This document shows positions 1 to 64,000 of a stretch of 64,000 bases of DNA, piece after piece. The notes beneath the pieces are model-generated. The model saw nothing but the letters and a program-made list of their open reading frames with translations. It was not told the DNA's origin and ran no database searches. The translations under genes and the position numbers were made by a program. The first letter of the stretch is position 1, and each line of letters starts with the position of its first letter. Source of the DNA: Desulfosporosinus sp. FKB (GTDB lineage: Bacteria; Bacillota; Desulfitobacteriia; Desulfitobacteriales; Desulfitobacteriaceae); assembly GCF_002196705.1 (NCBI RefSeq), contig NZ_NADJ01000027.1, positions 1 to 64,000 on the forward strand, given 5' to 3'.

Positions 1-282
1 AAATTCACCTGGGTGACCTCCGTTATTTTTTGATTGGATTCTGTTGGCCAACAGTGCATCCTCTCAAAGCTTAACGTGAGGTCGTCTTTTTTTCAAAGCT
101 CATTTTTTGTTACTCACAGGAATGCTCTTCTCCTCTAAATTCCTTTTTATCGGCGTGTTATATAAATAATAAAAACTTCTTTTTGGCTCGCATTATTAGC
201 CCTATCAAAAGTTTAATAAACCATCGAAGTTCCATATTCCTACCAACTGTATCCTCTATTTTTCTTAATCAGAAAAATGTAC
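1..282. other. intergenic leader of window, no gene seen
   Basis: No supportable coding region lies here. A perfect 14-base palindrome, CTGTTGGCCAACAG, sits at 41-54. T-rich stretches around 90 and 105 follow a weak dyad (gacctc/gaggtc) and could be part of a terminator for a gene outside the window. An open frame running right from 183 lies opposite a better-supported zinc-ribbon gene and is probably its shadow. Confidence 0.4.
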
Positions 283-474
283 TTAGCGATCTTGATTTAT
301 TTCAAACCTCGAATTACATTTTAAGCAGTCATATGTATGAGTATGCTCCGAAACTGTCCCATCCTTTCTTACGTAGCCTTTTGATTTCATTTTGTCTCTT
401 GGAATATTTAGAAGGTCACCCTTGCATATCGGACAATATTTTATATCGGGTTGAGGCCCTGTCTTGTTTGCCAT
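283..474 (-). CDS. small zinc-ribbon protein
   Basis: This 63-residue protein carries a CPIC motif near residue 14 and a CLKC motif near residue 51, the spacing of a zinc ribbon that binds one metal ion through four cysteines. The start MANKTG was chosen because GAGGGG lies 7 bases upstream. The frame stays open further upstream without a good ribosome site. It may bind nucleic acid or protein, but nothing identifies a partner. It is the last minus-strand gene on the left and follows the Wadjet/NYN block. Confidence 0.6.
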   Translation of the reverse strand: MANKTGPQPDIKYCPICKGDLLNIPRDKMKSKGYVRKDGTVSEHTHTYDCLKCNSRFEINQDR

Positions 475-658
475 TAGATTTCCCCTCTTCAATATATAAG
501 TTTTTAAATATGAGTGAGTTTGGATAAGCAAATATACAGTTCGTAGTGAAAAGTTCGGATTTGAAAACATACTAAACTATATGACAACGACAAATGGCAC
601 CCGGATTGCTTTGCTCGAATAATTCGCTACTCATAATGAGAACTTGAATAAATTACGA

Positions 659-907
659 TTATGTCTCACTATATTTAGCTAATGCTTCTCTAATTCTTTT
701 TTTGTCTCCTTCCTCGCCATTTTGAATCTTTACCAGCAAATGGGTGATCTCTTTTCTCAGTTTCTGTATATTAGTTGCTAAATAACCATCTTGAGTCCAC
801 CCTGTTTTTTCATAAATCCTTCCATCTTCCAAATTATTTAAAATATAACGAATTTCATTTAATTCTCTACTATACTCGCTTACAATATCAATCGTTTTGT
901 TTTCCAT
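659..907 (-). CDS. small conserved-looking helical protein of unknown function
   Basis: An 82-residue, charged, mostly helical protein without cysteine pairs, signal peptide or membrane segment. A GGAAGGGA ribosome site lies a few bases before the ATG. It sits between the NYN-domain gene and the zinc-ribbon gene on the same strand. I do not recognise the family. It could be an orphan antitoxin-like or regulatory protein of the defence island, but this is only suggested by position. Confidence 0.55.
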   Translation of the reverse strand: MENKTIDIVSEYSRELNEIRYILNNLEDGRIYEKTGWTQDGYLATNIQKLRKEITHLLVKIQNGEEGDKKRIREALAKYSET

Positions 908-964
908 CTAAATCCCTTCCCTATGTTAATAATAATCGCAAGCCAACAATGATTTATTAATACT

Positions 965-1603
965 TTATAGCGGCTTAACAATCCTATTGTCCACATGAAA
1001 GTAACTCTTTTGGCCTTGCTCATCCATATCATAATAGTTACCACCTGCAACAAAAGTTAATTGATAATAATAGGGATCGAGATGGATAATACTTAAGTTG
1101 CTTGGGTAATTAGCTTGTATTTGTGTATAGATTTTGCTATTAAATCCATGTTCCCATGCATAAATTTCAACATTCCATCCACGCTTTAGAGCTCTTTCTA
1201 CCTGCTTTGCGAAGCTTGTACCGTAATCTGATACTTTTCCGTCGCCAGTAAGAATTATTAATGTCTGGGGTGCTTCAAAATCTAGTAATGCATCTGATAT
1301 TTTTAAGTGCAAAAGTTCATCAACTGCTTGTTCTTTTTGAACTCCATCCCCAGTATCAACCCGATATAGCAAATCCGTATTGTAGCCCATTTGTCTAGCA
1401 TAATCCCATAGTTGTCGGCATTCCGGCGGTACCGAACCTGCCATACATTTACTGGCTGCGTTTCTGCCTTTCATAATTAAGTCGTTTAGATTTCTAAAAT
1501 AAATCCTTAGAGCTAAATCTGGTACTTTAGGCTCCAAAGTTTGTTTCGTTCCCATGGCATTGCCCCAGATATTAGAGTTATCCCAAAAGATATGTATATC
1601 CAT
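965..1603 (-). CDS. NYN/PIN-like domain protein, putative RNase
   Basis: A 212-residue protein that starts MDIHIFWDNSNIW. The WDNSN motif is the first acidic site of the NYN branch of PIN-like nucleases. Further acidic positions lie in the QAVDELL segment and in ILTGDGK, followed by a predicted last strand and helix. The family cleaves RNA with a metal ion bound by these acids. The start is chosen by AAAGGAGA 8 bases upstream; an in-frame extension of 35 codons upstream has no ribosome site. It lies about 200 bases downstream of jetD on the same strand, so it may be carried along with the Wadjet operon. The activity is inferred from motifs only. Confidence 0.75.
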   Translation of the reverse strand: MDIHIFWDNSNIWGNAMGTKQTLEPKVPDLALRIYFRNLNDLIMKGRNAASKCMAGSVPPECRQLWDYARQMGYNTDLLYRVDTGDGVQKEQAVDELLHLKISDALLDFEAPQTLIILTGDGKVSDYGTSFAKQVERALKRGWNVEIYAWEHGFNSKIYTQIQANYPSNLSIIHLDPYYYQLTFVAGGNYYDMDEQGQKSYFHVDNRIVKPL

Positions 1604-1808
1604 TTTCGACTCTCCTTTAAAAGCCATTTTTAATATTATATACCGATGGTTCAGCCTACTTTTCATCCTCGATAAACGCTTCATTTTCTTGATTATATAC
1701 ACATACAAAATCGTAGAACCTAAGTTCCTTGTATTTTGCTACCTTCCAGACTTCCTCCTGTTTTCAGAATAATAACTCACAAAACTTTGTTTAGCCCCAT
1801 TAGGCGTA

Positions 1809-2999
1809 TTAACCATTATACTCCAAACGCTCAACCGCCCCTTTCACATCCTGAAAAGAAACCCTCTCCTGTTCCAAACGAACTCCCTGGCCCCAAGTAT
1901 TGTTTTGCAGGGAAGACAACAGCTGGTTTTCATCTGCCGTCAACCGATTCAACTGTGTGAAGGAAGGCTTCTCCTCTATGACCCATAGATGCTGATGGCT
2001 CATCAATATCCTTTCATTCATAAGCAGCGACTGGGCTTGAGGCAAAAAGCTGCGGACTTGGTCCAAAATGGCAAAGCCGTGGGTATCGATATCTCCCCAA
2101 TAGTAAATTTCTTTCTCTTTCAACCAAAGCACGGACTTCAACACCTCAACACCGTATCCCAGCCCGAAGATCACCAACGCTTCTTTGATATCTGGAAAGC
2201 ATAAGCCATTGATTTCATTCTCGGTTATAAAAACCTTGGAAGCTGGAGACTTGAATTCCGCCAGCTGTTCCACCGGAATCGTCAGATCGGAAATCCCCTT
2301 AAGATACTGCTGCCGGTCAAGGAAGCGCAGCCTGACTTGCACCGGCTTAGCCTGCAATCCATAACGCAGCTCAAATGAAGGAGCGCTGTGATCAATCGCT
2401 TCATCAGGCAAAATAATATTCAATAATTCCGTCAGAAGCCCTTTTCTTTGCTCAACAAACTTGGTGTCAATCCCGGGAATATCCAGTTGCCGCAGATATA
2501 AACCGCAGCGCGGGTGACTGAAAAACCAGCTCAGCACGGCCAGGATACCGCTCCAGTCAGCTCCGGCTGCCAGTACTTTGTGAGGATGTTTAAGAATCCA
2601 TTCTTGCAAAACGGGCCATTCCTCCTGAATCAGCCGGGCAAGTTCCAGAAATTTGTCACCTTCCCGCTCTTTCCTTAACAAGCGCAGGGCATCCTTCATG
2701 GTGGGAATAAGGGCATGAGTTGGCAGGAGATTACGGCCCGATTGCCTGTGAACTATTTCCTTTTCCACCAGTTCATAGCCAAAGCCGGTCTCCTGCTTGC
2801 TCTGCTTCTTAAGCGATTGGATCCAGCGGGAGATTTCAGCAAAATTTTCATTCACCTCACTTCTTTGCGGCCTTTTCAGGAGAATGCGCAAGGGAAATAG
2901 ATCATCAGGCATCAGCAGCGATCGCAAAATCTGGCCCGAATCCCACTTCCGCCGTAACTGTTCTCGGATCCATAATGAATCAGACCACTTGATGGACAT
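1809..2999 (-). CDS. jetD: Wadjet nuclease subunit JetD (DUF3322/DUF2220)
   Basis: JetD is the DNA-cleaving subunit of the Wadjet plasmid-defence complex. The C-terminal half is TOPRIM-like: TENE near residue 259 supplies the glutamate and GDIDTHG near residue 302 supplies the DxD acids that hold the metal. Length (396 aa) fits the family. The start MSIKWSD was picked because GGGAGGTGG lies 9 bases upstream; it overlaps the end of jetC by 20 bases, indicating translational coupling. An alternative start 12 codons earlier has no comparable site. Last gene of the jetABCD operon. Confidence 0.92.
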   Translation of the reverse strand: MSIKWSDSLWIREQLRRKWDSGQILRSLLMPDDLFPLRILLKRPQRSEVNENFAEISRWIQSLKKQSKQETGFGYELVEKEIVHRQSGRNLLPTHALIPTMKDALRLLRKEREGDKFLELARLIQEEWPVLQEWILKHPHKVLAAGADWSGILAVLSWFFSHPRCGLYLRQLDIPGIDTKFVEQRKGLLTELLNIILPDEAIDHSAPSFELRYGLQAKPVQVRLRFLDRQQYLKGISDLTIPVEQLAEFKSPASKVFITENEINGLCFPDIKEALVIFGLGYGVEVLKSVLWLKEKEIYYWGDIDTHGFAILDQVRSFLPQAQSLLMNERILMSHQHLWVIEEKPSFTQLNRLTADENQLLSSLQNNTWGQGVRLEQERVSFQDVKGAVERLEYNG

Positions 3000-5900
3000 A
3001 TTGGGCCACCTCCCTGGCCTTCCGCTCTTGCTCATACTCCTGGATAGAAATGTCCCTCAGCATAGATTGATGTTTTACATCATCATGATGGACAAAGCCC
3101 ACATGAGCAATAAATTTGGCGATAGTGGGGATTTTGAGCAAGGGAGTGACAATCAGCAGCTGCAACTCCAACTTTTTAAAAAGTTCCAAGCCAAAGCGGG
3201 CGGATTCATCCGAGCTTTTCAGAAACGCTTCATCAATGACTACGAAACGGAAAGACTGGGGCCGGGATTCCTGCCCTTCCAAACCAAAATGATAGACCAG
3301 GCTGGCCGCCAGAATGGTATAGGCCAGCTTTTCCTTTTGCCCTCCGGATTTTCCGCCGGAATCGGTATAATGCTCATATTCTTCATCGCTCTCCCGCCAT
3401 CTTTCCGAAGCGGCAAATAAAAACCAGTTGCGGACATCAATGACTTTTTTGGTCCAGCGCTCATCCCTTTCGGTCTCCCCAGGCCGGCCTCGGAAGCGCT
3501 CAATGATAGCTTTCACCTGCAAGAACTTTGTTTCAGCATATTGTTCATCCTCAGAACCGCTCAGAGCCCCTTCAGTACAGGCTTTCAACTGAACTCGGAA
3601 TTCTTTAATATCCGTATCATAGGTTTCAGCATACTCCAGACGGATATACCTTCCTTCGTTATAGTCGATGGCGTTCAGGGAACCGTTAATTTGTTCAATC
3701 CGGGTCTGGATGGTATCCTGTGCCTGTTTTAATTTGGCCTGGAATAAAGCGATTTGATTAATAGCATTTTCATGCAGCAATTGCTTAAAACGCTGTTCAA
3801 ATGCCGGCAATCCGTCGCTTTGCAGCTGCTCCAGCATCCGGGCATATTCGGGCAAGCTCTCCAGATCGGAATCAATCTCTCTTGTTTCTTCAGTATATCT
3901 ATTATTATAAGCCTGCATCGCCTTAACGAGTCTATTTTTGAGCCGTCCCATCTCGTCGATCAGTGTATTGCGTTCCCTTTCGATCCAATCCAGATAATCC
4001 CGTTCCAGTGTTTTCCCATTGTCCAAGGTCAAACCGATATTCCCCAATGCCTCCGACTCATGCTGCTCCAGGAAAGGGTAAGCCTCTTCCTGCATTACCA
4101 GTGTAGCTTCAGCCGCAGTATTTGCAGTGCTCACTTTATCCTTCAGCAGAGCGTCCCGGTTATTTTCCATTGTTGTCTCATCTTTGCGGGCTTTCTCCAC
4201 AACTTTTTCATGGGTATCCTGCTTCTGCATCAATTCAGTCAACTGATTCTGGAGCCCTTGCAGGATATCGTTTTCCTGCTCCAGTTTCCTTTTCAATTTT
4301 TCTTTTTCTTTAATATCCTTTTCTGCTGTATTAGTGTCAATGTCGGCAAAATCATCAATACTAGCCATGCCGGCAACTGCCTGAACGCGCTCCTGACTCT
4401 CCCGCTGCTTCCGATAGATATCATCCAGTTCCGTATGATAAAATTGTGCCTCATTCCTTAAGTCCCGTTCGCTTTCCTCCAGAGCAGCAATTTTTTTCTG
4501 ATTGGAAAAACCCAGCACATAGCGGCGGCGGTCATTGAGCCCATGCCGATCATCTTTTTCATGACGTTTACCCCCGGTTTTCATCTGCCCGGATTGGGTG
4601 ATGGCCTGGGTTTCCCGGCGAAATTGCTCCATCGTCTCGCAGCAAACATGAGTAAAGCGCTGGCGCAGCTCCTTGCTGAGCCAGACACCGAAGGGCGTGC
4701 CGGGCTTGATGTTTAGCTTTTCGGCTGCGGAGAAAGGATTCAGCCGCCCGGAAGCAGACGTCTGTCCTTCATCCTGAACCCGGTAATAGACCAGCCGCAT
4801 CCCCAGATGGGTCCGATCTACCCACTGCATGACGGCCTGATAATGACGCTCCGGCACCAGCAGCGACAGACTGAAGCTATGCAGCAGCCTCTCAATAGCT
4901 CCTTCCCAACTCTCTTCCCCCGCTCTGACTTCCAGCAGTTCACCGACAAAAGGCAATTCGTCTTCCCCGATCTGCAGAACCTGACAGAGTTGTTGGCGTT
5001 TCTCAACGAATTCCCGGGGAATACTGGAAGTGCGGGAACGGAGAGATGCCAATTCTTGGGCCACTTGATCGGCCGCCTTATTTGCCTTGTCCTCCTCCGT
5101 AACGGCAGTCTTAAGATCCTCCCGCAAACCTCTCTGCGCTTCTTCCTCATTCCGTTTAAATTCCGCTAATTTTCTTTGGTTAGCCAGGAAAACAGCTAAC
5201 GAATCCGGCACAGGCAGCTTAAGGATTTGGGCATGACAGGTATAGGCCTCCAGATTCTTCTTGAGGCGCTTAAGAGTTTGCCTGGCGGTCTCAATATCCC
5301 GGGTTAATCTTTCCAGAGCATCTCCGCCATTAGCAAAAATAGCTCTTTCAATTTCTTTGATATTTTCAGCCAAGTCACGTTGGATTGCTTCTGCCTGTTC
5401 CCGTGCTGCAGCAGCCAAAATCAGTTTCTGCTCCTGTTTGGCTATTTCAGCACTCAGTAAAGCCAGCCTCCGCTCGGCGAACCAGGGAGCTAAAGCCTGG
5501 CGTGCTTGATTCAGCAGCCTTTGTTTGTCTTCAAGCCGGAGGCAGTGATTTCCCTGATCAACAAGGGGAGCCAGCAACTGAATCTGCAGCTTGGCTTTAA
5601 GGACAGCTTCATGTGCCCCATTCAGATCCTGAAAATGTTTGATCAGGTCATCCACGTTTTTAGCCGTATTAGGAACTTCCAACATATTGGTTCTGACAAA
5701 ATCCGTTAAAGCCTCAACCTTTTTCATAGAGATGGTCTGCTGAAACAAATCCAGAGCCTGCTCCTGAGCAATACCAAACTTACGGCGAAAGACCTCGGCA
5801 TAGCGGCCATAGTCTTCAAAGACCTGAACCCTGCTGCCGGCTTTTAAGCGTTTTTTCAGAACCCTGACCTCATTGTTAAATCTGGCAAAGTCCTGGGTGA

Positions 5901-6381
5901 TCCACATCTCTTTATCAGCTACAACATAAAAACGGACCGGAGACTTCTGGGGATCCGGGAACCAGAAAAATTGAGCCAGGGTAACATGCTGAGACAAACC
6001 CTGATCCAAAAATGTTGCCAGGATAACGGAATAGTGATTGGGGTCCCGTAAGGAATCAGGCTGACCATTTCCTTCACTGCTCCGTTTCTGACCAAAATAA
6101 CCCCGTACATAAGAGGTGACTGAACGCTCCTTGGCACTAGAATCAGCCGCTTTGTTATAAGCTACCTTCCGCGGATGAACCAAAAGGGTCGTTAATGCAT
6201 CAACCAAGGTGGATTTCCCCGACCCCACATCTCCGGTTAAGAGGCTGGTTTCTCCTTTGGGAGAAAAGGTCCAGACTTTGCCATCGAAAGTACCCCAATT
6301 ATAGACTTCAAGCTTATGTAAGCGAAATCCCGGTGTAGGGCCAAAAAGTCTGCCGGGTTCTTCCAAGTTAAACGAACTCAT
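2980..6381 (-). CDS. jetC: Wadjet SMC-like ATPase JetC
   Basis: A 1133-residue condensin-like ATPase, the motor of the Wadjet complex that extrudes DNA loops to sense small circular DNA. Walker A (GDVGSGKST) is at about 50-58, a long central coiled-coil region rich in E/K/Q/R follows, then the ABC signature SGGQKEKLAY near 1012 and Walker B VVIDEAF near 1047. Head-coil-hinge-coil-head order is intact and length is normal. The start overlaps the stop of jetB in an ATGA arrangement, and jetD begins inside its last codons, so the subunits are translationally coupled. Confidence 0.95.
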   Translation of the reverse strand: MSSFNLEEPGRLFGPTPGFRLHKLEVYNWGTFDGKVWTFSPKGETSLLTGDVGSGKSTLVDALTTLLVHPRKVAYNKAADSSAKERSVTSYVRGYFGQKRSSEGNGQPDSLRDPNHYSVILATFLDQGLSQHVTLAQFFWFPDPQKSPVRFYVVADKEMWITQDFARFNNEVRVLKKRLKAGSRVQVFEDYGRYAEVFRRKFGIAQEQALDLFQQTISMKKVEALTDFVRTNMLEVPNTAKNVDDLIKHFQDLNGAHEAVLKAKLQIQLLAPLVDQGNHCLRLEDKQRLLNQARQALAPWFAERRLALLSAEIAKQEQKLILAAAAREQAEAIQRDLAENIKEIERAIFANGGDALERLTRDIETARQTLKRLKKNLEAYTCHAQILKLPVPDSLAVFLANQRKLAEFKRNEEEAQRGLREDLKTAVTEEDKANKAADQVAQELASLRSRTSSIPREFVEKRQQLCQVLQIGEDELPFVGELLEVRAGEESWEGAIERLLHSFSLSLLVPERHYQAVMQWVDRTHLGMRLVYYRVQDEGQTSASGRLNPFSAAEKLNIKPGTPFGVWLSKELRQRFTHVCCETMEQFRRETQAITQSGQMKTGGKRHEKDDRHGLNDRRRYVLGFSNQKKIAALEESERDLRNEAQFYHTELDDIYRKQRESQERVQAVAGMASIDDFADIDTNTAEKDIKEKEKLKRKLEQENDILQGLQNQLTELMQKQDTHEKVVEKARKDETTMENNRDALLKDKVSTANTAAEATLVMQEEAYPFLEQHESEALGNIGLTLDNGKTLERDYLDWIERERNTLIDEMGRLKNRLVKAMQAYNNRYTEETREIDSDLESLPEYARMLEQLQSDGLPAFEQRFKQLLHENAINQIALFQAKLKQAQDTIQTRIEQINGSLNAIDYNEGRYIRLEYAETYDTDIKEFRVQLKACTEGALSGSEDEQYAETKFLQVKAIIERFRGRPGETERDERWTKKVIDVRNWFLFAASERWRESDEEYEHYTDSGGKSGGQKEKLAYTILAASLVYHFGLEGQESRPQSFRFVVIDEAFLKSSDESARFGLELFKKLELQLLIVTPLLKIPTIAKFIAHVGFVHHDDVKHQSMLRDISIQEYEQERKAREVAQYVHQVV

Positions 6382-6986
6382 GCCTTCACCTCCCCGTCCT
6401 TTGGTTCACCGGCATTGGCGTAACGCCGGTATTCTTCAAGCCTCTCGTTGAAATGGCTGAGCCACTCCCCGGTGACAAAATTGCGGAGAATACGCTGAAC
6501 CTCAAAACGTTCTTCATTGCCTCGTAAACGATGCAAAAAGCCCATTTTTTCCACTCGGTCGATATGCTTATCGATGTCAGCCATTAATTTTGCCTCATTG
6601 GTGGTGTCCTTCAAAAACAAGCTCAGGCGCTCGGCTATCTGCTGCCTGGTGATAATAAGCCGCTGATCCCCGGTGGTCGAATCAAACTCCACCAATTGTT
6701 TTCGCAGAAGCACAAGCAAAAGACTAACCGGATAGCTTAGTCCATGGCGAGGTACCAAACGGGGAATGGCCTCTTCGCCTTCTCCGTAAGAACGCTGCTT
6801 CAAATATCCATAACCGTCCAGTTCATCTACGATCAGGGTAAGGCCAATCTTACCCACATAATCTTCAATTTTGTTTTTCTGGGCCTGGATGACTTCCCAA
6901 TACTCCTGATCCGTTTCTTTAAATACCACATTTTTAAAAAGTGCGACGACAGTTCGTGACAATGCCAAATCATCCATTGCATTCAT
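6378..6986 (-). CDS. jetB: Wadjet kite-like subunit JetB (DUF4194)
   Basis: A 202-residue protein matching the JetB (DUF4194) type: a winged-helix, kite-like partner that bridges the JetC heads and the JetA kleisin. The sequence shows the usual mix of helices with 'GYGYLKQRSYGEGEEAIPRL' in the middle and a winged-helix tail. A run of AGGGGGG 7 bases upstream supports the first ATG; a second ATG three codons later is also possible. It ends in an ATGA overlap with jetC and lies 53 bases after jetA. Confidence 0.88.
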   Translation of the reverse strand: MNAMDDLALSRTVVALFKNVVFKETDQEYWEVIQAQKNKIEDYVGKIGLTLIVDELDGYGYLKQRSYGEGEEAIPRLVPRHGLSYPVSLLLVLLRKQLVEFDSTTGDQRLIITRQQIAERLSLFLKDTTNEAKLMADIDKHIDRVEKMGFLHRLRGNEERFEVQRILRNFVTGEWLSHFNERLEEYRRYANAGEPKDGEVKA

Positions 6987-7039
6987 GACTTAGTCCCCCC
7001 TACGGTCCATAGTCTCCTGAATTCCAAGCCGGCAAATTC

Positions 7040-8512
7040 TTAAACCCGCTGAAATATTACTTTAGCCAGCTTGGCTACTCGTCTGGTTCCTGTTTCATCC
7101 TGCCAGAATACTTCCTCCAATTCGTCGGGATGAAAGGCCGCTTGCGAGCTTTCGCTGGCAATGACCAGATAGGTAATAAGTTCGCTCAAGCCCAGCTCCA
7201 GAGGAAAATGCTCAATAATTTGCGAGAGAGAGATTCTTTCCTGAGATTGCAGCAGATAGCCAATTCTGTCTTTAAGTTTTTCCTTATCCACATAAACCTG
7301 GGAGAACAGCGCTTCCGCCGGAACATCGTCGCTTCCCGCGTCCATGATGTCGTCCTTCAGTTCCGGCCGCTGGGGAGGTGAAAATAAAGGCCTGTCTAAG
7401 GGAAGGTTGATTTCCGGTTTTACACCGTCAATTTCCATGGACCAGTCTGAGGGCGGAGTATTGCGGATTGCCACAGCCTTTCCTTCAATTTCCCGCACAA
7501 GCTGATTGATCCGGCGTTCTTCCTCCAGGAAGTTCTCATCCACATACCGCCTTAACTGCTGAGACAAAGCCGCTACCGTTTCCTGGACATGGGCCCCGGC
7601 ATTTACCCAATCATGGTGAATATAGCGAATGTTCCGGCCCGGTCCCATTTCCTGCACCGCTTTCATCTGCAGGACTTTATCCAGAGTACTCTTAAAATCA
7701 TCTTGATAAGCTGAGGACATTAAAAATTTCCAGAACGCAGCAAAACTTTTTCCTTGCTCCGATTGGGCAATCCCATCCTGTTTTGCAAAGATTGATTCCA
7801 ACAATTCTCCTTTTCCCCGTTCCCAAGTGGCAATCCGTTCCCGCATTCCCCGGTCCAGTTCCCGAAAATTCTGTTCTACAGCCCGAAAGTCGGCCAGGAT
7901 CTCTCGGGCAGTCGTCATCGCCTGCCAAAAACGCTCCTTGATTTGCGTTTCATCCAGCAGCTCCACCTGTCCTTTTTGTACCTGGATGATTTCCTGTTCA
8001 ATTTCGGCTTTACGTCGTTCAAGCTCGGCCAAGCGTAACTTTGGATCGGTTTCAGAACGCTCCACAATCTGGTGCAGGAGTTCAAATACTGTGATCAGAC
8101 GTGATTCTGTACCGATAAAAACCTGTTGCCTTAAACTCAGAAGCCACTCAATGGCTTTCTGGGCCAGGGAGGTTACATCAAAATAAGGCTCGTCCTGTCC
8201 CGGGGGATAGAATTTCCGCAGCCAGCCATGTTCATCATTGGCCCAGTCATCCAGATATTCCCTTCCCGAACGGGGAAAGAGGGAGTCTTCGCGCCCTTGA
8301 TTGAGCAGCTCAATAAAGCCCTCCAAGCGGCTGATCAATTCTTGCTCGGCAATCTGCCGCTTATTTTCCGCAATAAATTCTCTATAGAGAAAAGATGCCA
8401 CAAAAGGAGCCTGAGATGAGGTTAACAAACGCCACGCCGGATTTTTCTTGCGCAGTAACTCCAGAAACTCGAATGACATATGTTCCGAAAACTCAGTTTT
8501 TTGCTGTGCCAT
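7040..8512 (-). CDS. jetA: Wadjet kleisin-like subunit JetA (DUF3375)
   Basis: A 490-residue DUF3375-type protein, the kleisin-like subunit of the Wadjet complex. The N-terminal SFEFLELLRKKNPAWRLL segment and the central coiled coil are typical, and the C-terminal winged-helix-like part ends near VAKVIFQRV. The start MAQQKTEF is chosen because GGAGGAAA lies about 8-10 bases upstream. An in-frame extension of 33 codons (from 8611) has only a weak site and no resemblance to the usual N-terminus. First gene of the four-gene operon, divergent from the MNT-HEPN pair. Confidence 0.92.
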   Translation of the reverse strand: MAQQKTEFSEHMSFEFLELLRKKNPAWRLLTSSQAPFVASFLYREFIAENKRQIAEQELISRLEGFIELLNQGREDSLFPRSGREYLDDWANDEHGWLRKFYPPGQDEPYFDVTSLAQKAIEWLLSLRQQVFIGTESRLITVFELLHQIVERSETDPKLRLAELERRKAEIEQEIIQVQKGQVELLDETQIKERFWQAMTTAREILADFRAVEQNFRELDRGMRERIATWERGKGELLESIFAKQDGIAQSEQGKSFAAFWKFLMSSAYQDDFKSTLDKVLQMKAVQEMGPGRNIRYIHHDWVNAGAHVQETVAALSQQLRRYVDENFLEEERRINQLVREIEGKAVAIRNTPPSDWSMEIDGVKPEINLPLDRPLFSPPQRPELKDDIMDAGSDDVPAEALFSQVYVDKEKLKDRIGYLLQSQERISLSQIIEHFPLELGLSELITYLVIASESSQAAFHPDELEEVFWQDETGTRRVAKLAKVIFQRV

Positions 8513-8610
8513 CGAACGACTTTCCTCCGTTTGATTTCCTTCTCTGTTAAAATATAGATTTCGACAGCTTACATCTATTTCCTTTAAAATGTCAGCATTT
8601 TGTTGGCCCA

Positions 8611-8718
8611 TTAACCCGATACGACCTTATTATTCATGAAAAAAGCATGCAGACGGCCATCATACACCCGAAGCTGCTCTGAATGACTTGATGTAACTTT
8701 TGCAAAGATGCGCCTCAT
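8611..8718 (-). other. 35-codon open frame upstream of jetA, possible leader or remnant
   Basis: A short ATG-initiated frame (begins MRRIFAKV) ends in TAATG, overlapping the upstream in-frame ATG of the long form of jetA. It has no good ribosome site. The composition looks protein-like, so it may be a scrap of an older gene or a leader peptide. I do not recognise it. Confidence 0.25.
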
Positions 8719-8816
8719 CAGTCAGTTTTTATGCATCTCTCCATTTTCGATAGTGTTCTCCGATTTTTGTCAATTCTACTTGGCGGAAGAGGGTGAGGAG
8801 TAGGTCGGGCAACAAA

Positions 8817-8845
8817 TTGAGCAAAGTGATATTGCATGCTATAAT
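8817..8845 (+). promoter_or_regulatory. sigma-A type promoter of the MNT-HEPN operon
   Basis: TTGAGC (-35) and a perfect TATAAT (-10) are separated by exactly 17 bases. The box ends 34 bases before the antitoxin ATG, and a GAGAGGGAG ribosome site lies between them. This also shows that longer in-frame starts of the MNT gene, which would lie within the promoter, are wrong. Confidence 0.8.
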
Positions 8846-8879
8846 TCAGATAGATTTAACTCTGAGAGGGAGTGATTCT

Positions 8880-9221
8880 ATGGCATCCCTAACTAAAACG
8901 GAACAAACGGCCTTAGACAGGACAATTCAACATATACGCGATGTTTGCAAGGATAACTTAATTTCTGTGATTCTCTACGGTTCTAAAGCCCGAGGGGATT
9001 CTCTGCCTGAATCCGATATTGATATTATGATTCTTGTCCGCAATCGCGATAAAGTAGACAGAGATAAACTTTATGATTTTCTTTTACTTGACGATGTGGG
9101 TTATGACATAAATATTTCGCTCAATATTTATGAAGGGGAATACTTTAATCAGTTGTCAACAATGCATGTACCTTTTGTTAAAAATGTCCTTAAAGAAGGA
9201 GAAACATTGTGGACCGTATAG
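8880..9221 (+). CDS. MNT-type nucleotidyltransferase antitoxin
   Basis: A 113-residue minimal nucleotidyltransferase. The family signature GSKARGDSLPESDID (glycine-serine, then an aspartate pair ten residues on) starts near residue 40 and a third acid lies in the YDINISLN segment. Family members of this size adenylylate and neutralise their cognate HEPN toxin. The start MASLTK follows GAGAGGGAG. The gene overlaps the HEPN gene by 13 bases, the usual toxin-antitoxin arrangement. Confidence 0.88.
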   Translation: MASLTKTEQTALDRTIQHIRDVCKDNLISVILYGSKARGDSLPESDIDIMILVRNRDKVDRDKLYDFLLLDDVGYDINISLNIYEGEYFNQLSTMHVPFVKNVLKEGETLWTV

Positions 9222-9619
9222 AAACCAAAGATTTGGCCTTTTATCGATTGCAATCTGCTAAAGAACGGTTAGCAGTTGCCAAGGATCTATTTAGGCTGGA
9301 ACATTACCGGGATTGTTTATCCAAGGCATACTACTCCCTCTTTCAGGCAGCTAGGGCGACTTTAGCTACATTAGGACTTGATTCGCGGAAACATTCTGGG
9401 GTAATAGGTGCATTTAATATTAACTTTGTGAAAACTGGAATATTTCCAAAAGAATACCGAAAGATTATCGCAAGCTCTCAGGATCTGAGATTAGCCAGTG
9501 ATTATGATGATTTCTATCTTGCTAGTAAACAAGACGCTGAAAAAACTCTTAAAGATGTCCAAATGGTAATAAAAGGTGTCGAAGACTATTTAAATTCTTA
9601 CTATGCCGACCTCCAATGA
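9209..9619 (+). CDS. HEPN-domain toxin (UPF0332 type)
   Basis: A 136-residue all-helical HEPN protein with the typical AYYSLFQAARATL helix near residue 36, RKHSG near 56 and the late SDYDDFYLAS motif near 97. HEPN partners of MNT proteins are RNases or tRNA-cleaving toxins held in check by the MNT gene. Translation starts at a GTG inside the antitoxin gene, with AAGAAGGAG just upstream. A hairpin terminator follows directly, so the pair is a self-contained transcription unit. Confidence 0.85.
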   Translation: MDRIETKDLAFYRLQSAKERLAVAKDLFRLEHYRDCLSKAYYSLFQAARATLATLGLDSRKHSGVIGAFNINFVKTGIFPKEYRKIIASSQDLRLASDYDDFYLASKQDAEKTLKDVQMVIKGVEDYLNSYYADLQ

Positions 9620-9620
9620 A

Positions 9621-9661
9621 ACAAAGGCTTCCCTGAGAAAAAATCTCGGGGAAGCCTTTGT
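9621..9661 (+). terminator. terminator of the MNT-HEPN unit
   Basis: An 18-bp nearly perfect stem (acaaaggcttccctgaga with tctcggggaagcctttgt) around a short A-rich loop begins one base after the HEPN stop codon. The trailing T-rich stretch is short and interrupted. Confidence 0.75.
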
Positions 9662-9718
9662 TTGTGATATGCTTATTCTTCCTCTCAAAAGTTAGTTAAA
9701 AACATTACGAATATGCGT

Positions 9719-9743
9719 ATGCGGTGGATGCCACCGCCTGCAT
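9719..9743. repeat. short GC-rich inverted repeat
   Basis: GCGGTGG and CCACCGC are separated by three bases, with outer ATGC/GCAT pairing. It lies in a non-coding stretch after the MNT-HEPN terminator. It could be a second terminator or an operator. Confidence 0.4.
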
Positions 9744-9871
9744 TATAGTATAGATTTTTAATCTGATAGTATATTGTTTTTGCTACAGCATTTCTCCGCT
9801 CACAATGGGAGTATTTCGAAATCAATTTTCTGATTATCTTCGTGAGCTTGATTATAATTATCCAGTGCCGA

Positions 9872-10004
9872 TTATAATGCAGTTACATCCAAAGCTTTTT
9901 TCAAGTGAATATACAAGTCTACCTTTGCACGACTACACGCAACATAGTACATTCTTGTAAATTCATCTGCGTTCTCCTCATTAAGGAGTTGCGGATTGGA
10001 GATA
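9872..10004 (-). pseudogene. C-terminal scrap of a UvrD-like superfamily I helicase
   Basis: Reading leftward, this frame encodes about 43 residues that include FTRMYYVACSRAKVDLYIHL, the last conserved motif of UvrD/Rep-type helicases (TR-hydrophobic-YVA-SRA), ending at a proper stop codon. Nothing upstream in this frame encodes the rest of a helicase: another remnant in a different frame directly abuts it. It is therefore the tail of a deleted gene. UvrD-like helicases are common in defence islands (for example Gabija GajB), but the family cannot be told from this tail. Confidence 0.6.
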
Positions 10005-10324
10005 GTCTGCCGTGATATGAATTTCCTGTGCGGCAAATTCGGGGTAATATAGCTTGAAGAAACCCTTTATGCCATCCACAATGGTGGAACGGTAAAAGAC
10101 ATTTTCCATTTGCAGCAAATGACCGGTAATGGCAGAGTGCAGGATTTTAGTTGACTTTATCCGTTCGTTGATACGCTCACGACCCTTTTGATAGAGAGCG
10201 TAGATGCTGTCTTTTTGTATTGCTGCCACTGCTTCATCGGGGTCAGGATAGGTCTTTAACCACACCCCGATGGTAAACATAATGGAGGTTAGAAGACTCT
10301 GGGCTCTTTCTACGGTTTTAAATT
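9981..10324 (-). pseudogene. internal scrap of a DUF6179-like protein
   Basis: An open frame of about 110 residues without its own ribosome site. It runs from a stop codon near 10325 and contains a conserved-looking stretch ending QEIHITADY, which recalls the DUF6179 family of Clostridia (assignment from memory, uncertain). After ITADY the frame becomes nonsense within five codons, exactly where the helicase tail begins in another frame. That looks like a deletion junction between two unrelated genes. The first ATG (10280) lies inside the conserved stretch and is not a real start. Confidence 0.45.
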
Positions 10325-10394
10325 AGATTCCAGAGGAATGCCCCAAAGAGCACTTTGTTCAGATCACAAAGGTAACCCTAAAAGGAGAAATTAT

Positions 10395-10802
10395 CTAAGC
10401 AATTAATTGTTTTACCCCATTTATATAACATAACACCTCAATGTCAGCGCTTAATTTCATGATATTAAACACAGTACAATACTGCTCCACAAGCTTTATA
10501 GCTCTGACCACTTTAGATTCCAAGCCTTCATCCACTTCGATATGATAGCTTAAAGCAATTTTCGAAAATAGCTTGGGAGGTTCGGATTCACGCTCTGCCT
10601 CTGCCTCCATGCTGATGCTATTAACCTTAATCCTCATCTTTTCTGTAATTTCCAGGAAAACCCCCTGACTGCAGCCGATTAACCCTGCCAATAGCAGATC
10701 TGTCGGTCTCGGTCCTTTCTCATCAATTAGCAAATTAATATCCTGATTAAAAAAAACGCTGTTTTTTTGACCGCCCTGCCATAGGCTTTTTACCTTCTGC
10801 AT
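10395..10802 (-). CDS. OsmC/Ohr family protein
   Basis: A 135-residue OsmC-fold protein. The family uses two cysteines to reduce organic hydroperoxides; here they are in the GCSQGVF segment (near residue 44) and in QYCTVF (near residue 110). It belongs to the shorter YhfA-like branch, where the role is less certain than for Ohr. AGGAGG precedes the ATG by 9 bases. A 22-base palindrome lies about 130 bases upstream. It appears to be transcribed alone. Confidence 0.82.
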   Translation of the reverse strand: MQKVKSLWQGGQKNSVFFNQDINLLIDEKGPRPTDLLLAGLIGCSQGVFLEITEKMRIKVNSISMEAEAERESEPPKLFSKIALSYHIEVDEGLESKVVRAIKLVEQYCTVFNIMKLSADIEVLCYINGVKQLIA

Positions 10803-10931
10803 CAAGTATTCCTCCTAAATATTTGAAATTTTCGCTGCCGTCAGAGCGATAACCCGCCTCCCTTTAGGCAGCAAATTTATTACTTAAACACTCATATTTC
10901 ATATACAGTATAGAATAATAACCATCGCTAT

Positions 10932-10953
10932 AATTGTAATTCAAATTACAATT
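10932..10953. promoter_or_regulatory. 22-bp palindrome, candidate operator upstream of the OsmC gene
   Basis: AATTGTAATT and AATTACAATT flank a CA centre, a perfect 10-bp inverted repeat in the OsmC upstream region. Its form fits a dimeric repressor (MarR type) or a MocR half-site pair; no direct evidence names the protein. Confidence 0.5.
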
Positions 10954-11063
10954 AACAACCAGAAATTTCAACTTCTAATGCTTTACCGCCCTGCACAACA
11001 CTATTTCCACGGCTATGGAATCTTTGGATCAGCACTAGCCTTCACTCAGTTGATAGACATAAA

Positions 11064-12479
11064 TTACAGAACCGGGCAGCGACTTTTTCGCCTTGGATAA
11101 TTATACAGTAATTCTTTGATAATCCCTAGTGCTATTTCCAGTTCTTCCAAGGTATTTGGTGCACTGACAGCCAAGCGAAGCGTTGGTTTCTCCGTTTTCG
11201 ATCCTACATAGAACCGATTAGCCGATAAAATTTGCACACCTTTTTCTAGGGCCAAGTATTCCAATTCAACATCATCATAGCTGCCGGGCAGCTGAAGAAA
11301 CCGATAACACGAAGTTGGGGCCGGCAACACATCATACCCTGTCATAATATCATCGAAACGTTGATTGCGTTCTTTCAGCAAGCGGATTTTTTCTGCTTCT
11401 ATGCGTTCATAGGCTCCGGTTGATTGCAGAAGGGAGACAATTTCCGAAGTGTATGGCGAGGCCATCCAGATAATATTGTTCAGTCCATGGGATAGCTTCT
11501 CAACCAGAGATGACGGAGCAGCAATATACGATATACGAAAAGCCGGACTAATTGCTTTTGATGTACCCATTATAAAGAGGCTCTGTTCCGGAATATAGGC
11601 GCTTACCGGCTTAATTTTCTTTTCCAGACTAAAGCTAAAGGTAGCGTCTTCCATTAGCAGTAAATTATTGTCTGCAATAACTTTGGCCAGTGCTTTTCTT
11701 CTTTCAGAACTCAAAGTTACTGTGGTCGGATTGTGATAATCTGCCATAATATAGATGCCCTTAGGTTGCTCCCGTTTACAGGCGGACTTTAATTCTTCAA
11801 TATCCATACCCTGTTCATCCCCCAAAACAGGAACCAGAATAACATTCATATATGAAGCTAAACTTATTAAGCCTGTATAGGTGTATTCATCAACAACAAT
11901 TCTATCTCCTTTTTCAAAAAGTGTCATTAGAATAATTGACAAGGCATTTTGGGTTCCTGAGGTAATGAGAATGTTTTCAGCCTTAACATTAATTTTATAC
12001 TTTATCAGCCAATTAGCTGCAACATAGCGATGTTTAATATGTCCTTCCGGCGGACAATACCTCATGGTTAAGCCATAATCCATCGAATCCCGGACTTGTT
12101 TAACGAAGGTTTCAATCAAAGGATTGCATTCATAAAGAGGGATTGCCATACCTAAACTAATCAAATCAGTATCTTTATGATCTGTTAATAATGAGATGGG
12201 CAGTCCCGGACTGGCAGCTATAAATGTCCCTTTCCCAACAATACCTTTAACCAAACCTTTTTCTTCACAAATTTTATACGCTCTTGTAACCGTACCATGA
12301 TTAAGACCAAGTTGGTTAGCAAGGACACGCTGCGGCGGCATTTTATAACCGCGCATCAATATCCCTTGATTAATATCATCTTGTATTGCTTGCACAAGGG
12401 CTTGATATAAGGGCATATCATCCCTTGTCTTTAGTTTCGGTATCCAGCTTATTTCGTTGCCATATTGATCCAGCTTCAT
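11064..12479 (-). CDS. MocR/PdxR-type regulator (GntR HTH fused to aminotransferase)
   Basis: A 471-residue two-domain regulator. Residues 1-80 form a GntR winged helix (QRVLANQLGLNHGTVTRAY), followed by a linker and a class I aminotransferase domain. The PLP lysine is in FIMGTSKAISPAF near residue 295, and the substrate-binding arginine is plausibly the one in TLRLAVSAP. Such proteins bind PLP or an amino acid and act on a neighbouring promoter. It is divergent from a short transporter-like start, with a TAATACAAT/ATTGTATTA dyad between them. Length is normal. Confidence 0.88.
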   Translation of the reverse strand: MKLDQYGNEISWIPKLKTRDDMPLYQALVQAIQDDINQGILMRGYKMPPQRVLANQLGLNHGTVTRAYKICEEKGLVKGIVGKGTFIAASPGLPISLLTDHKDTDLISLGMAIPLYECNPLIETFVKQVRDSMDYGLTMRYCPPEGHIKHRYVAANWLIKYKINVKAENILITSGTQNALSIILMTLFEKGDRIVVDEYTYTGLISLASYMNVILVPVLGDEQGMDIEELKSACKREQPKGIYIMADYHNPTTVTLSSERRKALAKVIADNNLLLMEDATFSFSLEKKIKPVSAYIPEQSLFIMGTSKAISPAFRISYIAAPSSLVEKLSHGLNNIIWMASPYTSEIVSLLQSTGAYERIEAEKIRLLKERNQRFDDIMTGYDVLPAPTSCYRFLQLPGSYDDVELEYLALEKGVQILSANRFYVGSKTEKPTLRLAVSAPNTLEELEIALGIIKELLYNYPRRKSRCPVL

Positions 12480-12543
12480 CCTATTACCTTCTTTTATCTC
12501 GATATTTCCAATTATATCTCCTACAATACATCAAACTTGTATC

Positions 12544-12567
12544 TAATACAATATAACAATTGTATTA
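12544..12567. promoter_or_regulatory. inverted repeat, probable MocR operator
   Basis: TAATACAAT and ATTGTATTA are separated by six bases, and further ACTTGTAT/ACAATACAT-like half-sites lie just to the left. The cluster sits between the MocR gene and the divergent strong ribosome site, the usual place for MocR binding repeats. Confidence 0.5.
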
Positions 12568-12588
12568 CTAGTTAGGAGGTAAAACGAG

Positions 12589-12666
12589 ATGCTGCAAATG
12601 ATAATTTATTCAATAACCATTATGTATACACCAGGTCTATTTGCGCTTTTTCTAATCACTGTGTAA
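12589..12666 (+). pseudogene. truncated start of a LysE/RhtB-like transporter
   Basis: A 25-codon frame with an excellent TTAGGAGGT ribosome site. Its sequence is hydrophobic with an IMYTPG motif that recalls the N-terminus of LysE-family exporters, which usually read YTPGP. It stops after 25 codons and no transporter sequence follows in any frame, so the body seems deleted. Amino-acid exporters often lie opposite MocR regulators. A genuine single-membrane-segment peptide cannot be excluded. Confidence 0.4.
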
Positions 12667-13165
12667 ACACACTTCCATGTTAGAACAGCTTCCCATTGCT
12701 TTTTCATTGTCTATAACTACCTTACCGGGTATTCCTGCAGCGTCCACACGCAGCGATAAGTTTGCCGCAATTGTGACGGTTTATTTTATAATGGAATATT
12801 TCAATAGCAGCGTAAAAGGGCGCCAGTCAGTCTTACAAACTGATTGGCGCTCTTACAGCTGCAATTTTATAACTTGAACATCATTTAAATTAAAAGCTGC
12901 TCTTCTGTTCAACAAATCCTTTAAACCCTCTTAGCTGAGTGCCAATAAAACGAACAGACATCTCAGTTATTGGTTATAGACCATTATCCCGGCTTTGAGC
13001 ATTCTTTTAATTATCATAAGAATGCGTTGATCTCTGATACGTCGATGAGCAACAAGCTCCAGACACTTCTTTATTTAGCGAGCCTACAATGTGACAGAGA
13101 GACTGACGCATCTCGGTCAGTCTCTCTGTCGAATTACGGACATTTACGTTATCAATCCACAGACA
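12667..13165. other. intergenic region with two hairpins
   Basis: No convincing gene. A 16-bp imperfect stem (aagggcgccagtcagt with its partner) lies at 12816-12854, and a perfect 15-bp stem (gacagagagactgac/gtcagtctctctgtc) lies at 13093-13130, just after the symporter gene's end when read on the minus strand. A 66-codon open frame at 12677-12877 has no ribosome site and no recognisable family. Confidence 0.45.
13093..13130 (-). terminator. strong hairpin downstream of the symporter gene
   Basis: A perfect 15-bp inverted repeat with an 8-base loop lies 36 bases beyond the symporter stop codon. It lacks a clean T-run, so it may stabilise the 3' end rather than terminate. Confidence 0.5.
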
Positions 13166-14440
13166 CTATCTGGCTGCATTAGCACTATCAGATATACCCT
13201 GACTACGCTTGCCGTTTTTCAAAAATTGTTGCAGCTTACTTTCATCAAACTCTTTCTCCCACTTCGCAACGGCGATGGCAGCCACCGGGTGGCCAATAAC
13301 ATTAACAGCGGTGCGAGCCATGTCGAGAACGCGGTCAACAGCGGCTAATAATGCAATCCCCTGCATTGGCAACCCGACTGCGGTTGCAGTTGTAAGCAGC
13401 ACAACGAATCCAGCCATCGGAACACCAGCCATTCCTTTCGACGTAACAACCAGCATCAAAATCATCACGGCTTCCTGACTGATGGAAAGATGGAGTCCAC
13501 CTAACTGCGCGACGAACATAGCCGCAACCGATAAATACAGGCTGGTCCCGTCGTCGTTCCATGAAAGTCCAAGCGGAATAACGAAGGACGAAATCGATTT
13601 TGGTACGCCAATCTCTTCCACAAATTCAATCAACTGCGGCATAACCGCTTCAGAGCTTGCGGTAGAGAATGCAATGATAAAGAGATCGAGGATTCCCCGG
13701 AACAACTTGAAGAACGGTACATGCAGGATAAATTTACTGACAAGCGGGAACAGAACACAGAGAACAATTGCAAGCCCCAAGTACATTACACCAATTGCCT
13801 TTGCCAGTGGCAGGAACACTTTGATACCATAGTTTCCAGCTGCATAAGCAGAAAGAGCAAAAACACCAATCGGCGCCACTTGCATGACCCAACGAATGAT
13901 TGTGAAAGTCGCTTGAGAAATACCTTCAAAAAAGCGGATGGCTACTTTGCCGGCTTCTCCTGTTACGGATGCAATAGCTAGCCCAAGTATGGTGGCAAAG
14001 AACACAATGGACAGCATAGAGCCGTTATACATCGCCTTAACCAGATTGGACGGAGGAATGTTGACAATCATAGAGATGATATCAATTTTCTGACCTTTCG
14101 CAGCACTGTAATCTCCCACGTTTGCTTGTTGGATGTGAACACCCAGCCCGGGATGGAGAACGTTCGCAAGGATAAGTCCTAGGACAAGAATGATGGTGGT
14201 AATAAACTCAAACCAAATAATGCTTTTTAGTCCAATACGACCCATTTTCTTCATATCCGCTATTCCGGATGCTCCGACAACTAAGGCTGAAAAAACCAGT
14301 GGAATGATAACCATTTCGATCAGGTTTATGAACATTTTCCCAACTGGCTGAATCGCCACACCGAACGAAGGAAACATAAGTCCCACAATGGCACCTAAAA
14401 CAAGCCCACTGAAGATATAAATTGCAAGTTTTTTGTTCAA
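13166..14440 (-). CDS. dicarboxylate/amino acid:cation symporter (DAACS, GltP/DctA type)
   Basis: A 424-residue sodium- or proton-coupled symporter with about eight membrane helices and two re-entrant loops. The serine-rich STASSEAVMP loop, the GLSWNDDGTS segment and the late MARTAVNVIGHPVAA motif, which binds the substrate carboxylates, are all present. Members take up glutamate, aspartate or C4-dicarboxylates. It starts at TTG with GAGGAGG upstream. As the last gene after racemase-aspA-fumarase it most likely imports aspartate or exchanges C4-acids. Confidence 0.9.
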   Translation of the reverse strand: MNKKLAIYIFSGLVLGAIVGLMFPSFGVAIQPVGKMFINLIEMVIIPLVFSALVVGASGIADMKKMGRIGLKSIIWFEFITTIILVLGLILANVLHPGLGVHIQQANVGDYSAAKGQKIDIISMIVNIPPSNLVKAMYNGSMLSIVFFATILGLAIASVTGEAGKVAIRFFEGISQATFTIIRWVMQVAPIGVFALSAYAAGNYGIKVFLPLAKAIGVMYLGLAIVLCVLFPLVSKFILHVPFFKLFRGILDLFIIAFSTASSEAVMPQLIEFVEEIGVPKSISSFVIPLGLSWNDDGTSLYLSVAAMFVAQLGGLHLSISQEAVMILMLVVTSKGMAGVPMAGFVVLLTTATAVGLPMQGIALLAAVDRVLDMARTAVNVIGHPVAAIAVAKWEKEFDESKLQQFLKNGKRSQGISDSANAAR

Positions 14441-14648
14441 TTTAATCCGACCTCCTCAAGGGAATATTTAAGTCGTCTACTCTATCCGTCTATCATTAAC
14501 AGGAGTTATGCAGTTTCAGAAATACCACAATTCCACGGCCTCAGTTCTAAAAAGATTTTGGCCAAAGTGATGAAAAGAGCCTGTCCCATTCGACCAAATT
14601 GGCGTGAATCGATGTGCAAATACATAACTATTACCAAAAATACCCTTT

Positions 14649-15206
14649 TCAGATAGTACGATACTTCGCCTTTCCTATCTCATAGAGGTTGTTCCCCTCT
14701 TGATCGATAATGACCATTACCGGAAAATCCTTGACTTCAAGACGCCGCACAGCTTCCGGACCAAGTTCCGGATAAGCGATAACTTCCGCGGCAACAATTC
14801 GTTTCGCTAAAAGGGCGCCCAAGCCACCAATTGCGCCGAAATATACCGCACCATATCTTTTCATGGCATCAACGACTTCTGCGGAACGCAGGCCTTTACC
14901 GATCATTCCTGTCAAGCCCCGTTCAATCAACGTTGGGGAATACGCATCCATCCGATAACTTGTTGTGGGTCCCGCCGAACCGATCACTTGACCCGGTTTC
15001 GGCGGAGTAGGCCCAACGAAAAAGATGATCTGGTCTTTTACGTTAAATGGAAGTTCTTCCCCACGAGCCAATGCTTCCACCATTTTTTTATGAGCGGCAT
15101 CCCGGCCGGTATAGATGACACCGCTTAGTAGAACATTATCGCCGGATTTTAGCTGAGCTGCTTTTTCATGGGTCAGTGGGGTTTCAATACGAACGACCTC
15201 CGTCAT
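14649..15206 (-). CDS. class I fumarate hydratase, beta subunit
   Basis: A 185-residue C-terminal-type subunit of the two-subunit iron-sulfur fumarase, which hydrates fumarate to malate. The GPTTSYRMDAYSP motif and the AVYFGAIGGLGALLAKRI stretch are diagnostic. The paralogous L-tartrate dehydratase beta subunit is similar, but the aspartase neighbour favours fumarase. Its ATG overlaps the alpha subunit's TAA by one base. Confidence 0.92.
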   Translation of the reverse strand: MTEVVRIETPLTHEKAAQLKSGDNVLLSGVIYTGRDAAHKKMVEALARGEELPFNVKDQIIFFVGPTPPKPGQVIGSAGPTTSYRMDAYSPTLIERGLTGMIGKGLRSAEVVDAMKRYGAVYFGAIGGLGALLAKRIVAAEVIAYPELGPEAVRRLEVKDFPVMVIIDQEGNNLYEIGKAKYRTI

Positions 15207-16063
15207 TAATATTCCCTCCCCTTCAGTATTATCTCCTTATGGCGGGCTGCATGACAGTTGATATTGACGGCGACCGGCAACATAGCAATATGGGTCGGGT
15301 AAACTTCCAAGTTAACCGCTAATGCCGTGTTTATTCCCCCATAGCCTTGTGGCCCAATCCCCAGTTTGTTGATTCGCTCCAATAATTTCTCTTCGATTTT
15401 CGCTAAGCGCTCTTCCTTATTATGAACGCCTACTTCGCGGAGAAGTGCTTTTTTCGCTAAATAACTTGCTTTTTCCATTATGCCACCCACGCCGACGCCC
15501 ACTATAATCGGTGGACAAGGATTCCCCCCTGCCCTTTCCACAGTATCCACGACGAATTGCATAACCCCTTCTAAACCATCGGAAGGCTTGCACATTTTTA
15601 AAGCCCCCATGTTTTCACTACCCGCACCTTTTGGAGCAACCGTAATATGAAGCTCATCCCCAGAAACAAAATCATAATGAATAATAGCGGGAGTATTATC
15701 CTCGGTGTTTATCCGTTCAAATGGATCTTTGACCACCGATTTACGGAGATACCCCTTTTTATAGCCACGACGCACCCCTTCATTCAGTGCCTCTGTAAGC
15801 ATTCCGCCCTCAATATGCAAATCCTGGCCCACTTCAACAAAAATGATGGTCATTCCTGTATCTTGACACATTGGCACCCGCTCTTCATGAGCAATCGAAG
15901 CATTTTCGATTAGACGCTCAAGGACTTCCCGTCCTGAGGAAGATGTTTCCGTTTTTAAGGCCCGTTGAATACTGAGCATTACATCATTTCCAAGGTCATA
16001 GTTAGCTTCAATACACATTTTTTCTACGGCTTCTATAATTTCATTCACCTTAATTATCTTCAT
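15206..16063 (-). CDS. class I fumarate hydratase, alpha subunit
   Basis: A 285-residue N-terminal-type subunit that holds the oxygen-sensitive [4Fe-4S] cluster of class I fumarase. The cluster cysteines are visible in [10 protein letters not shown] (near residue 60), in [10 protein letters not shown] and near the end in NINCHAARH. It forms one enzyme with the overlapping beta-subunit gene. It lies 70 bases after aspA in the same operon, matching the reaction order aspartate, fumarate, malate. Confidence 0.92.
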
Positions 16064-16133
16064 TTTTTCTTACCCTTTAACGGGTTTTGTCTCTCTCCTT
16101 CCTGAAGATCGCTCAAACGGTTCGGTAACTGAT

Positions 16134-17573
16134 TTAGGCCGTTTTTGAGCCATCTTTGTTTAATAGTTCTGCGCCAGCGATACCCGGATGCGTCATTTCG
16201 TAGGGATTAAGAATAATGTCCAATTCTTCTTTGGACAGAACTCCCTGTTCCAAACAAAGTTCTCGTACTGGCTTACCCGTTTCGATAGCTTCGCGAGCAA
16301 TTCGGGCCGCTGCTTCATAGCCGAGATGAGGGTTAAGTGCTGTTATCACACCGACACTTCTGTTGACATAATCTCTACAACGATCAGCATTGACTGTGAT
16401 TCCTGCTAATCCATATTTTTTAAAGACATTTAAGGCTTGGTTCATAATGGTCAAAGACTGTAACAAATTAAAGACCAACACGGGCTCCATGACATTTAAT
16501 TCAAATTGACCAGCCTCTGAAGCAAGACAGATTGTTTGATCATTTCCGATTACCTGAAAAGCAACCTGATTAACAACCTCAAACATAACCGGATTGACTT
16601 TCCCAGGCATGATTGATGAACCGGGCTGACGAGCAGGAAGATTGATCTCACTCAGTCCAGCACGCGGACCGGAAGCCATAAGACGAATATCGTTGCAAAT
16701 CTTTGAGAGATTAATCATGCAAACCTTCAAGGCAGCAGAAACCTCAGTGTATTCATCCGTGTTTTGGGTTGCATCAACGAGATTCTCAGCATTAACCAAG
16801 GGGAATCCACTTAGATTCGCTAAAAGTTGAACTACTATTTTGATGTAGTTCTCATCGGCATTTAGTCCCGTACCAACGGCAGTCGCTCCCATATTAACTT
16901 CATAAAGATGGTTACGTGTAGCTTTGATGCGGTCAATATCCCTTTTAAAGACTCGACTATACGCTTCGAACTCTTGACCCATACGAATAGGAACAGCATC
17001 TTGTAAGTGCGTGCGTCCCATTTTGATAACACTTTCAAATTCTTTCGCTTTATTCACAAACGTGCCATAAACTTCTTCCATCGTCTCTATGAGTCTCTCC
17101 AGTCCAGTGAGGATAGCAATGTGCACTGCTGTTGGAAAGGAATCATTCGTCGATTGGGCCATATTAACATGCGTGTTCGGGCTAATAACTGAATAGTTTC
17201 CTTTGTTCTCGCCAAGAATTTCGATGGCGCGATTGGCGATGACTTCATTCGTGTTCATATTGATCGAGGTACCTGCACCACCTTGGACCGGATCAACAAT
17301 AAATTGCTCATGCCATTGGCCTTGGATGATCTCGTCCGCGGCACTACAAATAACTTCACCCAGACGTGGGTTGAGGTGTTTAACTTCCATATTGGCTTTA
17401 GCTGCTGCCTTTTTGACAATGGCCATCGCCTTGATCAAGTCTTCGTGAATACGATAGCCTGTGATCGGGAAGTTTTCTGTCGCACGTAAGGTTTGGATTC
17501 CGTAATAGGCATCACTAGGTACTTCCTTGCTGCCGAGAAAATCCTTTTCTAATCTTTTTTCATTGATTGACAT
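16134..17573 (-). CDS. aspA: aspartate ammonia-lyase (aspartase)
   Basis: A 479-residue member of the aspartase/fumarase superfamily that deaminates L-aspartate to fumarate and ammonia. GTSINMN (101-107), STNDSFPTA (141-149) and the superfamily signature GSSIMPGKVNP (318-328, with the catalytic serine) are intact. The N-terminal DFLGSKEVP and the Bacillus/Clostridium-like AspA features favour aspartase over class II fumarase, as does the presence of a separate class I fumarase next door. GGAGGAATAGCA precedes the ATG. It lies 21 bases after the racemase gene. Confidence 0.93.
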   Translation of the reverse strand: MSINEKRLEKDFLGSKEVPSDAYYGIQTLRATENFPITGYRIHEDLIKAMAIVKKAAAKANMEVKHLNPRLGEVICSAADEIIQGQWHEQFIVDPVQGGAGTSINMNTNEVIANRAIEILGENKGNYSVISPNTHVNMAQSTNDSFPTAVHIAILTGLERLIETMEEVYGTFVNKAKEFESVIKMGRTHLQDAVPIRMGQEFEAYSRVFKRDIDRIKATRNHLYEVNMGATAVGTGLNADENYIKIVVQLLANLSGFPLVNAENLVDATQNTDEYTEVSAALKVCMINLSKICNDIRLMASGPRAGLSEINLPARQPGSSIMPGKVNPVMFEVVNQVAFQVIGNDQTICLASEAGQFELNVMEPVLVFNLLQSLTIMNQALNVFKKYGLAGITVNADRCRDYVNRSVGVITALNPHLGYEAAARIAREAIETGKPVRELCLEQGVLSKEELDIILNPYEMTHPGIAGAELLNKDGSKTA

Positions 17574-17594
17574 TGCTATTCCTCCATTGTTCCC

Positions 17595-18278
17595 TTAACG
17601 TTGTAATGCCGCCTGAACGACAGCCTCAGCTAGTATTTCTGTAGGGTCGATAATTGTTAAATCTTGAGTTGAATGTAAAACCAAAGGAATTTCTGTGCAA
17701 CCAGCGATTATGGCTTCAGCTCCTCTCGACACGAGCTCATGGGCAATAGCGGATAGACACTGACCTCCTGTAACTAAATCACCGGCTTTGATAGCATAAA
17801 TACCTTTCATCACCAATTTTTGATGTAAAGAATCCGGATCTAAAACAGTAATTCCTTCATTCAAACAGGCTATTTGATATAATTTTGTCTTTAAAGTCCC
17901 ATCCGTTGCTAACAAGCCCACTTTATTGAAATTAAGTGTTCGGACAAATCGAGCAGTCTCAACCTGAATGTTTAATACTGGAGGTTTAATTGAATTAGCT
18001 ATATCCCTCCAAAAGTAATGTGCTGTGCTACACGCCATTACAATTAGATCAACCCCAGCTTTTTCCAATAGTCTCGCCGATTGTATCATAAATGGTCTTG
18101 GATCCGTTTTTTGTTCTACGATAGCTGCTGTCCGGTCTGGAATTTGCGGAAAATCATCAACAATTATGTGCAAGTGTTCCTGATCAATATGTGCAGGAGT
18201 ATGTTCAATGATTTTGTGCAACATATCGACTGTTGCGAGTGGTCCCATCCCCCCCATAATACCTACTGTTTTGGACAT
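17595..18278 (-). CDS. aspartate/glutamate racemase family protein
   Basis: A 227-residue PLP-independent racemase with two catalytic cysteines, in VMACSTAHYF near residue 83 and AGCTEIPL near 193, the N-terminal IGIMGGMGPLAT-like loop and the standard two-domain length. It would interconvert D- and L-aspartate (or glutamate). As the first gene of the aspartase-fumarase-symporter operon, it probably feeds D-aspartate into the pathway. The ATG follows AAAGGAGACAGA. Confidence 0.9.
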   Translation of the reverse strand: MSKTVGIMGGMGPLATVDMLHKIIEHTPAHIDQEHLHIIVDDFPQIPDRTAAIVEQKTDPRPFMIQSARLLEKAGVDLIVMACSTAHYFWRDIANSIKPPVLNIQVETARFVRTLNFNKVGLLATDGTLKTKLYQIACLNEGITVLDPDSLHQKLVMKGIYAIKAGDLVTGGQCLSAIAHELVSRGAEAIIAGCTEIPLVLHSTQDLTIIDPTEILAEAVVQAALQR

Positions 18279-18662
18279 ATTCTGTCTCCTTTCCGATCAC
18301 CTAGACGCCCTTTCTACCATTAATTCGCATTAATACACCTTCTTCGTATTTATCAGAATAATCATAAGCTTTGATCTATGGCAAAATACAAAAAACTACA
18401 AAAAGTTACACTGAATAAGTCAAATTTTTTTAGAAAAGGCCCTTGCCACTTGAAAACCCGAAATTGTAAACGGTGACCAAGAAGCCATTTTGCTTCAAGA
18501 GACAACTTTGACTCCCTCTCAAAGACGGGTGGCAAAATCATATGCATTAATATGAATTTTGAGGAACTTTAGCTTATTTTGTAGAAATATATCTTGACAA
18601 CGGGAGGAATTATACTAATAATTAATACAAAATGTAAATTTTTTGAATTGAAAGGATTCAAG
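18279..18662. promoter_or_regulatory. divergent control region between aspartate operon and its two-component system
   Basis: About 380 bases without a credible gene, AT-rich near 18350-18420 and 18545-18660. Promoters for both the leftward aspartate operon and the rightward kinase gene should lie here. I could not assign unambiguous boxes. A 61-codon leftward frame at 18362-18547 has no ribosome site. Confidence 0.45.
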
Positions 18663-19955
18663 ATGCCTAAGCTTAATTTGCAGAAGCGATTTCCGACCTT
18701 GGCTTTTATGATGCTAATTGTTCCTATTGCTGGTCAGTATCGAATATATCCCTTTGACGATAGCTTCCGAGTTAGTTTAGGAACACCGACGTTCTTCTTT
18801 TTTTTGTTATTTAAAAAAAAAATAAACCCGCTTGTTGCGGGATTATTAGTCGGCATATCTGTATCTTGCTTCCGTTTATTACTTGGAATTACAACTTCCA
18901 AGATAGGAACTTTGAACTATGCACTAATTTCTAATATTGATGCGTTATTCTACTATTTAACATATGGCGCGTTTTTTTTTCTTTTCCGAATTAAGCGTTT
19001 TTCTGATAAGCCGCTCCTAATGGGAATATTAGCTGCTTGTGCTGAGATTTTGGCAAGCCTTGCGCAAATTTTAGTTAGGCATATTTTAATAGGAATGAGC
19101 ATTCCTAATGGGCTCTTGGTTACACTTGCACCCATCGCGATTATTCGGAGCTTTTTAGTGCTCGGATTTTATAGTATCTTTGCAATACGGGAAGCCCAAT
19201 TATTAGAAGAGCAACAACAGCAGCGCATCGATCTCATGCTTGTTGAAATTTCAAACTTATTTGTAGAAACAATTCAACTTAAGAAATCGATTAAAAACTC
19301 AGAAGAGGCTACCCGAGCCTGTTATACTCTATATCGTCATCTCACCGATACGCAAATCCCTCAAAATCAGGCATTCGCTCAGACTGCCCTAAAACTAGCA
19401 GGCGAAATTCACGAAATTAAAAAGGATAACCAACGTATTTATGCTGGGTTATCCAAAATCATTTCCGATAAAAATTTTACCGATTATATAAATGTTAATG
19501 ATCTAGGCACTATAATTCAAGAAATTAATGAAAAATATGCCAAGTTAATAGGGAAAAACTTAGATTTTAAAATTTGCATTCAAGGCGAGCACCCGAGTTA
19601 TTATACCTATACTGTTTTTTCTATTCTTAATAATTTGGTAAGTAATGCGGTGGAAGCTATAGTGGATGCTGGAAGAGTGTTAATATTCATTAGCCGCTGC
19701 CAAGAAGATGTTGAATTTAAAGTTTGTGACAACGGCCCCGGTATCCCCGCAAAAATCCAGAGCGCTATTTTTGAGTATGGGTTTACAACAAAGTTTGATA
19801 TTTCCGGACGACCTTCCACAGGTATTGGCTTATCGTATATTAAAGATGTTACTGGAAACCTTGGGGGAACAATTCAATTATTAAATGAGCCTTCATTACA
19901 TTCAACCTGTTTCCTTGTGCGCGTACCCATCAAAGCCTTAATGGAAAGAGGATAA
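18663..19955 (+). CDS. membrane sensor histidine kinase, GlnK/YcbA type
   Basis: A 430-residue kinase. About six hydrophobic segments fill the first 170 residues, then comes a coiled linker, a phosphoacceptor helix with EIHEIKKDNQ, and an HATPase domain with NNLVSNAVEAI (N box), DNGPGIP (G1) and STGIGLSYI (G2). The HEIK motif and the partner's YcbB domain relate it to the Bacillus GlnK-GlnL glutamine-sensing pair. The start MPKLNLQ follows GAAAGGATTC; an earlier in-frame TTG lacks a site. It is divergent from the aspartate operon, which it may control in response to an amino acid. Confidence 0.82.
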   Translation: MPKLNLQKRFPTLAFMMLIVPIAGQYRIYPFDDSFRVSLGTPTFFFFLLFKKKINPLVAGLLVGISVSCFRLLLGITTSKIGTLNYALISNIDALFYYLTYGAFFFLFRIKRFSDKPLLMGILAACAEILASLAQILVRHILIGMSIPNGLLVTLAPIAIIRSFLVLGFYSIFAIREAQLLEEQQQQRIDLMLVEISNLFVETIQLKKSIKNSEEATRACYTLYRHLTDTQIPQNQAFAQTALKLAGEIHEIKKDNQRIYAGLSKIISDKNFTDYINVNDLGTIIQEINEKYAKLIGKNLDFKICIQGEHPSYYTYTVFSILNNLVSNAVEAIVDAGRVLIFISRCQEDVEFKVCDNGPGIPAKIQSAIFEYGFTTKFDISGRPSTGIGLSYIKDVTGNLGGTIQLLNEPSLHSTCFLVRVPIKALMERG

Positions 19956-19960
19956 ACAAA

Positions 19961-20881
19961 ATGCGCTATTTTATTGTGGATGACGATATCGCTTTTCGCG
20001 CCATGCTAACAGAAATTATCGAAGAAGACTTAGCAAATGAGATCGTAGGGGAAGCTCGTGACGGTTCGGAAATCAATGCAAAACTTCTTGAGGCGAAAAA
20101 GGTTGACATCTTAATTCTAGATCTTCTAATGCCTCACCTGGATGGAATTCAAACCGCAAGAAGTCTCCAAGAAGTATTTAAGGGCAAAATTATTATGATT
20201 TCCCAATGCGATTTCAAAGAGATGATTGGGGAAGCCTATACCTGCGGAATTGAGTATTATATTACTAAACCTCTGAATCGGAACGAAGTTATGAGTGTTT
20301 TAAAGAAAGTGAGCGAACGTATACTAGTCGATCAATCTATCCAAAATATTAAGAAAACTCTTAGTAATCTTAATGATAATTTCGCAAACCCGCTTTATAG
20401 CCCTTATCAGGTCAAGTCAATTAACGATTCTGGACGTTTCCTTTTATCAGAATTGGGAATTGGCGGGGAAAGCGGTGGACAGGACCTTTTATCCATACTT
20501 AAATATTTATATGAACATGAAAAAATTGCGGGAAACGAATACACTTTCCCATCTCTCAAGGAAATTTTCTCGAATGCAGTAAAACAAAAGCTCGGTCTAA
20601 AAAATGATCCTGTGACTCTTCAAAAAGAAATAAAGGCCACTGAACAAAGAGTTCGTAGAGCGATCTACCACACCTTAGTTCATATTGCCTCCTTGGGACT
20701 TTCAGATTACTCTAATCCTAAATTTGAAGAATATGCTTCAAAGTATTTTGATTTCGATCAAATCCGAAAAAAGATGCTTGAGCTAAAAAATGGACAAGAT
20801 AGTGGTCAATCCCATGCCCGAATCAATTCGAAAAAATTCATCCAAGTGTTTTATTGGGACGCAAAAAAACTAAATACTTAA
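19961..20881 (+). CDS. response regulator with YcbB-type output domain, GlnL type
   Basis: A 306-residue regulator. The receiver domain spans 1-120 with DDD acids near the N-terminus, the phospho-aspartate in ILDLLMP near residue 52 and the lysine of YITKPLN near residue 102. The C-terminal half, from GGQDLLSIL to FDFDQIRKK, fits the YcbB domain of Bacillus GlnL, a helical DNA-binding output. It begins 5 bases after the kinase gene, with GAGGATAAACAAA before the ATG. The probable targets are its own region and the divergent aspartate operon. Confidence 0.82.
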   Translation: MRYFIVDDDIAFRAMLTEIIEEDLANEIVGEARDGSEINAKLLEAKKVDILILDLLMPHLDGIQTARSLQEVFKGKIIMISQCDFKEMIGEAYTCGIEYYITKPLNRNEVMSVLKKVSERILVDQSIQNIKKTLSNLNDNFANPLYSPYQVKSINDSGRFLLSELGIGGESGGQDLLSILKYLYEHEKIAGNEYTFPSLKEIFSNAVKQKLGLKNDPVTLQKEIKATEQRVRRAIYHTLVHIASLGLSDYSNPKFEEYASKYFDFDQIRKKMLELKNGQDSGQSHARINSKKFIQVFYWDAKKLNT

Positions 20882-20912
20882 GATAATTCTTAACGGAAAG
20901 GTAACTATTCAG

Positions 20913-20962
20913 GTCGCCTAAGTGATCAGCAATTTAAGCTAAACTCAAGGCGACTTTTGTTT
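20913..20962 (+). terminator. terminator after the GlnL-like gene
   Basis: GTCGCCT and AGGCGAC form a 7-bp stem around a long loop and are followed by TTTTGTTTT. The position, 32 bases after the response-regulator stop, fits. Confidence 0.6.
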
Positions 20963-21001
20963 TAAATGGAAATACCTTTTAAAAGGATTCAATAACTAGT
21001 G

Positions 21002-21060
21002 AACTCGTTCAGCTAAAGCTGAACATCGAGACTTCGGTGGGGGACTACTTCAATGAAGTT
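21002..21060 (+). mobile_element. possible solitary end of an IS200/IS605-type element (copy A)
   Basis: The segment contains the perfect hairpin GTTCAGCT-AA-AGCTGAAC and then an acttcggtgggggact stretch followed by a second small dyad (acttcaatgaagt). A diverged copy lies at 32721-32793 in the opposite orientation. Structured ends of this kind, with a cttcggtggg core, recall the right ends of IS200/IS605 (TnpB) elements. No tnpA or tnpB is next to it, so at most it is a remnant. The family assignment is from general resemblance. Confidence 0.4.
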
Positions 21061-21120
21061 CTATATTTATGGTTATATTTACCCATACTTACCTAACGGA
21101 CTCCACGTTGCTTAAAAGAT

Positions 21121-21650
21121 TTATTTTTCAGATACCACCGTTCCCTGTGCATCACAAAGTGCTCCCGGATCCCCGTCATTATTCCAGATATTTTCCTTAA
21201 TCCAGACCAAAATATTTGTTCCGACTTGAGCATTTTTGCCACTTTCAACCTTTATTGTTCCATTCGCAGGTATTATTGTGTCTGATAGGAAATTATAGGT
21301 TTGGTTCCCCTTCTCACTCACCAATTTCCATCCTGATAACTCTACAGGTTTAGAGCTGTCGTTTGTTATTGTCACTACTTCGGCCTGCAAATCAATATTT
21401 GATATAGTTACAGAACCTGAAGACTCTGCAGGAGCTTGTGTCGTTGTAGAACTCTGAGCAGGCTTGACCGTGAGACTTGAATAACTTCTGACACTTGTTG
21501 GAGGCAGATTTGATGGGATGACATTCTCTGTCCGGTCCATCATCCGTATTCCCAACAACGACTAGAATCGCCTGATCATTCGGTGCTATAACTAAGATAC
21601 TATCCGCTTGACCAACATCAAGAAAATGAACTTGCAGAGTTCCGTTTATC
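21121..21650 (-). pseudogene. gutted MBL-fold/lamin-tail-domain protein gene
   Basis: Two parts of one protein type survive in different frames. Between about 21553 and 21650 one frame reads LQVHFLDVGQADSILV, the first strand of ComEC-like metallo-beta-lactamase-fold hydrolases. The remaining 21121-21558 frame encodes a Thr/Ser/Pro-rich linker and a lamin-tail domain (VELSGWKLVSEKGNQTYNF ... IWNNDGDPGALCDAQG). The roughly 250-residue hydrolase core with its metal-binding motifs is missing and the join is out of frame. An intact homologue would be a secreted hydrolase. The remnant cannot work. Confidence 0.75.
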
Positions 21651-22616
21651 CGCGCTCAATTTAACACCTGTCATTTCTTCACTCATGGTCCATAAGCGTT
21701 TTGCCATTTCTTGATCAATGGCCCAAGGAAGTACACCGGTCAACTGTTGCCCCATCCCTTGTAATGAGAAGTCAGAAATTGCTTCTGCGATATCACAGTC
21801 AAGGCAATAAACGCCTCCTTTATCATCCAAAAGCGGACTAGTTGCACACCAAACACTCGTTGCAGCCCCTTGCTCAGTTGTTTTGTACTCTCCGCCAATT
21901 GCACGCTCCTGGGATGATAAAAATCTCGACAACTCTGTATCGATTCGTCCCGGATGTACAGAAAAAGCACGTATACCGTCTGCATATCCATGTTTATCAA
22001 GTTCTACAGCAAATAAAGCATTGGCAGATTTGGCTTGACCATAAGCTTTCCACTTGTCGTATTCGTGCTTTTCAAAGTTAGGGTCATCGAAGTCAACGCC
22101 ACCAAAACGAACTCCTGTTGAGGAAAGCGAAACAACACGAGCATGTCCAGCATTTTTCAAAGCAGACCATAGACGTAACGTCAATTGGAAGTGTCCCAAG
22201 TGATTCGTCGCAAATTGCGATTCGTAGCCACGAGAATCTCGAACCAATGGTGGAGCCATGACACCTGCGTTAGCAATCAAAATATTTAACGCTCTGCCTG
22301 TATCAAGAAATTTTTGTGCGAACGCATCAATTGAATCCGGGTTCATCAAGTCAAGGGTTTCAACTTCTACATTCGCAATGTCCTCAGTTGCGGCTTTTGC
22401 CTGCTCTACCGAACGAGCACCTACGATGACAGTAGCTCCTGCTGCCGACAGTGCACGAGTAGATTCAAGTCCAATACCTGAATGTCCGCCAGTAACAATA
22501 GCAACTTTCCCGCTAAGATCAATATCTTTAACAACCTCCAACGCAGTTGTATGTGAATCAAAGCCGGATAAAATCGGAATCTGTGGGGTTATTTTGTATT
22601 CATTGTTTATTGGCAT
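21618..22616 (-). CDS. short-chain dehydrogenase/reductase (WW-oxidoreductase-like)
   Basis: A 332-residue classical SDR. The NAD(P)-binding TGGHSGIG is near residue 41, NAG near 115, the catalytic serine lies in SLSSTG and YGQAK holds the Tyr-Lys pair. Substrate unknown. It is a tandem paralogue of the next gene. Its last ten residues (DKRNSASSFS) do not match the paralogue's end and are read out of frame from the start of the gutted hydrolase gene, so the natural C-terminus was replaced. Expression is probably linked to the divergent AraC regulator. Confidence 0.88.
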   Translation of the reverse strand: MPINNEYKITPQIPILSGFDSHTTALEVVKDIDLSGKVAIVTGGHSGIGLESTRALSAAGATVIVGARSVEQAKAATEDIANVEVETLDLMNPDSIDAFAQKFLDTGRALNILIANAGVMAPPLVRDSRGYESQFATNHLGHFQLTLRLWSALKNAGHARVVSLSSTGVRFGGVDFDDPNFEKHEYDKWKAYGQAKSANALFAVELDKHGYADGIRAFSVHPGRIDTELSRFLSSQERAIGGEYKTTEQGAATSVWCATSPLLDDKGGVYCLDCDIAEAISDFSLQGMGQQLTGVLPWAIDQEMAKRLWTMSEEMTGVKLSADKRNSASSFS

Positions 22617-22696
22617 AATTTAATACCTCCATATTAATGTTTCTAGTAATTAGGTGATAAATCGTTTAGAGAAAGTAACACATTACTGTTGTGCTC

Positions 22697-23659
22697 TTAT
22701 CTTGGAAATTGTATTCCTATTAATTGTTCGCTAAGTTGCCAAAGGCGTTCTGCAAGGATTGGATCAATTGCCCAGGTGCATACGCCATCAGGAATCTTGT
22801 CTGCATCATTCGTTTCCACAATGTTGGCAATATCAACATTCTCACAATATACGCCGCCCAATCCATCCAACTGTCTGCTTGTCGCACACCATACGGACGT
22901 TGCTGCACCTTGTTCAGCAGTTTTGAATTTAAAGAATGTTTTGGCTGCGGATAATTCATCCTCGGACATATAACGAATCAAATTGCTCATTACAGCACCG
23001 GGATGTACAGCAAAGGCGCGAATGCCATCTGCGTACCCCCATCGGTCAAGAGCAACGGCAAACAAGGAAGTGGCTGATTTTGACTGTCCATATGCTAGCT
23101 GTTTGTTATATTCGTGTCGTTCAAAGTTTGGATCATCGAAATCGACACCTCCAAAGCGAATTCCAGTGGAAGAAAGAGATACAACACGTGCTCCGTTTGC
23201 CTGTTTTAATGCTGGCCAAAGACGTGCGGTCAATTGGAAATGTCCCAAATGATTGGTCGCAAATTGTGACTCATACCCTCGAGAATCCCTTGTCAACGGT
23301 GGGCTCATAATACCCGCGTTATTGATCAAAATGTCGAGCGGGCGGCCAGAACTTAAAAATTTTTGTGCAAACACGTCGATGGAACCAGAATCACATAAAT
23401 CCATCTCCATCAATTCAACACGGGCTAAATCCGAAACTGCGGCTTGCGCTTTTTCTTTTGAGCGCGCGGGAACAACGACCGTTGCACCGGCCAATGTCAA
23501 CGCGCGGGTTGTTTCCAGACCAATTCCGGAATATCCGCCAGTTACAATCGCGGTCTTTCCGTTCAGGTCGATTCCTTTTAACACATCTTTTGCAGTTGAT
23601 TGCGGGCCGAAACCTGAACCAATCGGGGCTTGATGCGTAATTACATAGTCGCCCATCAT
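22697..23659 (-). CDS. short-chain dehydrogenase/reductase, tandem paralogue
   Basis: A 320-residue SDR very similar to its neighbour, with TGGYSGIGLETTRAL, NNAGIM, SLSSTGIRFGG and the YGQSKSA catalytic motif. It ends LIGIQFPR, probably the native end for this pair. AAGGAGTGTGAA precedes two consecutive ATGs. It is divergent from an AraC-type activator across a region that carries an aldo/keto reductase scrap; SDR, reductase and AraC genes of this type often travel together. Substrate unknown. Confidence 0.88.
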   Translation of the reverse strand: MMGDYVITHQAPIGSGFGPQSTAKDVLKGIDLNGKTAIVTGGYSGIGLETTRALTLAGATVVVPARSKEKAQAAVSDLARVELMEMDLCDSGSIDVFAQKFLSSGRPLDILINNAGIMSPPLTRDSRGYESQFATNHLGHFQLTARLWPALKQANGARVVSLSSTGIRFGGVDFDDPNFERHEYNKQLAYGQSKSATSLFAVALDRWGYADGIRAFAVHPGAVMSNLIRYMSEDELSAAKTFFKFKTAEQGAATSVWCATSRQLDGLGGVYCENVDIANIVETNDADKIPDGVCTWAIDPILAERLWQLSEQLIGIQFPR

Positions 23660-23689
23660 TTCACACTCCTTTTATTCTCTATATTTTTG

Positions 23690-23960
23690 TTATGAATCTC
23701 TTAACACCAAGTGGTGCCTGCCTGAGCAGTTCAAGTATGTTGTGACTTTGAGGGCAATGCTGACATACATTCTGTAAGAAACGCAGCGTTCTGCTCCGGC
23801 ATTGGCCGGCGGAAATAAGCATCCTCTGGAATAGGGTATGCAGTAGCGACAGCCTGTACATCTCATTTCCTTTGATATATCCTGATAGCCCTCAACGAGT
23901 CTTGAAACTGACTCAAGCTTAATTTTATTATGATTTATAAAGAGTCTGCCGAAAAGTCCA
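23690..23960 (-). pseudogene. C-terminal ferredoxin scrap of an aldo/keto reductase
   Basis: The frame encodes about 80 residues ending at a stop codon and includes KEMRCTGCRYC, the first cysteine group of the [4Fe-4S] domain at the end of Fe-S aldo/keto reductases, with more cysteines behind it. No ribosome site or catalytic barrel is present upstream, so only the tail remains. A 60-codon ATG frame in another phase overlaps it and is a shadow. Confidence 0.55.
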
Positions 23961-24100
23961 TTCCTGCAGATATATTGCCTAATACTGCAATTTTCAAAAA
24001 AATCAGAGTTCTAAAAGTATTGCCTTGTACTTGGAAGTGAGCTAATATTTATATATAAAACTATAGTTTATAAAACGCAAGAACTGAGGGCCATCTTGAT

Positions 24101-25099
24101 ATGAATAGGGAAAAAACAAATATATTTGTTGCTCCATCTGAAGTAAATGTTCGAATCAAACAAGACTTATTGAAGCAAATTATCCCTATTACAGAGCAAA
24201 TAACCCGTGCAGATGGTAATACGAAAACACTTATCCCATTTCTAACGATTAATCGTCACACATGCGAATCCTCGCTAACTCCGAGTGTTCTTACACCATC
24301 GTTTTGTATGATTCTGCAAGGGATGAAAGAGCTGCATTTGGGGAACGAAATGGTTTACTATTATGCTGGAGATTTTGTGGCCTCTGTGATTGATATGCCT
24401 ACATCAGGGCAAGTTGTGAATGCAACTCCAGATAATCCATTTATCGGTTTGCGCATTGATTTTACGACAAAGGAAATAGCTTCAATAGCTATGGAAGCCG
24501 GAATCGATAAGACGCAGAACAAAAAAAAGGTGGGAGTTGGAGCTTTTGTTGGGAAAGCAGATGTTGAGCTTTTGGAGCTATTCATTCGACTGATAAAGCT
24601 GGTACACAATCCTAATGGCATTAGTTTTCTTTCTGAAAACATGAAGCGTGAACTGATCTTTCGTCTTCTGACAGGGGAATACGGGCACTTGTTTTATCAA
24701 CATGCATTGTTTGATCAGCAGGCGGACGGCGTTGGTAAAGCGATTGCATGGATTCGAGAAAACTACGAAAAATCCTTTACTGTTGAGGAACTTGCAAAAT
24801 CGAACAACATGAGCATATCAGGACTACAACATAAATTTAAGTCCATTACCACTATGGGGCCGCTGCAGTATCAAAAGCAGCTCCGCCTGCAGGAGGCACG
24901 ACGTCTCATGCTCAGCGGTTTAATGGATGCAACATCGGCAGCCATGGAGGTAGGCTATGAGAGCGTTTCGCAGTTTAGCAGAGAGTACAGACGACTTTTT
25001 GGCCTTCCACCAAAAAGAGATGTCAAACAGGTCATGGAAAATGAACTGGGTCAACGGTACAGAACACAAAAATCCGAGCATGCACATCGGTCTCTTTAG
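24101..25099 (+). CDS. AraC family regulator with AraC_N cupin domain
   Basis: A 332-residue regulator. The N-terminal part (about 30-180) is the AraC_N type cupin, with 'TPSFCMILQGMKELHLG' typical of that family. The C-terminal 100 residues form two helix-turn-helix motifs (FTVEELAKSNNMSISGLQ and ATSAAMEVGYESVSQFSREYRRLFG). It is divergent from the SDR pair and probably controls it. The ribosome site (GAGGGCC) is modest. The native partner may also have been the lost aldo/keto reductase. Confidence 0.88.
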   Translation: MNREKTNIFVAPSEVNVRIKQDLLKQIIPITEQITRADGNTKTLIPFLTINRHTCESSLTPSVLTPSFCMILQGMKELHLGNEMVYYYAGDFVASVIDMPTSGQVVNATPDNPFIGLRIDFTTKEIASIAMEAGIDKTQNKKKVGVGAFVGKADVELLELFIRLIKLVHNPNGISFLSENMKRELIFRLLTGEYGHLFYQHALFDQQADGVGKAIAWIRENYEKSFTVEELAKSNNMSISGLQHKFKSITTMGPLQYQKQLRLQEARRLMLSGLMDATSAAMEVGYESVSQFSREYRRLFGLPPKRDVKQVMENELGQRYRTQKSEHAHRSL

Positions 25100-25204
25100 A
25101 GGCCTAAATGCATTCTCTACGCAACTTTCCCAAATTGTTTTTCCTAGCAAACTTTGAAAATTAGGGTTTGCTAACCACCCACTAAGAATCCCTTTGTTAG
25201 AATA

Positions 25205-25240
25205 TATGTCGGAGGTTTGAGTCATCGCTTCCACCAATAC
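25205..25240 (+). other. tRNA 3'-end-like segment (degenerate)
   Basis: The bases ggtttgagtc followed by cttccacca resemble the T-arm and CCA end of a tRNA and are followed 17 bases later by a good terminator. The T-stem does not pair and no 5' part of a tRNA is visible upstream, so it is at most a remnant or an attachment-site scar. Confidence 0.25.
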
Positions 25241-25256
25241 ATAACTAGATTTTGAA

Positions 25257-25283
25257 GTCCAGTGATTCTACTGGGCTTTTTTT
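25257..25283 (+). terminator. intrinsic terminator
   Basis: CCAGT-gattct-ACTGG is followed by GCTTTTTTT, a textbook short terminator. It ends the AraC transcript or a lost RNA gene just upstream. Confidence 0.7.
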
Positions 25284-25443
25284 ATCTTGGTCTAAGTTGG
25301 CAGAGAGGTTGACAAGAAGCAGTAACTTTAAAAATCATTGACCATAGAATATATCAAACATGGGCAAGAATGACGAGCTTAGGACTGGATGAACTACCCG
25401 AAAAGCAACTACTTTACCTGTAATAAAAATTGGGAGGGAAAAC

Positions 25444-26436
25444 ATGTGCACCTATATATCAATTCCAAAACAGTCAAATGGTACTGTGATTACAGCACGA
25501 ACGGAGGATTGGCTCATAAAACTTCCTTCAATCGTTAATTTTGTACCTTGTGGTCAGTCGTTCCCAGAAATAAAGGGGTATGTACCACAAATACACTGGG
25601 AGAATAAGTACGGATTTATTGGCTCCGGATGTAAGTACGAGAGAATGCCGATAAACTATTTTGACGGCTTGAACGAGGCAGGACTTTCTGCTGCGAGCTT
25701 ATGGTTGGGGTGTAGTAAGTTTCCGGAGCCGAAACTAGATACGCCCATGCTTTATAACTCTAATTTGTTACCCTATGTGTTAGGAAATTTTAAAAATATC
25801 CACGAAGTGGAGGCTGCCCTTACTAAAGTTACCATCATCTCTGTGAATCCCGGTAATCTACAACACTATATTTTTAGTGATACCTCTGGAAAGCATTTAA
25901 TCGTAGAATTCATAAATGAAAAAATGCGGACCTATACGACTGAAATGGGAGTGTTGACGAATGACCCGCAACTTGATTGGCAGCGCACAAATTTAAGTTT
26001 ATATGAAAACTTAAGCTTGGAAAATAACCCTAACCTATTCTGTGGAGCGGAACTTTCTGGCAGCGGTCAGCTAGGAATCCCTGGTGACCCGACCCCTCAA
26101 TCGCGTTTCATCCGGGCAGCGTTTCTGCGACAAACCGCTTTCCAACCCCAAAATACTCAAGAAGCCATCGGCATAGCCCGACAAATTTTGCAAACTCTCG
26201 CCATACCCAGCGGTACAGTCCTTAATAACGGTTCCATAACTATATACGATTGGACGCAGTGGAGTGCTTTTCGGGATCACACCAATCGAAGTTACTATTT
26301 CAATACAGACTTTAATAGTAAGATATACTGCATCCATCTTAATAAATTAGACTTTGATGTTTCAAAACAAAGGCGAATCAATATTGACCAGCCTGACTGG
26401 TACGAGGATATATCTAAAACATTCGAATCTAGCTGA
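25444..26436 (+). CDS. linear amide C-N hydrolase (choloylglycine/penicillin V acylase family)
   Basis: A 330-residue Ntn-hydrolase. Cys2, directly after the initiator Met, becomes the N-terminal nucleophile once Met is removed. RTEDW near residue 19 carries the conserved Arg and Asp, and NDPQ near 163 and the late NR of DHTNRSYY fit the family. Members hydrolyse conjugated bile salts, penicillin V or N-acyl homoserine lactones; the real substrate cannot be told. No signal peptide. GGGAGGG lies 6 bases upstream of the ATG. A hairpin follows. Confidence 0.85.
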   Translation: MCTYISIPKQSNGTVITARTEDWLIKLPSIVNFVPCGQSFPEIKGYVPQIHWENKYGFIGSGCKYERMPINYFDGLNEAGLSAASLWLGCSKFPEPKLDTPMLYNSNLLPYVLGNFKNIHEVEAALTKVTIISVNPGNLQHYIFSDTSGKHLIVEFINEKMRTYTTEMGVLTNDPQLDWQRTNLSLYENLSLENNPNLFCGAELSGSGQLGIPGDPTPQSRFIRAAFLRQTAFQPQNTQEAIGIARQILQTLAIPSGTVLNNGSITIYDWTQWSAFRDHTNRSYYFNTDFNSKIYCIHLNKLDFDVSKQRRINIDQPDWYEDISKTFESS

Positions 26437-26498
26437 TTTGCGGAACTTGCTCTTAGCTTGGATATTATTGCAACTGGATTCATCATGGCAAGACTTAT

Positions 26499-26532
26499 GA
26501 GGGACTAACCTGGATTATCCGGTTTGTCCCTC
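26499..26532 (+). terminator. hairpin after the amide hydrolase gene
   Basis: GAGGGAC...GTCCCTC with an inner AACC-GGAT dyad makes an almost perfect 34-base palindrome 63 bases after the stop. There is no T-run, so termination strength is uncertain. Confidence 0.5.
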
Positions 26533-26793
26533 AATCATACGTTGCGATTGACTTGGAAATTAACCTTCAGTTGGTACTTCAAAAGCCTGGGGGAGAAGAA
26601 TAAAGCTATGATTAACTCAGCCTTGAAAAACAAGGCCCTTCCAGCAAGATTAAACTCTTCGTAAATCTTAAAATTTATAAAGCAGCCTTTGGCTACTCTT
26701 TTACTTGTTATCTGTCTTTTTCATTTGTTATTTATCGAATAGAACTAGATCGTTGTACAAGCTTTTATCAGAATATATTTAGCAAAACAATCT

Positions 26794-26931
26794 TTATTCC
26801 CCATCATTATTTATTGCTTCCTTATGTTTGACTTTTCGGGTATAGTCTTTAATCGACTTATGGGGACGAGTACCAGTGTTAAAAAAGACCTGGGTTCGTG
26901 GTTTTCGAGTTACTTTGGGTTTCTTTTTCAT
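26794..26931 (-). CDS. small basic protein, unknown
   Basis: A 45-residue, strongly basic protein (MKKKPKVTRKPR..., then TGTRPHKSIKDYTRK). AGGTGAGGGAGC precedes the ATG closely. The TGTRxH...KYTRK-like pattern resembles small conserved proteins of unknown role in Clostridia. It begins 18 bases after the tfoX-like gene on the same strand and is probably cotranscribed. A function in RNA or nucleic-acid binding is possible from charge alone. Confidence 0.55.
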   Translation of the reverse strand: MKKKPKVTRKPRTQVFFNTGTRPHKSIKDYTRKVKHKEAINNDGE

Positions 26932-26949
26932 AGCTCCCTCACCTATTGT

Positions 26950-27323
26950 TTATTCAGAGTTCAGTGCTCTTTTTGCAGGTTTCCGCTTTTTAGGCTTTGT
27001 GAGATTATCCTTAGATGCAAATAAAGCTTTCACAGCCCATTGCGCTAATAGTTCTCTGTTTTCCAGAATATCAACAGGAACCTCATAATATGGCATTACC
27101 ATTGGCTTGTCATCAAACGGTTTGAATGGTTTCATTCCTGCCATTATATAATCTGACTTATTAGTGTCATCCACTTTAAAATAAAGGATGTCATCGGCAA
27201 GTAACCCGAAAATCAAACCGTCGTAGTAAATACACGCTCCGCAAACATCTTTTTGACCGTTACATATCCTAATTTTCCAAGTTGATCAACTACATATTCT
27301 TTGAAACTTTCGTTAACTGCCAT
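26950..27323 (-). pseudogene. frameshifted TfoX N-terminal-domain protein gene
   Basis: The start MAVNESFKEYVVDQL with CTGGAGGATCATC upstream and the body from YYDGLIFGLLADDILYFK to the C-terminus are both TfoX-like but lie in two frames. The break falls at KKMF, where the family reads KKMFGG: the sequence has ttt-gcg-gag where ttt-ggc-gga would keep frame. Loss of one G explains everything. An intact product would be about 124 residues. TfoX_N proteins are competence-regulator relatives of unclear role outside Proteobacteria. Confidence 0.75.
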
Positions 27324-27757
27324 GATGATCCTCCAGTATTATCGGGCCCTTCCCATGTCATAGTGTAGAAACTAACATAACAACTCCGTTCCCTCGGCCC
27401 ATCGAATTCACAAAAGTAAATCCCCTGCCAGCGGCCCAAAAGTAATTTTCCGTTATTAATAATTACGGTTTGGGATGATCCAACTGTGCTGGCTTTCAGG
27501 TGGGCAGCGGAGTTACCCTCAATGTGACGATCTTTTGGAGTATCCCAGGGGTAAATCTCATCAAGTCTCCGGAGAAAATCCTTTTGTACATCCGGATCGG
27601 CATTTTCGTTAATTGTTATTCCAGCAGTAGTGTGGGGACAATAAATTACGGCAAGACCATCCAGGATATTTTGGGTAGTAACAAAGTTTTGTACTTGGAC
27701 AGTTATATCGATCATTACGTCGTGTTTCTTGGTTTTAATATGCAGCTCATTGATCAT
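27290..27757 (-). CDS. YjbQ/UPF0047 family protein
   Basis: A 155-residue protein of the YjbQ family. CPHTTAGITINENAD holds conserved His and Glu/Asp positions, and GNSAAHLKA and GRWQGIYFCEFDGPR are diagnostic. Some members show weak thiamine-phosphate synthase activity; the physiological role is unsettled. It is about 15 residues longer than usual at the C-terminus and overlaps the start of the tfoX-like gene by 34 bases. GGGGGAACC lies upstream of the ATG. Confidence 0.9.
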   Translation of the reverse strand: MINELHIKTKKHDVMIDITVQVQNFVTTQNILDGLAVIYCPHTTAGITINENADPDVQKDFLRRLDEIYPWDTPKDRHIEGNSAAHLKASTVGSSQTVIINNGKLLLGRWQGIYFCEFDGPRERSCYVSFYTMTWEGPDNTGGSSWQLTKVSKNM

Positions 27758-27775
27758 TTATGGTTCCCCCGCTAC

Positions 27776-28137
27776 TTACAGATTCATTTCACCCAATACA
27801 TCTCTAAGCTTCCCCAGTCCCTCTTTGGTAAGAGTCACGCCCTTGCCCATGCTTTAGAGCCATTGGCCAAAATTGAAAATTCAAGTCTCGCTGCTTTAAG
27901 ATTGCCTTTTGAAAAATTCCCCTTTAGAAAAACCAGAAACATTGGCTGATGGGTTCCGTCAGTCAAATCCGTATTAATACGAATTACTTCCGGATGGCTT
28001 TCGCCATAGCGTTTTGAGATTTGTTGAACCAAATTCATCGGTGGGCCTGTGAAGGGCCCTTTATTCTGAGCGTAGGTGGAACAGCCTAAGGTTATAAGTA
28101 AAAAGGCAATCATAAGTAAAATTAATAATCTTTTCAC
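27776..28137 (-). pseudogene. lipoprotein gene with probable 3' frameshift
   Basis: The frame begins at a GTG (VKRLLILLMIAFLLITLGCS), a signal peptide with lipobox LITLGC near residue 19, and runs about 100 residues to a premature stop after KAWARA. Shifting frame at that point continues as GVTLTKEGLGKLRDVLGEM before a natural stop, a plausible C-terminal helix. So a one-base change near 27840 seems to have broken the gene. Family not recognised. The truncated lipoprotein could still be made. Confidence 0.5.
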
Positions 28138-28196
28138 TCGCAACACCCGCTTCCACTCAGCTCTACATAATTCCACGCCTAACACTACTCTCCCAT

Positions 28197-28223
28197 CCAA
28201 CGCATCCCTCAGCTTTCCGGTTC
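28197..28223 (+). repeat. degenerate dispersed repeat, type 1 copy a
   Basis: The segment acgcatccctcagc...tttccggttc recurs at 30340-30372, where seven bases are inserted in the middle. Both copies are intergenic. Origin unknown. Confidence 0.4.
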
Positions 28224-28363
28224 AGTTATCCGATAGGTAGACATCCCATCCTGCGGTGCGGTATTGAAGGAGTTCGGTAGTTTGACTAGGGGCAGGGATT
28301 TATGGGGATTTGGGGTTGGGGGTAGCTGGGTGCAATTGACCGGGTGACTAATTAATTAAGCTA

Positions 28364-28867
28364 TCATCCAATGTTTCCCCAGGTTTCCCACAAACCTAGT
28401 TCTTTACGAATATGTACAATTTGTCCTATATGATTTGCGTTGTGAATTACCAAGTATGCTAGAGAAGTCCACCACAATTCCTCGTTATCCGGGTTAGTCC
28501 GATCATCCAATTTCGCATCATCACAATTAATGATGGCCTCTTCCCATTGAGCAAGTAGATCATCTAACTTAATTTTTAAATCATCCCAGTTCATGGTAAT
28601 TCCATCAGAATCTATATTCCCAAACGTTTCGGCGTTTGAGATGTTTAGGGGAAGCACAATTTCCTGCTTAAACCGCTGCAAATATCGTTCATTCCAAAAT
28701 ACTAGGTGATTAACAATACCGTAAATCGAATTCCCAGTTTGTCCAACTTGTTTTGCTGCTTGCTCTGCCGTTAGTCCTTGTAAAGCAATGTTCAATGGGG
28801 CAAACCATCCATCCTGATTTCGACAAGCTCTCATTTGTGCAAGTAGAACTTCTTTACGTACTGACAT
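28364..28867 (-). CDS. DinB-like four-helix protein
   Basis: A 167-residue DinB/YfiT-type four-helix bundle. The three metal-binding histidines are seen in VNHLVFW near residue 52 and HNANH near residue 142. Members include metal-dependent thiol transferases and damage-inducible proteins; the role here is unknown. Length is normal and it is transcribed alone. Confidence 0.82.
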   Translation of the reverse strand: MSVRKEVLLAQMRACRNQDGWFAPLNIALQGLTAEQAAKQVGQTGNSIYGIVNHLVFWNERYLQRFKQEIVLPLNISNAETFGNIDSDGITMNWDDLKIKLDDLLAQWEEAIINCDDAKLDDRTNPDNEELWWTSLAYLVIHNANHIGQIVHIRKELGLWETWGNIG

Positions 28868-29001
28868 GTCTTTACCTCCACCTGATTAATTCATCATCCT
28901 ACACTTAGAATTTCAGCACAAATCTCATAACTCCCCCCTACGAAAAGAGCCTTTTTTTGAGAAAGAGTGGAGTTGAGCCATGAACAAATACATAACGCTT
29001 T

Positions 29002-29493
29002 TTATGAAATCCAACTTTCAATTATCGGACTTTGAACCCAATTTCCAAGTATGTTATAAAACTTTAGTTTAATTCTTCCACCACTTAGGTACCCAAAATT
29101 CCCATTTGGTGGGCTAGCCCATGTATTGTCAAGTGAAACAGTCGCAATTAATATCCCAATGTCAACTTTCGTAAACCGAAGATATAAGTACTCGCCATCT
29201 TTTTTAGATTTCTCTTGGATGGCACTTGGAGATAAAACGGTTATATTAATTCCAGGTAGCTGTGAAATCCAATTTGTGTCTATGTTCTCGTTTGACACAA
29301 CTATATTGTTATTACCTTTGTCAAGCAGTAAATTATAATCCGGTAACTGCTTGTAAACTAACACTGATTCAAGTGTCTTTTTGATTATTGCTTTAGTTGA
29401 ATGATGTGTCACATTTGGAATAGCAGTTAAAACAACAAAGATCATGATAACTGTCAACAACAGTCCACTAGTTATCTTGACACTACGCTTCAT
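29002..29493 (-). CDS. membrane-anchored protein of unknown function
   Basis: A 163-residue protein with one N-terminal hydrophobic segment (ITSGLLLTVIMIFVVLTAI, residues 7-25) and an extracellular domain of about 135 residues, predicted to be mixed alpha/beta. No conserved cysteine or catalytic motif is visible and I do not recognise the family. It follows the P-loop kinase gene on the same strand, separated by about 200 bases. Confidence 0.55.
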   Translation of the reverse strand: MKRSVKITSGLLLTVIMIFVVLTAIPNVTHHSTKAIIKKTLESVLVYKQLPDYNLLLDKGNNNIVVSNENIDTNWISQLPGINITVLSPSAIQEKSKKDGEYLYLRFTKVDIGILIATVSLDNTWASPPNGNFGYLSGGRIKLKFYNILGNWVQSPIIESWIS

Positions 29494-29691
29494 TTGATAT
29501 CTCCCTGTTTAATTGTTTCTCAGCCCAGTATCCCTTCTTACCAACAACTTTCGATTGACTCCCGCCACTCGACCAGAAGCTAGCTTTTACCAGGCGGCTA
29601 TTTCTTATTGAGCTTAAGCGGGACGCGATGTAGGTAATTAGATTTTGGATTAGGATCCCATTTGAGAACCCCAACACTGAAGAGATAAAGA

Positions 29692-30237
29692 TCAAACCCT
29701 TTCTAGTTGTCTAATAACGATGTCCAACCGTTCTTCTACTGTCTTGTCCCCTTCTATTTTTAAAACTGGACAGGACAATTTAGAAAGCCAAATATCATGT
29801 AAAGCCTTACTTCTCATGTTAGTTCCAGCTTCATCGTATTGTGAAGCCCACTCCACAAACTCTTTATGAATTTGATACATTTTCCCATCTTTTTCAATTT
29901 CTTTACCATATCTTTGTCTTTCTCTTTCCATTAACCTTTCTATCCGGATCTCTTTCGGTAGTGACAAATAGACTACTAAATCAAAATATGGAATAAAAAT
30001 ATCGCCCCAGCCACATAATGAGCCGGACAAAATCCATCTGGTTGTTTTTTCTAAATCTATTTTTAAAAGTTCTTGACGCTCTTCGACATTTCTTATTTGC
30101 GTAAATGGTACTTCTGTAGGAACCCAAAAATAATTATCTGTATCAAAATGAATATAACCTAATTTTTGGGACAAAGCCGCTGCAAGAGTTGTTGTCCCCG
30201 AAGCAGATGCTCCTAAAATATGTATTCTTTTAATCAT
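29692..30237 (-). CDS. P-loop nucleoside kinase-like protein (adenylate kinase fold)
   Basis: A 181-residue P-loop protein with Walker A GASASGTTTL near residue 9, HFDTDNYFW as the DxD-type substrate site, WILSGSL as the Walker B region, and an LID-like arginine-rich helix (RIERLMERERQRYG). It resembles AAA_17/topology-modulation-like small kinases found in Firmicutes, whose substrates are unknown. Length is complete. Confidence 0.8.
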   Translation of the reverse strand: MIKRIHILGASASGTTTLAAALSQKLGYIHFDTDNYFWVPTEVPFTQIRNVEERQELLKIDLEKTTRWILSGSLCGWGDIFIPYFDLVVYLSLPKEIRIERLMERERQRYGKEIEKDGKMYQIHKEFVEWASQYDEAGTNMRSKALHDIWLSKLSCPVLKIEGDKTVEERLDIVIRQLERV

Positions 30238-30239
30238 AA

Positions 30240-30815
30240 CTTATATCCCTTTGACTTAATACTTTGTGACCGAAAATAGCGGTGTACCTAATGCCCCCAG
30301 GGACATCTTTGGGAACAATTGGTGGAATACTGTCATGTGACGCATCCCTCAGCCTCCAGCTTTCCGGTTCGGTGAGCGCCTTTGGTTAGGTAAGGTCAAC
30401 CCCGCAGCATTGGCTGTTAGGGTTTATTTATCCACCGTTCCCGTCGGCACTCCCTCAGACGGATCGCTAGCAAACCTTTATTACGCGGCTATTTCTTCTT
30501 GAGATTAGCGGGGGGCTGGGGTTGGCGTAAGTAAATAGCTTTCAGCCAAATTGCCGCGTAAAGTGTCTACCGACTGACGGAATTGGCGTCAGGGCCGATT
30601 CTAAGCTTCACTAACCGCTCTCCCCCATCGTATTCCTAATTATACCACTGTATCTGTACAAATTGTTGCTAAAAAGATATCAACGTCTCCCGTTTTTGCC
30701 TATATAAGTAAAAACCCAGAGCACATTTCGGATTAGGAGAGCAATATCATACAAGATCTTCCTCATTAAAAATGTTATGATTAGATGAAAATAAATAAGA
30801 GGAGTTATATAACAA
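30240..30815. repeat. 576-base intergenic region with degenerate repeats
   Basis: No supportable gene. It holds the second copy of the acgcatccctcagc...tttccggttc repeat (30340-30372). At about 30468-30515 it holds a segment with gcggctatttctt, ttgag and ttagcggg that matches 29575-29620 approximately. Leftward reading of 30245-30330 gives a short protein-like frame without a start. The region looks like decayed sequence. The 3' 100 bases are AT-rich and should hold the promoter of the AraC gene. Confidence 0.4.
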
Positions 30816-31667
30816 ATGGTCAATGAGATCAGAAACATTTGCTATGATACAAATCTAAATATTGAGGCTTACCAATTTAAAGGCATTATGCAGAAATTCC
30901 CAAACCACTTTCACGATTATTATGTCCTCGGATTTATCGAATCGGGCAAACGCTATCTAACCTGTAATAATCAGAATTATATTCTTAACGCCGGAAACAT
31001 TACCATATTCAATCCTCAGGATACTCATACCTGTATACAAGTCGATGGAAAGGCCTTGGATTATAGGTGTATTAATATAGAGCCTAATATAATGCGCCGA
31101 ACTGTAGAGGAAATCACGGGCAATGGCAGTCTGCCTCACTTTAAGCAGACAGTTCTCTATCACAATGAGATTGCTGCCTCCCTGCGGGAACTCAATCTTA
31201 TGATCTTCGGGGAAGAAAATGATTTTATTAAGGAAGAGCTGTTTTTATTTCTCTTAGAGCAATTAATCGAAGACTACTCCGATACAATTCCTAAATCGTT
31301 CTCGCAAGAATCTACTTCAGAGATAAAAACTGCTTGTGCTTATCTGGAGTCAAACTATTCCAAACCCATCACTCTGGATAAACTAAGCGAATTAACAGGG
31401 CTCAGTAAATACCATTTACTCCGTTCTTTTACTCGGCAGAAAGGCATTTCTCCCTACAGTTATCTCGTTACGATCCGTATTAATAACGCAAAAAAGCTTT
31501 TAGAACAGGGCATGTCACCCCTAGATGTGGCTTTCCAAACAGGTTTCAGTGACCAGAGTCATTTTTCGAATTTCTTTAAAAAACTTATCGGCTTAACACC
31601 AAAGCAGTACCTGAAAATTTTTCAAAACAATCCAAAACCTTTGCTATCCATGGGAGAGGAGATTTGA
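30816..31667 (+). CDS. AraC family regulator (cupin plus HTH)
   Basis: A 283-residue regulator. The N-terminal cupin has the FHDYYVLGFIESGKR and TIFNPQDTHTC motifs, and the C-terminal HTH pair runs from ITLDKLSELTGLSKYHLLRSF to DVAFQTGFSDQSHFSNFFKKLIG. It ends one base before the start of the EamA transporter gene, so the two are one operon and the regulator probably controls the transporter. The ribosome site GAGGAG is somewhat far from the ATG. Confidence 0.9.
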   Translation: MVNEIRNICYDTNLNIEAYQFKGIMQKFPNHFHDYYVLGFIESGKRYLTCNNQNYILNAGNITIFNPQDTHTCIQVDGKALDYRCINIEPNIMRRTVEEITGNGSLPHFKQTVLYHNEIAASLRELNLMIFGEENDFIKEELFLFLLEQLIEDYSDTIPKSFSQESTSEIKTACAYLESNYSKPITLDKLSELTGLSKYHLLRSFTRQKGISPYSYLVTIRINNAKKLLEQGMSPLDVAFQTGFSDQSHFSNFFKKLIGLTPKQYLKIFQNNPKPLLSMGEEI

Positions 31668-31668
31668 T

Positions 31669-32580
31669 ATGGATAACCGTAAAATTGTTGCCGGACATTT
31701 ATCAGCACTTGGTACGATTCTTATCTGGGGAGTAACTTTTATATCCACTAAACTATTACTGAAGGACTTTACCCCTATTGAAATATTACTTTTCCGTTTT
31801 GTTATCGGCTACATAACTTTATTTCTCGTGTATCCCCATCGCTTGAAAACTAAAGACTTTAAGGAAGAACTTCTTTTTGCAATAGCAGGATTATGTGGTG
31901 TCACCTTATATTTTCTTCTGGAAAATATCGCACTTACGTTTACGTTGGCAGCCAATGTGGGCATTATCGTTTCTATTGCACCATTATTCACAGCACTTTT
32001 GGCTTACTTTTTCGAGGGTGAAAATCTACGTGCAGAGTTTTTTATAGGCTTTATCGTCGCGATCATCGGGATAGTACTGGTTATGCTCAACGGCAGCTAT
32101 ATTTTAAGGGTAAATCCTATAGGGGATATATTAGCGTCCCTTGCGGCGATTGTTTGGGCAGTTTACTCCGTTTTAATGCGCAGAATCAGCAGATTTAACT
32201 ATAATACCATTGGCTGTACCCGCAAGGTTTTCTTCTATGGACTACTTTTTATGATTCCGGCTCTTTTCTTTGTACCCTGTCATTTTGATTATTATGCGTT
32301 TACAAAAGTACAAAATATGTTCAATCTCTTATTCTTGGGTTTAGGGGCTTCCGCAGTGTGTTTTGTCAGTTGGAATTGGTCTGTTAGTATTTTAGGAGCT
32401 GTAAAAACGAGCGTATATATTTATATTGTCCCCGTCATTACCATCGCGGCATCTGCTCTTATCCTTCATGAAATAATTACATGGGTTGCATTTGTGGGAG
32501 CGCTCCTTACTTTGGCAGGACTTTATATTTCTGAGAGAAGGACAATTATGCTTGTTAAACAAAGCGATGTAGATGTATAA
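31669..32580 (+). CDS. EamA/DMT family transporter
   Basis: A 303-residue ten-helix DMT transporter made of two EamA repeats: GTILIWGVTFISTKLL begins the first, and ILASLAAIVWAVYSVLMRR begins the second. The typical substrates are amino acids or metabolites for efflux. GAGAGGAG precedes the ATG. It is coupled to the AraC regulator. Confidence 0.88.
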   Translation: MDNRKIVAGHLSALGTILIWGVTFISTKLLLKDFTPIEILLFRFVIGYITLFLVYPHRLKTKDFKEELLFAIAGLCGVTLYFLLENIALTFTLAANVGIIVSIAPLFTALLAYFFEGENLRAEFFIGFIVAIIGIVLVMLNGSYILRVNPIGDILASLAAIVWAVYSVLMRRISRFNYNTIGCTRKVFFYGLLFMIPALFFVPCHFDYYAFTKVQNMFNLLFLGLGASAVCFVSWNWSVSILGAVKTSVYIYIVPVITIAASALILHEIITWVAFVGALLTLAGLYISERRTIMLVKQSDVDV

Positions 32581-32634
32581 ATGTAGGTTCTTGAAGAAAA
32601 TGCAAGAGCAGTGCGATATACGCTGGCACCTGCA

Positions 32635-32665
32635 AGAAGCCGATTGCAAAGTGCAACCGGCTTCT
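32635..32665 (+). terminator. hairpin after the EamA gene
   Basis: AGAAGCCG and CGGCTTCT enclose an inner TTGCA/TGCAA dyad, giving a nearly continuous 13-bp stem 54 bases past the stop. It has no T-run. Confidence 0.55.
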
Positions 32666-32720
32666 ACTATGAAGGTATTATTTGATCCAATCGTAAGACT
32701 CCCAATGACAGAAGTAGGAG

Positions 32721-32793
32721 TGGTTCCAATACCTTGCTTCGGTGGGAGTAGAGTCCCCCCGCCACCTCTCCGATGTTTAGCTTTAACGAGTTT
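32721..32793 (-). mobile_element. possible solitary end of an IS200/IS605-type element (copy B)
   Basis: Read on the minus strand it gives aactcgtt, aaagct, aacatcg, ggtggcggggggact in the same order as copy A near 21 kb, then ctcccaccgaagc, which pairs with part of it. It directly abuts the 3' end of yaaA. No transposase gene is near. Annotation as an IS end is a resemblance call. Confidence 0.4.
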
Positions 32794-32797
32794 ATTT

Positions 32798-33580
32798 TCA
32801 GAGTCCTATAGTTCGACTCCCAACTAATCCATGCTCCAATTTTGCGACAAATATAATCGTATTGTTATCCGACAGCTCATCATTATAAACAAAGCCAAGT
32901 CTATTAAACTCTTTGATTTTATCTAAATCCTCAACGGCGTTTTCAGCCATGAAACGCACCATTTCACCGCGGGCCATTTTTACATAAACTCCTTTTTCGA
33001 TAAGTTTACCGCCGATCAGCTCACCGAATTTGCAGGTAACATAATTAATGTTAGCAGTCAGGTATTTCTCAATGGTTTTGCTGTACTCAGCCGAAGCAAG
33101 ATTTAAAATCATGGTATCATTCCGGGTTAAGTCCCGATAGATATCGTTTTTCCAGTAGTCGTATAGATTGTTACAGAAGTCAGTTTTCAACTTGGCCTGC
33201 ATTTCCAATCGATAAGAAACAACACCGTCGAAAGGTTTCAATATCCCATAAAATCCGGACAAAATCCGCAGATGACTTTCAATGTAGTCAAAATAGTCGT
33301 ACTCAAAAACCTGCGGTGCCATGTACTTGTACTGAATACCATCGTAGGCTAAAATAGCTGGATTTGTGCAGCCGCGCAAATCCATTTTTTGATAGCGGTC
33401 ATAATTCAGTCTTGCTATCTCATCGTTACAGCAAAGCAGCTTTTTAAGTTCCTCGAATGTAAGGCTTTGCAGATATTCTTTAAGCGTTTGGGTTTTTTCA
33501 AGGAATACAGGGGCATTGCGGGGCGAAAGAAAATCGGAGTCCATATTCATTTTCTTGGCCGGTGAGATAATAATTTTCAA
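32798..33580 (-). CDS. yaaA: YaaA family peroxide stress protein
   Basis: A 260-residue UPF0246/YaaA protein; in E. coli YaaA lowers free iron and limits DNA damage under peroxide stress. ISPAKKM at the N-terminus, LRGC and YDGIQY near residue 75, and the LSGFYGILKPFD motif are diagnostic. It begins at TTG with an AAGGATG site. The last 12 residues (EHGLVGSRTIGL) go beyond the normal family end and are read from the repeat element that abuts the gene, so the original stop codon has been replaced. Confidence 0.9.
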   Translation of the reverse strand: MKIIISPAKKMNMDSDFLSPRNAPVFLEKTQTLKEYLQSLTFEELKKLLCCNDEIARLNYDRYQKMDLRGCTNPAILAYDGIQYKYMAPQVFEYDYFDYIESHLRILSGFYGILKPFDGVVSYRLEMQAKLKTDFCNNLYDYWKNDIYRDLTRNDTMILNLASAEYSKTIEKYLTANINYVTCKFGELIGGKLIEKGVYVKMARGEMVRFMAENAVEDLDKIKEFNRLGFVYNDELSDNNTIIFVAKLEHGLVGSRTIGL

Positions 33581-33907
33581 GTATTTTCATCCTTTTTAGG
33601 CAGTAAACTATTAAGGCTATTCTTCCAGACTCAAGGTTGCGTAGACTGGGATAATTTTTCCTAGCCAAATCAAGCGAAGATACTGCCACGCCTATGTTCA
33701 TAATTTAAAATAATAATAACAAATAAGTACTCGTGCGGGAAGAATTTATTTGACTGGATACAGATAGAATTATGGTGCCTTTATTCACATCAGACCACTA
33801 TGCAAAAAATAACATTCAACGCAGCAACTACTTCGAAACTTTAGGATTTCGGGCTAAGGAGCAAGGTGTATTGGCTAGTTTGAATGTAACAGGTCAAAAA
33901 CAGCCGC
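33581..33907. other. intergenic, nothing firm
   Basis: A 54-codon frame at 33772-33936 (+) lacks a ribosome site and runs into the end of the convergent exporter gene. It is not recognised. No hairpin stands out. Confidence 0.35.
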
Positions 33908-34615
33908 TTAAATGTGGTAAATTGATTGTAACATAACTGCTGCACCGAGAAACAGGATCAGTAAAGACGAGACCATTGATAAATTATCAATGACCCGCCC
34001 CCTTTCGAGCCGTTTAAATGTACTGCTGGCCTTTACTACTAATAAGCCTATTGTCACCATGGTAAGAGCACTTCCGATGGAGAAAGCGGCGACTAGACCT
34101 AATCCTAAAGGAATTCGATCCGCCGAAACAGCTGCCAGCAGAATAGCCAGAGCGCTGGGACACGGGACCAGTCCAATAAAAAACCCCATCAAGAAGAGGT
34201 TTCGTAAGGAAGCCCTCTTTTTTAATGATATAGGCTCATCATGGTTACAATCTTTCTGATAGTGGTGGCCGATATGATGATGGCAACAACCATTGTTGGT
34301 GTCGTTGTTCGGAAAGAATCGCTTAACGATCATATCTAAACCGATGTAGATTACAACAACTCCTGAAAGTAATTGGATCCAATACGTCAGATTTTGCGGC
34401 ATAATAACTTTTAAAGCGGAGGAGGTGGATATGACTAATAAAACAATGGATAGGGTATGAGCCATCGCAGAAATCAAACCTATCATTACAGCATCCTTAA
34501 CCTTTGCCCCGGTTGTAACGAGATAAGCAGTTATTATTCCCTTTCCATGTCCCGGTTCTAATGAATGGAGTGCCCCTAAACCTAAAACGATTGGAAATGT
34601 ATAACTCAAATCCAT
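33908..34615 (-). CDS. NicO/RcnA-like nickel-cobalt exporter
   Basis: A 235-residue membrane protein of the NicO family with six or seven helices. HSLEPGHGKG near residue 16 is the family metal motif, a His/Cys-rich cytoplasmic loop (CCHHHIGHH and following) sits mid-protein, and GLVPCPSA matches the second conserved motif. Members export nickel or cobalt; sulfite or other roles have been proposed for relatives. The start MDLSYTF follows AGGGGAGATAGT. A longer frame start has no site. Confidence 0.85.
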   Translation of the reverse strand: MDLSYTFPIVLGLGALHSLEPGHGKGIITAYLVTTGAKVKDAVMIGLISAMAHTLSIVLLVISTSSALKVIMPQNLTYWIQLLSGVVVIYIGLDMIVKRFFPNNDTNNGCCHHHIGHHYQKDCNHDEPISLKKRASLRNLFLMGFFIGLVPCPSALAILLAAVSADRIPLGLGLVAAFSIGSALTMVTIGLLVVKASSTFKRLERGRVIDNLSMVSSLLILFLGAAVMLQSIYHI

Positions 34616-34709
34616 ACTATCTCCCCTTGTCCAATTATTCCTGTTCAATAGTATGCCGGCTAGCTCTAAAACTTACCAATAACATTAAATCAAAAGGATA
34701 ATAATCGTT

Positions 34710-36926
34710 CTAAACGGCCATTTGCTTCCCCGCCATTAGCTCAAGTGGTACCGGAAATGTAATAATGAATTTTGTTCCTTGTAAGCCGGAATCAATATCT
34801 ATTTTCGCTTGATGATTTTGGGCTATTTTGAAACATGTTGCTAATCCAAGGCCGGTCCCATAATCCTTTGTAGTAAAGAACGGAGTTCCTAGCTTAGCTA
34901 AGTCTTCATCCGAAATTCCGCATCCCTCATCTTCTATCGTAAGGACAACATGACCCGTTTCTGAAAACGTTGTAATCCTCAGACGACCGCGCTCTTTCAT
35001 CGCCTCAAGCCCATTGCGAGTTAGATTTAGCACCAATTGTGTTATTTCCTTCTTATTAATTAAGATATCCGGGATGGTTCCGGGAACAAATTCGATCTGC
35101 TTATTTTGATTAAACGTATCGGCTTCTAGTAAAGGGTACAAATTGTTTAAGATACCGTTTAGATTTTGGAGTTCAAGTTCCGCTTTTTTCGTTCTGGCAA
35201 GTGATAGAAACTCTGAGATTATTGAATTAGCTCGATCGAGTTCAGAAATCATCAGTTCAAAAATTGATTTTTGAGAACTATACTCTGGTTTTACCCCTAA
35301 TAGCTGCAGATAACCTCGTACTGTTGTCATAGGGTTTCTTATTTCATGACCAATTCCGGCAGCCATTTGAGCCACAAGATTTAAACGATCTAAATGAAAT
35401 ATTTCAGCTTGTAATCGTTTTAATTCTGTAATATCCGATGTGGAAAATATGATGTATTCTTCACCATTGAATTTTACAGATTCCCCTGAAACGAGAATTG
35501 AACCTTTAAGGCCATCTTTTCTAGCCATTTTTGTTTCGTAATTTGTAATATAACCCCTATTCTTGAGGAGATCCAGAAGGTCGTTGTATTCTTTTGGGGG
35601 AAAGCCCAAGTCTATTAGTGTTTTCCCTATTACTTCTTCAAGCAAGAATCCTCTCTTGCTTAAAAATTGATCATTAACATCTATTAAGCTATTGTCTGAT
35701 TTTCTAACAATCGAAATCATACTTGGGCTCGACTTAAAAACTTTGAGTAAACGCTCCTCAGATGTTTTCAGCGATTCCTGCAAACGCTTTTGTTCGGTTA
35801 TATCGGTAAAAGAACATAAAAGGCATTCTTTGTGATTAAAGTTAATCGTTCCAATAGATATTTGAACCGTAATATTTACCTTTGAGTTAAGGGTTACTTC
35901 TGAATTCTTTGATTCTAATAATCCGTAATTAGTTTCCTGAATAAATTTAATCACTTTATGCCATTCTTGTTTGGAAAATCCTATCTCTAAAGGTGTCTTT
36001 CCAATAATGTCTCCCAGAGAAATTTTTAAATTGTTCCTAAAAGATTCATTAACTTCTAAAAACACATAGGTTGATTTCTCTAAAATTGCAAGTCCTACGG
36101 GGGCAAACTGGAATACTTTGTCAAAGTTGTGTTTTGATATAATTTCACGAATGAAGGGTTTTTTTACATTATTGACGAGGATGCTTCTTAACAAAAAGCT
36201 ATAACCAATAACCTTAAAGACATGTCCAATAAAGGTATCGATATCATATACGTTTTTGTAAAACGTAAAGACAATTTCACTTAACAACATTAAAAACAAG
36301 GCATAAATCAAATAGTTTCTTTCTTCCCTATCATTTAAAGACTTAGTTGACAACAAAAAAATGGCTGCTATATCCAGGGAACAGATAATGTATTCTACTA
36401 TAACTTTTAATCCCGTTACACCGCCAGCTTTATTCAACATCGGCGGTAATAGATAGCCCAATTTTACGACAATAAAACATACTGTTATCAAATATGTTAA
36501 GCCAAAAGTTAAAATTACTTTTTTTCTAGGGATACGATTTAAACTGTATAATACTAATCCTATAGCCTCCGTGATTCTGGCTATTAACCAAAAGTATGTT
36601 GCCCTTTCCCCTGTTATCGATAAACCAAAAAACGGCATCCCTTTATATGACAAGGTATGCATCATATCAAAAAATCCTACCAATAAAAAGAGTATACCAA
36701 GAAATAGTCGTCTATCAGATTTTGTGTAGGGATACAAAATAATACATTGAAGTGATATGGTAAGCGAAACAACAATACTAAATGTTTCAATAATAGTATG
36801 TATAGCAAGGTAATAGCTCGGCTGAATTACTATATAAACCGAACTACTCAGCAATCTGCTTATTATTAAAAGAAATACAGCTGATAAAACTACCAGACTA
36901 TTTTTGAAAGTGCTGCTAAAATGCAA
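34710..36926 (-). CDS. MASE3-PAS-PAS sensor histidine kinase
   Basis: A 738-residue kinase. Residues 1-250 form a MASE3 membrane domain with about eight helices (FDMMHTLSYKGMPFFG is typical), followed by two PAS domains (about 265-375 and 385-500). Then come the phosphoacceptor GIGHEIRNP with His527 and an HATPase domain with LNLTRNGLEAM, DEGCGISDED and GTGLGLATC. It starts at TTG. No response regulator is adjacent, so it is an orphan kinase, perhaps feeding the sporulation phosphorelay as similar orphan kinases do. Confidence 0.9.
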   Translation of the reverse strand: MHFSSTFKNSLVVLSAVFLLIISRLLSSSVYIVIQPSYYLAIHTIIETFSIVVSLTISLQCIILYPYTKSDRRLFLGILFLLVGFFDMMHTLSYKGMPFFGLSITGERATYFWLIARITEAIGLVLYSLNRIPRKKVILTFGLTYLITVCFIVVKLGYLLPPMLNKAGGVTGLKVIVEYIICSLDIAAIFLLSTKSLNDREERNYLIYALFLMLLSEIVFTFYKNVYDIDTFIGHVFKVIGYSFLLRSILVNNVKKPFIREIISKHNFDKVFQFAPVGLAILEKSTYVFLEVNESFRNNLKISLGDIIGKTPLEIGFSKQEWHKVIKFIQETNYGLLESKNSEVTLNSKVNITVQISIGTINFNHKECLLCSFTDITEQKRLQESLKTSEERLLKVFKSSPSMISIVRKSDNSLIDVNDQFLSKRGFLLEEVIGKTLIDLGFPPKEYNDLLDLLKNRGYITNYETKMARKDGLKGSILVSGESVKFNGEEYIIFSTSDITELKRLQAEIFHLDRLNLVAQMAAGIGHEIRNPMTTVRGYLQLLGVKPEYSSQKSIFELMISELDRANSIISEFLSLARTKKAELELQNLNGILNNLYPLLEADTFNQNKQIEFVPGTIPDILINKKEITQLVLNLTRNGLEAMKERGRLRITTFSETGHVVLTIEDEGCGISDEDLAKLGTPFFTTKDYGTGLGLATCFKIAQNHQAKIDIDSGLQGTKFIITFPVPLELMAGKQMAV

Positions 36927-37234
36927 ACGATTTCCCTGCCTTCCTTATGTACTGCTGCTGTCTTCATATTTTAACTGATTATTTTGACAAAGACTCCTTC
37001 ATTATAAAATATATTCACTGAAAAAGAACGAAAAACTTGTCATAATTAAGCTTAGACATTTAAAGTTGAACGAAATACCAGCGAATCGACTACTATTAGA
37101 TGATCTGATCTTCATATCATTAATCTTGATAACTTCTTGAAATCAAGCTGACAAAATATCACAAACTTTATTGTATTCTAATTGCAGAGGATTCATAAAG
37201 ATAGAGATAAAAAAAGAAAAGACATGAAGAAGAC
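36927..37234. other. AT-rich intergenic region
   Basis: About 300 bases without a gene. It must hold the kinase promoter; I found no clear boxes. Confidence 0.35.
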
Positions 37235-37266
37235 TAAAAGCCGCCCTTGCTGTGGGGCGGCTTTTA
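37235..37266 (-). terminator. terminator of the metallophosphoesterase gene
   Basis: AAAAGCCGCCC and GGGGCGGCTTTT form a strong stem with T/A-rich flanks on both sides, placed about 45 bases after the phosphoesterase stop on the minus strand. It could work in both directions. Confidence 0.8.
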
Positions 37267-37308
37267 ACATGTCAGCAAAAGAATCGAAGAGTAACATGTG
37301 AGTTCTAA

Positions 37309-38364
37309 TTATTCTTTTGACAAATTTATTTTGTGTATTGCCTTGGTAATCCAGGTATTATTTGCAAAATCCCTTCCTTGAATGACGACCTGATCTTTAT
37401 AAACTGTTACCTGAAGGCCTTGACTCTCCTTGGATTCTTTCACACCGTTATGATCTACTGGCATTTCTACTGAGGAATCATTCACAACGTTAAACGGTCC
37501 CTGCATAATTTCCCGCCCCTGTCCCAAGAGCCAATGGGTGTGACCGCTAAATACGATGACTTCCGGATAGTTACTTAATAACGTTCTGAGTTGATCCTCC
37601 TGTAGTACGTAATTATGTATCGAGCGATACTCTTTACTCGAAGTCGTAGTGGGAAAGGGTTGATGTAAGAAAACAAAGATTGGCTTATGGGGGACATAGT
37701 TTTCCTTAAGCTTTTTCTGAAACCAAGCTATTTGTGTCGTTGATAGATAAGTCTTATCCCGGTATCTTTTGCCACTTAATGCCGACTTCTCTGAACCAAG
37801 AAAAATAAAATGATACCCGGAAATATACTTGTCATAATATACGGTTGATTGTCCTGTATAACTTAAAAATCTGTTGATTGCAGTTTGGTCTGATTCATTA
37901 TTCGGAAAGGTTTTAGGACTCCAACGTTTGGTTTTCGGATTTACATAAGCTTGATAAAATTCGTGATTCCCAATTGTATAGAATATTTTCAGGTTATTGG
38001 CCTGTGAACCTATAAGTTTTCGGAGGGCAGCATAATCGGACGAACTTCCATTTCCTAAATCACCATTAATAATTAAAGTATGAATATTGAGGTGTTCTTT
38101 TACATCACTCAGCATTTTTAAGAACTTCAACTTCGCCATTTTATTCTTGGCTTGGACATGAATATCACTAACAACTCCAAACGTCAAAATTGGTTTATCC
38201 TTTGCGGTTAAACCAGAAGCCTCGACTTGGGGAACAAATAACTTGGGCTTTAAAGAAATCCTTTGGTAACGTATACTTGAGGCTTTTAAGAAAAATATAA
38301 GGGAACTAAATATTAGCAGTACTAATAAAACAACTTCTAGATTTTTTCGTTTTATGAACACCAT
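37309..38364 (-). CDS. exported or membrane-anchored metallophosphoesterase
   Basis: A 351-residue calcineurin-like phosphoesterase. After an N-terminal membrane segment (residues 8-27) the metal-binding blocks appear in order: FGVVSDIHVQ, LIINGDLGNG, YTIGNHEFY, VFLHQPFP and VFSGHTHW. So the dinuclear site is complete. It faces outside the membrane and could act on phosphodiesters or nucleotides. GGAGGATAA precedes the ATG. It lies 125 bases from the secreted peptidase gene, separated by a terminator. Confidence 0.87.
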   Translation of the reverse strand: MVFIKRKNLEVVLLVLLIFSSLIFFLKASSIRYQRISLKPKLFVPQVEASGLTAKDKPILTFGVVSDIHVQAKNKMAKLKFLKMLSDVKEHLNIHTLIINGDLGNGSSSDYAALRKLIGSQANNLKIFYTIGNHEFYQAYVNPKTKRWSPKTFPNNESDQTAINRFLSYTGQSTVYYDKYISGYHFIFLGSEKSALSGKRYRDKTYLSTTQIAWFQKKLKENYVPHKPIFVFLHQPFPTTTSSKEYRSIHNYVLQEDQLRTLLSNYPEVIVFSGHTHWLLGQGREIMQGPFNVVNDSSVEMPVDHNGVKESKESQGLQVTVYKDQVVIQGRDFANNTWITKAIHKINLSKE

Positions 38365-38440
38365 TTATCCTCCGGGCTTAAATCTATAATTGTTAGTCTG
38401 GCATATTAACTATGTTTTATAACCGTCAATGAAATGAAAA

Positions 38441-38484
38441 TAAAAAAGCAGCCATCTCCTTGGTTTATAATACAAGGGATGGCT
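38441..38484 (-). terminator. terminator of the CWB2-peptidase gene
   Basis: AGCCATCcCTTG and CAAGGagATGGCT pair around a 10-base loop and are followed on the minus strand by GCTTTTTT. It is placed a few bases after the stop. Confidence 0.8.
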
Positions 38485-38489
38485 TATTT

Positions 38490-40265
38490 TCAGACCTTTT
38501 GTCCTAGATTTACTTGAGATCTTGGATTACCTTGATTACCCTTCCACCGAATTAACGTTGTATTATTTATAGTGCTAATTACCGATGTTGAGAATGACTG
38601 CCCATCCGCCCCCAATATAGAAGGAGCAATCATTAAATATCCACTTTGTGATACCATAGCAACTGGCTCAACATGACCTGCGGAGTACAATGATTGACCA
38701 TTGACTGTTGCAGACTGATACGATACAGTACCCATATTTGCCAAAGGGTACAATTGATCATTCTCATTTGAAGGATCTTCGCTAATCCATTCGGCTGATG
38801 TTTCTATTCCCTGTATATATGATGGAGCAAGTGTTACTGAAGGAATTGTTCCAGTTTGGGATTTACCGTTTACTGTAAACGTTAAATCCCAAACTGAGCT
38901 TGAATCAGCCGATTGAGAAATATTGGCCTTTATAGTAGAACCAATGGGGACAGTCATTACAATTTGAGCAGGTGCAGGCAACTGCTCCCAAAACACTTCT
39001 GCTACAGCTTGCCCATTGATTATTTCTTCCATCGTTCCCATCTGTAAAAGGTCTGATGAATTTACTCCACCCAAACCAATCCACTGTGCAGAAGATGCAT
39101 CTTGTTGACTCTCGGAGATATTAGGCACTGTCCAACTGCCTGATATACTGGTATAGCTGCTGCCGACATAAGGCGTATCAATGTATCCCGCCCAATTACC
39201 GGATTTTTGCGTATTGGCTGGAAGATTTGTCGAAGTCACTGGCGTACCCCCTACTGATGGGTCTGAAGAGCTAGTTGATATTACATTTAGAGCATTTGCA
39301 GAAACTACTGCTGGGCCGCCCAAAGCAGTTACAACACTTGTCGAGGTCAGTTTGCTATGGACATAAATTCCGGCTTTAACCTTAGTTCCATCTGTTAAAA
39401 CGATTGGCGCCTTCATACCAGCTGCCAAGGGTACGCCCGCTAATCCGTCAACAAGAGTTCGGCCGTTAGCAACAAAGATATTGGCATAATTGATATCAGC
39501 ATCAAAACCTTGAAGCACTGAAAGATTAGTGTCATAGGCATCATATCCGGCATAACGAACAGAGCTGGCGGAGAATTGGGCCATTTCGGCGTTACTAATA
39601 ATCGCAGTTCCACCGATTATATAATAGTTTTTCACACTGGTAATTCCCGTTAAATAGGTTCTAATACTGGTTGGCAGTGAATCTGCATTATCCGTATAAA
39701 GAATTGGCATCTTTTTTGCTCCTGCAATGGATGCTACTGATATGGCGTCAGCCCCTGAACCACCAGTTAAGACGAATCCATTAATCGAAATTGATTTGGC
39801 CATTTCTTTGGCAATATTGACAGATGTTTCCGAAGCATCGTACCCGCCTAAAGGTACAACCGAAATATTCAATGCTTTAAGCGCATCTAAAACAGGTTGT
39901 TGGATTACTGCAATTCCACTCGTCACGTAAACCTTTGTAACATGTAGTTTTGTCAACTCATTGGCTGCAACAGAGGTTAGAGTATTACCCTGTGTTAAAA
40001 TAATAGGGATATTTAAAGCTGAAGCTAAAGATCCGGCGGAAAGGGCGTCTACTAAGGTTGGCCCGGTCATACCTGCCGCTAATACAGCAGTACTCGAACC
40101 TGAAATTCCCCAACCTTGATCGGCGATTTGGGCCGCAGTATCATATTGGGTAGACCCAGAAATTCTAGTTGGAAAAGCCGAGTCTGCTAATACTGTTTGC
40201 GGAAACATATTAAAGGCAATTATAATCAAAGCAAAAAAAGTAACTAACTTTGTTAACTTTTTCAT
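38490..40265 (-). CDS. secreted CWB2 cell-wall protein fused to eqolisin (G1) peptidase domain
   Basis: A 591-residue exported protein. A signal peptide (1-27, ending VLADS) is followed by three CWB2 cell-wall-anchoring repeats (about 33-330; RISGSTQYDTAAQIAD, the LGGYDASETSVNIA and the YAGYDAYDTN repeat starts). A Ser/Pro-rich joint then leads to a G1 eqolisin domain from NWAGY at about 359 to the end. Candidate catalytic residues are Gln394 in SAQWIGLGG and Glu492 in TSAEWISEDP, the glutamine-glutamate pair of glutamic peptidases. These enzymes usually work at acid pH and are mainly fungal. GAGAGGATT precedes the ATG. Confidence 0.88.
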   Translation of the reverse strand: MKKLTKLVTFFALIIIAFNMFPQTVLADSAFPTRISGSTQYDTAAQIADQGWGISGSSTAVLAAGMTGPTLVDALSAGSLASALNIPIILTQGNTLTSVAANELTKLHVTKVYVTSGIAVIQQPVLDALKALNISVVPLGGYDASETSVNIAKEMAKSISINGFVLTGGSGADAISVASIAGAKKMPILYTDNADSLPTSIRTYLTGITSVKNYYIIGGTAIISNAEMAQFSASSVRYAGYDAYDTNLSVLQGFDADINYANIFVANGRTLVDGLAGVPLAAGMKAPIVLTDGTKVKAGIYVHSKLTSTSVVTALGGPAVVSANALNVISTSSSDPSVGGTPVTSTNLPANTQKSGNWAGYIDTPYVGSSYTSISGSWTVPNISESQQDASSAQWIGLGGVNSSDLLQMGTMEEIINGQAVAEVFWEQLPAPAQIVMTVPIGSTIKANISQSADSSSVWDLTFTVNGKSQTGTIPSVTLAPSYIQGIETSAEWISEDPSNENDQLYPLANMGTVSYQSATVNGQSLYSAGHVEPVAMVSQSGYLMIAPSILGADGQSFSTSVISTINNTTLIRWKGNQGNPRSQVNLGQKV

Positions 40266-40417
40266 TTTTAAATCCTCTCTTTTGATTTCCGTTTATTATT
40301 CAGATAACAATCGAAATGAGAAATTAATTATAAAACAATAGTTTGAAATTTTCATTAAGAATTTATGGTAAAACAGTAAAAAGAAATTGAAATTTTTTGG
40401 CCTTTAAATTCCAAAAA

Positions 40418-40455
40418 CAAAAAAGCACCTGAATTAAACGCAAAATTCAAGGTGC
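40418..40455 (-). terminator. terminator of a short minus-strand unit
   Basis: GCACCTtGAATT and AATTCAGGTGC enclose an 8-base loop and are followed on the minus strand by TTTTTTGTTTTT. The only candidate gene it could serve is the 24-residue aromatic-rich frame just upstream. Confidence 0.7.
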
Positions 40456-40555
40456 AAAACTTCAACATCACTTGGTGCTTTGTTTTGAGCCGCTCCCTAT
40501 CAAACAAAATCAAAGTACTAATAAGATAGATGGTTAATAATCAAGTTTTAGTGAT

Positions 40556-40630
40556 TTACCACCAAAAGCCTCCCCAAAACGGTCGGAATCCAAATCCGAA
40601 GCCCCAACCCCATGGTCCAAAACCGAATAT
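40556..40630 (-). CDS. candidate 24-residue Gly/Trp/Phe-rich micro-protein with ATA start
   Basis: The frame encodes a peptide made almost only of Gly, Phe, Trp and Pro (begins IFGFGPWGWG, ends FWGGFWW). Upstream, AGAAGTGAT matches the Shine-Dalgarno core 3-4 bases before an ATA codon where an ATG would be expected; no ATG, GTG or TTG occurs in the frame before the preceding terminator. Its own terminator lies 100 bases downstream. It is either a micro-gene with a rare start or one that has lost its ATG by a point mutation. Confidence 0.35.
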   Translation of the reverse strand: MFGFGPWGWGFGFGFRPFWGGFWW

Positions 40631-40694
40631 TTTATCACTTCTAATTATAACATTTCCATAATATGGGATTAAAACTTGTCTGGTGCAGGTCGTG

Positions 40695-40748
40695 AAAAAG
40701 CTTCCTTACAGGTAATGATCTTGTTCTTAACCAGTAAGGAAGCTTTTT
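40695..40748 (-). terminator. terminator of the NtrC-NtrB-like operon
   Basis: A 15-bp stem, AAAAAGCTTCCTTAC with GTAAGGAAGCTTTTT, carries T-runs on both sides and lies about 35 bases after the kinase stop on the minus strand. Confidence 0.85.
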
Positions 40749-40781
40749 ATCATCATTGAGGAAGGCTCTTGTGAATTTCTT

Positions 40782-41909
40782 TTATGAAGGTGGCAGCAAA
40801 ATTTCGACTCTCGTTCCTCTCTCACTTCGATTGGAAACGAATATCTTCCCGCTGTGTTGATCAAGAATGCGATGTACTACCGATAAGCCTAATCCAGTTC
40901 CCTTCTCCTTAGTCGTAAAAAAGGGGTCATAGATGTAAGGCAAAATATCGGGCGGAATCCCTCGCCCTTTGTCACTAACGGCAAATCCAACAAAGTCTTC
41001 TTGTTGTATCCCCTCCAAAAGAATCCTCCCGCCTTCTCCTTGGGCATCTATGGCATTGAGTAAGATATTTAAAATCACTTGTTTAATCTGATCAGAGTCT
41101 ACTTCAACCACACAGTCATCAACTTGTCCTCGGGTTTGAGATAATTCAATCTGATGCTGCCGCAGAGCAGGTTGAATCAACGACACGCCTTCCTCCAAGA
41201 GTTTCCCTAACTTAATTTTTTCCCGGACTAATTCTTTAGGACGAGCAAAACTTAAAAACTCACTAACTAACCGATTTAAACGTTCACACTCTTCTAGAAG
41301 CACACGACAATATTCTAGTACTTCCCTATCATCTCGCTTGTCTTGGGCCAGGAGCTGAATACTTACTTTCATGATCCCCAGAGGATTGCGTATTTCATGC
41401 GCCAGTCCAGCGCTCAGATGCCCAAGCGCAGTTAACCGTTCAGTTTGCCGGATCTCCCTCTGCAAGCGTTCGCGTTCTATACTTTCTCGTTTTAATTTTT
41501 CGACTAACTCTTTTTGAATTTGAAGGGCGAGTTGATGCTTACGTGACGCTTTCCGCTCCTGTTCAATTAGAAAACCGGTTAACCAACCGATACCATTAAT
41601 TAGGCCAATTTCCACCCATTGAGTCAACATAGCAGATGAAGCCATTGCCATTGTGTTAAAATAAGTCATAAACGGCAGAATCAGAAGAGTTATCGATAAC
41701 CCGGATATAATTCCGCCGACTAAACCGAAACGCATAGCTGCGTAAATTACAGGGAGATAATAGGCAAATTGTAACATGATGTGGTAATTCATGGTGTAAT
41801 GGTAAGTCGTATAGTGAATAACCGTTAAAATGATAATTACGACGCTTATGATCAGTAAATCGAAATAGACTCGATGACGATTTTTGAGATCGAGTTTATA
41901 GCTTTGCAA
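40782..41909 (-). CDS. NtrB-like membrane histidine kinase
   Basis: A 375-residue kinase. Four to five hydrophobic segments occupy residues 15-110, followed by a coiled linker, the phosphoacceptor LSAGLAHEIRNPLG, and an HATPase domain with LNILLNAIDA, DKGRGIPPD and GTGLGLSVV. No PAS domain. AGAGGAG lies 8 bases before the TTG chosen as start; neighbouring in-frame TTGs are alternatives. It follows the sigma-54 activator by 30 bases and is its partner. The signal is presumably sensed in or near the membrane. Confidence 0.87.
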   Translation of the reverse strand: MQSYKLDLKNRHRVYFDLLIISVVIIILTVIHYTTYHYTMNYHIMLQFAYYLPVIYAAMRFGLVGGIISGLSITLLILPFMTYFNTMAMASSAMLTQWVEIGLINGIGWLTGFLIEQERKASRKHQLALQIQKELVEKLKRESIERERLQREIRQTERLTALGHLSAGLAHEIRNPLGIMKVSIQLLAQDKRDDREVLEYCRVLLEECERLNRLVSEFLSFARPKELVREKIKLGKLLEEGVSLIQPALRQHQIELSQTRGQVDDCVVEVDSDQIKQVILNILLNAIDAQGEGGRILLEGIQQEDFVGFAVSDKGRGIPPDILPYIYDPFFTTKEKGTGLGLSVVHRILDQHSGKIFVSNRSERGTRVEILLPPS

Positions 41910-41939
41910 CAAAAGCGCTCCTCTCAAGGTTCGGCATTC

Positions 41940-43289
41940 TTAACGCAGATTTAACCCGTATTTTTCCAAACGGTACAAGAAAGCATAGCGGGAAAGTCCC
42001 AGTTTCTTGGCAGCCTGGCTTTGATTTCCATTTGTTTGTTCCAGGGCTTGACGTATAAAGGACTTTTCAATCTCTTCCAGAGATATACCCTCAGATGGGA
42101 GTATAAAGGGATCAGAACTCTTCTCTAATGGACTGGACGTATTAAAGGCAGGCACCCCATCCAGGCCAATTACAGCTTCCTGTGAAATAATAACCATTCG
42201 TTCAATGACATTTTCAAGTTCGCGCACATTTCCCGGCCAATTATAAGCGATTAATTGATCAAGAACTCCCGGTCCAAGAATCTTTTTTTTGCCATAAACT
42301 CTGAGTTTGTCTAAAAAATGTTCCACTAGGACGGAGATATCCTCACGGCGTTCTCTCAGGGGAGGAACAACGATTGGAAAGACATTCAAGCGATAATATA
42401 AATCTTCGCGAAACCGTCCTTCTTGCGCCTCTCTTAACAAATTACGATTCGTGGCAGCGATAATCCTTACGTCAACCTGAATGGTTTTTTCACCGCCTAC
42501 TCGTTCAAATGTCCGTTCCTGAAGTACCCGCAATAGCTTTGCTTGAACATTAAACGACAGCTCCCCGATCTCATCCAAAAATAGCGTTCCGCCGTCTGCT
42601 AATTCAAAGCGCCCGGTTCTGCGTGTATGGGCTCCAGTAAAAGCACCTTTCTCGTGACCAAATAATTCACTTTCCAATAAAGTTTCTGTCAATGCCGCAC
42701 AATTGACTCGGATAAACGGACCATCAGCCCTGGAGCTTAAGGTATGAATAGCATGGGCGACCAATTCTTTCCCCGTACCGGACTCACCTTGAATAAGAAC
42801 CGTTGCTGGTGTTGGAGCAACCCTTTCCACCAGGATTTTTAACGTTCGCAGCTTGTCGCTGTTTCCGACCAATTGCCAGCGATTAGGCTGAACCTCCCCC
42901 TTTAGGTAGTCCACCTGCTCGCGCAAACTTTCTACCTCTAAGGCCTTTGCAAGGGTAATGAGAAGTTCATCGATCTCAAAAGGTTTCATTAGATAGTCAT
43001 GGGCCCCTGCCTTCATCGCCTCAACCGCTGTTTCCGTACTCCCATGCGCCGTCATCATGACAATGAGTAAATCAGGATAATGTTCTTTTAACGTTCGCAG
43101 CACACTTAACCCATCAACTTTTGGCATCTTTAAATCAACAAGAACAAGGTCCGGCCGCTCTGACAGTGCCCGATCTATGGCTAACTGCCCATCTTCTGCT
43201 GTTTCAACATCATACCCTGCTTTTACTAAGGCTCGTTCTAAAACCCAGCGCATATTTACTTCATCATCGGCAACTAATATCCGCCGCAC
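41940..43289 (-). CDS. NtrC-family sigma-54-dependent response regulator
   Basis: A 449-residue activator. The receiver has acids at 8-9, the phospho-Asp52 in VDLKMP and Lys102. The AAA+ domain has Walker A GESGTGKE (168-175), the sigma-54-contacting loop GAFTGA (215-220), and a [13 protein letters not shown] Walker B. The C-terminal Fis-type HTH reads [24 protein letters not shown]. It starts at GTG with AAGGGGATG upstream. All parts for activating sigma-54 RNA polymerase are present, and a -24/-12 promoter lies in the divergent region. Confidence 0.95.
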
Positions 43290-43320
43290 AATGTCATCCC
43301 CTTAGGCCTGTACTTAGAAT

Positions 43321-43362
43321 GGTGTGGGAAAAGGCGCAGTAAACTGTGTCTTTTCCCACACC
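43321..43362. promoter_or_regulatory. 12-bp inverted repeat between regulator and sigma-54 promoter
   Basis: GGTGTGGGAAAA and TTTTCCCACACC are perfect inverted arms 18 bases apart, about 150 bases upstream of the -24/-12 promoter and 30 bases before the regulator's start. Position suits an enhancer site for the NtrC-like protein, or an attenuator hairpin in the regulator's leader. A smaller dyad TGTTCGAAAACA lies at 43431-43442. Confidence 0.5.
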
Positions 43363-43509
43363 TGTTTTGTACTTCATTATTTTTATAAACCTGATAGTTT
43401 CTTAGAGAAATGGCTGTTAGATGGCCAGGATGTTCGAAAACACTGATATAAATCGACAAACTTCAATAATCATAGTGCTATTACAGCATAATTTGATAGA
43501 AAGTGCAAC

Positions 43510-43525
43510 TTGGCATGGCTTTTGC
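43510..43525 (+). promoter_or_regulatory. sigma-54 (-24/-12) promoter
   Basis: TTGGCATGGCTTTTGC matches the sigma-54 consensus (TGGCACG-N4-TTGC) with GG at -24 and GC at -12 in the correct spacing. It lies 40 bases upstream of the Met-rich protein's start and faces it. Confidence 0.85.
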
Positions 43526-43564
43526 AATTATAGTTCCTGTCAAAATTTTAAAGGAGCGTGCTTT

Positions 43565-44152
43565 ATGATTCATTCAAGAAAACCTCTTATGAAAATCCTT
43601 CTTACCTTATCCTTTTTACTCTTGACTCTTATGTTTGCAGCCAATGCTTACGCTGCAGCTCAACTGGAGCAAGACGCCGGACCTTACCATGTTATTCTGC
43701 AAATGAATCCAGAAACTCCTACGGTTAACCAATCCGGAACGATGACCATTATCGTTAAGAATAAGGCAACCGGACAGCCCGTAACCGAAGCAAAAGTTAC
43801 AATGAGCAACCCCACCATGATGGGCTCTAACTCCAATGATGGCGGAAATATGGCAGGCATGAACATGTCATCGAGCATGGATAACCAAAGCGGAATGGCC
43901 ATGCAGGAACAATCTTCCATGGGGTCGATGTCCATGGAGCCTGGTTCCTATATGATGGAGAACATGACCTTTAACCAGCCTGGACAATGGAGCCAAGCTA
44001 TTACTATATCTTCATCATTAGGTCAAAGTACCGTCAATTTTCCAATAACTGTAGGTAAATCCGGACCCAATTATGTGCTCATCGGCAGTGTTGCCGGCGT
44101 CGTCATCATTGCCGGCGTTATTGCTGCCGTTTTAAAACGGAAGAAATATTAA
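43565..44152 (+). CDS. exported Met-rich protein with one C-terminal membrane anchor
   Basis: A 195-residue protein. A signal peptide ends at AYAAA (about residue 31), then comes a FixH/YtkA-like beta-sandwich (GPYHVILQMNPETPTVNQSG). A methionine-rich stretch with about 20 Met between residues 80 and 140 follows, and the protein ends with a membrane helix and KRKK. Met-rich segments typically bind Cu(I). AAGGAGCG precedes the ATG. It lies directly behind a sigma-54 promoter and 18 bases before the NapH/NosR-like gene, so it probably supplies or protects a metal or redox centre for it. Confidence 0.8.
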   Translation: MIHSRKPLMKILLTLSFLLLTLMFAANAYAAAQLEQDAGPYHVILQMNPETPTVNQSGTMTIIVKNKATGQPVTEAKVTMSNPTMMGSNSNDGGNMAGMNMSSSMDNQSGMAMQEQSSMGSMSMEPGSYMMENMTFNQPGQWSQAITISSSLGQSTVNFPITVGKSGPNYVLIGSVAGVVIIAGVIAAVLKRKKY

Positions 44153-44170
44153 GAAAGTCGAGGCGTGGAA

Positions 44171-45547
44171 ATGTCTTCAACAAATTCCCTCCACAAGCAA
44201 CCCGCTAAACAACCGACGAATCTCCTTAACATTCGCTGGCTTAAACGATTTCTCACGAGCTACTTTTATCCTCGGATTTTCCAATGGATTACGGTGATCG
44301 TTTTTGCTGTGATTATGTTTGAGACCCTCGCAGGACCTTCGGCTGTTGACAATAATTTTGGTTCTGCTGCAACCTGGGTTCTTTGGTGGCCGTTAATCCC
44401 TTTTTTCTTTTTCCTCCTGGGACGCTTCTGGTGCGGAATTTGCCCGTTCGCCTGGGTGAGTGATTTAACACAAAAGCTTTTCGGGGCCAATCTCAAAGTT
44501 CCCAATTTTATTAAGAAAAATGGCCTTTGGATCATTGATATTACCTTTATTTTAATCACTTGGTCCGATCATATTTGGGGGATTGTGGAATCTCCGCGAG
44601 GATCCGGAACTCTCTTATTGCTCATCTTAGGCGGAGTAATGGTAAGTGCCTTACTTTTTGAACGCCGCACTTGGTGCCGTTATCTCTGTTTTCTCGGCAG
44701 TTTATCCGGCAACTATTCTCGAGCAGGTATGTTAGAACTGCGCGCTGATAAGAATGTTTGTAAAACTTGTAAAACACGTGATTGTTACAAAGGTGGGGCT
44801 AACGCACCAGGATGTCCGATGTTTGAATTTCCGATGGCTATGGAAAACAACGCCAATTGTAATCTCTGCGGCAGCTGTATCAAGAATTGCCCTCACGATT
44901 CAATTCGCTTAACCCCCCGTAAACCAACCAGTGAGTTCTGGTCGATGACCCGGGCTCGTTTCGAAGAATCCTTCTTAGCCATTGTTATCGTGGGAATTGT
45001 TTTCGTACAAAATGTTACCATGTTGGACTTTTACCCTGCTTTCCTCAAGTGGGTAGAAAAGACCTTAGGTATTGCTAATCAAGATGTTGCCTTCACACTG
45101 CTCTTTATCTTAGCCATGGCCACTCCTGTGTTACTTCTTTTCTCAGCAACAGCTCTTTCCAAACGCTTCACAGGTGAAACACTGCGTACTGCCTTTGCCC
45201 GCTTCGGTTACGCCGTCATTCCCCTAGACCTTGCCTCTCATATGGCCCATAACCTATTCCACCTGCTGGCGGAAGGGAAAGCAACCTACTATACCTTCAT
45301 GGGACTCTTTGGGGTGCATCTCGAAGGTTCAACCTCATTCGTTCCTGACCCGATCATTCAAGTAATGCAGTATTTCTTAGTCATCTCCGGAACACTTGGC
45401 TCCATGTATACGGCCTATCGTATCGCCAAAAGGAATTACGGCTTGGGCAAAGCCCTTTCCGTCTCTATCCCTTATCTTGTTGTCATCCTGCTCTTCGGTG
45501 TCTTAAACTATTTAACCTTTACCGTACGGATGGCAATGCGGATGTAA
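44171..45547 (+). CDS. NapH/NosR-like membrane ferredoxin
   Basis: A 458-residue membrane protein with about eight helices. It bears CGICPFAW and CRYLCFLG motifs typical of the NapH/NosR/CcoG-like branch, then a ferredoxin-like region with CKTCKTRDCYKGG and the [4Fe-4S] motif CNLCGSCIKNCP near residue 235. Such proteins pass electrons from quinol across or along the membrane, or help assemble copper enzymes. The ATG is chosen because GAGG lies 7 bases upstream; a GTG two codons earlier is too close to it. No terminal oxidoreductase gene is adjacent. Confidence 0.87.
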   Translation: MSSTNSLHKQPAKQPTNLLNIRWLKRFLTSYFYPRIFQWITVIVFAVIMFETLAGPSAVDNNFGSAATWVLWWPLIPFFFFLLGRFWCGICPFAWVSDLTQKLFGANLKVPNFIKKNGLWIIDITFILITWSDHIWGIVESPRGSGTLLLLILGGVMVSALLFERRTWCRYLCFLGSLSGNYSRAGMLELRADKNVCKTCKTRDCYKGGANAPGCPMFEFPMAMENNANCNLCGSCIKNCPHDSIRLTPRKPTSEFWSMTRARFEESFLAIVIVGIVFVQNVTMLDFYPAFLKWVEKTLGIANQDVAFTLLFILAMATPVLLLFSATALSKRFTGETLRTAFARFGYAVIPLDLASHMAHNLFHLLAEGKATYYTFMGLFGVHLEGSTSFVPDPIIQVMQYFLVISGTLGSMYTAYRIAKRNYGLGKALSVSIPYLVVILLFGVLNYLTFTVRMAMRM

Positions 45548-45611
45548 CTTCAGTTAATAGCTCATTTCAAGTTTGATTATTTTGATTATTATATAGAAGG
45601 AAGATTTTAAG

Positions 45612-45644
45612 ATGCCAGGACGTTTATTTAAAACATCCTGGCAT
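45612..45644 (+). terminator. terminator of the sigma-54 operon
   Basis: ATGCCAGGAcGTTT and AAACaTCCTGGCAT form a nearly perfect 14-bp stem with a 5-6 base loop, followed by TCCTGTTTT. Confidence 0.75.
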
Positions 45645-45655
45645 TCCTGTTTTAA

Positions 45656-45763
45656 CGACGAAGAAACGGGCTTCTCGATCCCGAAATTATAAAATTAAGT
45701 CAGGATTTGGATATATCTATAAATCAGTTTTATAGGCGTTCCCTGGATATAGTTCAGAAATAA
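45656..45763 (+). pseudogene. Spo0E-like phosphatase remnant
   Basis: A 35-codon frame without start codon or ribosome site contains GLLDPEIIKLSQDLDISINQ, which fits the SQELD-type motif of Spo0E aspartyl-phosphate phosphatases. Such genes are short, but the first helix is missing here. Confidence 0.4.
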
Positions 45764-45817
45764 CTCGGTCAATACAACAAAAGACTAAACAATTTTGTAA
45801 ATAAATTCAATTAAGAA

Positions 45818-45991
45818 ATGGCAAATATTGCTGCGTCTTTTGCAAACTACAAGGCTAAATATATCTCGAGTGCACAAATTAGAAAGAACGCTACCCAGTT
45901 TATTAATGAAACGCGTTCTATAATCTCCAACTTACGCATTCGTCTTAATCATGAAGACAAGCAGCTATATCCCCTAGTAAAAAACCTTTAA
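45818..45991 (+). pseudogene. 57-residue helical protein, possible hemerythrin-like C-terminal scrap
   Basis: The ATG frame ends RLNHEDKQLYPLVKNL. The H-E-D-K-x-L-Y-P-L pattern is the last metal-ligand helix of hemerythrin-like HHE domains. The earlier histidine ligands are absent and the ribosome site is poor, so it is probably a tail fragment. Confidence 0.45.
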
Positions 45992-46373
45992 AAGCCATAA
46001 ACTCAGTAACGTATATTCACCCTAACCGTTAATTTAGCGAGCGAAATAATACTGTATTATTCTCTTGTCACTACTTAGGTTTAGGGCAATTAATGATATA
46101 ATCAATAAGAAAAAGAACTAACAAAATCGGCTTCAAAAGTAAAGTTACTCTTTCTAGAATGAACTATCCAAGCCCAAAGTCTCTTTTATACTAATTTTGG
46201 GGTGATTAAAAGAACGTTTATCTTCTTAACTATTGATTTAATGTGTTTTCGATATCTATTTTTCACTTAATTCAGAAATATTTACCCATGGAATTTAAAA
46301 TTGATGTTTAATGCCTCATATTATCTAACTCGAGACTACCGAGAGTCTATAATTTTTATTCTTAGGAGGATTT
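45992..46373. other. AT-rich upstream region of the hydratase gene
   Basis: No gene seen. It ends with a good AGGAGG ribosome site before the hydratase ATG. Several TATAAT-like hexamers occur, none with a convincing -35 box. Confidence 0.4.
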
Positions 46374-48665
46374 ATGATTCGTATTATTAACCATGGAACA
46401 TATCTTTTAAAAGGAAAAGATTTGTTTGAAAAAGAAAATGCCGCTATAGCTGATCGAAACTTGGAACCTCAAAGTGCTCGTAAAAATACTATCGCGTATA
46501 AAATACTTTCACAACACAACACTTCTGGTGACAATGAAAAGATAAAAATTCGCTTCGACGCTCTAGCTTCACATGATATCACCTATGTAGGAATCATTCA
46601 GACCGCTCGTGCCAGCGGACTGACTAAGTTTCCGATACCTTATGCTTTAACCAATTGCCATAACAGCCTGTGTGCAGTTGGAGGAACGATTAATGAGGAT
46701 GATCATGTTTTCGGACTATCGGCTGCCCAAAAATACGGAGGCGTCTATGTTCCCGCTCATCAGGCTGTCATTCATCAATACGTAAGAGAAACAATGACCC
46801 GCTGCGGAAATATGATTCTTGGATCAGACAGTCATACTAGATATGGTGCCCTGGGGACGATGGGAATTGGTGAAGGCGGACCGGAATTAGTTAAGCAGAT
46901 TTTAGAAAAAACCTATGATATAACTTATCCTGAAATTATTGCCGTATATATGGAGGGAAAACCCAGACCGGGCGTAGGACCGCAGGATATTGCACTTGCT
47001 ATTATCGGTGCCGTATTTAAGAGTGGTTTCGTCAAAAATAAGGTCCTGGAATTTGTTGGTCCTGGGATTAAGAATTTGTCGATGGATTTCAGAAACGGCA
47101 TTGACGTTATGACTACTGAAACTACCTGCTTAAGTTCAATTTGGACCACAGATGATAAAGTAAAGGAATACTTTGCCATCCATGGACGTGCCGAATCTTA
47201 TGCTAAGCTCGAACCGGGAGAAATAGCATACTACGACGGAGCAGTTATTGTTGATCTGGACAAAATCGTCCCAATGATAGCTTTACCGTTTCATCCAAGC
47301 AATGTGTTTCCCATCGCTGATTTAAACCAAAACCTCTCTGATATCTTACGAGTTGTAGAAGAAGAAGGCCAAAAGCAAATCGATAATCCGTCAATCCATT
47401 TTAACTTAACGAAGAATATTGACAATGGCAGATTAAAAGTTGATCAGGCCATTGTTGCCGGCTGTGCAGGCGGTTCTTATGAAAACCTTGTTGACGTTGC
47501 CTCAATCGTGGAAAATCATTCTTTAGGTAATGACAGCTTGTCCTTAAGTGTTTATCCGGCAAGCCAGCCAATCTATCTTGAATTGGTCAAAAACGGAACT
47601 ATGGCCAAATTGATGACTGCCGGAGCTATTATAAAAACTGCCTTTTGCGGACCATGTTTTGGCGCGGGAGATGTACCGGCTAACGGTAATCTAAGTATAA
47701 GACATGCAACTCGAAACTTCCCCAATCGTGAAGGATCAAAACCCGGTGATGGACAGCTTTCCTCAGTTGCTCTGATGGATGCCAGGTCTATTGCTGCAAC
47801 TGCAGTTAACGGAGGATATTTAACACCTGCGACTGACCTTGATTTTGCCCCTGCCGATTTACCCTATAGCTTTGACCGTAAAATTTACGCTAATAGGGTC
47901 TATAACGGCTTCAGTCAACCTCAGCCCGAAAAAGGTCTGAAATTCGGGCCTAATATCGCTGAGTGGCCAAAGATGATTGCCCTGCCGGAGAATCTGCTGT
48001 TAAAGGTAGCTTGTGTGATTAATGATCCGGTCACAACGACTGATGAACTAATTCCATCCGGCGAGACATCTTCCTATCGTTCAAATCCGCTCAAACTTGC
48101 CGAATTCACGTTATCGAGAAAAGACCCTCAATATGTTCAAAGAGCTAAAGACGTTCAAAGAATAGAGTTGGAACGTCAAAATTATGTTTCTAGTGATACC
48201 TCACTCCTTTCCCCTTCATTAAAAGAACTTTGTGCTTTCCTAGCAAGTCTTCCTTTAGAAAAAGCGGAAGAAGTTCTTAAAGAAACAGGAATTGGCACAA
48301 CCATTTTTGCGGTAAAACCTGGAGATGGTTCGGCCAGGGAACAAGCTGCTTCTTGCCAGAAGGTTTTAGGCGGTTGGGCTAATATTGCTGCAGAATATGC
48401 AACAAAACGTTATCGCAGTAACTTAATCAACTGGGGCATACTGCCCTTTACACTGCGTAATCCTGATCAAATGGTTTTTGGGGTTGACGATCTGATCTTT
48501 ATCCCCAATGTTAAGGAAAAGTTAATGAACGGAGATGAAATCTTCCCTGTTCAACTTATTAGCCCTCAAGGGAATCGCGCAATAGAATTAATGTTAACCA
48601 ATTTAACTAAGGAGGAAAGAGAAATCATTCTTAGTGGATGCTTAATCAACTATTATTCTAAGTAA
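46374..48665 (+). CDS. aconitase-superfamily hydratase (YbhJ-like)
   Basis: A 763-residue protein of the aconitase superfamily, organised like E. coli YbhJ rather than true aconitase. LGSDSHTRYGALGTMGIGEGG carries the conserved Asp-Ser-His-Thr block. Cluster cysteines are present in AGCAGGS and FCGPCFGAGD, and the C-terminal swivel domain follows. The physiological substrate of YbhJ-type proteins is not established; hydration or dehydration of a tricarboxylate-like acid is likely. AGGAGG precedes the ATG. It is monocistronic, ended by a strong terminator. Confidence 0.85.
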   Translation: MIRIINHGTYLLKGKDLFEKENAAIADRNLEPQSARKNTIAYKILSQHNTSGDNEKIKIRFDALASHDITYVGIIQTARASGLTKFPIPYALTNCHNSLCAVGGTINEDDHVFGLSAAQKYGGVYVPAHQAVIHQYVRETMTRCGNMILGSDSHTRYGALGTMGIGEGGPELVKQILEKTYDITYPEIIAVYMEGKPRPGVGPQDIALAIIGAVFKSGFVKNKVLEFVGPGIKNLSMDFRNGIDVMTTETTCLSSIWTTDDKVKEYFAIHGRAESYAKLEPGEIAYYDGAVIVDLDKIVPMIALPFHPSNVFPIADLNQNLSDILRVVEEEGQKQIDNPSIHFNLTKNIDNGRLKVDQAIVAGCAGGSYENLVDVASIVENHSLGNDSLSLSVYPASQPIYLELVKNGTMAKLMTAGAIIKTAFCGPCFGAGDVPANGNLSIRHATRNFPNREGSKPGDGQLSSVALMDARSIAATAVNGGYLTPATDLDFAPADLPYSFDRKIYANRVYNGFSQPQPEKGLKFGPNIAEWPKMIALPENLLLKVACVINDPVTTTDELIPSGETSSYRSNPLKLAEFTLSRKDPQYVQRAKDVQRIELERQNYVSSDTSLLSPSLKELCAFLASLPLEKAEEVLKETGIGTTIFAVKPGDGSAREQAASCQKVLGGWANIAAEYATKRYRSNLINWGILPFTLRNPDQMVFGVDDLIFIPNVKEKLMNGDEIFPVQLISPQGNRAIELMLTNLTKEEREIILSGCLINYYSK

Positions 48666-48712
48666 ACGATAGTGATATGTAATCACTGTTCAGATGAGGC
48701 ATAATAATCGTA

Positions 48713-48753
48713 AAGGGTGTAATAATCGGCTGCTTCTGCCGATTTACACCCTT
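48713..48753 (+). terminator. terminator of the hydratase gene
   Basis: AAGGGTGTAAtAATCGGC pairs with GCCGATTtACACCCTT around a short loop and is followed by GAATTTTTT. Confidence 0.85.
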
Positions 48754-48875
48754 GAATTTTTTCTGATAAGACTAATAAATAAGTGCTAAAATGATAAATC
48801 TAATTATGCAAACTAATATGTCCTAATACGTCCAAAATCCCTCATATTATAATCTGACCACTATATGAATTAATA

Positions 48876-48904
48876 AGGCCGTAAAGAAATTTTCTTCACG
48901 GCCT
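48876..48904 (-). terminator. terminator of the DUF169 cluster
   Basis: AGGCCGT...ACGGCCT with inner AAGAAA/TTTCTT forms a 13-bp stem downstream of the DUF169 gene on the minus strand. The T-run is broken. Confidence 0.6.
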
Positions 48905-48989
48905 ACATTGCTAGTGACAAACTATAAATTAGCTATCTGAGTCTCTTCCAAAATTGTAATAATTCCCTTGATATCTTCTGGCTTTCGGC

Positions 48990-49775
48990 CTATTCTACGT
49001 CTTTGAAGCGTATCATCGGGCATTTTTTGCAAGCATCGAGTCCAGGCCACTCGGTACCGTTATAAGGGAAGGATGCACCGCCCATTACTTCTGTACGGTG
49101 AGCTAATTGACGTGCCACACCAAGGATTTGATCGCCCGGGATAAAGACGTTGACTTCCCCTTTTTCCGTTTTGCCAGAAGTATAACTTCCGGAACACATC
49201 GTGTTCATATTTGGTTTGTGATTAAGATAGGACCACACAGAACCTCCGCAAACGGCGGAATTAACGGTATAATTGAATTGAAGCGGATGTACATGATAAG
49301 CGCCAACAAAATCATTCAGAATATGATAAGCTTGCAGCGGATTGCAGACAAACATAACTACATCAGGTTCAACCGGGGTTTTGGCCAGCGGGGCGGTCAT
49401 AAATTCCTTTACTTCCCCCATCGGCAGACGTGGTTTACTGAGCATTACTTCTTTGGCATATTCATCGTCAACGACATATTTGAAATGACCTTTAGCTTCT
49501 TCGTCAGATGGGGCTGTATAGCCAAAACTGGTCAGACAATTTTCACATAAAATATTGTTGTTATTACCTTTTAACACGTAATTGGCCATACGGGAAGCCG
49601 CTGTAAACTGACAGAATGTCATTTTGGCAGCTGCCTTTTTTTCAGCTGGATATTTATTGGCTTCTTCTTCAGATTTAAAAAACTTAATCGCAACAGGATG
49701 ATAATCAAGTTTTAACAGACGTTCAAACAATTCCTGTGCTTCGGCATAGGTCATATCTGTATTGGCATTCGACAA
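48990..49775 (-). CDS. DUF169 family protein
   Basis: A 261-residue DUF169 protein. HPVAIKFF near the N-terminus and conserved cysteines in TFCQFT, LCENCL, VCNP, AVCGGS, TMCSGS and the final CKKCPM are visible. The cysteine number suggests a metal or Fe-S site, but the family's function is unknown. It starts at TTG with AAAGGAGAAGG upstream. It is in line with a TauE/SafE exporter and a small membrane protein, so a role in sulfur-compound handling is a fair guess only. Confidence 0.85.
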   Translation of the reverse strand: MSNANTDMTYAEAQELFERLLKLDYHPVAIKFFKSEEEANKYPAEKKAAAKMTFCQFTAASRMANYVLKGNNNNILCENCLTSFGYTAPSDEEAKGHFKYVVDDEYAKEVMLSKPRLPMGEVKEFMTAPLAKTPVEPDVVMFVCNPLQAYHILNDFVGAYHVHPLQFNYTVNSAVCGGSVWSYLNHKPNMNTMCSGSYTSGKTEKGEVNVFIPGDQILGVARQLAHRTEVMGGASFPYNGTEWPGLDACKKCPMIRFKDVE

Positions 49776-49869
49776 TTTAACCTTCTCCTTTCAAACTAGA
49801 AGCAGAAACTTCTCAACATATAATATAGTCTTCTATAATATAGCACCTTCTTGGTTTAGCGGGGCAAGA

Positions 49870-50826
49870 TTAGATAATTCTGAACCCAAAAGCGTGCAGG
49901 ATCATTGGTCCAAATACATAACCAATACCGATGTATGTGAGAACTACAGCCAAAAAGCCTTTAAGGTAAATACCTTTGATATACTTAGAAAGAATAGGAC
50001 CGAGGTAAGATCCAACCAGGATGCCGATTAATTCAAAGCCAACCATCGGTAAATCCAGTTTGCTTCCCATACGGAGATAATTACTAATACTAGTCAGAGA
50101 AGAAATTACGATGGACATGGTCGAAGTACCTGCAACGATGAACATTGGGAAACCAAGAGCGCTGCTCAGGAACGGTACGAGAAGGAATCCGCCGCCGACG
50201 CCGAGTGCTGCTGAGATAATGGCGACAAAAATTCCGGCCAGAAAAGGAGCAAGGGTATTATAACGGAAAGTTTCTCCGGCAAACGTAAAGGTGTTGCTGA
50301 TGCCCATTTCGCTGAAGTTAACGCCGATTTCTTTAATCTCACTCATTTTACCGGCTGCTTTCAGTTCTTTAACTTTTGCTTCAAATGCTTTAGTTGCCTT
50401 TTTTACTTTTTGTTGTTTTTCCCGGAATTTAGGAGTCATTTCATACCACATACGTCCGGCAATAACGAAGGTGATCAAGCCAAAGACCGGCTGATAGGAT
50501 GCCATATCCTGCAAATAAGTGTGGGAAAGCCAGGAACCGAGCAGTGCTCCGATGATACCGCCTACCCCTAAACTTACAGCTGCAGGAATCACGAGGCGTC
50601 TTTCCCGCAAATATAACGGCGTAGAGATGATCGGGCTGACCAAGGTGAGAATCTGGTTCATTGGTTTAATTACATTAGCCTTTTTCATACCAAAGATAGT
50701 AATGTGTCCCACACCGGCCAAGATCCCGCCGGCAGCTCCAATGGTCGAAAATACGAATCCAACAAATGCCATCCAGATAATAACTACGATAGGGTTTACG
50801 GTAACACCCGCAATATGAAAGAACAT
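49870..50826 (-). CDS. TauE/SafE family sulfite/anion exporter
   Basis: A 318-residue membrane protein with eight to nine helices and the two family repeats: STIGAAGGILAGVGH near residue 25 and SAALGVGGGFLLVPFLS near residue 205. A charged cytoplasmic loop of about 50 residues lies between them. Members export sulfite, sulfoacetate or similar anions. GGAGGTGC precedes the ATG. It is preceded by a small membrane protein gene 30 bases upstream and followed by the DUF169 gene. Confidence 0.88.
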   Translation of the reverse strand: MFFHIAGVTVNPIVVIIWMAFVGFVFSTIGAAGGILAGVGHITIFGMKKANVIKPMNQILTLVSPIISTPLYLRERRLVIPAAVSLGVGGIIGALLGSWLSHTYLQDMASYQPVFGLITFVIAGRMWYEMTPKFREKQQKVKKATKAFEAKVKELKAAGKMSEIKEIGVNFSEMGISNTFTFAGETFRYNTLAPFLAGIFVAIISAALGVGGGFLLVPFLSSALGFPMFIVAGTSTMSIVISSLTSISNYLRMGSKLDLPMVGFELIGILVGSYLGPILSKYIKGIYLKGFLAVVLTYIGIGYVFGPMILHAFGFRII

Positions 50827-50856
50827 TTCTTTGCACCTCCAAAAATTCTATCCTGC

Positions 50857-51264
50857 TTATCGAGTTACAGGATGAGCCTGAACACTGCCGGAAAACTTTC
50901 GCAGCAACCGGCGACCAACGTAGTAAGCAATCATTACTAAAGGATACCAGATAATTACAGAGACATGATTGCCGATCACGGGTAAATCAAATGGCAGCGT
51001 AAAGTACGGCAGCCATAAACTTATGAATCCCATGATAAAGAAGTGGGGGATTAGAAAACCAATGCCGTCAAGAAAAGACCAAGACAAGTATTCACAGAAC
51101 ATCTCGTTTAGCTCCCTTTGCAGCAGCGTGTACATGTCCTTATTATCATGTTCATATGCTAAAGAAGCTAATTCCCGGTATTCGACCATTCTGGCCATTA
51201 GTTTATCTTGTTTCTTACGGTGAGGGTGTAATACTTTATCAATAATTTCAAACCCAGCCAACAT
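50857..51264 (-). CDS. small membrane protein of the TauE-DUF169 cluster
   Basis: A 135-residue protein with a charged N-terminal helix (HPHRKKQDKLMARM) and two to three membrane helices in the second half. The ATG is chosen because GAGG lies 8 bases upstream. The same frame continues upstream through a TAG stop to a much stronger ribosome site and ATG at 51351, so the annotated protein may be the downstream part of a longer one. Family not recognised. It is 30 bases from the exporter gene. Confidence 0.65.
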   Translation of the reverse strand: MLAGFEIIDKVLHPHRKKQDKLMARMVEYRELASLAYEHDNKDMYTLLQRELNEMFCEYLSWSFLDGIGFLIPHFFIMGFISLWLPYFTLPFDLPVIGNHVSVIIWYPLVMIAYYVGRRLLRKFSGSVQAHPVTR

Positions 51265-51303
51265 AACTAACACCTCACTTATTGGGACAATTTTGTTCTT
51301 CCC

Positions 51304-51351
51304 CTAAACTTCACGACCAGTTTTAGCATCCCTATACATTTGCCTGGCCAT
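51304..51351 (-). other. 15-codon upstream open frame in phase with the membrane protein
   Basis: AAAAGGAGGTTG, a near-perfect ribosome site, precedes ATG GCC AGG, which runs 15 codons to TAG. Thirteen codons later, in the same frame, the membrane protein's ATG occurs. It is either a leader peptide, a nonsense-mutated N-terminus or, less likely, a read-through site. Confidence 0.5.
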
Positions 51352-51425
51352 CAACCTCCTTTTCGTAATATCTTAAGCTTGTGTATATTATAACAAGATA
51401 TAATACCCGCAAATGTCTGACGAGT

Positions 51426-51486
51426 GACTAAAAAGATGTTATCTTCATGACATTATTATTGTCGTGAAGATGACATCTTTTTAGTC
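51426..51486 (+). ncRNA. 27-bp stem-loop, candidate structured RNA or leader
   Basis: Two 27-base arms (gactaaaaagatgttatc... and its partner ending ...catctttttagtc) enclose a 7-base loop. The only two mismatches at DNA level become G-U pairs if the + strand is transcribed, and A-C mismatches on the other strand. It lies in the divergent region upstream of the YjcZ-like genes. There is no T-run after it, so a simple terminator is not obvious. Confidence 0.5.
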
Positions 51487-51610
51487 TCCCCTGCAAGAAT
51501 GTTTTCAATATCCTTCTGAATTAAGGGTTGGCAAAATATTTGTAAGACAATTTCCCTTATTTCCATCTCTTACATATCTTATGGTATAACTGGTAAAGGA
51601 GGAAATAATA

Positions 51611-51721
51611 ATGGCATTAGGAACAGGTTTTGCTGGTGCTTGTGGAACAGGATACGGTGCAGGAATTGCTATCGTTGTTGTAATTATTCTTCTGCTTATT
51701 GCAATGGGTATCGTATTTTAA
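51611..51721 (+). CDS. YjcZ-like sporulation mini-protein
   Basis: A 36-residue peptide with a Gly/Ala-rich start (GTGFAGACGTGYGAG) and a single membrane helix (IVVVIILLLIAMGIVF). That is the pattern of the YjcZ family of small sporulation proteins in Firmicutes. AAAGGAGGAAATAATA precedes the ATG. A similar gene follows 20 bases later. Too short for most gene callers. Confidence 0.75.
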   Translation: MALGTGFAGACGTGYGAGIAIVVVIILLLIAMGIVF

Positions 51722-51741
51722 TTCTGAAAGGAGATAAAATA

Positions 51742-51885
51742 ATGTACGGATATGGTGTTGGTGGTTACGGTGTTGGCGGAGCATGCTGCGCTCCGGTTGC
51801 AGGCTTTGGTGTTGGTCGCTGTGTAGGCGTAGGAATTATCGCGATAGCAATTTTAATTCTCATCGCTTTAGGCGTTATCTTCTAG
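51742..51885 (+). CDS. second YjcZ-like sporulation mini-protein
   Basis: A 47-residue paralogue: a Tyr-Gly-Val repeat start (MYGYGVGGYGVGG), ACCAP in the middle and a C-terminal membrane helix ending GVIF. GAAAGGAGAT lies 8 bases before the ATG, which decides against longer in-frame starts. It forms a two-gene unit with the upstream gene, ended by a hairpin. Confidence 0.75.
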   Translation: MYGYGVGGYGVGGACCAPVAGFGVGRCVGVGIIAIAILILIALGVIF

Positions 51886-51891
51886 AATTAC

Positions 51892-51927
51892 AGCAGGCTA
51901 TCATCCGCTAAAGGTGATAGCCTGCTT
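51892..51927 (+). terminator. terminator of the YjcZ-like pair
   Basis: AGCAGGCTATCA and TGATAGCCTGCT pair perfectly around a short loop, 7 bases after the stop; TTCATTTT follows. Confidence 0.8.
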
Positions 51928-51975
51928 CATTTTACTCTGATGATTAAATCAAACATACTAAGATTGAGTGTTAAA

Positions 51976-53328
51976 TTATTGGTCTTTCTTATTGACAATT
52001 ATTCCAATAACCATAATCACTGCGAAAATAATAAGATAATAAGGAATTTCCTTGCTATGAGCGTAACATGCAGCAACCACCATGAAGATGCAAGCTAATA
52101 CAGCGAGTGCCGGCATAAAGAAACGTTTAAAAAAGCTGAGGGATTTTTCCTTCGCCATCATCATGACGAAAATCGGAATATACATAGCATAAATCGTAAC
52201 AATGGGAAGTTCAGAGCTATCAAAGCTAAAGGGGCCAAACCATGAAACCGGCACCAAATTTGCACCATAGAAATAAAGGAGCCATACAGCACTTAACAAA
52301 AGGCCGAAAATAGAAGAGTTTGTCGGCATATTTGTATTCTGGTCAATGCTTTTAAGCACTTCCGGCTTTGGCCCCATATTCCTGGCGGCCAAAGAGTATA
52401 AACCGCGTGTGCAACCTAGCATCAGACCGTTTAGTGTTCCGAGGCAGGAAATAACAACGAAAACAAACAGAACGACACCGCCGGCGTTTGAGAAAACAGT
52501 GGAGAATGCTAATTTTGCGCCCTGTTCGCCGCCTTTCATCATAACACTGTTACTTACTGCGCCTGCAAGACCCGTATAATATAAGATATAGAGTAAGACC
52601 ACAAAGATCGTACCAAAGGTAAGAGCTATAGGTAAGTTCTTTTTAGCATTTTTAAGCTCGGCATTAATACTAGTTGCAATAATCCATCCTTCGTAAGCGA
52701 AAGCAGTAGCAACGACTGCGGTAAATAAGGGATTGCTGGTTGTAACCTTTGCGATAGGACCGCTAGTAAAATTACTTATTAAAATTCCGTTTTTAAGACC
52801 AACGATCGTTCCAAAGAGAGCCATTAGAACCAAAGGAATAATTTTAATTACTGTGGTTGAGACCTGAAATTTACCGGCTAGTTTTGGCGAGAGAGCGTTT
52901 AAAGCATAGCTTGCAACGAGAAAAAAGCCTGAAATAGACATAGCTTCTCCGCCTGTGATATTCCAACCTAATAGAACACAGGTATATCTCGCAGAAACCC
53001 AAGCAAGAACTGAGGTGAGCGTAGGATAATAGATTGTTGCCATAAACCATCCGACAAAATATCCATACTTACTCCCTAGTGCAACTTCAGCGTAATCAAC
53101 AAGGCCATTTACTTTTTCGTATCGCGTAGCCATAATTGCGAATACATAAGCGCAGACAACCATAATAATTCCGCCGATAACCCAGGCCAAAATTCCCAGG
53201 GGAAGATTACCGCCCGTTGCAACGAGAATCTTTTCCGCTTTGAAGAATACGCCGCTGCCTATAACGATACCGATGACCATTGCAATTGCGGTCAATAGAC
53301 CATACTTCTTTTCTAAGACATTTTCCAA
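51976..53328 (-). CDS. APC family amino acid permease
   Basis: A 450-residue, twelve-helix permease of the APC (LAT-like) type. GIVIGSGVFFKAEKIL at the N-terminus is the conserved substrate-binding helix 1 break, and FAYEGWIIATSINAELKNAKKNLP matches the helix 6-7 region. The substrate is probably an amino acid. It starts at TTG with AAGGAAGG upstream, at somewhat long spacing. No neighbouring enzyme gene suggests which amino acid. Confidence 0.87.
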   Translation of the reverse strand: MENVLEKKYGLLTAIAMVIGIVIGSGVFFKAEKILVATGGNLPLGILAWVIGGIIMVVCAYVFAIMATRYEKVNGLVDYAEVALGSKYGYFVGWFMATIYYPTLTSVLAWVSARYTCVLLGWNITGGEAMSISGFFLVASYALNALSPKLAGKFQVSTTVIKIIPLVLMALFGTIVGLKNGILISNFTSGPIAKVTTSNPLFTAVVATAFAYEGWIIATSINAELKNAKKNLPIALTFGTIFVVLLYILYYTGLAGAVSNSVMMKGGEQGAKLAFSTVFSNAGGVVLFVFVVISCLGTLNGLMLGCTRGLYSLAARNMGPKPEVLKSIDQNTNMPTNSSIFGLLLSAVWLLYFYGANLVPVSWFGPFSFDSSELPIVTIYAMYIPIFVMMMAKEKSLSFFKRFFMPALAVLACIFMVVAACYAHSKEIPYYLIIFAVIMVIGIIVNKKDQ

Positions 53329-53493
53329 TTAGTTATCATCCTTCCTTTCTTTTTTAACAGCAACCCTTTATTTTTCGACATAGACGTTGATTTCCCTTTA
53401 AATATATCGCAAAAAACTTAAAATTTACTATATAACATTAATGAATCATTTATCTGATCTATTACAAATACTCCAAACAAAAAAGGGCTTTAA

Positions 53494-54483
53494 CTAAATG
53501 TCAAGTGTTGGACGTTGTGACAAGCAATCGATACACATTGGCGGCTCCAAGTTATCAAATACTCGCTTGCCGCACTGAGAGCAAAACCGTCGCTTTCCTT
53601 GGTATAAAAGAACTTTGCCGGTCAGCAAACGATAGGTCAACGATTTAACTTCTATACTTAAAGCTTTAGAGCGACATATACTGATACATCGCTGACAGAG
53701 GACGCATTTTAAGGGTTCATAAATCAAGGATAATTGCTCTTCATCTTCCCTTTTCGTTAAAGCCTCTTGCGGACAAATCGTTGGACACTCACCGCAATCT
53801 GTACAATTTTCACTCACATTTAAGACAGGCAGCGGGAGCGCTTTAACCTCAGATTGACGGGATTTCCAGGTTTCGCTCAAGAGCTGCCGTGTCTTAGGTA
53901 TATGATACATTTCTTCGGAATCAGCCTTCGCAAAGATTGCTTCGAATTTCTGACGTTGAGATAAGACCGTTTCCCCGAGTTCAGAGTCCCTGTTGCCATC
54001 ATCAGGCGCGACTTTAATCCCTATTGGAGGATGACCTTTCCAGGCATTATGCACTTCTTTGAACGTTTCTACGCTTATTCTACAGGCGTTTTTATCAGGA
54101 CAATCTGCACACACACCGGTAAAGATCTTCACTTCCTTCTCCCGGGCATACAGCATCAGAGCCAGCCATAAATCCCGATCGATAATTCCCAGACAAGGAA
54201 TTTCCTGACCTGCTGGAATTGCTTGCGGACAGTTCAAAATAACTTTCCCGGAAGCTCGAATATATTCATGAAGCTGATCAGAACTGCGGAGAACAAACCC
54301 ATCACTTGGACAAACGGCCATACAAATCCCACACTCTGTGCAGCGTTTGGCGTCGAGTTCAAAATATAAAGAAATGGCTTGATGGGGACAAGAGTCAATA
54401 CATAAACGGCAAATATTATCCGATGCTTTTTTACCATTGAGACAATTATTGTGATTAAATACGATTTGACAATTATAAAACAT
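53494..54483 (-). CDS. multi-cluster ferredoxin-type protein
   Basis: A 329-residue soluble polyferredoxin. CRLCIDSCPHQAI and CTECGICMAVCP occur in the first 65 residues, CADCPDKNACR near 130, CTDCGECPTICP and CVLCQRCISICRS near 230-270. A rubredoxin-like CSQCG...CIDC pair lies at the C-terminus. It could carry four [4Fe-4S] clusters and one zinc or iron. GAGGTG precedes the ATG. It lies downstream of the hydrogenase operon on the same strand but behind a hairpin, so it may be separately expressed or a read-through partner. Confidence 0.85.
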   Translation of the reverse strand: MFYNCQIVFNHNNCLNGKKASDNICRLCIDSCPHQAISLYFELDAKRCTECGICMAVCPSDGFVLRSSDQLHEYIRASGKVILNCPQAIPAGQEIPCLGIIDRDLWLALMLYAREKEVKIFTGVCADCPDKNACRISVETFKEVHNAWKGHPPIGIKVAPDDGNRDSELGETVLSQRQKFEAIFAKADSEEMYHIPKTRQLLSETWKSRQSEVKALPLPVLNVSENCTDCGECPTICPQEALTKREDEEQLSLIYEPLKCVLCQRCISICRSKALSIEVKSLTYRLLTGKVLLYQGKRRFCSQCGKRVFDNLEPPMCIDCLSQRPTLDI

Positions 54484-54516
54484 TAAAGCACCTCTTCTGT
54501 GCAACCCATGTTTACA

Positions 54517-54551
54517 TTAAATTAGGGGTTGTTCAGCAACCCCTAATTTAA
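54517..54551 (-). terminator. hairpin between hydrogenase operon and polyferredoxin gene
   Basis: TTAAATTAGGGGTTG and CAACCCCTAATTTAA form a perfect 15-bp stem with a 5-base loop 66 bases after the membrane-subunit stop. Confidence 0.8.
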
Positions 54552-54617
54552 CTCATCTTAAAATAAGTCAAACACCCGTACCATCTTTAGTTTGTATTTG
54601 ACTAAGACTCATAACGC

Positions 54618-55841
54618 TTATTTTGCAGTGACAGCGTAATCGCCATTTTCAGTCGTTGTACCTTCAACGGCTTCTGTTCCTCGATGTTCAATAATATTGA
54701 AGTTTTCAACGATGAACAGATATGCTAAACAAGCTATGGAAACCAATCCCAGGCTGACAATAAACTCTGTCCAAGCAGGGAAATAATGACCGCCGTATTG
54801 GTTCAGATATTTTCCCATGCCTGTGAACACAACATCAAACCTGTTCAAGATTACTCCTGCTACATCCAGTACTCCAAACCACAGTAAACCTTTCCGCGTA
54901 CCGGATAAGGAACTGAAAGCTATGATTATGGGGATGATTACACCAAAGAGCAGCTCGCTGAGGAACAAAATACTCGGCAAATCAAAAGCAAAAGCATTGG
55001 CAAAGGTTCCTTTAACGGCCATATCCACGATCTTTAAGATTAAATACAAGATCATTGCTCCGCCGGAAATTCTGACCAGCCCTCTTAGAACAGGGATTTC
55101 AACTTTATGATTAAATGCCTTCCCCGCCAGACTGCTTTCAACAATGATCATGCCTGCTCCGACAAAAAACGAGGACAACAGGAAGAACGGCGGCAGAAAG
55201 ACCGACCACCAGAGCGGATTCTCTTTACCAACCATTATGTAAAACAGTTCGCCCAGGGATGATTGGTGTAATGTCGGCAGGGTAATACCAACAATCAGCA
55301 ATACAGGCATTGCTTTCTTGAGGTATTTGTGTAAGCCTCTAAAAACTTTCTCTGTTGCTACTTCACAGAATTCTAAGATCTGAATCACCGTATAACAAGA
55401 AACGCACCAGAAAACTTCAAACAAGACACTGGTATGTCCCCATGATACATAAGGTCTCCAGAAGTTGAACCACTGTCCTACTTCAATTAACAATCCAAGT
55501 ACGACGACAATATAACCTAATAATGAGGTCAACATGGTACTTCTCGCTATTGAATAAAACTTATCCCGGCGTAAAACGTAGATTATAAGGCATGTTCCAT
55601 ATCCGCCGCCTGCCAGAGCTACCCCTAACAGTACGTCAAAAGCAATCCACAGCCCCCAGGGCCATTGGTCATTCAGATTGGTTGCAGCTCCTAGGCCGAA
55701 GATAAAACGCACCAGGATTACTGCTATGGCCGCGACCGCTATGGCCATAAACACTAATCGCATGGGGGTTAATCTAAATCGCCATCTGAGACTGTGATGT
55801 TTTTTTCCTGCTTCTTTTTCGAATGTGGTAATAATATCCAT
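54618..55841 (-). CDS. NrfD/HybB-type integral membrane subunit of the hydrogenase
   Basis: A 407-residue quinone-reactive membrane protein of the NrfD/PsrC family with nine to ten helices (FDVLLGVALAGGGYGTCLI near residue 65; VFWCVSCYT near 145). It accepts electrons from the HybA-like ferredoxin and reduces menaquinone, or runs in reverse. GGAGGGGAAATC decides the start MDIITTF. It lies 33 bases after the ferredoxin gene as third gene of the operon. Confidence 0.9.
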   Translation of the reverse strand: MDIITTFEKEAGKKHHSLRWRFRLTPMRLVFMAIAVAAIAVILVRFIFGLGAATNLNDQWPWGLWIAFDVLLGVALAGGGYGTCLIIYVLRRDKFYSIARSTMLTSLLGYIVVVLGLLIEVGQWFNFWRPYVSWGHTSVLFEVFWCVSCYTVIQILEFCEVATEKVFRGLHKYLKKAMPVLLIVGITLPTLHQSSLGELFYIMVGKENPLWWSVFLPPFFLLSSFFVGAGMIIVESSLAGKAFNHKVEIPVLRGLVRISGGAMILYLILKIVDMAVKGTFANAFAFDLPSILFLSELLFGVIIPIIIAFSSLSGTRKGLLWFGVLDVAGVILNRFDVVFTGMGKYLNQYGGHYFPAWTEFIVSLGLVSIACLAYLFIVENFNIIEHRGTEAVEGTTTENGDYAVTAK

Positions 55842-55874
55842 GATTTCCCCTCCATTCATTTGTAATTTCTGAAA

Positions 55875-56651
55875 TTACTCCAAAGGTTCCTTATTTTTGT
55901 TGTTATAAATATATAAGCCTGCTAACACAGCTGCCCAAGTACCCCCTATAAATGGTGTAAGTTTCATATATCCCTCCGTGTAAGAAGGCAGCGACTTGGT
56001 GGTTACATCCGTCCTGAATCTCAAATCTTCAAACGGTACATCTGAAATATATAACCAGGATGTTCCCCCTGCTTCTTTTTCGCCAAAAACTCGGTTAACA
56101 TAACCATTATCTTTGATTCTCTTTTTAGCTTCGGCCAACAATTGGTCCCTGTCCCCAAATGTAATAGCTCCTGTCGGGCAAACTGAAGTACATGCTGTTT
56201 CCTGGTTATTGGTAACTCTTGACGGGCACATCTGGCATTTGCTTACTCCGGGAATGGCTTTTTTCCATTCGTATCTCAATATGTCAAATGGGCAGGCCAT
56301 CATGCAATAACGGCAGCCTACGCACAGCTTCTGATCATAAACAACCGGTCCCTCGGGAAGCTTCTTTAATGCTTTAGAGAAACATGCTGAGACACAGGCA
56401 GGATCTTCACAATGAAAACATTGAGTTTTAACGTATCTTCCCACAGACGAGCCGTTTTTCTTGACATCATAACGATTTATTGAGGTCCATTCATCCGGCC
56501 ACAAGCCTTTGTTGGGTTCCTTAGCTCTATCTTCAGCAGTTTTGTTCTTTTCCTGCGAATCCCAAGGGAGTTCATTCCATAATTTGCAGGCTACCGAACA
56601 GCTTTCACAACCGATACATTTTGGTATATCTACGAGTATTCCTTTTGACAT
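55875..56651 (-). CDS. HybA-like four-cluster ferredoxin subunit of the hydrogenase
   Basis: A 258-residue protein with sixteen cysteines in four groups: CIGCESCSVAC, CFHCEDPACVSAC, CVGCRYCMMACP and CQMCPSRV...ACTSVCP. This is the DMSO-reductase/HybA electron-transfer type. A C-terminal membrane helix (AAVLAGLYIY) anchors it. There is no export signal of its own, so it may be co-exported with the Tat-bearing catalytic subunit. GGAGGTG precedes the ATG; 13 bases separate it from the catalytic gene. Confidence 0.92.
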   Translation of the reverse strand: MSKGILVDIPKCIGCESCSVACKLWNELPWDSQEKNKTAEDRAKEPNKGLWPDEWTSINRYDVKKNGSSVGRYVKTQCFHCEDPACVSACFSKALKKLPEGPVVYDQKLCVGCRYCMMACPFDILRYEWKKAIPGVSKCQMCPSRVTNNQETACTSVCPTGAITFGDRDQLLAEAKKRIKDNGYVNRVFGEKEAGGTSWLYISDVPFEDLRFRTDVTTKSLPSYTEGYMKLTPFIGGTWAAVLAGLYIYNNKNKEPLE

Positions 56652-56664
56652 TTTCTTTCACCTC

Positions 56665-58236
56665 CTACATATTGTCTGATTTTTTAGCAATAAACTCTGA
56701 AGCCCGGGAAATATAAGTAGTATGCAGTAGTTCTTCTGCTTTTTCACTCATCGGAGCGGTTAAGAAATCTGCATAGACTTCCTTGATTTGAGGATTATCG
56801 TAACTGTTGCGAAGTGTTGCCTTAGCATCAATTTGATATAACGAGGCAGCACGTCGATTGCGGACTTCATCTGAAGGGGGAGCAGCTGCCCGGGGTTGTC
56901 CGCCGCCATACTCACAGCCTCCGGGACAAGCCATCACTTCAATGAAATCCCACGGAGCATTACCGCCTTTAATTTGATCCATAACCGTTCTGGCATTAGC
57001 CAAACCGGAAATAACAGCAACTCTCATATTGCCAATCCCAGGAATATTAACTGTCGCATCTTTTACACCCTGCATTCCTCTCACAGGTGTTAGATCCCAA
57101 AGTGCTGAAGGCGGCTGTTGCCCGGTCACAAGATAATAAGCAGAACGAGCTGCAGCTTCCATGACACCGCCGGTGGTACCAAAGATTACTCCTGCCCCTG
57201 TGCCGGTACCCATCAACTGATCATACTGATCATCAGGCAGAGAAGCAAAATCAATCCCGGATCTCTTGATCATTCTGGCAAGTTCTCTGGTTGTCAGAAC
57301 GACATCCACATCTGGTGTAACTTTATTATCCTTTAATTCTTTTTGCGCCGAAACCATTTCAGGACGCTGACATTCAAATTTCTTGGCTGTACAAGGCATG
57401 ATGGCTACTGAAAAGATCTTTTTGGGATCTACATTCTTCTTTTCAGCATAATAGGTTTTCATAAGAGTTCCTTCCATCTGCTGAGGAGACTTCGCTGATG
57501 ATAAATTAGGGATAAGTTCAGGATAAAAATATTCGACAAACTTAACCCAACCTGGACAACATGAAGTGAGTTGAGGGAGAGGCTTTTTCAAATCGCCTTT
57601 AACCCGTTTAAGAAGTTCTGTTCCTTCTTCCATAATTGTCAGGTCAGCAGTGAAGTTCGTATCAAATATTACGTCAAAACCTAATTTTCTTAAGGCTGCA
57701 ACTTGTTTGCCCTGAACATTCGTTCCGACAGGCAGACCAAATTCTTCACCAAGACCAATACGTGTTGCGGGCGCAGTCTGAACTACAACTGTGACATTTG
57801 GATCGGCAATAGCTTTAAAGACTTTATCCGTTTCATCCCGTTCAGAAATTGCCCCGGAAGGACACCATTGGGTACACTGTCCGCAATTTACACAAACAAA
57901 TTCATTTTTAATTGGCAGTTCATAATTTCCAAACACAGATTGAACTTTCTCACATACTTCAATACATTGACCACAAAGAATACACTTTTGGTCATCTCTG
58001 ACAATTGAAGGATTCAGCGGATCAATAGGAACCCGGCCGCGAACATTGGTTGGCCAGCTGCCTGGCGCATTGTATTGAGCCGGCATCCAACCTTTTCCAC
58101 CGGCAGCACTATCAGCTGTTGCCACTTCGCCGCATCCCGCCAAACTTAACGAGACACCGGTTAAACTTGCTCCTCCAACAATTTTAAGAAAAGAACGTCT
58201 GGACAATTTTTTTACTTGCCCTGCTTTGCTTGCCAT
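56665..58236 (-). CDS. Tat-exported, probably lipid-anchored [FeFe] hydrogenase
   Basis: A 523-residue [FeFe] hydrogenase that oxidises or makes H2. A twin-arginine signal (RRSFLK, Arg13-14) is followed by a lipobox-like LAGC with Cys34. Two [4Fe-4S] motifs follow (Cys85-88-91-95 and 115-118-121-125), and the H-cluster motifs are complete: TSCCPGW (224-230), MPCTAKKFE (280-288) and MACPGGCEYGGGQ (435-447). The [2Fe-2S] and His-ligated N-terminal clusters of clostridial HydA are absent. With the HybA- and NrfD-like subunits it forms a respiratory complex on the outer membrane face. GGTGG lies 8 bases before the ATG chosen. Confidence 0.94.
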   Translation of the reverse strand: MASKAGQVKKLSRRSFLKIVGGASLTGVSLSLAGCGEVATADSAAGGKGWMPAQYNAPGSWPTNVRGRVPIDPLNPSIVRDDQKCILCGQCIEVCEKVQSVFGNYELPIKNEFVCVNCGQCTQWCPSGAISERDETDKVFKAIADPNVTVVVQTAPATRIGLGEEFGLPVGTNVQGKQVAALRKLGFDVIFDTNFTADLTIMEEGTELLKRVKGDLKKPLPQLTSCCPGWVKFVEYFYPELIPNLSSAKSPQQMEGTLMKTYYAEKKNVDPKKIFSVAIMPCTAKKFECQRPEMVSAQKELKDNKVTPDVDVVLTTRELARMIKRSGIDFASLPDDQYDQLMGTGTGAGVIFGTTGGVMEAAARSAYYLVTGQQPPSALWDLTPVRGMQGVKDATVNIPGIGNMRVAVISGLANARTVMDQIKGGNAPWDFIEVMACPGGCEYGGGQPRAAAPPSDEVRNRRAASLYQIDAKATLRNSYDNPQIKEVYADFLTAPMSEKAEELLHTTYISRASEFIAKKSDNM

Positions 58237-58248
58237 GTGTTTTACCAC

Positions 58249-58672
58249 CTTTTTGTAACTCTCTTCTTTTTGTAAATCTTTTTGTAAATTTGTTAGTTAA
58301 TTGCCGTGAAAGTCTAATTCGTTTCATCTAGTTGTTCAGTTGTTTCAGTTGTTTGAGATAGTTATAATAGTTAGAATTTTTCAATAAGTTAAAACTTTCA
58401 CATGTTTTTGTGAAGATTTACACTTTCACATGACGAAAGTTTGGTAAAGTAGTGAAGACATTTTTCCCCTTTTGAGGATGATCAGAATTTCATATGTAGA
58501 ACAAAAAGACGCCCCTTTCTATAAAACTTTAACTTGGTCAGAATAATAACATTTTTTAGTTTAATCTCTTTAATGGTATCTGTCTTCCTTATGAACATAA
58601 AAAAAATTTTTTTTAAATAAATAAATCCATCAGAGTTATTAAAATAAAAATGAATTTTTTAAAGCGCACTTT
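58249..58672. promoter_or_regulatory. hydrogenase operon control region with inverted repeats
   Basis: No gene. The region is strongly AT-rich. TTCACATGTTTTTGTGAA at 58397-58414 is a perfect 6-bp inverted repeat with a six-base spacer, and ACTTTCacatgacGAAAGT follows at 58422-58440. TTCACA/TGTGAA half-sites recall Rex or CRP/FNR boxes, but their order and spacing fit none exactly. Confidence 0.5.
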
Positions 58673-58697
58673 AAAAAACCGAGGCTAAAGCCCCGGT
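58673..58697 (-). terminator. terminator of the aldo/keto reductase gene
   Basis: Read on the minus strand, ACCGGGGCT-tt-AGCCTCGGT is followed by TTTTTT, a good intrinsic terminator about 140 bases beyond the reductase stop. Confidence 0.75.
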
Positions 58698-58837
58698 CCT
58701 CCAATTGTCCTGTCATATCCTTGATTTTAACGTTGTAACCATGGAATCCATAGTACGCTGTTTAACATATTTTATCTGCATTTTAATAATTAATTTTAAA
58801 CTTAAGTGGTTCTTAGAGTGGCCTAAAATTCACCAAT

Positions 58838-59983
58838 TTATTCCTTTCTTGACGGAAACTGAGGTGTTGCATCGAAGACGACAGAAACATCTTTGAGGTG
58901 CTCTGTGATCTTCAAATGCTGTGGACACGCTTTTTCACATTCTTTACAGCCAATACAGTCACTTGCCCTGCCATGATTCGCCGCAAGGTTCAAATAATAG
59001 ACAAACTGACTGGAAAAGTTATTCGTCGTAGCACGTTTGGTACTATTATATAAGGCAAAGTAATCCGGAATAGCAATCTTTTTCGGACAGCCTTTTTCGC
59101 AATATCTACAGATTGTACAAGGAATTGCTGTATTTTCGTTGATCACTTCGGTTACTTGATTGATAACGTTGTACTCTTCTTCGTTCAAAGGTTTGAAGTC
59201 TGCCATATAGGAAGTATTATCAATAACTTGTTGTATACTATTCATTCCGCTTAGTACCATGAAGACTCCTTCCTGACTGGCAGCAAATCGGATTGCCCAG
59301 GATGGAACAGAAGCCTGATGATTGTATTCTTTCATTACCTTTTCTGCTTTTTCCGGTACTAAGGCAAGCGAGCCTCCTTTACATGGCTCCATGACGATAA
59401 GCGGCTTATTATGCTTTCTAGCGACCTCATAACACCTTCTTGATTGAATGCTTGGATTTTCCCAGTCAATATAATTGATCTGTAACTGCACAAAATCCAA
59501 TTCGGGGTGAGCCGTTAAGATCTCATCCAATAATTCGGGTGAATCGTGGAATGACATCCCGAGATTTTTGATCTTACCCTCGTTCTTTTTATTCATCCCA
59601 AAACCGAAACTATCAAGTTCACAAGCCTTCTTATAGGTGACAACGCCGAGATTGTGAAGAAGATAATAATCGAAATACTCCACACCGCATTTTTCCAGTT
59701 GCTCATTAAAGACTTTTTCCTGGTCCTCTACAGTTTTTACATCTCTCATAGGAAGCTTTGTGGCAAGTTCAAACTCATCTCGTTGATGTCTTTTAACAAG
59801 AGCCTCTCTCATTACACTCTCACTCATGTAGCTATGGTAGACATATGCAGTATCAAAGTAGGTAAATCCATTCTCCAAAAAAGTATCAACAAGCTTGTTT
59901 ACCGTTTCTTTATCAACGGATGTTTGGTCATTCTTGTCCAGAAGCGGTAATCTCATGCAGCCAAAACCTAATTTTTTTTCCAT
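58838..59983 (-). CDS. Fe-S aldo/keto reductase
   Basis: A 381-residue protein. The N-terminal TIM barrel is of aldo/keto reductase type: GFGCMRLP, FDTAYVYH with catalytic Asp and Tyr, lysine in ATKLPM, DYYLLHNLG. It is followed by a ferredoxin-like tail with CTICRYCEKGCP (near 285) and CIGCKECEKACP (near 345). The reaction is unknown; such enzymes may take electrons from ferredoxin instead of NADPH. The ATG is chosen over an upstream TTG because GGAGAAAGG lies just before it. Confidence 0.9.
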   Translation of the reverse strand: MEKKLGFGCMRLPLLDKNDQTSVDKETVNKLVDTFLENGFTYFDTAYVYHSYMSESVMREALVKRHQRDEFELATKLPMRDVKTVEDQEKVFNEQLEKCGVEYFDYYLLHNLGVVTYKKACELDSFGFGMNKKNEGKIKNLGMSFHDSPELLDEILTAHPELDFVQLQINYIDWENPSIQSRRCYEVARKHNKPLIVMEPCKGGSLALVPEKAEKVMKEYNHQASVPSWAIRFAASQEGVFMVLSGMNSIQQVIDNTSYMADFKPLNEEEYNVINQVTEVINENTAIPCTICRYCEKGCPKKIAIPDYFALYNSTKRATTNNFSSQFVYYLNLAANHGRASDCIGCKECEKACPQHLKITEHLKDVSVVFDATPQFPSRKE

Positions 59984-60195
59984 CTTACGTTTTCCTTTCT
60001 CCTTCAAACCTTTTCTATGATTAATGATTTGAACGACAGTTCGTATTTTAACCTCCTGTCATAGTCTATCATTTAGAGTTAACTCCAAGTCAAGTCATTA
60101 ATTTTAAAGATAGTAATAAGGTTTTAAGCATTTCGTGGTTTTCCTGAGTGAGCTGAGTAACTATTTCGACTTCATGCATTTAGATGTAACGACTC

Positions 60196-60233
60196 TTGAC
60201 AAGCGGACCATTCTCCGTTTAAAATATACGGAG
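60196..60233 (+). promoter_or_regulatory. promoter and operator of the MFS gene
   Basis: TTGACA and TAAAAT are 18 bases apart. CTCCGT and ACGGAG, an inverted repeat with nine-base spacer (60213-60233), overlap the -10 box, and a further ggagag/ctcc repeat follows. A dyad here suits a MerR- or TetR-type drug-responsive regulator, which is not in the window. Confidence 0.65.
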
Positions 60234-60281
60234 AGTTCTCCACTTTTTATTGCATTGTCACTTTGAAAGGAGCCTAGTATT

Positions 60282-61496
60282 ATGCCCATATGGAAAAGAA
60301 ATTTATTAGTTTGTTGGTTTGGAATGTTTGTAGCAGGCATAGGTATGAGTCAAATTGCTCCTGTATTGCCGCTTTATATTCAGCACCTGGGAATTCATAG
60401 TGCCTCTTCGATTGCCCAACTGTCCGGAATAGCTTTTGGTGTTACCTATATTATTTCAGCTATTTTTTCACCGATATGGGGACATTTTGCCGACAAATTT
60501 GGACGAAAGCCAATGATTTTGCGAGCAAGTCTTGGCATGGCTCTAGTTATAGGATGTATGGGGTTTGCGCCGAATGTCTATGTATTGATTGGCTTAAGAT
60601 TATTGCAGGGCGCAATCACCGGTTATAGCACAGCATGTACTGCTTTAATTGCAACTCAAACCGATAAGGAACACGCTGGCTATGCTCTTGGTACACTTTC
60701 AACCGGAAGTATTGCAGGCTCTTTACTTGGTCCAATCATTGGCGGATTTATCGAAGAGAACTTTGGCTTTCAACCAGTATTTTTTATAACAGGTGCCTTG
60801 CTGTTGATTGCCTTTATTCTAACCCTTTTATTTGTGCAGGAATCTTTTGTTCGCAAGGATAAAGCGGCCATCGGTACCAAGGCAATGTTGAAGAATATCC
60901 CTGAAAAGAGTTTAACGATTACGTTACTCGTGACGTTCTTTGCTATTACTTTGGGACTATATTCAATTGAGCCTATTGTAACGGTTTATGTCACTCATTT
61001 AACAGCAGGTTCAGGTCATATCGCCCTGCTGGCAGGATTAGCATTCTCTGCCTCAGGTCTTGCCAATATTATTGCAGCTCCAAGATTGGGAAAACTCTCT
61101 GATAAAATAGGAGCTCATAAAGTTATGTTAGTCGCTCTTATTGCTGCCGGAATCATTTATATACCTCAAGCCTTTGTGCAAAACCCATGGCAATTGGTGG
61201 GACTGCGCTTTTTATTAGGATTAGCCATAGCAGGACTAAATCCTTCAGTTAATACCCTGGTTAAGAAAATTACACCAGAATCCCTAACAGCCGGAGTTTT
61301 TGGTTATACCATGTCGGCAGGATATTTGGGTGTCTTTGGAGGTTCGGTTTTAGGCGGGCAAGTGGCAGCCTACCTGGGCATTCACTATGTCTTTTTCATA
61401 ACCAGTGCATTATTACTAATCAATGCAGTCTGGGTATATTTTAAAGTCTATAGCAAACTTTGTTGCAGAGAGAAAAGTATCGATCTACTCAATTAG
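60282..61496 (+). CDS. MFS multidrug-type exporter (TetA/MdtG-like)
   Basis: A 404-residue, twelve-helix major facilitator. The loop 2-3 motif GHFADKFGRKP near residue 67 and the drug-antiporter motif in helix 5 (SIAGSLLGPIIGG near residue 145) are intact, and the second-half loop LGKLSDKIGAHK is seen. Efflux of drugs by proton antiport is likely. AAAGGAGCC precedes the ATG. It ends by overlapping the convergent adenine deaminase gene by 12 bases. Confidence 0.9.
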   Translation: MPIWKRNLLVCWFGMFVAGIGMSQIAPVLPLYIQHLGIHSASSIAQLSGIAFGVTYIISAIFSPIWGHFADKFGRKPMILRASLGMALVIGCMGFAPNVYVLIGLRLLQGAITGYSTACTALIATQTDKEHAGYALGTLSTGSIAGSLLGPIIGGFIEENFGFQPVFFITGALLLIAFILTLLFVQESFVRKDKAAIGTKAMLKNIPEKSLTITLLVTFFAITLGLYSIEPIVTVYVTHLTAGSGHIALLAGLAFSASGLANIIAAPRLGKLSDKIGAHKVMLVALIAAGIIYIPQAFVQNPWQLVGLRFLLGLAIAGLNPSVNTLVKKITPESLTAGVFGYTMSAGYLGVFGGSVLGGQVAAYLGIHYVFFITSALLLINAVWVYFKVYSKLCCREKSIDLLN

Positions 61497-63278
61497 CAAA
61501 TCTAAAAACTTGAATTGACATGTATCTACAAGTCCCCGATTAGTTAATCTCAGCTCTGGCAGAACGGCCAAGGCCAGCAGTGATGTGGTCATAAATGGGG
61601 ATACCAAATCGCAGCCCAGCTCCTGCCATGCTCTCTCGAGACTAGCTACTTTCCCGGCTACTACCTCAGCAGGTTCTTCACACATCAGCCCAGCTATAGG
61701 TAAAGGCAGCAGTGCAATAATCTGACCGTTTTTAACAGCCACGAGTCCGCCGCCGACTTCAGCAAGAGTATTTCCGGCAAAAGCCATGTCCGCATCATTC
61801 GTCCCAACAATCAGCAGGTTATGCGCATCATGGGAAACCGTTGAAGCTACGGCTCCTTCTTTTAGGTTAAAGCCTTTAACAAACCCTTTCCCCATAGTAC
61901 CCGTTGCTTTATGGCGTTCAATAACTGCGGCTTTGATGACATCCTGTCTTAAGTCCGTTTGAATTTTGCCGGCAGCAACGGGTAACAAACATTCCCTATG
62001 ATAAGTCCCGACCTTAGCCTCAATAATTTCTATAACCCGAACCTTAGCCTGGTTTTGCTCAGAACTCGGGACGGACACTGCAAAAGCCTCAGCCGCCAAT
62101 TTCCCAGCCAAATGCACGGTTTTCTTCGCGTAATCCGGATAGGAGCTTCCGGAAATCTCCACAGTCAGTTTACCGTTTTCAGCAACCAGTTCCCCATTAA
62201 TGATAACTTTTTCGATGGTTACGTTCGTTAAGTCACTTATTATCAAAATATCCGCCCAGCGACCTGGGGAAATACTGCCAAGATCCTTACTCATTTCAAA
62301 GCATTGAGCAACATTTAACGTCACCATTTGGACAGCTGTAATGGGGTTAACCCCCTCTTCGATGGCCCGTTTAACGATATGATCAAGGTGTCCTAAGGTA
62401 ACCAACGTTTCCGGATGGGTGTCATCACTGATTAGGGTTGCGTAGCGCGTATCTATCCGGTTCTCAGTGATACTTCTGACTGTTTCCTTTAAATCATGCC
62501 AAGCAGAACCTTCCCGCAGCTGCGCATACATGCCCAGACGCATCTTGGCCAGTGCATCTTCCATCCTTACAGACTCATGGCAGCAGCGTACGCCGGCGGC
62601 CACATAAGCATTTAAGCCTGCTCCCGTTTCCGGCAGCGAGTAATGCCCGGTAATTGTCTTATTAGCATTTAGTGTTGCCTGAAGTTCCTTATGCATATCA
62701 GAATTCCCCTGAATTACTCCGGGAAAATTCATCATTTCTCCCAAGCCCACAACCTCTTTCCAGGTCATCGCTTCTTCTATCTCTTTAGGCCCTAATTCAG
62801 CTCCGGTATCTTCAAAGCCCGGAGCTGCCGGAACGCAGGAAGGCATTGCGGTATAAACCCTGAGAGGCACATTTCTGCCGTCTTCAATCATCAGACGTAC
62901 TCCATCCATGCCCAGAACATTGGCCATTTCATGGGGATCCATAAAAATGGCCGTTGTTCCATGGGGGATAACAGCGCGAGCAAATTCTCGGACTGACAGC
63001 ATACTGCTTTCAACATGCATATGTCCATCCATGAACCCGGGTGTAATATAATTCCCCTGGGCATCGATAACTTGTGTATTTTCACTGATCGTATGAGAAG
63101 CATTTTCGACTAAAGCTATTCTTCCGTGAGTAATAGCGACATCTACGCCCGAAATAATTTCTGCCGTATTGACATTCACTAAGCGAGCATTCTTTATGAC
63201 CATATCCGCTGGTTCTCTCCCCTGTGCAACTGCAGCCAGCTTCTCTGTGACCTCTGCTAAGGCATACCTTCTTTTCAT
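61485..63278 (-). CDS. ade: adenine deaminase
   Basis: A 597-residue amidohydrolase that converts adenine to hypoxanthine and ammonia. The metal-binding GHMHVESSM (near residue 83) and the DPHEMANV loop are typical of bacterial Ade. HVESS distinguishes it from dihydroorotase-like relatives. The C-terminal adenine deaminase domain (TVSHDAHNLLIVGTNDADM) is complete. The start MKRRYAL was taken because GAAAGGAATG precedes it; 12 upstream codons are unlikely. It serves purine salvage. It shares its last 12 bases with the convergent MFS gene. Confidence 0.94.
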   Translation of the reverse strand: MKRRYALAEVTEKLAAVAQGREPADMVIKNARLVNVNTAEIISGVDVAITHGRIALVENASHTISENTQVIDAQGNYITPGFMDGHMHVESSMLSVREFARAVIPHGTTAIFMDPHEMANVLGMDGVRLMIEDGRNVPLRVYTAMPSCVPAAPGFEDTGAELGPKEIEEAMTWKEVVGLGEMMNFPGVIQGNSDMHKELQATLNANKTITGHYSLPETGAGLNAYVAAGVRCCHESVRMEDALAKMRLGMYAQLREGSAWHDLKETVRSITENRIDTRYATLISDDTHPETLVTLGHLDHIVKRAIEEGVNPITAVQMVTLNVAQCFEMSKDLGSISPGRWADILIISDLTNVTIEKVIINGELVAENGKLTVEISGSSYPDYAKKTVHLAGKLAAEAFAVSVPSSEQNQAKVRVIEIIEAKVGTYHRECLLPVAAGKIQTDLRQDVIKAAVIERHKATGTMGKGFVKGFNLKEGAVASTVSHDAHNLLIVGTNDADMAFAGNTLAEVGGGLVAVKNGQIIALLPLPIAGLMCEEPAEVVAGKVASLERAWQELGCDLVSPFMTTSLLALAVLPELRLTNRGLVDTCQFKFLDLLIE

Positions 63279-63623
63279 AAAACTGTCATTCCTTTCGCTG
63301 TGTTCAAGGCACAAATGCCTGTCGTCATTATCTGTTCTATCGAATGAGCTGTTAATCTAATACTTCACCAAAATAGTTGTAATTACCTGCTTGTTATTGA
63401 TTTTGCTTATTTGTAAACCTCTTCCAGAAACCTTCATGAGTCAGAACCATTTATTTCCTCTTTTTACTTAAATGACTTCATCCTCCTTTATGTTGATGAA
63501 ATTTTTCTTCATTAGTAAAGCATAAAAAAGGGATTTCGCTAATTTATCTAGAATATTTCGAATATTGTTAATTGAAATATCCTATTTTAAAATTCACCTT
63601 CATTTATACAAAGGAGGAATACA
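63279..63623. promoter_or_regulatory. divergent upstream region of ade and the HpaB-family gene
   Basis: No gene seen in about 345 bases. A gaatattt-cgaatatt repeat near 63551-63567 and AT-rich flanks could serve promoters. I saw no purine riboswitch core. Confidence 0.4.
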
Positions 63624-64000
63624 ATGAAAACAGCAACTGAATACCTTGAGAGTATGAAAGCTTATAACCCAAGGATCTTTCTTGGCGGAAAGCAGGTCAA
63701 CCTTCATGAAAATTCCACCACCTTGACCGTTCTTCGTGCTAACGCCAGGGTTTACGAGCTGGCTGAGGATCCGAAATACGCTGAGATTATGACTGCCATT
63801 TCACCGTATTCAGGTGAAAAGGTAAGCCGGAACCTGCACATTTCTTCCAGCACCGCCGATTTAGAAAAAAGGTCAGAAATGGCCACCCTAACCAGCCAAA
63901 TGCTGGGAACCTGTAATTATCGCTGCGTGGGGGCGGATGTATTGAACGCCTTAGCAGGTATCACTTGGGAAATGGACAAGGAGTTAGGCACAAATTATCA
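63624..64000 (+). CDS. HpaB-family flavoprotein (4-hydroxyphenylacetate hydroxylase / 4-hydroxybutyryl-CoA dehydratase type), 5' part
   Basis: The window ends after 125 codons. The visible part (KTATEYLESMKAYNPRIFLGG..., then HISSSTADLEKRSEM and LGTCNYRCVGADVLNAL) matches the N-terminus of the HpaB superfamily. The cysteines in LGTCNYRCVG recall the iron-sulfur ligands of the anaerobic 4-hydroxybutyryl-CoA dehydratase branch, which fits a strict anaerobe better than an oxygenase. AAAGGAGGAATACA precedes the ATG. Subfamily remains open until the rest is seen. Confidence 0.82.
   Translation, partial: MKTATEYLESMKAYNPRIFLGGKQVNLHENSTTLTVLRANARVYELAEDPKYAEIMTAISPYSGEKVSRNLHISSSTADLEKRSEMATLTSQMLGTCNYRCVGADVLNALAGITWEMDKELGTNY

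Follow-up and report, generated by a model that had tools for sequence, protein, structure and literature searches.

A predicted Tat-exported lipoprotein [FeFe] hydrogenase with HybA/HybB-like partner proteins in Desulfosporosinus sp. FKB, a putative H2:menaquinone oxidoreductase

The window analyzed here is a whole 64,000-nucleotide stretch of DNA from Desulfosporosinus sp. FKB. Three co-directional, tightly spaced genes were found on its minus strand, encoding HydA (58236-56665), an iron-sulfur (FeS) subunit (56651-55875) and a membrane subunit (55859/55841-54618). The positions of the open reading frames (ORFs) show that the first-pass annotation had placed this three-gene set correctly, at 54618-58236. 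The ORFs flanking the operon encode polyferredoxin-like and aldo/keto reductase-like proteins. The genes and their features are:

54618-55859, minus strand: HybB/HmcC-type membrane subunit of the NrfD family (PF03916), starting at ATG 55841 or 55859, with 10 transmembrane (TM) helices in the model
55875-56651, minus strand: HmcB/HybA-like FeS subunit of 258 aa, with four [4Fe-4S] sites and without a signal peptide (NCBIfam models; 16 Cys in 51/51)
55908-55958, minus strand: hydrophobic helix at the C-terminus of the FeS subunit (its C-tail), spanning roughly residues 232-248, read from the sequence and found in nearly all orthologs
56665-58236, minus strand: HydA, catalytic subunit of a group A [FeFe] hydrogenase, 523 aa, with a fused small-subunit domain (Fe_hyd_lg_C and Fe_hyd_SSU; TIGR02512; start with ribosome-binding site; structure model)
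56704-56871, minus strand: fused small-subunit (HydB-like) domain of HydA (PF02256, E 2.5e-21)
56893-56940, minus strand: H-cluster motif EVMACPGGCEYGGGQP of HydA, residues 433-448
57373-57399, minus strand: H-cluster motif MPCTAKKFE of HydA, residues 280-288
57547-57567, minus strand: H-cluster motif TSCCPGW of HydA, residues 224-230
57862-57984, minus strand: two [4Fe-4S] (F-cluster) motifs of HydA, CILCGQCIEVC and CVNCGQCTQWC, residues 85-125
58132-58143, minus strand: lipobox LAGC of HydA, residues 32-35, with a predicted signal peptidase II site just ahead of Cys35 (Cys in 54/55 distinct orthologs)
58135-58236, minus strand: Tat signal peptide of HydA, residues 1-34 (MASKAGQVKKLSRRSFLKIVGGASLTGVSLSLAG); R13, R14 and F16 are shared by all 43 relatives

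The likely start of HydA is the ATG at 58236, which has AAAGGTGGT upstream and gives a 523-residue product; the GTG at 58248 was ruled out because the ribosome site is better placed for this ATG. Based on Pfam, HydA combines Fe_hyd_lg_C (E 5.7e-96) with a fused Fe_hyd_SSU domain, and it passes the NCBIfam model for group A [FeFe] hydrogenases (TIGR02512; 497.7 bits, cut-off 405.95). These domain matches bear out the first-pass proposal that the core is of the [FeFe] and not the [NiFe] type. Both F-cluster motifs and all three H-cluster motifs are intact, the latter agreeing with the group A patterns TSCCPxW, MPCxxKxxE and ExMxCPGGCxxGGGQP. The best solved relatives by sequence were the periplasmic enzyme of Desulfovibrio desulfuricans and the HydA1 subunits of bifurcating hydrogenases, and the top match was 8ryh, an engineered fusion. 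The AlphaFold2 model of HydA (pTM 0.81) gave 8a6t and D. desulfuricans HydAB as the best fold matches. A bifurcating NAD-linked enzyme was considered and rejected, since neither a flavin nor an NAD subunit lies beside HydA, and paralogs of the bifurcating type are encoded elsewhere in this genome, which contains six [FeFe] hydrogenase-like genes.

No twin-arginine motif was found in the sequence of the FeS subunit, and a hydrophobic helix is present at its C-terminus, as expected from the earlier description of a HybA-like ferredoxin lacking a signal and carrying a C-terminal anchor. The signal-less, C-tailed form is the rule among the orthologs: nearly all have the hydrophobic C-tail, and basic residues often come after it. 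For comparison, E. coli HybA and HybB were taken from the K-12 genome, and alignments were made of them with the FeS subunits (51 proteins) and membrane subunits (46 proteins). The 16 cluster cysteines are kept in all 51 FeS subunits, and all of them align with the cluster cysteines of E. coli HybA. By sequence, the best solved relative of the FeS subunit is E. coli FdnH (1kqf_B).

The first-pass annotation had called the third protein an NrfD-type subunit. The family assignment stands, but the label is generic, and the protein is more specifically HybB/HmcC-like, with ten long TM helices in its model. Its best NCBIfam models were HybB, at 266.7 bits, and HmcC, at 237.8 bits, though neither score reached the equivalog cut-off of its model; the HmcB model likewise matched the FeS subunit below cut-off. 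The HybB and HmcC models matched all 39 membrane-subunit members examined. A sequence search of the PDB with the membrane subunit gave no match, but a fold search did, its neighbours being ActC of alternative complex III (ACIII) and menaquinone-bound PsrC.

The downstream polyferredoxin gene (53494-54504) was rejected for now as a fourth subunit because its downstream position is limited to Desulfosporosinus and a single related genus in this family; a perfect hairpin between this gene and the operon also disfavours such a role. A promoter and terminator scan gave a result no better than shuffles.

Searches of the family, order, class and phylum, plus named genomes, yielded 55 distinct full-length relatives from about 16 families of the phylum and one proteobacterial MAG; a search of 398 genomes around this MAG found no second carrier. 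The operon is carried by about 17 of the 29 genomes of the genus (in one it is split over two contigs) and by about 7% of the phylum sample. Among named relatives, Desulfosporosinus acididurans M1 is the nearest, with a HydA that is 94% identical. The gene order HydA-FeS-HybB-like was found in 50 of the 55 loci, and the FeS gene comes after HydA in nearly all 55. At L113, L122 and L123 the partner genes are absent from the locus, at L111 no HybB-like gene was found, and at L107 a transposase-like gene interrupts the FeS gene. In the tree, the Tat group and a few divergent relatives fall into a single clade. The deep branches are unsure, and long branches make the position of the Tat group relative to Desulfovibrio HydA unreliable. 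Within this clade or beside it there are also solitary Tat-type [FeFe] hydrogenases; a lipobox-like Cys is present in L113, L122 and L123 and absent from L116 and L130.

The N-terminus of HydA reads MASKAGQVKKLSRRSFLKIVGGASLTGVSLSLAGC and contains LSRRSFLK...LSLAGC. A twin-arginine signal followed by LAGC, as first described, is thus present and is kept across orthologs; the lipid cysteine had been numbered Cys34, which is wrong by one, the lipobox cysteine being residue 35. The RR motif occurs in every relative with a complete N-terminus. In an alignment of 43 relatives, C35 is the sole invariant column between F16 and P52, while residues 36-45, just past it, are very variable, and the lipobox is therefore conserved beyond chance. 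The count of 54 orthologs with the lipobox cysteine includes L119, L113 and the truncated L097, whose Cys was read by eye beyond the scripted pattern. The one exception, L049 (a MAG), has LVGW, with Trp replacing Cys. Conservation across 55 orthologs argues for a functional role of both the lipobox and the three-gene set. These observations support HydA as a predicted Tat-exported lipoprotein on the outer face.

Tat-type membrane [FeFe] hydrogenases have been listed in genome papers since 2012. Membrane-associated trimeric enzymes were described in Desulfotomaculum (Desgi_0926-0928, Desru_3431-3433, Desru_0447-0445 and Dred_0461-0463; PMC4148979, PMC3569383, PMC4137172), with a Tat signal on the catalytic subunit in D. 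gibsoniae (PMC4148979) and D. ruminis (PMC3569383), and, in D. reducens, with a 10-TM subunit and an FeS protein that has a single TM helix at its C-terminus (PMC4137172). The available text of these three papers contains no mention of a lipobox that we could find, and they differ from the present reading in that the anchor is an uncleaved signal helix or the catalytic subunit is cytoplasmic. An uncleaved Tat signal, predicted for the D. ruminis homologues using SignalP (PMC3569383), would hold HydA by an N-terminal TM helix with no lipidation. We consider this very unlikely here, since such an anchor has no need for a Cys that is kept in all but one of the orthologs amid freely varying following residues. 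Furthermore, in the genome taken here as D. ruminis (G278), each of the two copies has a clear lipobox (TIAGCS and TITGCS), with which the published claim conflicts. SignalP 4.0, which lies behind the D. ruminis call, distinguishes signal peptides from TM regions but is not known to have a lipoprotein class.

The other published placement would make HydA cytoplasmic and the complex inward-facing, feeding or draining a cytosolic carrier. It comes from the D. reducens surfaceome study, in which Dred_0463 was assigned to the cytoplasm on the grounds that it lacks a TM helix; the FeS subunit, however, was among the proteins that the same authors recovered from the cell surface (PMC4137172). Against it stand the near-invariant RR motif and lipobox, as well as the basic residues past the C-tail in many orthologs, which suggest that this end lies inside and the clusters outside. 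Judged from the sequences of relatives and not from Dred_0463 itself, a cytoplasmic catalytic subunit appears hard to keep, and for the window enzyme we find an inward-facing complex hardly credible.

In E. coli HybB, replacement of Arg89, Tyr99, Glu148 or His184 lowers H2 oxidation (cited in PMC8076601). These residues correspond to R100, Y110, E157 and H192 of the membrane subunit and are conserved in 45-46 of the 46 proteins aligned; the quinone-site residues Asp58, Ser129 and Glu133 of HybB are conserved in 44-46 of the 46. This conservation supports a putative electron path to menaquinone like that of hydrogenase-2 (Hyd-2), possibly with proton coupling. The HydE/F/G maturases also appear to be available in the genome: HydG and HydF matched above cut-off, lie together on contig C33 and not beside the operon, and a radical-SAM gene adjoins HydF. 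The same genome contains TatC, two LspA genes and one PF02621 (MqnA/D family) gene.

Based on the above results, we consider it likely that the product of the operon is an H2:menaquinone oxidoreductase operating in the manner of E. coli Hyd-2, with an [FeFe] core that is Tat-exported and lipid-anchored; the Tat export, lipidation, hitchhiking, electron path and direction are what we infer from the sequences. HydA would gain its Fe-S clusters in the cytoplasm, along with the H-cluster, via HydE/F/G encoded elsewhere in the genome. It would then associate with the FeS subunit, which lacks a signal of its own, and the two would cross the membrane by Tat as a folded pair on the HydA signal, for which E. 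coli formate dehydrogenase-N provides a precedent. Signal peptidase II would cut off the signal, leaving Cys35 lipidated, and the C-tail of the FeS subunit would insert with its C-terminus inside. On the outer face, electrons from H2 would travel via the two F-clusters of HydA and then the four FeS-subunit clusters, reaching the HybB-like subunit at its quinone site. Conserved polar residues of that subunit may link the reduction of quinone to proton movement. Besides the two published placements discussed above, the Trp in place of the lipobox Cys in L049 runs counter to this explanation, as do the few solitary clade relatives that have no FeS/HybB partners.

Because the potential of menaquinone lies well above that of the H+/H2 couple, the direction of H2 uptake is strongly favoured. 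Reverse operation, driven by proton motive force, would be possible, but it seems unlikely that the complex works mainly in this way, evolving H2 at the expense of menaquinol and proton motive force, as might happen during syntrophic growth or H2 cycling. In its favour, the proton-path residues of HybB are conserved, as such operation would require. Also on this side, the orthologous proteins of D. reducens, in which the trimeric enzyme was detected by proteomics, peak in sulfate reduction and reach higher levels during pyruvate fermentation than during Fe(III) reduction (PMC4759654, PMC4137172), an abundance pattern that does not settle the matter. On the other hand, E. coli Hyd-2, the source of the best-scoring membrane model, is described as an H2:quinone oxidoreductase (PMC8076601). 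It is also conceivable, though quite improbable in our view, that the complex depends on the lipidation of HydA to work, the lipid being more than a leftover: this anchor, independent of the FeS C-tail, would let the [FeFe] core swap between the HybB branch and other outer-face acceptors, with L113, L122 and L123 as the free-standing form.

If the preferred reading of a Hyd-2-like uptake complex holds, many Gram-positive sulfate reducers and their relatives likely possess an outer-face H2:menaquinone enzyme for respiration that is built on an [FeFe] core, and their H2 scavenging or cycling need not rely on [NiFe] enzymes. The family would also offer a natural test system for Tat export of a finished H-cluster.

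Among the known systems, E. coli Hyd-2 (HybO-HybC-HybA-HybB) has the same HybA/HybB-type partners and the same conserved proton-path and quinone-site residues of HybB, but its core is the [NiFe] HybC/HybO pair, whereas here it is a single-chain [FeFe] protein. In addition, E. coli HybA has its own Tat signal, which is missing from the FeS protein here. Formate dehydrogenase-N of E. coli (FdnGHI) shares the Tat signal on the catalytic subunit and the C-tail on a signal-less FeS subunit (PMC10924467). It differs as a molybdenum formate dehydrogenase with a cytochrome b gamma subunit. We know of no lipobox on FdnG. The periplasmic [FeFe] hydrogenase of Desulfovibrio, HydAB, has the same two F-clusters, H-cluster and small-subunit domain. 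In nature it consists of two chains and is a soluble periplasmic enzyme that uses cytochrome c3; it differs in having no dedicated quinone subunit. The first-pass contrast with soluble clostridial HydA overlooks known exported [FeFe] hydrogenases such as this one.

The closest system is the module described by Gallego-Parrilla et al. in 2024 (PMC10924467, Fig. 4) for Desulfotruncus, Desulforamulus and Proteus, consisting of a Tat-lipoprotein group A Fe-Fe hydrogenase, a C-tail FeS protein and a HybB-like quinol oxidoreductase. It has the same three genes, the Tat signal and signal peptidase II site, the signal-less C-tail FeS protein proposed to hitchhike, and the HybB-like subunit; lipidation and co-export were inferred there as well. 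The window operon shows the same set: a group A HydA with RR and LAGC, an adjacent signal-less C-tail FeS protein and a HybB-like subunit. Only the host differs, Desulfosporosinus not being mentioned in the main text of that paper; in the present genome, HydG and HydF are on a different contig from the operon. The first-pass annotation thus rediscovered this module independently and correctly: its observation is confirmed, and its interpretation is supported and was already published as a prediction (PMC10924467). Because the module was described in 2024, the gain from the present analysis is breadth and consistency, not discovery. To that description we add the breadth of the family, a near-invariant lipobox over many families, sequence-level evidence against the uncleaved-anchor and cytoplasmic topologies, the conserved proton-path residues of the HybB-like subunit and the solitary Tat-type enzymes.

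Directly downstream of the hydrogenase operon lies a polyferredoxin gene, which follows the operon only in Desulfosporosinus and one related genus, and a hairpin is located between the two.

Window 53494-54504: cytoplasmic-looking polyferredoxin of ~330 residues
Window 54517-54552: AT-flanked hairpin with a perfect stem, AAATTAGGGGTTG-TTCAG-CAACCCCTAATTT

The hairpin has an energy of about -21 kcal/mol. It is probably a terminator, despite having no separate T run.

Five loci of HydA relatives (each with its own coordinates) carry a solitary Tat-type [FeFe] hydrogenase.

L122:3404-4963, L123:4463-6046 and L113:5003-6556: Tat signal and lipobox-like cysteine
L116:3399-4973 and L130:4794-6332: Tat-type, no lipobox

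Neither the FeS nor the HybB-like partner gene was found near the hydrogenase in the neighbourhoods of L122, L123 and L113, and the partner genes were also absent from L116 and L130. The hydrogenases of the latter two, positioned inside or adjoining the clade of operon HydA proteins, are possibly released or cell-wall-held forms.

In genome G371 (L107:5159-7768), the FeS gene, located between the HydA and HybB-like genes, is broken in two by a transposase-like gene that runs in the opposite direction. The Peptococcaceae MAG AS27yjCOA_185 (L060/L049) has the only ortholog in which Trp replaces the lipobox Cys (LVGW). A change of a single base may account for this, either as an error of assembly or as a genuine loss of lipidation.

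In genome G068, the operon is present twice, in tandem (L108:3846-11422). The FeS genes of the two copies are identical at 810/810 bases and the HybB-like genes at 1189/1191, whereas the two HydA genes clearly differ, with 76% and 57% identity to the window HydA. This pattern suggests that a recent event, either duplication or gene conversion, affected the partner genes alone.

A complete operon (L050:4863-8480; HydA identity of 59%) was found in a MAG labelled Proteobacteria (JAKJFA010000017), flanked by MacA/MacB-type efflux system-like genes on one side and a BepA-like protease-like gene on the other. No second carrier in this phylum was detected among the 398 genomes searched. L050 groups within the Firmicutes clade, which suggests transfer of the operon.
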